Source: a virus
IMG/VR virus record: IMGVR_UViG_3300035703_000446
Location: 1-21,088 of that record
Strand: one strand, 5' to 3'
DNA length: 21,088 nt
Positions 1 to 21,088 of the stretch are shown here, piece by piece (the stretch's first letter is position 1; each line of letters starts with the position of its first letter). A program made the translations under genes and the position numbers. The notes under the pieces are model-generated. The model saw nothing but the letters and a program-made list of their open reading frames with translations. It made no database searches and had not been told where the DNA came from.

Positions 1-20
1 GGGATGAGGGCTTGCCACAT
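1..20 (-). CDS. start of another lysis-region gene (partial, runs off the left edge)
   Basis: An ATG at 20 is preceded by AAGGAG with 7-nt spacing (minus strand), 11 nt after the endolysin stop. Only M-W-Q-A-L-I can be read before the edge. Small membrane proteins of phage lysis cassettes, such as 3-TM holin-like proteins, often begin MWQAL, but six residues cannot establish that. The strong SD and matching operon spacing make it a real gene start. Confidence 0.55.
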
Positions 21-31
21 GGTCGTGCTCC

Positions 32-415
32 TTATGCAGGGTAGGATTTATGGGGCAACTGGAAATGCGGCCCGTCCTTGAAGGTGCGCCAGTCCCCACC
101 CCATTCGATGGGCACGTTCAACTCGGCTGCGGCTGTTTTCATCGCCTTGGCAATCTGGTGGTAAAGCGGCCAGTCCCAGCGCACCTCACCGTCCACCCAA
201 GCGCCAAGATCGACCGCATGGCCTGTGATGTGGCGGGAGTTCAGCGTCTGGCTGGCACCAGCTTCTTTCAACACCTTCTGGCGCTCTGGGGTGCGCAGCC
301 CTTCGAGCACAGCGAAGTCAACGGTCGTGATTTCGATGGCATGCTCGACGACCTTGACCAGATCGGGGTGCACGCCTTTCATCCTGTCTTTGGAGCGCTG
401 CGAGAGCTTGAACAT
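32..415 (-). CDS. endolysin, L-alanyl-D-glutamate peptidase type (M15/VanY-like)
   Basis: A 127-aa zinc peptidase expected to cleave the stem peptide of peptidoglycan at host lysis. The M15 signature is present: an Arg in LEGLRTPERQ near residue 41, the metal-binding SRHITGHAVDL (H62, D69), and the closing GPHFQL (H117). Residues WGGDW (about 105-109) lie where the family has its catalytic acid region. There is no signal peptide or wall-binding domain. Length fits the single-domain T5-type lysins of phages of Gram-negative hosts. ATG 415 abuts the stop of the holin-like gene. Another start with a good SD lies 11 nt after its stop. Confidence 0.93.
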   Translation of the reverse strand: MFKLSQRSKDRMKGVHPDLVKVVEHAIEITTVDFAVLEGLRTPERQKVLKEAGASQTLNSRHITGHAVDLGAWVDGEVRWDWPLYHQIAKAMKTAAAELNVPIEWGGDWRTFKDGPHFQLPHKSYPA

Positions 416-667
416 TTATTTGTCCGCCTTGTTGTCGATCTTCTCTTCAATGTGGTCGAGCTTCTGGAAGATGCGGTTTAGCGCATCATCGAATGACTCA
501 CGCTTGACGTAGTTGCCTGCCACCAGCACTTCGATGTTGGCGACCTTCTCGGCCAGCCTGGTGTCTGCGCGTTGCAGGTCTTTGACCGCCTGCCACACCG
601 CATTCAACAAGAAACCGATCAGACCGCCGAACCCTGCCAACAGCCAATTGATGATTGTTTGATCCAT
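416..667 (-). CDS. small membrane protein, putative holin-like
   Basis: An 83-aa protein with one N-terminal transmembrane segment (about residues 5-25: IINWLLAGFGGLIGFLLNAV). An amphipathic coiled coil follows: QAVKDLQRADTRLAEKVANI, then FDDALNRIFQKLDHIEEKID, ending KADK. Proteins of this shape often lie beside the endolysin in phage lysis cassettes and may act as holins or lysis regulators. With a single TM span, holin function is not proven by sequence. There is no clear SD before ATG 667. Its TAA is immediately followed by the endolysin ATG, so the two are likely coupled. Confidence 0.75.
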   Translation of the reverse strand: MDQTIINWLLAGFGGLIGFLLNAVWQAVKDLQRADTRLAEKVANIEVLVAGNYVKRESFDDALNRIFQKLDHIEEKIDNKADK

Positions 668-685
668 GTTGGTGTTCGGTGTTGG

Positions 686-1060
686 TTAGGAGAAAACTGA
701 CGCTTGTACAAATTGCAAATCTGCAGCTGCGTTTGAGTTATTAAATGTAGTCATTCTGAAAGTAGAAGTTGTTTGAGCTGCTGCAGCAGAGACCATCAAC
801 CAACGACCACCAGCACCAGATTCAGCACATGATCCAGAAATAGCATAATTCGCATCACTCATCGCACTCGTAAAGTTGACCGTATAGTCCCCTGTCCCGT
901 TGTCAGTAATCGACGAGACATTGAACGCACGACGAATGGCGACTGTGCCTGTTCCGTTGAAGTTCACCCACGCTTTGGCCGAGCCATCCACGACCGTATC
1001 GGTCGGGACAGTCTTGCTGCCTGCTAAGTTGGAGAGCGTTGTTGCTTTGATTGTGGACAA
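686..1060 (-). CDS. short fibre-tip-like protein, paralogue 3 (TTG start)
   Basis: A 124-aa protein starting MSTIKATTLSNLAGSKTVPT, an N-terminus typical of phage fibre proteins. The start codon is TTG at 1060, supported by an AGGAG SD 7 nt upstream; no ATG or GTG fits that N-terminus. The shared core is at residues 30-72: AWVNFNGTGTVAIR, RAFNVSSITDNGTGDYTVNF, MSDANY. The C-terminal part is unique (SCAESGAGGRWLMVSAAAAQ, TSTFRMTTFNNSNAAADLQF, ending VQASVFS). It has a longer linker before the core than the other copies. It is the last gene before the lysis genes. Weak initiation at TTG may make it the least expressed copy. Confidence 0.82.
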   Translation of the reverse strand: MSTIKATTLSNLAGSKTVPTDTVVDGSAKAWVNFNGTGTVAIRRAFNVSSITDNGTGDYTVNFTSAMSDANYAISGSCAESGAGGRWLMVSAAAAQTTSTFRMTTFNNSNAAADLQFVQASVFS

Positions 1061-1072
1061 TTTTTCTCTCCT

Positions 1073-1447
1073 TTAGCGGAAGATGGAGACGGAGAAGAAT
1101 GAGCAATCTTCTCGCTGAAGATTTCTAACACCGTCAGCCACGCCTTGGGCAATACGCACTGCTGTGGTAGTAGGACTAGCCAGTTCGTCCGCAAGCCTTG
1201 ATATATTAATTAGCGAGGTGTTTACACTGCTTCTATTCGTGTTTATTACAGTTGCATAATTAGCATCCGGCATCGCGGTCGTAAAGTTCACCGTGTAATC
1301 GCCAGTGCCGTTATCCGTGATGCTGGATACGTTCCCACTCGCACGAATCGCTACAGTGCCAGTGCCGTTGAAGTTTACCCAAGCACGGCACTTATAGTTC
1401 TCAGTGCCATCAGGGTTCAACCACTGATTAAACTTTGCCGTGCTCAT
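1073..1447 (-). CDS. short fibre-tip-like protein, paralogue 2
   Basis: A 124-aa protein starting MSTAKFNQWLNPDGTENYKC. The core shared with its two relatives is at residues 22-64: AWVNFNGTGTVAIR, ASGNVSSITDNGTGDYTVNF and MPDANY. The last 60 residues are unique (NTNRSSVNTSLINISRLADE, then VADGVRNLQREDCSFFSVSI ending FR). By eye the core DNA (1256-1384) differs from the corresponding segments of the others at many third positions although the protein is nearly identical, which points to old duplication with selection on the fold. Single Cys residues at 20 and near 114 are specific to this copy. Receptor binding is inferred. Confidence 0.82.
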   Translation of the reverse strand: MSTAKFNQWLNPDGTENYKCRAWVNFNGTGTVAIRASGNVSSITDNGTGDYTVNFTTAMPDANYATVINTNRSSVNTSLINISRLADELASPTTTAVRIAQGVADGVRNLQREDCSFFSVSIFR

Positions 1448-1450
1448 GAT

Positions 1451-1681
1451 TTACAGCCCTTCAACGATGGTTTTCAGCGCACCCACATCAGCGGCTGCGT
1501 CGATCTGGTTTTGCACCTCGGCATACTTGGCACGCACAGCCTGACGAGCAGCCTCAGCAGCAGCGGCCTCAGAGGGAATAGTGGCCTTCACATCCAGAGG
1601 AGCAAACTCGGCTGCACGGGCAGCGCGGCGCTTGTCATGGGCGATGGTCTTGGCTTTGTCGATGTTGATTGCGATAGGCAT
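1451..1681 (-). CDS. probable tail-fibre assembly protein, C-terminal part
   Basis: A 76-aa helical protein: MPIAINIDKAKTIAHDKRRA, ARAAEFAPLDVKATIPSEAA, then Ala/Glu-rich helices (AEAARQAVRAKYAEVQNQID) to the end. The NIDKAKxIxHxxRRxAR pattern and the following EFxPxD are typical of the C-terminal helical part of phage tail-fibre assembly or chaperone-like proteins. ATG 1681 has an AAGGAG SD and starts 11 nt after the previous gene. The stop is 3 nt from the start of fibre paralogue 2. It is probably the partner of the 61-aa product; this is inferred from adjacency and from joined versions elsewhere. Confidence 0.8.
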   Translation of the reverse strand: MPIAINIDKAKTIAHDKRRAARAAEFAPLDVKATIPSEAAAAEAARQAVRAKYAEVQNQIDAAADVGALKTIVEGL

Positions 1682-1692
1682 TTGATTGCTCC

Positions 1693-1878
1693 TTATTCAG
1701 AGTAAGTCCAGGCATCACGGAAAGTGCGATCGGATGGAATGTCCTCGACAGCAACAACCTGATACGGCTTGCCAGCAGGCACGGCCTTGAGCACGTCCTC
1801 AAGAGCGACGCCGGGTGCTGGTACGACGATTGCGACTCCGCCTTCGTCATTCGGGTAGATGATGCGTTGGTTTTCCAT
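1693..1878 (-). CDS. probable tail-fibre assembly protein, N-terminal part
   Basis: A 61-aa protein: MENQRIIYPNDEGGVAIVVP, APGVALEDVLKAVPAGKPYQ, VVAVEDIPSDRTFRDAWTYS and a final Glu. The pattern Y-x-N-D-x-G-G-V-A followed by P-A-G-x-P-Y and D-R-T-F-R-x-A-W is common in small phage proteins beside tail-fibre genes. In some phages, as I recall, it is joined to a domain like that of the next gene, giving a two-part fibre-assembly factor. ATG 1878 has an AAGGAG SD. It lies between fibre paralogues 1 and 2, so it may help them fold or attach. No catalytic motif is visible. Confidence 0.8.
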   Translation of the reverse strand: MENQRIIYPNDEGGVAIVVPAPGVALEDVLKAVPAGKPYQVVAVEDIPSDRTFRDAWTYSE

Positions 1879-1907
1879 TTGGGTTTCTCCTTGGGTGAAT
1901 GGATGGG

Positions 1908-2255
1908 TTAGCGGAAGATGGCGACATGCACTAAAGCAGAATCAACGGCTGCTGCGGTTATCGGGTTGTTGGTTAATACTTGTGAACTAGACGCTGACAC
2001 AGTTGAATAAGCTATTGTGTCATTTGCTGTGTTTGCCGTAGACTGTGTCGATTCAGCTATAGCAGAATAATTCGCATCCACCATCGCTGTCGTGAAGTTG
2101 ACTGTGTAATTGCCCGTTCCATTGTCCGTGATGCTGGAAACATTAAACGACGCACGAATGGCCACCGTCCCTGTGCCATTAAAGTTGACCCACGCTTTGA
2201 CTGCGTTACCGCCTGCTGTATCAAAATTGTCGCTACCGCGAATAGTTGATGGCAT
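1908..2255 (-). CDS. short fibre-tip-like protein, paralogue 1
   Basis: A 115-aa protein, first of three related ones in transcription order. After a short N-terminus (MPSTIRGSDNFDTAGGNAVK) comes the shared core at residues 21-63: AWVNFNGTGTVAIR, ASFNVSSITDNGTGNYTVNF and MVDANY. The rest (about 52 aa, Thr/Ser/Ala-rich, ending DSALVHVAIFR) is unlike the other two except for the final hydrophobic strand. The core is common in phage and environmental virus tail proteins and reads as a small beta-sandwich. It follows the tailspike-like adaptor by 12 nt with a GGAGAAAAG SD. Function as a receptor-binding or fibre-tip subunit is inferred from position and the constant/variable layout. Confidence 0.82.
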   Translation of the reverse strand: MPSTIRGSDNFDTAGGNAVKAWVNFNGTGTVAIRASFNVSSITDNGTGNYTVNFTTAMVDANYSAIAESTQSTANTANDTIAYSTVSASSSQVLTNNPITAAAVDSALVHVAIFR

Positions 2256-2267
2256 GTTCTTTTCTCC

Positions 2268-3122
2268 TTAAACCACTGTCCAAGTGCTGCCACTCGGTAC
2301 GGTCACGGTAATTCCACTGTTGATCGTCACAGGCCCGGCGGTCATCGCGTTCTTGCCAGAGGTGATCGTGTAGTCGTTGGTCACGGTCTGGTCGTTCTCA
2401 AAGAAGATTTTATTCGACCCACCCCCTGTTGCGCCACCCCCAGAGCTGGAAAGACCAACGCTGCGGAACTCGGTGCCAGAGCAGACGATGAAGCAAGACT
2501 GGCCAGCGGCCAAAATCAAGGTCGATGCACCGTCGATGGTCTCGCCACCGTTGGGGTCGATGGTGATCGAGCCAACGCCCACGTTGACCACACCGAAGGC
2601 GAAGCCATCGCCAAGCGTAGCCGCTGCAGTCAGCGACAGCGTCCACGTGCCAGTGCTGTTGAACACCTTGCCTCGGTCGCCTGTGACGACCGTGTAAGCG
2701 CCCGAGAGCGCAGTCGTGTCAGAGGCCAGTGCGCCAAGATTCAAGAGGGCTGCGGCCTGCGTCGTGCCACCCGTGCCACCTTGGTTCAGCGGTACCGTGC
2801 CTGCGATCAGCGAGAAGTTGATGCGCTCGGTTGCGTTGAGCGACTGGAACACCAGCGTGCTGTTCTTGTTCTTCACGGCCACCGAGTAGTCGGTCGCGTC
2901 CACATAGATCGAGGCAGGCGAGCCGCTTCGCATCGGGTAGCCACCCAGCGTGCGCACAGGCTGCGAGGCGGGAATGGTCAGCGCGGCATCCCAGTAGATG
3001 GCCTGTGGGTTGGCTTCTGCTGGCAGGCCAGCCGTGCCGATGTAGATGTAGCCATCCTCCAGCGGCTGGCCATCGCGGTCTGTGAAGATCGCAAACGGCG
3101 AGTAAACGGACAATGCGGACAT
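2268..3122 (-). CDS. tail protein with P22-tailspike-like head-binding domain, no catalytic domain
   Basis: A 284-aa protein. Residues 8-108 resemble the P22 tailspike (gp9) head-binding domain: PFAIFTDRDGQPLEDGYIYI corresponds to the P22 pattern VAFSDGKPVANGKIYIG, followed by ALTIPASQPVRTLGGYP and DYSVAVKNKNSTLVFQ. A fibre-type motif (VPLNQGGTGGTTQAAALLNL) covers about 109-130. The C-terminal part is short beta-strand repeats with a Gly/Ser hinge (SSSGGGATGGGS, about 225-236) and a strand-rich end (TVTNDYTITSGKNAMTAGP, then VTVPSGSTWTVV). P22 gp9 has 666 aa; the endorhamnosidase beta-helix is absent here. It probably anchors at the tail and carries or connects to other receptor-binding parts. 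The start overlaps the preceding stop. Confidence 0.88.
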   Translation of the reverse strand: MSALSVYSPFAIFTDRDGQPLEDGYIYIGTAGLPAEANPQAIYWDAALTIPASQPVRTLGGYPMRSGSPASIYVDATDYSVAVKNKNSTLVFQSLNATERINFSLIAGTVPLNQGGTGGTTQAAALLNLGALASDTTALSGAYTVVTGDRGKVFNSTGTWTLSLTAAATLGDGFAFGVVNVGVGSITIDPNGGETIDGASTLILAAGQSCFIVCSGTEFRSVGLSSSGGGATGGGSNKIFFENDQTVTNDYTITSGKNAMTAGPVTINSGITVTVPSGSTWTVV

Positions 3123-5590
3123 TATTGGTTCTCCTGATCAAATTGGCGCTCGGTCTGCAGAGCATTGACAATCCACTGCTCCAGCTTGCCGGGGTCGCGG
3201 GGGAGGTTCGCGGCCTTTGCAAAATTCATGAAAGATTGTGACATGGATAGGCGCTTGATGGCCTCTTTGCTTGGGTCGGCTTTGGTCGCAGCTTCGATGG
3301 CCAGCTTCTGGAACTCGTCGCTGGCAAAGAGCTTGCCTGCAGCGTCGATCGCATCTTTCTTGCCACTGGACAAGGCGTTCATGATGCCGGTCGTAGCGGC
3401 GGCTGCGATGGGGCCACCGCCAGATGCAGCCACTCCTGTGGTCACCGCCTTGCCCAAGGTACTTTCCATGACCTTGCCGACCAGACCCTCGGCCTTCATC
3501 GACTCGACCAGCGCCTGGTTCGCTTTACCCGTTGTCAGCACATTGGCGCGAGCCTCGGTGATGCGCTTGGACACCTCGTACAGGTCGCGCATGGTCTTGT
3601 GCGCCTCTGGGCCAAGAATCTTCACGACCTGCGCATAGACCGGCGAGTTGGCACGCAGCTTGGGATAGATGTCGGCAAACTCAGAGAAGCCAAAACCACC
3701 GCGCTCGGCACCGCGAGAAGATCGCGTGATTGAGGCCAACGCAGTGGCCACCGTTTCGCGCTTGAGATCATCGGGCACCAGCTTCATGAGCTTGGCAAAA
3801 TCTGCCGAGTCGCCCTTGGCAGCGCCGGTCAAAGCCGAGCGCATCTTGTTGGCAATGCTGCCTTCCACATCCTCACCGAATGCGTTGATGATGCGCTTGC
3901 CCAGCGCACGCTCCTTGGCGTAGAGCAGGTTCGCACCGCGCAACTCTTGACGCAGAGCCTCGCCACCAACCTCGCCAACTGCTGTCAGTTGGTCGTCAGC
4001 CAGCGCAGCGTACAGGCGCTTGAGCGCACCGGCTTCCATGTTGCCGTAGGGCGATTCTTTGCCAGATACAGCCTGACCGATCAGGTTCTTCTCGCGCATC
4101 AGTCGACCGTAGGTCACATCCCCGTCTTGCAGCATTTTCAGGAGCTTCTTCTCCTGTGCGGACAGGCCACCTTCACCGACCTCGGTGATGATGTCGTCGA
4201 GCGTCTGCTGCAGCTTGGGCATGGTCACGACTGACTGCTTGGGAACAGCCAGGTTGACCCGGTCGTAAATCTTGCCAGCCTCTGTGGACAAGTCGTTGCG
4301 GGTCTTGACCAGCGAGTCGCGCACCTTTTGCGATACCACGCCGGGGGCTACTGTGCCCTCGACGAAGGTGGTGTCGAACTGCTTGATCACATCGTCGGCT
4401 TTGTCCACGGCCTTGCTGACTGTGGTGCGCCATGCGGCCTCAGCCTCAGAGCCTGCAGCCGAACGGGTCAGGCCCACGGCGGCACGCACCTGCGGGTTGT
4501 CGCTGAACACGTCGAATGGCAACTCCAGCCCCAGACGGTCGGCAGCGGCCTTGGCCTCTGGGTTGACTGCGGCCAGATCAGCCAGGCGGTCGCGTGCGGC
4601 CTGCGACCCCATGCCTTTGCCCGATGCCTTGCGCACCAAGTCGCCCACTTCCTCGAAGGCCTCTGTGGTCGTGGCTGCGGCGGCAGGAGCGACCGTAGGG
4701 GCGGATGCGGGGGCTGCGGCGGGTGCAGGTGCCACCGGAGGCACAACGGCCTGATCTGCGGCCTGCACGACGGTCGTGGCAGGTGGTGTGACGGGGGCAG
4801 CGGCAGGGGCGGCAGGTGCAGGCTTTGCACGGCCTGTGACCTGCTTCACGGCCTGCACGACTTTGGGGGCTTGCTGGGCAAGCAACTGGCCACCTGCGCC
4901 TGTTACGCCTGCCAGTGCAACCTCTTTTGTATCAAACTCGCCACCGGTCGCTGCTTGTGTCGTTTCAATGGCTGCCTGCGTGCCAGCGCCTGCCAAGCCT
5001 GCGCCTGCCAGCGTTCGAGCACGGCCTGCTGGGGTAAACGACAAGATGCCACCCAAGGCGCGGGGAATGTCCCCCACCGAGAATCCGGGCGGGATGGCGT
5101 ACTCTTTCTGATCGATTGACGAGCGCAAGATGAAGTTGCCCTTAGCATCCTGACGCACTTGCACGCCGGGAAAGTTGGCCTGCAGAATCTGCACCGTTTC
5201 TTTCGGATTGCTGACAAGCGTGCCGAGGGCAGTTTTCAGGCTGGCCACGCTCAGTTGATTCAACTCAGGCATGCCAGTCCACTCGGGCATGGTCTGCGTC
5301 TCAGTTGTGGCGCGTTGCGTACCAGTTACGCTTTCGACCAACCCGGCAAAGAAGCCTTGTTCTGGTTTTTTGCCAGTAATCAAATCGCTGAGAGTTTGGT
5401 CAGAAACTTTATCACCACCAAACATAGTTGTTTCACGATCTGCTGTAACAACTACTTCTGGAAGTGATCTTTCGCCACCGCCAGCCCGAATCTTGGCCAC
5501 GCGCTCCTTTAACTCAGGCGCGTCTGGCGGGACGTTGTCCGGGATGTTGTCGATGGTGATGCCATCTTTTGTGGTGATCGAGTAGGGCAT
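3122..5590 (-). CDS. DNA-ejection protein, P22 gp16-like position
   Basis: An 822-aa protein, longer than P22 gp16 (609 aa). The N-terminus MPYSITTKDGITIDNIPDNV recurs in large phage internal proteins. Residues 165-240 contain Gly/Ala-rich hydrophobic stretches (AIPPGFSVGDIPRALGGILS, LAGAGLAGAG) that could enter a membrane. A Pro/Ala/Val linker spans about 255-308. The remainder is mostly helical (LRQELRGANLLYAKERALGK, LMKLVPDDLKRETVATALA, ILGPEAHKTMRDLYEVSKR), with a second Gly/Ala-rich segment near 725-755 (TTGVAASGGGPIAAAATTGI). It is expected inside the capsid and ejected with DNA as the third ejection protein. I see no lysozyme or lytic transglycosylase motif. Its TAA overlaps the next ATG (TAATG at 3122). 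Confidence 0.85.
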   Translation of the reverse strand: MPYSITTKDGITIDNIPDNVPPDAPELKERVAKIRAGGGERSLPEVVVTADRETTMFGGDKVSDQTLSDLITGKKPEQGFFAGLVESVTGTQRATTETQTMPEWTGMPELNQLSVASLKTALGTLVSNPKETVQILQANFPGVQVRQDAKGNFILRSSIDQKEYAIPPGFSVGDIPRALGGILSFTPAGRARTLAGAGLAGAGTQAAIETTQAATGGEFDTKEVALAGVTGAGGQLLAQQAPKVVQAVKQVTGRAKPAPAAPAAAPVTPPATTVVQAADQAVVPPVAPAPAAAPASAPTVAPAAAATTTEAFEEVGDLVRKASGKGMGSQAARDRLADLAAVNPEAKAAADRLGLELPFDVFSDNPQVRAAVGLTRSAAGSEAEAAWRTTVSKAVDKADDVIKQFDTTFVEGTVAPGVVSQKVRDSLVKTRNDLSTEAGKIYDRVNLAVPKQSVVTMPKLQQTLDDIITEVGEGGLSAQEKKLLKMLQDGDVTYGRLMREKNLIGQAVSGKESPYGNMEAGALKRLYAALADDQLTAVGEVGGEALRQELRGANLLYAKERALGKRIINAFGEDVEGSIANKMRSALTGAAKGDSADFAKLMKLVPDDLKRETVATALASITRSSRGAERGGFGFSEFADIYPKLRANSPVYAQVVKILGPEAHKTMRDLYEVSKRITEARANVLTTGKANQALVESMKAEGLVGKVMESTLGKAVTTGVAASGGGPIAAAATTGIMNALSSGKKDAIDAAGKLFASDEFQKLAIEAATKADPSKEAIKRLSMSQSFMNFAKAANLPRDPGKLEQWIVNALQTERQFDQENQ

Positions 5591-5591
5591 A

Positions 5592-6974
5592 TTAGTAATC
5601 TACCTTGACATTTTTTTGACCAGGCGTACCACTTGGCGGCCCTTCTTGACCAGTGTAGAAAATGTTTTGTTCGTTCAAGCCATAGCCTTTTGCAATCCTA
5701 CCAAGACCGTCTCTTACAACCTTTTCTTGTTCAGCAGCCGATTGATACAGCTTATCTGCTTGACCCTTGAAGGCCTTGCGTTGGCCAGCATTCAAGCGCT
5801 CACCGCTGATGACACGGTTGTATAAGTTTGTGACTCGCTCCGGGACGCCAGCGGCGTTCTGCGCAGTGGCAAATTCACCTTCGCGCACAACAGAGCCAGG
5901 GTCGAGCATCTTCATGTATCCAAATATCAGTGACAGGTCGCCCACGGCGCTGTCCTCGGATACCTTGACTCGACCATAGGCCGCCTTCACATCCTGATAA
6001 GTCTTGGTCTGGTCGTTGTATTCCTTGCGCAGATTTCGCTCGGCTTCTGGGCGTTTGTCGGCAGGAATGATGCCCGCGGCAATCTGCTTTGCCTCTGCTT
6101 GTGCGCGTGCAGCATCTGCACCAGACTTGGCAGCGGCAGCGTCCGATGCGCGACGAGCAGCCTTTGCAGATTCGATTTGAGCATTAGTTAGTTTTAGTTC
6201 AGCACCAAACTTCTCAGGAGCAAATTTTGCCTCGGCTTTCTTAATGATCAATTCAGCTTCGAGTTTGTCCAGTTCGGACTTAAATTTCTGAGGCGCGTTT
6301 TTCGCCTCTTCTTTCTTGATAATGAGTTCTTGCTCTGCTTTTTCGACTTCTCTTTCAAGTTTCGTCAACTCAAGAGGTGCCTTTGTAACTTTGCGCTTTT
6401 CCTCTTCGGCAGCGCGTTTTTCTGTTTCAATCTTGCCGCGCAACTCTTGGTACTTGTCCGGCCCCATGGCAGCGACAAGCGACAAGTTGGTGCTGACCTT
6501 GGCTGCGTCTGGGTTGGTGTCAATGATGCCCAGCAGCACTTCCTGCTTCTTGGCCTCGTCCTCGCGGCCCGAGTTGCGCAGGGCAGTGATGCGCTCATTG
6601 ACCAGATTCTTGGCCATGTCAGGCTGGCCACCTTCAAGCGCGAACAGCACCTGAGAGCCGTAGGTGATCTCGTTGTTCTTTTGCTCACCGCTGAGAACGC
6701 TCCAAGACTTCTCAAGGTCTTTGCTCAAGGATGGGTACTTGATCATCAACTCGGTGAAGTCGGTCGCGGTTGCGTTGGGCTTCTTGGACAGCGCGGCCAA
6801 TTCGCCCTGCATGCTTTGCATCTGGGCGAGTTTTTCCTGATTGAGCTTTGCCTCTGCCTCGGCAGCTTGCTGTTTGGACACGAACGATGCCATGCCAAGG
6901 GCGGTTTCCACGCCCTTCATGGTTGAGCCAAATGGGTCTGTTTGCTGGAATGTGTAGTTGAAGGGCTGTGCCAT
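5592..6974 (-). CDS. DNA-ejection protein, P22 gp20-like position, with coiled-coil repeats
   Basis: A 460-aa protein (P22 gp20 is 471 aa). The N-terminus (QTDPFGSTMKGVETALGMAS) is followed by helical Gln/Glu/Lys-rich sequence. Residues about 198-265 are a highly charged coiled coil with repeated units spaced 25 aa apart (ELIIKKEEAKNAPQKFKSEL and ELIIKKAEAKFAPEKFGAEL). A conserved domain follows at about 315-410: QTKTYQDVKAAYGRVKVSED, GDLSLIFGYMKMLDPGSVV, REGEFATAQNAAGVPERV, and AGQRKAFKGQADKLY. That domain recurs in phage DNA-transfer proteins. The end is Gly/Pro-rich. It is predicted to be an internal virion protein ejected with the genome. One base separates its stop from the next ATG. Confidence 0.85.
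   Translation of the reverse strand: MAQPFNYTFQQTDPFGSTMKGVETALGMASFVSKQQAAEAEAKLNQEKLAQMQSMQGELAALSKKPNATATDFTELMIKYPSLSKDLEKSWSVLSGEQKNNEITYGSQVLFALEGGQPDMAKNLVNERITALRNSGREDEAKKQEVLLGIIDTNPDAAKVSTNLSLVAAMGPDKYQELRGKIETEKRAAEEEKRKVTKAPLELTKLEREVEKAEQELIIKKEEAKNAPQKFKSELDKLEAELIIKKAEAKFAPEKFGAELKLTNAQIESAKAARRASDAAAAKSGADAARAQAEAKQIAAGIIPADKRPEAERNLRKEYNDQTKTYQDVKAAYGRVKVSEDSAVGDLSLIFGYMKMLDPGSVVREGEFATAQNAAGVPERVTNLYNRVISGERLNAGQRKAFKGQADKLYQSAAEQEKVVRDGLGRIAKGYGLNEQNIFYTGQEGPPSGTPGQKNVKVDY
6186..6386 (-). repeat. in-gene coiled-coil repeats, period about 25 codons
   Basis: Within the gp20-like gene, residues 214-238 and 239-263 are near-copies built on ELIIKKxEAKxAPxKFxxEL. A degenerate earlier unit begins at KAPLELTKLE (about residue 198). 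By eye this stretch is more AT-rich than the genes on both sides. The unit keeps the heptad-like pattern of a long helix, so copy number could change without breaking the frame. Confidence 0.7.
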
Positions 6975-7619
6975 TTAGAACACCTTGAGAGCTTTGAGGG
7001 TGGCCACCTGGCCGATTGAGCTTCCGATGTTGCCCCACATCTGCGCGTTGGCTTGGCCAGATGCCAGCGCTGCGCCTGCCGCGGCTTGACCTTGCTGTTG
7101 CATGAGGGCGGCAATCGTGCCACCTGCGGTCTGAGCTGCCGCACCAGTACCGGCTGCTGATGCTTGACCAAGACCAGTGATGGTACCGAGCTTTGCAAAC
7201 TGGTTCTCGATCATCTGGCTAAGAAGCTGTGGACGGTATTGCGCCAGCGCTGCTTGAATGTTGCCACCGCGCAGACCACCAGTAGCTGAGGCCTGCTGCA
7301 GCATTGCGGTCTCGCCTTGACGAGCCAGCGCCTCGAATGTCGGGGAAGTCTCCAGCGCCTCAATTGCCTTGCGCTGTTCATCGGTACCAGCCAAGCCAAG
7401 CAGGGCTTTTTGTGCACCGAGGGCTGATGTTCCTGCGCCAACGTAAGGTTCGAGTAATTTCTGGACAACGTCGAACTGGCGACGGGTCTCAGCAATGCTG
7501 GCCTCGCTCGCCTGTGTTTGTGCGCCTGCGGCGGTTTGCGCTGCGGAGCTTTGTGCATCGCTGGCCATCATGCCAGTGATCACGCTGCCCCCAACGATTG
7601 CGGTTGCGACCCATGCCAT
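6975..7619 (-). CDS. DNA-ejection protein, P22 gp7-like position
   Basis: A 214-aa protein from ATG 7619 (GGAG SD, 7-nt spacing); P22 gp7 is 229 aa. It opens with a hydrophobic Gly-rich segment (MAWVATAIVGGSVITGMM) and is Ala/Gln/Gly-rich throughout. Central segments include VVQKLLEPYVGAGTSALGAQ, ETSPTFEALARQGETAML and ATGGLRGGNIQAALAQYRPQ, the latter typical of phage internal virion/DNA-transfer proteins. This class is packed inside the capsid and ejected with DNA, where it helps form a channel across the cell envelope. It is the first of three consecutive candidates in the P22 order gp7-gp20-gp16. Its TAA directly abuts the next ATG. Confidence 0.85.
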   Translation of the reverse strand: MAWVATAIVGGSVITGMMASDAQSSAAQTAAGAQTQASEASIAETRRQFDVVQKLLEPYVGAGTSALGAQKALLGLAGTDEQRKAIEALETSPTFEALARQGETAMLQQASATGGLRGGNIQAALAQYRPQLLSQMIENQFAKLGTITGLGQASAAGTGAAAQTAGGTIAALMQQQGQAAAGAALASGQANAQMWGNIGSSIGQVATLKALKVF

Positions 7620-7620
7620 G

Positions 7621-8106
7621 TTATTTCTCCAATGCTTCCTTGCCCGGCACGCCAACAAGCACGCCCGGCTTTGGTTGGTTGTTCACATCGTAGAGCGAGA
7701 GGCCATCATCTTCCATAAGATCGGCCTCGAGCTGCTCGACGGATTCAACGTCAGTCCTGTGAATCGTCATCACCACCACATCGGTCAGTGCTGCCACCAC
7801 ACGCTTTGTGCCAACGGGCGATGGGACAACATCGCCTGGACGGATGGTGTAGTTCTGGCCCTGTCCTGCAACAGCCAACTCGCCAACGCAGCCAATGAAC
7901 AGGTGCTCGGTTTTGTGCACCTTGCTCACGATGATTCGGCCTGCGGGGATTGCGATGCGTCGGCAGTACATACCGCCTGCGAAGAAGTGTGTGGTCTCCA
8001 TGCCGGGAGCTTGAGGCATAGCAGCCATGATGCGCTGCATCACGTCAATCTTTTCTCGCGTTGCGCGAGACTGCTCTACCTCATGGTGTTCGGCCTGTGC
8101 CAGCAT
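7621..8106 (-). CDS. cupin-fold protein
   Basis: A 161-aa protein from ATG 8106; a TTG one codon earlier follows an in-frame TGA, and the SD AAGGAG is 7 nt from the ATG. The N-terminal about 35 residues form a helix (EQSRATREKIDVMQRIM). Residues 40-118 read as a single cupin barrel: HFFAGGMYCRRIAIPAG, then the metal-binding-like KVHKTEHLFIGCVGEL (His 64, Glu 67, His 68), YTIRPGDVVPSPVGTKRVV, and VVMTIHRTD. Similar cupins recur in phage structural operons, where no enzyme activity is established to my knowledge. It precedes the ejection genes, roughly where P22 has gp14, but no relationship to gp14 is visible. Its stop is separated from the next ATG by one base. Confidence 0.87.
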   Translation of the reverse strand: MLAQAEHHEVEQSRATREKIDVMQRIMAAMPQAPGMETTHFFAGGMYCRRIAIPAGRIIVSKVHKTEHLFIGCVGELAVAGQGQNYTIRPGDVVPSPVGTKRVVAALTDVVVMTIHRTDVESVEQLEADLMEDDGLSLYDVNNQPKPGVLVGVPGKEALEK

Positions 8107-8130
8107 CAATCACTCCTTTTCAGGGTTATG

Positions 8131-8159
8131 GCTGCTGGTGGCCTTCAAGACTCAGCAGC
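8131..8159 (-). other. inverted repeat in the cupin-gene leader
   Basis: A perfect 7-bp inverted repeat (GCTGCTG / CAGCAGC) with a 15-nt loop, between the possible promoter and the SD of the cupin gene. No U-run follows, so it is not a terminator. It could fold in the 5' leader of a transcript starting near 8156 or mark a processing site. It may also be chance. Confidence 0.25.
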
Positions 8160-8162
8160 GCC

Positions 8163-8190
8163 ATTGTCTCACAAACAAATGCCTCGTCAA
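8163..8190 (-). promoter_or_regulatory. possible sigma70-type promoter upstream of the cupin gene
   Basis: In the 80-nt gap before the cupin gene the minus strand has TTGACG (8190-8185, 5 of 6 to the -35 consensus), a 16-nt spacer and GACAAT (8168-8163, 4 of 6 to the -10 consensus). Most junctions in the window are far tighter, and the -35 overlaps the stop of the Cys-rich gene. It could give separate transcription of the cupin, ejection, tail and lysis genes. Two short matches alone are weak evidence. Confidence 0.35.
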
Positions 8191-8594
8191 TCCCCGTAGA
8201 AGGGGGCCTTTTCCCAAGCCTGGCACGAGCGCAGATCATGGCAGATGAAATCGAACTTGGTGCAGTAGCCTCGAAAGCCTGCGTCCTCATCCCATTCGTT
8301 GCGAGGGATGCGCTCCATCTTGGCCTGCATCATGGGGGTGTTGTTGTAATACTCGCAATTAGAGCAGCGGCGGCGGCGAGCCTCTTTCTCGTCAACTTGC
8401 ATCGCACCGGCCAGCTTGACCCAGTATGTCTTGTTGGCGGTCGGTTCGTTGGACGGTTCTTCTGGCCCGAGCATCCAGTCTTTGATGACGGTCTGGGTGT
8501 TCTTCTTGTTCTCGGCTGCCGTGATGAACGGCTTTTCCTTTGGCAGGCCGATGAAGCCCTCGGAAACCATGACTGGCATTTGTGCGTCGCGCAT
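8187..8594 (-). CDS. Cys-rich hypothetical protein (possible Zn or Fe-S site)
   Basis: A 135-aa protein from ATG 8594, chosen because a perfect SD (TTAAGGAG) precedes it; the frame extends upstream into the previous gene without another good start. The N-terminal half (PVMVSEGFIGLPKEKPFITA, VIKDWMLGPEEP) has no recognised domain. The C-terminal half holds five Cys: C77 and C80 (RRRRCSNCEYYNN), then C111, C118 and C124 in RGYCTKFDFICHDLRSCQAW, with a His beside C118. The arrangement C-x2-C-x30-C-x6-C-x5-C suggests a bound metal or Fe-S cluster. Similar Cys-rich proteins sit in other phage structural clusters, but I know no function. An 80-nt gap follows. Confidence 0.82.
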   Translation of the reverse strand: MRDAQMPVMVSEGFIGLPKEKPFITAAENKKNTQTVIKDWMLGPEEPSNEPTANKTYWVKLAGAMQVDEKEARRRRCSNCEYYNNTPMMQAKMERIPRNEWDEDAGFRGYCTKFDFICHDLRSCQAWEKAPFYGD

Positions 8595-8604
8595 GCTGTT
8601 CTCC

Positions 8605-8940
8605 TTAAGTGATCTCGCGGCCAGATGCGCTGATGGTGATTGCACCCGATGCGCTGGCCAAGGTTGAAATATAGCCACCGTCCTCAAGCGTCTGCCCAAC
8701 CAACTCGGGGCACAGGTAGCACTCGCCTGGGGCGATGGTGCGCTGGCGCAGCACTTGGTTGTTCACACCTGCAAAGGCGCTGGCAGCGACCAAGTTGACG
8801 CTGAACTGAACGTCCACAGCAGCATGGTTGGTGGCGGTGAACTTGTCGATGATAGTCTTGCAGCCAATGGCTGTGTATTGCGCGGTCTGGGAGCCTTCGG
8901 CTTCCTTGCGCGGGATGATGTTCTTGACTGTGACGGTCAT
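8605..8940 (-). CDS. small beta-rich hypothetical virion protein
   Basis: A 111-aa protein of unknown role. After MTVTVKNIIPRKEAEGSQTA come alternating strands (CKTIIDKFTATNHAAVDVQF, SVNLVAASAFAGVNNQVLRQ, TIAPGECYLCPELVGQTLED) and a Gly/Ala/Ser-rich end, ASASGAITISASGREIT. This is the pattern of small single-domain beta-sandwich proteins seen in phage virions. ATG 8940 follows the fibre gene by 7 nt, with a GAGGAAAG SD. It precedes the Cys-rich gene by 10 nt. Two Cys residues (in CYLCPE) are close together, but with no other metal ligand in view I do not propose metal binding. Confidence 0.78.
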   Translation of the reverse strand: MTVTVKNIIPRKEAEGSQTAQYTAIGCKTIIDKFTATNHAAVDVQFSVNLVAASAFAGVNNQVLRQRTIAPGECYLCPELVGQTLEDGGYISTLASASGAITISASGREIT

Positions 8941-8947
8941 GCTTTCC

Positions 8948-10120
8948 TCACTGTTGGACTTGGGTCACCGACAGGATAACGGCTGGCGCTGCTGGCGCAA
9001 ATGCGGTCGCAGCCACATTGTCGACGGTCACGGCTGTGCTGTCAGCGGCAAATGCCAACTCGATGTAGTCGCCTGCGGCCAGCGACACTGGTTCTTGCAT
9101 GGCCAACGGGATGTAGCCGTTGTTCAAGTCAGAGGTGACCAGCCGAGCAGAGTTGGGGATGGCCGTGCCGTTCTTCTTGAACCATACCCAGATGTTCTTT
9201 GCAGACGAGCTTCCGCTGGTCAGCTGCAAGTTTGCGTCCAGCCGATATAGGCCAGAGGCAGGCACGATGATGCGAGACGTTGGCGTGCCAATGGTCACCC
9301 CGTTGCTGATCTCGGTGCTGTCGAATGTCAGCAAGTACTCGGTGTTGACAGCGGCAGGCGACTGGTCTGTGGTCTTAGCAAAAACCCCGTAGTACTGCAT
9401 CTGCTGAATTGTTGGGCGCACAAAAATCATACCGACCGTTGCATCTGATGTGATGCAAGCGGCCACTGGGATGACGTTGTCAGGCGCTGTCGGCTTGACG
9501 TTGGTCAATGCGCCTGCCACCGTTGGGCTGGCATAAAGCAGGTCGCCAACAGCAAATGCGCTGGTGTCCAGATCGCGCACAAAGCCCCATGTGGTGCAGT
9601 AGCCCTTTTGCCCACTGTCGGGCAGGTCGTGGGTCATCACGCCCAATATGTAGAGCGAAGGCGACGACCCGTCTGCCAAGTAAGGTGCGACCAGCAAGGC
9701 CTCTGTTGTTGCACCTACAAAGCCCACCACCGAGCCGTTCGGAATGGTCACGCCAGTTGTGTTGCCGACCCGAGCATACTGCTCCTGCCCGATCTGCTGC
9801 GTAACCCCATAGTCCATGCGCAAATCAAGGGTCTGATCTCGCTTGTTCCACTTGGCCTGCCCCATGCGTGTGGCAGCCACCGCGTTTGGATTGAACTCGA
9901 CCGCATCGACCTGCGCCAAGTTGCTGATCGCCCGGTCGCCTTTGTTGTCGGCCACACCTGCGTTCAAGCCTGTGTCCTCGATCAGCCTGGTCAGAATGGC
10001 GATGTCGGACGGGCTGAGGTTCTCGACGATCTGGAACAGTCGCTCGAATGCCTTGATCGCCTCGTGGTCGGGCAGGAACTTGGCAAGCTGGTCTCGGGTG
10101 AGAGGCTTTTGGGTTGCCAT
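8948..10120 (-). CDS. fibre-like virion protein with C1q/TNF-like C-terminal domain
   Basis: A 390-aa protein in three parts. Residues 1-50 are helical (LTRDQLAKFLPDHEAIKAFE) and resemble N-terminal anchors of other phage appendage proteins. Residues about 95-240 form a beta-rich middle (TGVTIPNGSVVGFVG, YILGVMTHDLPDSG, FAVGDLLYASPTVAGALTN) common in phage fibres. Residues 243-390 (YYGVFAKTTDQSPAAVNTEY, RIIVPASGLYRLDANLQL, KNIWVWFKKNGTAIPNS, VSLAAGDYIELAFAAD) have the strand pattern of C1q/TNF-like jelly rolls, usually trimeric. It follows gp10, where P22 has its tail needle gp26, but shows no gp26-like coiled coil. It may be a needle knob equivalent or a separate fibre; receptor binding is inferred. 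Confidence 0.85.
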   Translation of the reverse strand: MATQKPLTRDQLAKFLPDHEAIKAFERLFQIVENLSPSDIAILTRLIEDTGLNAGVADNKGDRAISNLAQVDAVEFNPNAVAATRMGQAKWNKRDQTLDLRMDYGVTQQIGQEQYARVGNTTGVTIPNGSVVGFVGATTEALLVAPYLADGSSPSLYILGVMTHDLPDSGQKGYCTTWGFVRDLDTSAFAVGDLLYASPTVAGALTNVKPTAPDNVIPVAACITSDATVGMIFVRPTIQQMQYYGVFAKTTDQSPAAVNTEYLLTFDSTEISNGVTIGTPTSRIIVPASGLYRLDANLQLTSGSSSAKNIWVWFKKNGTAIPNSARLVTSDLNNGYIPLAMQEPVSLAAGDYIELAFAADSTAVTVDNVAATAFAPAAPAVILSVTQVQQ

Positions 10121-11526
10121 CAGAATGCCAGCGGTTCTAGCCGCGCCTCAAGTCGTGCGATGCTCAGTTGCGCATCACTTGTGCCACGGAAGCGCTGAAT
10201 GCGCCAGTTGCGCATGGTGCCCTGCTGCAGCCAGACGATGCGCTTCAAACGCTCGCCCTGCGTGCCTGCCTTGATGCGGGTGTTCAACTCCATGCTCCAG
10301 GTCATCCCGTCGAGCGAGTACTGCGTCCAAATGATCGGGTCAGAGCCAAAGGCTGCGCGTCCGGTCAAGCAGACCAACTCCAACTCGTGGAACACAGCGC
10401 CTCGGCCTTCGTTGTAGACGATCAGCGTGCCAAACTCCCAGCCGACCAGATTGCCGTAGTGCGAGGACACCGTGTCGCTCAGATAGCCATGGCTGCTGCT
10501 GGTCGGGTCGCCAACGAGCCATTTGTCGTAGCACCAGACCAGATCGCGTGCGCGGTACTGGCCGAGCGTAAATAGGCTGGTTGTCAGGGTAAACCATACC
10601 GCCTCGCCCAGCACTTGACTGGCTGCGCCATCGTAGACCAGCGTCTGGTCTGGCAGATGGATGTAGAGCAGCTGGTGTCCCTTGTCGACACGGGCTTCCA
10701 TGACCACAGCGGACAGTTGCGCCTCGGTGTATCCCAGCAGCACCTGATCAATGTCGCTGCTGCTGATCTTGACGGTCTGGCTGTTGGCACCGAGCCAGAC
10801 TGCGGGGGCCTCGTTGCGTCCACCACCCATGAAGGCGATGTTCTCAAGGAACACGCAGCAGGTGTGCGTGCCCAGCGTGCCGCGCTGAATCTGGCCACCT
10901 TCGACGCGACCGAACGGGAAGTTTTCGCCACCCACGTTGTCGAACACCTCGATGGTGTGGCGGTTCAGTGCGTAGATTTCGTTGCGCAGCTTGAGCAGCG
11001 CTTTTACCGGGTCTGGGTCGGCTTCGGCAGAGCCGTACTTCAGCGGATTGACAGCGAACGGGTCGTTCAACTCGGTGACGACCAAGAAGGTGCCATCGGT
11101 CGTCATGAAGTAGCCATCGACCCAAGCCACATCGAGTACCGTGCCGAGGTCGGCATCGGTGACCTGCTGCAGCGTTGTTCCGTTCCAGTAAAACAGATTG
11201 CCGTTGCTGGCAATGGCCAGCCGGTCAAAGGAGTAGTCAAAGGTGACGGGCGTGCTGCCACCAACATCGCCCAGCACGGTCGTCGTGCCATTGCTGGCAA
11301 TGCTGACCAGCTTGGTGCCCATCACCCGGTAGCAGACCCCGTTCCAGTTGATGCCACCTCGGGACGTGCCTGGGCCTGTGCCGTTGGCCACAATGCCATC
11401 AGCCGGGCGCAGGTAGCCTGCCGAGATGCCGCTTTGCTTTGGCACCGGCATAAGGTTGCGCGGGTAGGCCACACGGAAGTCGGGCGACTGGTCGGTGTAG
11501 ATGCCGTTGAGGATTGGAATCTGCAT
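10120..11526 (-). CDS. P22 gp10-like tail hub / packaged-DNA stabilisation protein
   Basis: A 468-aa protein matching P22 gp10 (472 aa), which binds gp4 below the portal and helps close the filled head. Similar features: N-terminus MQIPILNGIYTDQSPDFRVA, YPRNLMPVPKQSGISAGYLR (P22 has YLPVNMLATPKE and SGYLRSFPG), repeated beta-propeller-like strands such as YSFDRLAIASNGNLFYWNG, the segment LKLRNEIYALNRHTIEVFDN, and QLLYIHLPDQTLVYD (P22: ELLIIHLPRHVLVYD). The C-terminus has RLKRIVWLQQG and ARLEARLEPL. No strong SD precedes ATG 11526, so translation probably depends on the 53-aa gene ending 6 nt upstream. TGA and the next ATG overlap (TGATG at 10120). Confidence 0.93.
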   Translation of the reverse strand: MQIPILNGIYTDQSPDFRVAYPRNLMPVPKQSGISAGYLRPADGIVANGTGPGTSRGGINWNGVCYRVMGTKLVSIASNGTTTVLGDVGGSTPVTFDYSFDRLAIASNGNLFYWNGTTLQQVTDADLGTVLDVAWVDGYFMTTDGTFLVVTELNDPFAVNPLKYGSAEADPDPVKALLKLRNEIYALNRHTIEVFDNVGGENFPFGRVEGGQIQRGTLGTHTCCVFLENIAFMGGGRNEAPAVWLGANSQTVKISSSDIDQVLLGYTEAQLSAVVMEARVDKGHQLLYIHLPDQTLVYDGAASQVLGEAVWFTLTTSLFTLGQYRARDLVWCYDKWLVGDPTSSSHGYLSDTVSSHYGNLVGWEFGTLIVYNEGRGAVFHELELVCLTGRAAFGSDPIIWTQYSLDGMTWSMELNTRIKAGTQGERLKRIVWLQQGTMRNWRIQRFRGTSDAQLSIARLEARLEPLAF

Positions 11527-11532
11527 GGCGCT

Positions 11533-11694
11533 TTACTTTTTGCGTGCGGCACGCATGTTGTCGACCAAGTTGGGGTAAGGGCGACCGGCCTTCTTTGCAG
11601 ATGCGATCGCACTGGCCTTTTGTTTCTTGGTCAGCGGTTCAGGCTTGCCCTCGGACTTCGGACGGGCTTTGTCCCAGATAGGTTTCTTTTTCAC
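11533..11694 (-). CDS. hidden 53-aa basic protein, GTG start
   Basis: A small open frame between the 96-aa gene and the gp10-like gene. It reads MVKKKPIWDKARPKSEGK-type basic sequence (first residue from GTG), then PLTKKQKASAIASAKKAGRP, and ends YPNLVDNMRAARKK. Two GTG codons lie in tandem at 11697 and 11694. An AAGGAG SD is 5 nt before the second, which also forms a GTGA overlap with the previous stop, so 11694 is preferred. The closing GRPYPNLVDNM pattern recurs, to my memory, in small phage proteins. Function is unknown; the composition suggests nucleic-acid or scaffold binding. It would be missed by ORF searches with a 60-aa cut-off. Confidence 0.72.
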   Translation of the reverse strand: MKKKPIWDKARPKSEGKPEPLTKKQKASAIASAKKAGRPYPNLVDNMRAARKK

Positions 11695-11981
11695 CACTTC
11701 TCCTTGTTGGCCCAGTACGCTGCGCTCATCTTGCCTTTGGCAATGTTGTCAGCGTGACGAGCTTTGAACGACTCGCGGCGAGCTTTTGCGGCCTTGGACT
11801 CGCCCTCTTTCTTGGGTGAGCCTGTCACCCCCTGCTGGCCGAAGCGGATGGTCTTGATCTTGTCGCCTTCCTTGGCGACGACCACGTGCGACTTGGTCGG
11901 ATGGCTAGGCGTGCGCTTGGGCTGGTTGTAGCCCTGCACACCCACCTTGGCCAGCCGAGCGTCCTTCGGCTTGGCGGCCAT
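11691..11981 (-). CDS. small basic phage protein, conserved C-terminal YWANKEKW motif
   Basis: A 96-aa basic protein. Recognisable segments are GVQGYNQPKRTPSHPTKSHV, VVAKEGDKIKTIRFGQQG, and the C-terminal SFKARHADNIAKGKMSAAYW followed by ANKEKW. Proteins with this combination occur in many phage structural clusters; their role is unknown to me. The KTIRFGQQG strand and Lys/Arg-rich C-terminus suggest contact with DNA or an acidic partner. It starts at ATG 11981 sharing a base with the preceding TAA, and its TGA overlaps the following GTG start (GTGA at 11691-11694). Confidence 0.8.
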   Translation of the reverse strand: MAAKPKDARLAKVGVQGYNQPKRTPSHPTKSHVVVAKEGDKIKTIRFGQQGVTGSPKKEGESKAAKARRESFKARHADNIAKGKMSAAYWANKEKW

Positions 11982-12280
11982 TACTGACCACCTTCGCCCG
12001 TCTGGATGTGCAAAGTGGTACCGGACGCAGAGATGTAAGCAATGGTGTCATCGCCATCGCCCTTTTGGACGACGATCTCGCTGTTGGCACGCACAGGCAT
12101 GTCAGCGGTCGTGGCGGTCTGGGCACCGGAGCCGATACGAACGTGGCAGATGTTGGCACCGACGTTCACCAGGCGCACGGACTTGGCCTGCGAGTCGAGG
12201 CTGGCAGATGCCGATGCTGCGGCTGGGGTCACGACAGCGTTGACACCACGACGGGGCTGGAATGGGGCGCGAATGGTCAT
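11981..12280 (-). CDS. small beta-rich hypothetical virion protein
   Basis: A 99-aa protein of unknown function. After a short N-terminus (MTIRAPFQPRRGVNAVVTP) it alternates hydrophobic and polar residues like a compact beta-sandwich: SVRLVNVGANICHVRIGSG, then MPVRANSEIVVQKGDGDDTI and AYISASGTTLHIQTGEG. The overall pattern resembles the small beta proteins often found in phage structural operons, including the 111-aa product of 8605-8940 here, but I see no clear sequence match. ATG 12280 has an AGGAG SD. Its TAA overlaps the next ATG by one base (TAATG at 11981), indicating coupled translation. Confidence 0.78.
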   Translation of the reverse strand: MTIRAPFQPRRGVNAVVTPAAASASASLDSQAKSVRLVNVGANICHVRIGSGAQTATTADMPVRANSEIVVQKGDGDDTIAYISASGTTLHIQTGEGGQ

Positions 12281-12298
12281 GTCTGTTTCTCCTGAGAA

Positions 12299-13030
12299 TT
12301 AGCCTACACGGTACCAGCTGCTGGTCGAAAGATCGAAGCGCAGTCGGAAGAAGTCGTCAGCGGCCACAACAGCCGGTTCGCCGGTCACAGCGGTTGCGCC
12401 GTTGCCATTGATGGTCAGCGCGTTGATCTGCTGCGTGCAGTTGACGAGCACTTCTTGCTTGTCGATCACGTTGGCGATGGCTGGCAAGGTGATCGTGCCG
12501 GTCGCAAAGCCTGCGGTCGGGGTCAGAATCAAGTGCGTGTTGTTGCTGTTGTTGTTGATCGCTACGTTGAAGCCATCGGACGAGGGCGCAGCGTATTGCG
12601 TGACGTAGTTCGGGAACAGGCTTGCCGTGCTCGGGAACACAAGGTTGGCCTGCATGTAGGCCAGCAGCATTGCGCCAGTGATCGCCTTGGTGGTCGAGTC
12701 GGCATCGTCGAAGATGGCAAACTTGTCGGCTGCTGTCACCGATGCGCCAGCGGTCATGCTGGTGAACAGTTGCGCTTGGATGTAGGCGCGAACCAAGGCG
12801 GCGGTCACCTTGACTGAGTTGGCCTGACTTGCGTCGTAGATCGGGAACAGGTCGGCATCGACAATCGCCTCGGTGCTTTGGGTCATGTCTGCCACAAAGT
12901 TGTCGAGGATGAATGCTTGGATGACTGACATGGCGGCCTTGCGAGCATCGCCGTTGTTGGTGCTGAAAACAGGCACCAAGTCGCCAGCCGATACGGTATC
13001 GACTGCCGACAATTGGTTGATGGTGGTCAT
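12299..13030 (-). CDS. structural protein with three ~43-aa repeats (unknown role)
   Basis: A 243-aa protein I cannot name. Residues 10-44, 53-87 and 96-130 are three related units of about 43 aa. Each has the pattern D-L/K-F/V-P/A-V/I-F/Y-D, then a Lys/Arg-Ala/Thr-containing stretch and an aliphatic helix ending AF/YI or AYM; for example AGDLVPVFSTNN, DADLFPIYDASQ and AADKFAIFDDAD. The C-terminal about 100 residues are beta-rich (TLPAIANVIDKQEVLVNC, TINGNGATAVTGEPAVVAA, DFFRLRFDLSTSSWYRVG), like the ends of phage fibre or decoration proteins. ATG 13030 has an AAGGAG SD, 12 nt after gp4. A virion appendage or decoration role is inferred. Confidence 0.82.
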   Translation of the reverse strand: MTTINQLSAVDTVSAGDLVPVFSTNNGDARKAAMSVIQAFILDNFVADMTQSTEAIVDADLFPIYDASQANSVKVTAALVRAYIQAQLFTSMTAGASVTAADKFAIFDDADSTTKAITGAMLLAYMQANLVFPSTASLFPNYVTQYAAPSSDGFNVAINNNSNNTHLILTPTAGFATGTITLPAIANVIDKQEVLVNCTQQINALTINGNGATAVTGEPAVVAADDFFRLRFDLSTSSWYRVG

Positions 13031-13042
13031 TAGGGTTTCTCC

Positions 13043-13522
13043 TTAGTCGAAGTCGATAGCGCTGTCCTCGCCTGCCAGCAGACGGTCTTTTGGCGGGTCG
13101 AGGAATGGATTGTCCACGGCCCACGGCTTGTTGCCTGCGCCTGCTGGCATTGTGCCCGGCATTTGCATTTCCATGGGCATGGCGGCACGCGAGAGCAGCA
13201 CCTCATAGCCTGCTCGAGCTGCGGCCTTGGTCTCGGGCAAGACGGTCTTGCCATATCCGGGAGCGATGCGCTGGGCCAGATTGGTGTAGATCGCCTCGTT
13301 TGCGGAGTCTGGGACGTTGGTCTGGGTGTCCAACGTGCTGTTGTTGGGGCTGGTGGGCAGCGGGTATCCGACACGGATGCCTTTGCCGTTCCAAGTCGCC
13401 ATCATCGCGTCCATCTTGAACAGGGCGCTGTTCAATTGCTCCGGTGTCAGATCGTAGACGTAGGATGCAAGCCCGATCTCTTCGAAGGCTTGCAACACGA
13501 ATTGGCGCTTAGTCCAGCCCAT
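13043..13522 (-). CDS. P22 gp4-like head-completion/tail adaptor protein
   Basis: A 159-aa counterpart of P22 gp4 (166 aa), the adaptor that binds below the portal after packaging and begins tail assembly. Visible similarity: helix FVLQAFEEIGLASYVYDLTP, the pattern LNSALFKMDAMMATWNGKGI followed by VGYPLP, and EAIYTNLAQRIAPGYG; P22 gp4 has AVFHNLACRIAPDYA at the same place. The region GTMPAGAGNK corresponds to the P22 MPTGSGN segment. The C-terminus is Asp/Pro-rich. ATG 13522 is 2 nt after the previous stop. It lies between the coat and gp10 genes as in P22, with extra small genes around it. Confidence 0.9.
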   Translation of the reverse strand: MGWTKRQFVLQAFEEIGLASYVYDLTPEQLNSALFKMDAMMATWNGKGIRVGYPLPTSPNNSTLDTQTNVPDSANEAIYTNLAQRIAPGYGKTVLPETKAAARAGYEVLLSRAAMPMEMQMPGTMPAGAGNKPWAVDNPFLDPPKDRLLAGEDSAIDFD

Positions 13523-13524
13523 GA

Positions 13525-13833
13525 TTACGCCTCCAGCGCCTTGGCGATCAGGCCACCGAGCTTGGAGTCGCTGGTGCGGCCATCAAACTTGATGCCCAGT
13601 TCAGTGGCTTTGGCTTCCAGTTCTTCGCGGGTCGGGGGCGCGTTGTCGTCTGCGACTGCCTCGACAGGTTTCGCGGGAGCCTTGGTCTTGGCTTTGGCCT
13701 CGGTGGTGGTCAGCGACCATCCGTCCTTCTTGGCCTGATCAACTTCGTGATCGTCGACAACGACATAGTCAAACTTGTCGCCGTGAATCTCGTGCGCACC
13801 GGGGTGCTTGTAGAGCATGGTCGGGTTCTTCAT
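13525..13833 (-). CDS. hypothetical head-region protein with HeH/LEM-like C-terminus
   Basis: A 102-aa protein from ATG 13833; the frame extends further upstream but that part is an out-of-frame read of the 60-aa gene. The chosen start has an AAGGGA SD and overlaps the preceding stop (ATGA). Residues 1-40 ([21 protein letters not shown]) look like a small beta domain. A Lys/Ala/Pro/Thr-rich linker follows at about 44-62. The C-terminus [20 protein letters not shown], then [13 protein letters not shown], resembles the short helix-extended-helix (HeH/LEM/SAP-like) modules found in phage proteins near capsid genes. Position between coat and gp4 suggests a head-associated or DNA-binding accessory role; this is inference. 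Confidence 0.8.
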
Positions 13834-14012
13834 TTCATTCCCTTCTTGGCAGGTTTCGCGGGAGCCTTGGCTGGCTTGCCAGCTTTCTCGGCAGCCTTGC
13901 GTGCAGTGCTCAAAGCAATGGCCACGGCCTGCTTTTGAGGCTTGCCTGCCTTCATCTCGGTCTTGATGTTGCCCGAGATTGTCTTGCTGCTGTAGCCTTT
14001 TTTCAGTGGCAT
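13830..14012 (-). CDS. small Lys/Ala-rich basic protein (DUF6496-like)
   Basis: A 60-aa basic protein: [16 protein letters not shown], then [19 protein letters not shown], ending in a low-complexity [18 protein letters not shown] tail. The first about 35 residues match a short motif common in small phage and bacterial proteins of unknown role (DUF6496-type, recalled from memory). The start ATG 14012 has a GGAGAG SD. Its stop overlaps the next start in an ATGA arrangement (13830-13833), so the two are translationally coupled. Lys/Ala/Pro composition suggests nucleic-acid binding, but this is inference. It follows coat directly, so it may be a virion or packaging-related protein. Confidence 0.75.
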
Positions 14013-14032
14013 GGTTCTCTCCAGTCAATGAA

Positions 14033-14058
14033 AGAGAGGGAGCCGAGGCCCCCTCTCT
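14033..14058 (-). terminator. hairpin after the coat gene, possible weak intrinsic terminator
   Basis: A perfect 8-bp stem (AGAGAGGG paired with CCCTCTCT) around a 10-nt GC-rich loop. It begins 8 nt beyond the coat stop codon. In the direction of transcription the stem is followed by TTCATTG, a poor U-tract, so full termination is unlikely; partial termination or 3'-end protection of the coat mRNA is more plausible. It lies just upstream of the SD of the next gene (14012). Confidence 0.5.
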
Positions 14059-14066
14059 CACTCAGC

Positions 14067-15335
14067 TTAGGTCTGGCTGAACAGGATGATGCCCGACATT
14101 TCAGGCTGCTTGTTCACCACACCGAACAAGGTATCGAGACGATACTTGGTCTTCATGGTGTTGATGTCGTAGAACTTCTGCATGACCAGTTCGATGCCCT
14201 GATCGGTCGAAGCACGCATGACTGCGGTGCCAGCGTCCGAGGGAACAGCGTAGCGGCCAGGCAAGATTTCCAGCGAGTCTTTTTGCCAGAAGGGGTTGAC
14301 GTTGGCAGCCACGGTGTTCAGGAAGGTGATGGCTGCGCCGTTTGCAGGCGTTGCGGTCACGTTCTTGTACTCGAGTTCTGCGTCGGTCGAACCACCACCC
14401 GAGATGATCGGGGGGCTGATCTGGACAACACCAGAGCCACCGGCACCAGACACGATCGCAGTGATGCGGAAGGTCTTGAGCTGGCCAGTGTCCTGCTTGG
14501 TGATGTGGTGCACAGCGTTCACGCCAGCGATGGTGAAGCAGTCGCCAACCTTGACCGTGCCACCGCCAACAGCGATGGTCAGGTTTTGGTAGCGGTTGTC
14601 CACGTTTTGGGTCTCGCCGGTACCAGCGGTCGAAGTTGCCTTCGGTGTGTAGTACTGGTTTGCACCGTTGACGGTCACGGTCGTGCCAGCAGCAGCGGTC
14701 AGGCGAGTTGCGTAGTCGAGCTTGTAGGTCTCGAACGAAGCCACCATGCCGATGTAGGCCTTCTCGTAGGCGGTCAGCGGCTTGCCGGTCAGGGTCTGAC
14801 GACCAGCCAGGTTGCTTGCCATGCCGTTGTAGTCGCGGGTCGACAGGGCCATGTAACGATCGAAGGACTGCACGCCCTGCTCGTTCATGATCGCTTCGGC
14901 CTGTGCCACATCGTCAAAGCCGGAGGCAGCAGCGGTGCGCTTGACAACGAGGGTACCCTGCTGGGATGCCACGTTCATCACGGCCACGTTGATGTCGCTG
15001 GCCAGCTTCTGCTTGGCAGCATCGCCCAGACGACCTTCTTGCAGGGCATCACGCAGTTCTTTGGCGGTCAACGTCCAAGGCACAGACTTGCTGAAGCCGA
15101 TGGTCGAAGGGACTGCCAACTGGGTGAAGTCCTTGAAGTTGGAGGTCATGTCAGTGCCATCAAAGGACTGAGCGATATAGGGCTGCGGACGCCAGATGAT
15201 GTCGTTCGTGCGCTCCATCATCGTCGAGTCGGTGTTGTAGACCGACACGTTGCGGGAGAGCACGAGAGCATCTTGGAAGCCCTCGAGGATGTCTTCGAAC
15301 GCTACGCGTTCTTCTTTGGAAAAGGCATTTGCCAT
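14067..15335 (-). CDS. major capsid protein (P22 gp5-like coat)
   Basis: A 422-aa HK97-fold coat protein resembling P22 gp5 (430 aa). The N-terminus (MANAFSKEERVAFEDILEGF, then SRNVSVYN and TNDIIWRPQPYI) and the segment VPWTLTAKELRDALQEGRLGD are typical. Residues of about 217-340 form an inserted beta-rich domain with VKVGDCFTIAGVNAVHHI and KQDTGQLKTFRI, matching the P22 coat insertion domain (I-domain). The C-terminus carries QKDSLEILPGRYAVP and the strand-rich end YDINTMKTKYRLDTLFGVVNKQPE. ATG 15335 has an AAGGA SD about 10 nt upstream, 23 nt after the scaffold gene. A GC-rich hairpin lies 8 nt after the stop, consistent with coat being expressed more than the genes behind it. Confidence 0.96.
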   Translation of the reverse strand: MANAFSKEERVAFEDILEGFQDALVLSRNVSVYNTDSTMMERTNDIIWRPQPYIAQSFDGTDMTSNFKDFTQLAVPSTIGFSKSVPWTLTAKELRDALQEGRLGDAAKQKLASDINVAVMNVASQQGTLVVKRTAAASGFDDVAQAEAIMNEQGVQSFDRYMALSTRDYNGMASNLAGRQTLTGKPLTAYEKAYIGMVASFETYKLDYATRLTAAAGTTVTVNGANQYYTPKATSTAGTGETQNVDNRYQNLTIAVGGGTVKVGDCFTIAGVNAVHHITKQDTGQLKTFRITAIVSGAGGSGVVQISPPIISGGGSTDAELEYKNVTATPANGAAITFLNTVAANVNPFWQKDSLEILPGRYAVPSDAGTAVMRASTDQGIELVMQKFYDINTMKTKYRLDTLFGVVNKQPEMSGIILFSQT

Positions 15336-15358
15336 GATTAAAGTTCCTTAAAAAAATG

Positions 15359-16255
15359 TCATGAGGACTGGCGCTTTTGCCGTTTGTACTGCATGACTTT
15401 AGTGAAGTCACCAGTCCTCTCAGCATCGGCACGCAGCCGTTCGAGGGTTGAGTCCACCGAACCAGACACACGTCCATTACCTTGGATCGTTTTCTCTGGC
15501 GGCGGGGCTGCCTTACGGTTCGTCACTTTCAATTGCGTCTCCAGTTTCGCTACCGCGAAGGCAAACTTCACGGGGTCGGTAATGCTTGAGAGTTCCTTTG
15601 CTTTCGCAGGGTTCTTGCCAAGCGCGTAAATAACAAGCGCGGGATTCTCCGAGCCTTGAAGCACGATGCCTTGCTGGGTGACAGAAAGGGACTCCTGCAC
15701 CGTTGCTTCCGCATCATCAAAGTCTTTGACCTTCAACTCGGCTTTCGCCTTGCCGTAGTTCTCCAACTTCGCCTGCCAAGTCTTCTGCTGATTCTCAGCT
15801 TCTGCCTTGGCCTTTGCTTCTGCCTCTTCCACTTGGCGCTTTTGGGCAAACCAATTGGTCAGGGCGGCTTCGTAAGCGTCAGAGTCGTAGTCGTGATCTT
15901 CGAGGGTTGGCTTCTTGCCCAGCGCGACCGGCTTGGTCTCAGTCTGGCTGGTCGATTTCAGCTTTTCCTCAAGTTCTCGCTTCTCTCTCTGCAACTCCCG
16001 ATAGTTCTTACGCAACTCGCGTACCCACTTGGGCGCTGGTTCTTCATCATTGGTGGGCGGCGCTTCCTCACCGATGGACACCACGACTTCGTTTTCGTCA
16101 TCGTCCTCGTTGCTGTCGTCTGCATCGCCTTGATTGCCATTGCCTTCGGAATTGTTCTCGTCGGCGTTGTGCTCGTCTTGGTTCTGCTCATCGTCCAGCA
16201 GGACGTTGTCGTCATCTTGGTCTTGATCTCCTGATACTGCCTTTTTCACGTTCAT
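15359..16255 (-). CDS. scaffolding protein (P22 gp8-like)
   Basis: A 298-aa internal scaffold that would guide coat assembly and leave before packaging; P22 gp8 is 303 aa. Residues 10-75 are extremely acidic, with long runs of D, E and N. A charged helix follows (REL.KNYRELQREKRELEEKL, about 78-98) and then a Lys/Ala/Glu coiled coil at about 125-165. The protein ends in a basic helix (ERTGDFTKVMQYKRQKRQSS), the expected coat-binding end by analogy with P22. It lies between portal and coat genes, the invariant scaffold position. ATG 16255 is fixed because an in-frame TGA lies five codons upstream; the SD is weak. Sequence identity to P22 is not obvious, so the call relies on composition, length, C-terminus and synteny. 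Confidence 0.88.
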   Translation of the reverse strand: MNVKKAVSGDQDQDDDNVLLDDEQNQDEHNADENNSEGNGNQGDADDSNEDDDENEVVVSIGEEAPPTNDEEPAPKWVRELRKNYRELQREKRELEEKLKSTSQTETKPVALGKKPTLEDHDYDSDAYEAALTNWFAQKRQVEEAEAKAKAEAENQQKTWQAKLENYGKAKAELKVKDFDDAEATVQESLSVTQQGIVLQGSENPALVIYALGKNPAKAKELSSITDPVKFAFAVAKLETQLKVTNRKAAPPPEKTIQGNGRVSGSVDSTLERLRADAERTGDFTKVMQYKRQKRQSS

Positions 16256-16274
16256 TGCTTGACCCCATCAAACT

Positions 16275-16296
16275 CACCCATGGAAGCGGCTGGGTG
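16275..16296 (-). other. small inverted repeat between portal and scaffold genes
   Basis: A perfect 6-bp inverted repeat (cacccA / tgggtg) with a 10-nt loop in the 55-bp gap between portal stop and scaffold start. No T-run follows it in the transcription direction, so it is not an intrinsic terminator. It could form a weak mRNA hairpin upstream of the scaffold ribosome-binding region. Chance occurrence is quite possible. Confidence 0.2.
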
Positions 16297-16310
16297 GATA
16301 CCGCATATCG

Positions 16311-18404
16311 CTATTCTGCCACCGGACTGACCGGTTGCACAGGTTGTTGCATCTGGGCCATCTGCTGCGCGGCCAATTCTGCGCTGCCGATGGTCTGGAT
16401 TGCACGGATTGCCTGATCCTGTTCTGCCCCAGAAACATCGGCCATGGTCTTGACCGTCTGGGCGCGTTTGAGTTCTGCCGAGGCGACCGTCTCGATGGTG
16501 TCGGCACGAGCCTTGGCTGCCTTGGCCACGGCTTCTTCGGCGGCTGCCTGCAAGAAGATCGAGTTCGGGTCTTCGGGCTGGTTGGCCTTGGCCTGCATCA
16601 TCTCTTCCATCTCGGCCTTGGTCGGCTGCACCACACCGAGCATGATCAGCTTGCGACGGAAGAAGTCGCGCACGTCGCTGATGCCCTCGCCTTCCATGTT
16701 CATCATGGCCATGGCACCGAGCACCTGCATGGTCTCGGGGTCTTGGGTGATTGCCATCATGCCGGTCAGGGCGCGGACAGTTGCCGAGCGTCGGCTGGAC
16801 GAGGATGGGCCAACGTCCACGGCCACATCAAACTTGGCGTTCGACAGGTCGTTCTCGTAGAGCGTCTCGCCGGTCTTTTCGTCGACCGTTGGGCGCAGCA
16901 GTTCGACCGAGTCCACCTCGTTTTGGCTGCCGACCGTCTTCATCTTGCGGCCTGGTTCGACCAGAATGTCTTGCGCCATGGACAGCCAGATTTCACCCGA
17001 GCGCTTCACGGCCTTGGCCATGTTGCTCATGTAGATGAAGGTCTGCATGTCCAGCTTGTTCTGGATCAACTCCACGGCCTTGCCGGAGATGTTCGAGACG
17101 ATCTTCTCAGCGCCCTCTTGGTTGCCCAAAATCTGCTGCATGTCCTGCTCAGTGATTTGCAGCAGTGCGGCCATGGCAGGCGGGATGGCAGGCGGTCGGG
17201 TGTAGGCCACGGGGCCAGACACAGCCAGGTTGCCGTTGGCATCCGTGATCGGGTTGATCAGCAGGTAGGGGTAGTTCTTGATGTTGTCCTCAGACCACAT
17301 GACCTGATGGCCGGAGACTTGCTCGGGGGTCAGGATGGGTTTCTCGACCGAGGACAAGGCGCTGATCTCGCCCAGCTTAGACAGCTGCATGTTCTTCAAG
17401 CGCTGCGAGTCCTTGGCCAGACGGACGTGGCCCATGCAGCGCTCGACGTTGTCGATGAACCAGCGCTTGCCGTAGACCGGCACGATGGGGATGCACTTGC
17501 CTGCGATGTAGCCCATGTCGTCAAGGACACGAGCGCCGTTCAGGATGTACTTGTGCACCCGGCGGCGCTTGATGCGCTTTTGGCGCACCTCTTTGAAGCC
17601 GGTCGCAAGCAGGGTTTCCTCGAGCATTTCGTCGGCCTCGAAGTCGGCATCACGGTACCGAACCTCCTGCGCGTCCAGCCCTTCGAAGATGCGCACGGTC
17701 TCGCTGGTCTCTTCGATGCGGTAGTACTCGGCCACATAAACCACGTCGGGCGTGAGCCAGTCGAACTCGTGCTGGTAGACCTCCTTGGGCCAGCTGGCCG
17801 GGTTGTCGCCGTACTCATCCTCGTAGGCATCGCGGGTCAGGGCGGTCAGCACAAAGCAGCGCTTGGCATCGGCCTTGTCCTGGCGCTTTGCGTTCAGGTC
17901 AAAGAACACCGACGAGTCGGCATCAAAGATCGGTTCGATGCGGATTCGCTGGCGCTCGTCCTCTGCATCCTCGTCGTCCTCGTATTCGGCACGCAAGCGC
18001 CAGGCACCAAAGCCACCCCCGACAGCCTCCTCAAAGGCGTTGTCGTAGGCTTCCTCGGCACCGGAGTCCTGCTCGTCAGCGCGGTAGAGGCCATCGCACA
18101 CGTCGGCCAGCTTGTCGTTCTTGGTGCCATCCTTGGAGATGAAGTCGACCGTGATTCGGTTGTTGCGGTACTCGTTGAAGATGCGCAGGACAGCCAAGTG
18201 GATTTTGTTGACCTCGAACTTGGGCTTGTTCTCGAACTGCTCACCCAGTGGGCCTTCCCACTGCGATCCAGCGATTGAATAGAAGCGGCGGTCTTGCAGG
18301 CACTGCAAGCGCTCGTCACGCAGGGCGGACTGAATCTTGTCGAATTCAGCCATCGCTTCTGCGTGGATTGCAGCGAGGCGCTGCTCTTTGGTAAGTCTGG
18401 CCAT
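16311..18404 (-). CDS. portal protein (P22 gp1-like)
   Basis: A 697-aa protein similar in length to the P22 portal (725 aa). It forms the dodecameric ring at one capsid vertex through which DNA enters and leaves and to which the tail attaches. Family-like segments include an N-terminal helical region (LTKEQRLAAIHAEAMAEF), WEGPLGEQFENKPKFEVNKI, EYRNNRITVDF, VGGGFGAWRLRAEYEDDEDA, and GKCIPIVPVYGKRWFIDN in the middle. The last about 100 residues form a long Ala/Gln-rich helix, which would match the portal barrel, ending PVQPVSPVAE. ATG 18404 has a GAGGA SD and sits 27 nt after the large terminase. The scaffolding gene follows 55 nt later. Confidence 0.95.
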   Translation of the reverse strand: MARLTKEQRLAAIHAEAMAEFDKIQSALRDERLQCLQDRRFYSIAGSQWEGPLGEQFENKPKFEVNKIHLAVLRIFNEYRNNRITVDFISKDGTKNDKLADVCDGLYRADEQDSGAEEAYDNAFEEAVGGGFGAWRLRAEYEDDEDAEDERQRIRIEPIFDADSSVFFDLNAKRQDKADAKRCFVLTALTRDAYEDEYGDNPASWPKEVYQHEFDWLTPDVVYVAEYYRIEETSETVRIFEGLDAQEVRYRDADFEADEMLEETLLATGFKEVRQKRIKRRRVHKYILNGARVLDDMGYIAGKCIPIVPVYGKRWFIDNVERCMGHVRLAKDSQRLKNMQLSKLGEISALSSVEKPILTPEQVSGHQVMWSEDNIKNYPYLLINPITDANGNLAVSGPVAYTRPPAIPPAMAALLQITEQDMQQILGNQEGAEKIVSNISGKAVELIQNKLDMQTFIYMSNMAKAVKRSGEIWLSMAQDILVEPGRKMKTVGSQNEVDSVELLRPTVDEKTGETLYENDLSNAKFDVAVDVGPSSSSRRSATVRALTGMMAITQDPETMQVLGAMAMMNMEGEGISDVRDFFRRKLIMLGVVQPTKAEMEEMMQAKANQPEDPNSIFLQAAAEEAVAKAAKARADTIETVASAELKRAQTVKTMADVSGAEQDQAIRAIQTIGSAELAAQQMAQMQQPVQPVSPVAE

Positions 18405-18431
18405 GTCAAGTCCTCATTTTGTGTGCATTAT

Positions 18432-19658
18432 CTACCACCGGTTGCTGGTAGGTAAAGCGGCGACTGCGGTTGGCTTTGTGGAAACTGCCCGGCGCACACC
18501 CTCGCAGGCGTACCGGAGCGCGTCTATCACGTGGTTCTTTTTGTCCTCGAGCACCGGCAGGATTTTGCCGGTCAGCGGGTCGGTCTTGTAGGAGTAGAGC
18601 GTCAGTTCGTCGATGGTGTGCTTGCAGCGCGGGTGCACAACGATGTCGTAGGACTTGAGCCATTCGACCCCTTCCTCGACCGACTTGGGGCCTTTGACTG
18701 CGGCCATGATCTTTGGAAAGCCGTGCTTGCGCATGTGCGAAATCGTCTCGGGTCGTGCAGAGTCGGCCACAAGCGGCCACTTCTCGGCCTGCGGAATGGT
18801 CATGAACAGATCGGGCGTGTCCATGATTTCGCAGCCGATCTGGTAGGCCTCGAAGTCGATGTAAAGCGTGCGGCCAATGATGTGGCAGCGCACCAGCACG
18901 GTCGGGTCGGAGGCGAAGCCCCAGTCAGCGCCCAGGCGGTGCGTTGCATCGGCAGGCGATTCGAACTCCTCGATGCGCCAGTTCTTGAACACCCGAGATT
19001 CGCTGTTGCGCAGGTATTCGCCCAGCCAGACGTGGGCGTACTTGTCCGGGTCTCGGCGCTTGTCGTACTCCATTTCCTCGCGCAGCACTTCGGGGAACCA
19101 AGGGTTGTCGGTGTAGTTCACGCGCACCACTTGGCAGCCAGGCGGCGGGGAGGGGCCTCGCAGGAGCAGGTCGACCGGGTCGTCGGAGCTGCGCGGGTTC
19201 CATGTGAACCACAACTCAGAGCCTGGTTTGCGCAGGGTCGGGCGCAGCAGGTCAAGGCTGCGCTGGGAAAGCGACTGAGCTTCCTCGACCCAAGCGCAGT
19301 CGTAGCCTTCGAGCGACTTGATCGAGTCGGCGGTGTGGTTTTGCATGCCTTGGAAGATGATGCGACCGTCGCCCTTCTTGGACTTGATCACAGCGTCCTG
19401 CACCTCGAAGTAGGCACCGGCGTTCATGGACTCAATCTTGAGTTCGAGCAGGCGCTTGACTGACTGGTTCAAGGATTTCTGGATTTCCCGCACGCACACG
19501 CTGCTGCGCTTTTGGTCGAGGATGTGGGCCTCGACCATCATCTCGGCAAAGGTGTGCGACTTGCCCGAGCCTCGGCCCCCCCAAGCCCCCTTATAGCGGC
19601 TTGGGTCGAGCATGGGCACAGCCCAGGCGGGGGTTTCAATCTTCAGCGTCTTTGCCAC
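18432..19658 (-). CDS. terL: terminase large subunit (PBSX-type, Terminase_3)
   Basis: ATPase/nuclease that drives DNA into the prohead through the portal. Counting from the GTG at 19658 (408 aa): Walker A GGRGSGKS at 27-34, Walker B CAWVEEAQ at 121-128, and a coupling motif with WFTWNPRSSDDP at about 150-161. The RNase-H-like nuclease follows with acidic residues in GADWGF (D245), VADSARPE (D299) and HVIDALRY (D379). The motif set fits the PBSX-type large terminase rather than the P22 gp2 type. The start is uncertain: the frame also has a GTG at 19700, which adds 14 residues (MRRWSSQRSSESSS) with no recognisable SD. I chose 19658 because AKTLKIETPAWAVP looks like the usual family N-terminus. 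Either start overlaps the small-subunit gene. Confidence 0.96.
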   Translation of the reverse strand: MAKTLKIETPAWAVPMLDPSRYKGAWGGRGSGKSHTFAEMMVEAHILDQKRSSVCVREIQKSLNQSVKRLLELKIESMNAGAYFEVQDAVIKSKKGDGRIIFQGMQNHTADSIKSLEGYDCAWVEEAQSLSQRSLDLLRPTLRKPGSELWFTWNPRSSDDPVDLLLRGPSPPPGCQVVRVNYTDNPWFPEVLREEMEYDKRRDPDKYAHVWLGEYLRNSESRVFKNWRIEEFESPADATHRLGADWGFASDPTVLVRCHIIGRTLYIDFEAYQIGCEIMDTPDLFMTIPQAEKWPLVADSARPETISHMRKHGFPKIMAAVKGPKSVEEGVEWLKSYDIVVHPRCKHTIDELTLYSYKTDPLTGKILPVLEDKKNHVIDALRYACEGVRRAVSTKPTAVAALPTSNRW

Positions 19659-20073
19659 GGATGACGACTCGCTCGATCTTTGTGAACTCCAGCGGCGCAC
19701 CGTCTGCGCCGGTCAACTCGTGCTGCTGCACCTCTTTCCAGCGCATCTGGGTCTTTGACCACCAGATCATGGCAGCGGTGTCGCCTCCCATGGCCTTTTG
19801 GAAAAGGGTGCGGCCAACACCGGAGTTGGCCTTGGCCTTGCCAGAGATCAGTTCCTGAGCGAAGTGCTTGCGCAGGGTGTCGGTGTCGATTCCGTTGCGC
19901 ACCAGCACAGCGATCTGCTCGATGGGCAGACCGTAGCCAGACATGGCCTCGACCTGTTTGCGCTCTGCGTCGGTGGGTTCAAAGGCCATCCGGCCAGCGC
20001 CCTCCCGAGCGCCTCCGTGTCCGTTTTCCTTTTTTACTGTCGATTTTTCAAGTTTGGGCTTCTTCGTTGCCAT
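19636..20073 (-). CDS. terS: terminase small subunit (putative)
   Basis: A 145-aa protein immediately upstream of the large terminase, the normal place of the DNA-recognition subunit of the packaging motor. The N-terminus is Lys/Gly-rich and basic (GGAREGAGR at about 20-28). Residues 33-75 look like a helix-turn-helix (DAERKQVEAMSGYGLPIEQIA followed by GIDTDTLRKHF). A second conserved stretch, AMGGDTAAMIWWSKTQMRWK, is typical of phage small terminase or terminase-associated HTH proteins that select DNA for packaging. The start is ATG 20073 with a strong SD (GGAGG, 6 nt spacing) inside the end of the methyltransferase gene. The call rests on the HTH, the conserved tail and position. It is not an obvious relative of P22 gp3. 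Confidence 0.75.
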   Translation of the reverse strand: MATKKPKLEKSTVKKENGHGGAREGAGRMAFEPTDAERKQVEAMSGYGLPIEQIAVLVRNGIDTDTLRKHFAQELISGKAKANSGVGRTLFQKAMGGDTAAMIWWSKTQMRWKEVQQHELTGADGAPLEFTKIERVVIRGKDAED

Positions 20074-21088
20074 CTTTAACCTCCGCGAAAGGTTCGCCTG
20101 TTTCTGCGTGAATTGCTATTTTGCCAGTGAATTGCTGCCACCGTTTGACGATCACGTCGCAGTACTTTGGGTCTAGTTCCATGATTCTGGCCACCCGACC
20201 GTTCTTCTCGGCAGCAATCAGGGTGGTGCCGGAGCCACCGAAGGAGTCCAGCACGATGTCGCCACCCTTGGTGTTGTTGAGCAGCTGGTACTCGAACAGG
20301 GCCACCGGTTTCATGGTTGGATGTTCCCCGTTTCTGGCTGGCTTGTCGAACTCGAGGATGGTCGTCTGCTTGCGGTCGGATGCCCAAAGGTGCCCGGCTC
20401 CATCTTTCCACCCATAGAGGCAGGGTTCGTGCTGCCACTGGTAGTCCTGGCGACCGAGCACCAGGCTGGACTTTTTCCAGATCAGGCACTGGCGAACTGT
20501 CCAGCCAGCGTCTTTGGCTGCGCCTCGGAAGTTGTAGCCTTCGCTGTCGGCGTGCCAGATGTAGAAAACTGCACCGGCTTTCATGACCGTGTCGGCTGCG
20601 GTGTAAGCATCGCGCAAGAACTGGCGGAATTGATCGTCGCCCATCGAGTCGTTTTTGATGGTCAGCTTTTCCTTGGTGCCACCCTCGTAGGCCACGTTGT
20701 AGGGTGGATCGGTCAGCCACATGTCCACGGCTTGGGCTTCGCAGAGCTTTGCCAAGTCGTCAACGCTGGTGGAGTCACCACACAGCAGGCGGTGCTTGCC
20801 CATGACCCAAATGTCGCCTGGACGGGTGATTGGGTTCTCGGCCAGCGCGGGAGCGTCGTCTGGGTCGGTCAGGCCTTCTTCGACTTCCACCGGCATGAGG
20901 GCTTTGATTTCCTCGTCGGAGAAGCCTGTGAGTTCGAGGTCAAAGCCTAAGTCGCCCAACTCGGCCAACTCAAGCGCCAGCAGATCGTTGTCCCACCCGG
21001 CGTTCAAGGCCAGCTTGTTGTCGGCCAGCACGTAGGCCTTTTTCTGGGCGTCTGACCAGCCTTTGGCGACCATGACCGGCAATGATGC
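20048..21088 (-). CDS. DNA methyltransferase with ParB-like N-terminal domain (5' partial)
   Basis: Predicted N6-adenine or N4-cytosine DNA methyltransferase fused to the end of a ParB-like domain. The frame stays open to the right window edge, so the start is missing; the first visible candidate (TTG at 21082) lies inside the ParB-like part and is not a credible start. From 21082, residues 1-65 (VMVAKGWSDAQ, ADNKLALNAGW) match the end of the ParB-type domain common in phage methylases. The catalytic motif DPPY is at about 125-128, a target-recognition region with LVLGRQDYQWQHEP follows, and the AdoMet-binding FGGSGT motif is at about 281-286, then a MELDPKYC strand. Catalytic motif before AdoMet motif is the beta-class order. 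Its end overlaps the terminase small-subunit gene by 26 nt, so it belongs to the packaging operon. Likely role is modifying phage DNA against host restriction; the target base is unknown. Confidence 0.9.
   Translation of the reverse strand, partial: ASLPVMVAKGWSDAQKKAYVLADNKLALNAGWDNDLLALELAELGDLGFDLELTGFSDEEIKALMPVEVEEGLTDPDDAPALAENPITRPGDIWVMGKHRLLCGDSTSVDDLAKLCEAQAVDMWLTDPPYNVAYEGGTKEKLTIKNDSMGDDQFRQFLRDAYTAADTVMKAGAVFYIWHADSEGYNFRGAAKDAGWTVRQCLIWKKSSLVLGRQDYQWQHEPCLYGWKDGAGHLWASDRKQTTILEFDKPARNGEHPTMKPVALFEYQLLNNTKGGDIVLDSFGGSGTTLIAAEKNGRVARIMELDPKYCDVIVKRWQQFTGKIAIHAETGEPFAEVKDGNEEAQT

Follow-up and report, generated by a model that had tools for sequence, protein, structure and literature searches.

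Three short genes in a genome fragment of 21,088 nucleotides from a water-borne tailed phage (IMG/VR record IMGVR_UViG_3300035703_000446, positions 1 to 21,088, referred to here as the window) encode paralogous proteins that combine a nearly constant core with a C-terminal part that differs from one protein to the next. The locus raises the questions of what these proteins are, how their variable parts come to differ, and whether the three are used one at a time or together. The genes of the locus are read on the minus strand and are listed in that order in Table 1, where the three paralogues are designated slots 1 to 3. The labels are based on ORF coordinates together with PHROG profile matches.

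Table 1. Genes of the locus in the window, in minus-strand order, with the subdivisions of the slot genes.
Gene	Coordinates	Strand	Product (aa)	Start codon	Subdivisions or assignment
Upstream fibre/adapter protein	2268..3122	-	284		likely platform for the tips
Slot 1, tail-tip protein	1908..2255	-	115	ATG	anchor 2255-2196, core 2195-2067, variable tip 2066-1911
chapA	1693..1878	-	61		candidate N-terminal half of a split tail-fibre chaperone
chapB	1451..1681	-	76		phrog_20196 (unknown function); candidate helical half of a split chaperone
Slot 2, tail-tip protein	1073..1447	-	124	ATG	anchor 1447-1385, core 1384-1256, variable tip 1255-1076
Slot 3, tail-tip protein	686..1060	-	124	TTG	anchor 1060-974, core 973-845, variable tip 844-689
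Small membrane-type gene	416..667	-			
Endolysin	32..415	-			

Elsewhere in the window, the product of 10120-11526 has a match to PF11134 (E 5e-39), the family of phage stabilisation proteins that includes P22 gp10. Because of this match the phage is likely to be short-tailed, although the relative MW202867, a circular record of 34.5 kb, has been deposited as Myoviridae. In MW202867 a homologue of the fibre protein is annotated as 'T7-like tail fiber'. Relatives of the tip family are found in aquatic proteobacterial genomes, for example those of Rhodoferax, Vogesella and Limnobacter, and there are hints from sequence of a proteobacterial host.

The common core of 43 residues that had been reported in the initial annotation is present in all three genes, running from A-W-V-N-F to D-A-N-Y with approximately 36 of the 43 columns identical throughout. 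The paralogues match one another at E 1e-24 to 1e-25, therefore the shared core is not a chance resemblance. In the core DNA 25-27 of 44 codons differ, 20-21 of them synonymously and 4-6 nonsynonymously, and 23-27 of the 32-40 nucleotide changes are at third positions. As the codon changes are mostly synonymous, the earlier proposal that this is not a recent duplication holds. The variable C-terminal parts, of 52, 60 and 52 residues in slots 1, 2 and 3, are 18-23% identical pairwise when measured over the longer tip. This agrees with the earlier description of these parts as sharing almost nothing except the last strand, however in the wider family the tips are also united by the motif T-T-S-x-x-R-x-x-T and by an Asp that is invariant at ten residues from the end.

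All three slot proteins match phrog_11355, a 'tail fiber protein' family, at E 8.6e-25, 7.7e-20 and 8.2e-21, the matches covering residues 7-123, 19-97 and 16-115 and thereby the greater part of each protein. No match to the Pfam family Gp53-like_C (PF21882) was found for them at E <= 1; weak matches to this family are present in 7 of 80 relatives, the best at E 7.7e-4. Searches of Pfam and NCBIfam with the three slot proteins gave no match other than one of slot 2 to an enzyme, which is evidently spurious, and the tips gave no informative match in a PDB sequence search.

Fold predictions, made for monomers from an alignment of 80 sequences, are all-beta and of moderate confidence, with a pLDDT of 69.5 for slot 1 and 81 for slot 2. 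In the slot 2 model residues 20-124, comprising the core and the variable part, align as one domain to solved chains. The closest of these are the C-terminus of the phiAB6 tailspike (Z 7.9, 90 aligned residues) and the Pam1 tailspike (Z 7.7), and the H-type lectins SLL-2, Helix agglutinins and discoidin II are found at Z 5.8-6.5 (SLL-2 6.5, Helix agglutinins 6.2) with AP22 gp53 at 6.1, the overall range being 5.0-7.9; all Z are below 8, and such values may reflect a common arrangement and are not proof of the fold. The model also aligns with the LKA1, phi297 and R-pyocin fibre tips. For slot 1, phiAB6 and Pam1 rank first, Pam1 at 33% identity, and phage tips are concentrated at the top of the structural ranking for both models. 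Among viral predicted models there are 64 matches at E <= 0.001, several of which are annotated as tail fibres or tailspikes. Since the models place the core and the variable part in one domain, the core is best regarded as that half of the tip domain which stays constant, rather than as a separate scaffold, and the two parts together would form a single beta-sandwich like that of H-type lectins or tailspike tips. The original suggestion of receptor-binding tips on one scaffold therefore agrees with the tail-fibre tip family and the predicted fold, but not with the place given to the core, which in the models is the first half of the same beta-sandwich and does not lie beneath the tips.

Exchange of the variable halves is seen in a set of four close genomes, consisting of the window, MW202867, found by tblastn, and contigs L090 and L091, found through the fibre gene. 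All four keep the three slots in the same gene order. DNA identity across them is 0.94-0.96 for the fibre gene and 0.80-0.94 for cores of the same slot, but 0.48-0.56 for tips of the same slot, the baselines being 0.52 when every pair of tips is compared and 0.49 after codon shuffling of the tips. In the four genomes, no two of the 11 tips that belong to this family are alike. In the twelfth slot, slot 1 of L091 (1930-2271), the anchor is retained but bears a tip from another family: the first 14 residues are kept and the remainder is a different domain of phrog_18834/26525 type, which is also C-terminal in other fibre-like families. The anchor can therefore hold unrelated tip families. At the DNA level the cores cluster according to slot (permutation p 0.005), with no clustering by genome. 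With cores that group by slot and same-slot tips that differ, the sequences show that slots are inherited and tips are exchanged, and the comparison of the locus in related phages that had been proposed thus reveals swapping of the variable halves. A breakpoint gradient along the core was not found in the four genomes, identity being approximately 0.79-0.88 in all quarters. No donors of the three window tips were found in single-tip searches of IMG/VR, which reach close relatives only.

Tip exchange is not confined to this group. Among all loci collected, five groups include pairs whose tips are unrelated although their surroundings are 85-98.5% identical, these being the present one, L008/L013/L111, L018/L034, L059/L071 and L101/L141/L142. 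Near-identical contigs keep their tips, as expected. Sharp breakpoints are found only in pairs outside the four close genomes. L018 and L034 are 98.5% identical over 3.8 kb up to the end of the core; beyond it the tips are dissimilar, and the match resumes for 43 nt around the end of the gene. In L141 and L142 one tip is kept at 99% while the neighbouring tip has been exchanged. L114 and L123 carry the same tip (94% DNA identity) on different anchors in largely unrelated surroundings, and their shared DNA begins at the core. Metagenomic misassembly is unlikely to be the general cause of such differences, given that in-frame junctions are repeated across several data sets and occur in the circular record. 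The first 80 relatives were fetched with core peptide patterns, so that core conservation is inflated in that set; it is weaker, yet still strong, in loci fetched with chapA, a set that was also filtered with a profile including the core and in which the bias is smaller.

Diversity that is extreme but limited to a single segment of each gene could also arise from targeted mutagenesis by a diversity-generating retroelement. This origin is most improbable, and it was rejected for lack of a reverse transcriptase: no RVT_1 match was found in 10 records, the circular MW202867 and nine others. The tips are unequal in length and diverge throughout, the flanking core DNA differs as well, at synonymous sites, and the same tip is found on different anchors, all of which fit recombination rather than mutagenesis.

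Free-standing homing-endonuclease genes are found beside tip slots in some relatives, with three in L091 (1331-4040) and one, of NUMOD4/HNH_3 type, beside a slot in L006 (743-1231). They are absent from the window. A general linkage of HNH_3 to the locus was not upheld, as 8 of 49 records have one and these are mostly elsewhere. Judging from L091 and L006 only, homing endonucleases beside the slots may promote tip exchange.

Beta-sandwich folds of this kind also act as decoration and general carbohydrate-binding modules, and the slot proteins could accordingly be virion decoration, or provide non-specific surface adhesion, instead of determining host specificity. This is an unlikely interpretation, since both the sequence family and the closest matches by fold point to fibre and tailspike tips and the slot genes directly follow the fibre gene. 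In addition, near-identical genomes that have exchanged variable halves are reminiscent of the host-recognition islands of aquatic phages, for which variable tail-fibre genes in otherwise near-identical genomes are established (PMC3909814) and, in cryoconite phages, receptor-binding variants have been described as shuffled independently by recombination (PMC7468147). As in metaviromic islands, unrelated putative receptor-binding variants are found here between otherwise near-identical genomes. Unlike in those islands, the exchanged unit is half of a protein of 115-124 aa, and three slots lie in parallel, each with its own anchor and with a joint of 43 aa that is nearly invariant.

The element specific to each slot is the anchor, the N-terminal 20-29 residues, of which there are three classes. 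The slot 1 class has IRGSDNFD, the slot 2 class a G-T/V-E-x-Y-x-C-R-like end, and the slot 3 class L-S-N-x-A-G-[ST]...V-V-x-G-[ST]-A-K. All three are also found together in L005, L006 and L009. Two anchors or a variant set are present in L017, L049, L062 and L092, and some relatives are without slot 1 or have a third, different tip. The C-terminal portion of approximately 50 aa of the fibre protein (ENDQTV..NAMTAGPVTI..PSGSTWTVV) is found again immediately before such arrays in a number of distant phages, several of these loci among them, and this protein is likely to be the platform for the tips. The three anchors would represent distinct docking places that are used together.

It had been left open in the initial annotation whether the tips are alternative or jointly used. 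A shared core combined with a different variable half in each of three paralogues might be expected of a phase-variable or regulated set from which one tip is used at a time. Such a set is improbable, however, because the three different anchors are conserved across genomes and recur together, each class occurring at most once per locus in those collected. All three genes are also intact and in an operon-like layout, each with a start site, and two have strong ribosome sites (TAAGGAG, a good site, in slot 1 and AAAGGAG before the TTG start in slot 3), that of slot 2 being weaker. No exact inverted repeat in 600-2300 exceeds 12 nt, the length of the longest one, therefore phase inversion through a long inverted repeat was discounted. 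Joint use is favoured over alternative use by the recurrence of the three anchors and by the intact state of the three genes, without a reverse transcriptase or long inverted repeat.

The small genes chapA and chapB are closely linked to the tip family. A search with chapA only returned 74 loci, of which one (L006) was already in the collection. In 70 of the 73 new loci there is a tip-family gene on the same strand, and in 63 of the 73 it ends less than 100 nt upstream of chapA, with a median of 22 nt. Over the whole collection chapA and chapB lie next to each other in 93 loci, and in 14 loci they are fused into one ORF of approximately 140 residues. Pfam contains no family for chapA or chapB and gave no tail-fibre-assembly match; one fused relative has a weak match to phrog_4912, 'tail fiber assembly' (E 0.048), and a PDB sequence search with the fused candidate gave no informative match. 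Because the pair accompanies the tip family in nearly all relatives and is sometimes fused, a split tail-fibre chaperone is suggested. This is the best guess for the pair, based on synteny, fusion and size, and is rated as somewhat better than even.

Small fibre genes followed by a small gene are also found in Pam3, where the gp24/gp25 pair is a tail fibre and a cognate chaperone composed of a beta domain at the N-terminus and a helical, trimerising domain at the C-terminus (PMC9608196), and in Alteromonas phages V22 (gp26/gp27) and A5 (gp8/gp9), where the fibre/chaperone module is shared between distant phages (PMC10579305). The two-part layout of chapA and chapB resembles the two-domain chaperone of Pam3. 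In contrast to Pam3 and the Alteromonas phages, the putative chaperone here is made up of two genes, is shorter, and has no clear sequence match to known chaperones.

It is considered quite probable that the locus encodes three free-standing, exchangeable tail-tip proteins, each made up of an anchor, a constant half and a variable half, together with a two-piece chaperone. The three proteins would be receptor-binding tips, presumably trimeric, of a tailed and probably short-tailed phage. Each anchor would give its tip a separate docking position on the tail, probably at or close to the fibre encoded at 2268-3122. The half-domain of 43 residues hardly changes, and the variable half of 52-60 residues would complete the H-type-lectin-like beta-sandwich and bear the receptor-contacting surface. 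Close relatives keep the slots while the variable halves are swapped, each slot independently of the others, probably through homologous recombination with the constant half as the upstream joint and the conserved last strand and intergenic DNA as the downstream joint. The products of chapA and chapB, encoded between slots 1 and 2, would probably make up the two-piece chaperone that folds the tips. A more demanding version, with the three tips together on one tail through one anchor each, the invariant half as both framework and recombination joint, the variable halves acquired port by port and the two-gene chaperone folding each tip, is tentative and in its entirety rather doubtful.

A longer version of such an array is found in Puniceispirillum phage HMO-2011 (GU557055; L086 804-7493), which has about a dozen consecutive short tail-related genes. 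The same sequence family, phrog_11355, is represented there, with two places that match slot 1. In comparison, the present locus has three slots with conserved anchors and an interposed pair of small genes, and tip exchange is seen between close relatives. The Gp53-like/H-type-lectin tips (AP22 gp53, phiAB6, Pam1, R-pyocin, Helix agglutinin, discoidin) resemble the fold predicted for core plus tip but usually end a long fibre or spike, whereas here the tips are small separate proteins. The Gp38 adhesins of T-even phages, to which the slot proteins may be likened, are separate tip proteins with conserved blocks flanking variable segments and with glycine-rich loops. In the slot proteins no glycine-rich loops are apparent and the predicted fold is a lectin-like sandwich. 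No description was found in the open-access literature of the compact three-slot form of tip exchange, of constant and variable halves of one domain with the joint at the end of the constant half, or of the linkage of the tip family to chapA/chapB.

The locus provides a very small unit of putative receptor-binding exchange that is defined by sequence and whose joints and anchors can be recognised, along with a pair of genes as its putative partner. With it one can test how uncultured aquatic phages vary their binding, whether several small tips act jointly on the same tail, and how tips that are always changing are handled by a general chaperone. The chapA/chapB pair, which is unannotated, could serve to mark host-recognition loci in metagenomic phages.

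Genes of the tip family are also present in bacterial genome contigs (L166-L199), mostly from aquatic Proteobacteria, and these are probably prophages or phage contigs. Elsewhere in the window, the gene at 8948-10120 encodes a protein of 390 aa with a C-terminal BclA_C-like (C1q/TNF-type) domain (E 4e-4). This protein weakly matches slot 1 (E 9e-4) and is possibly another fibre or decoration protein.
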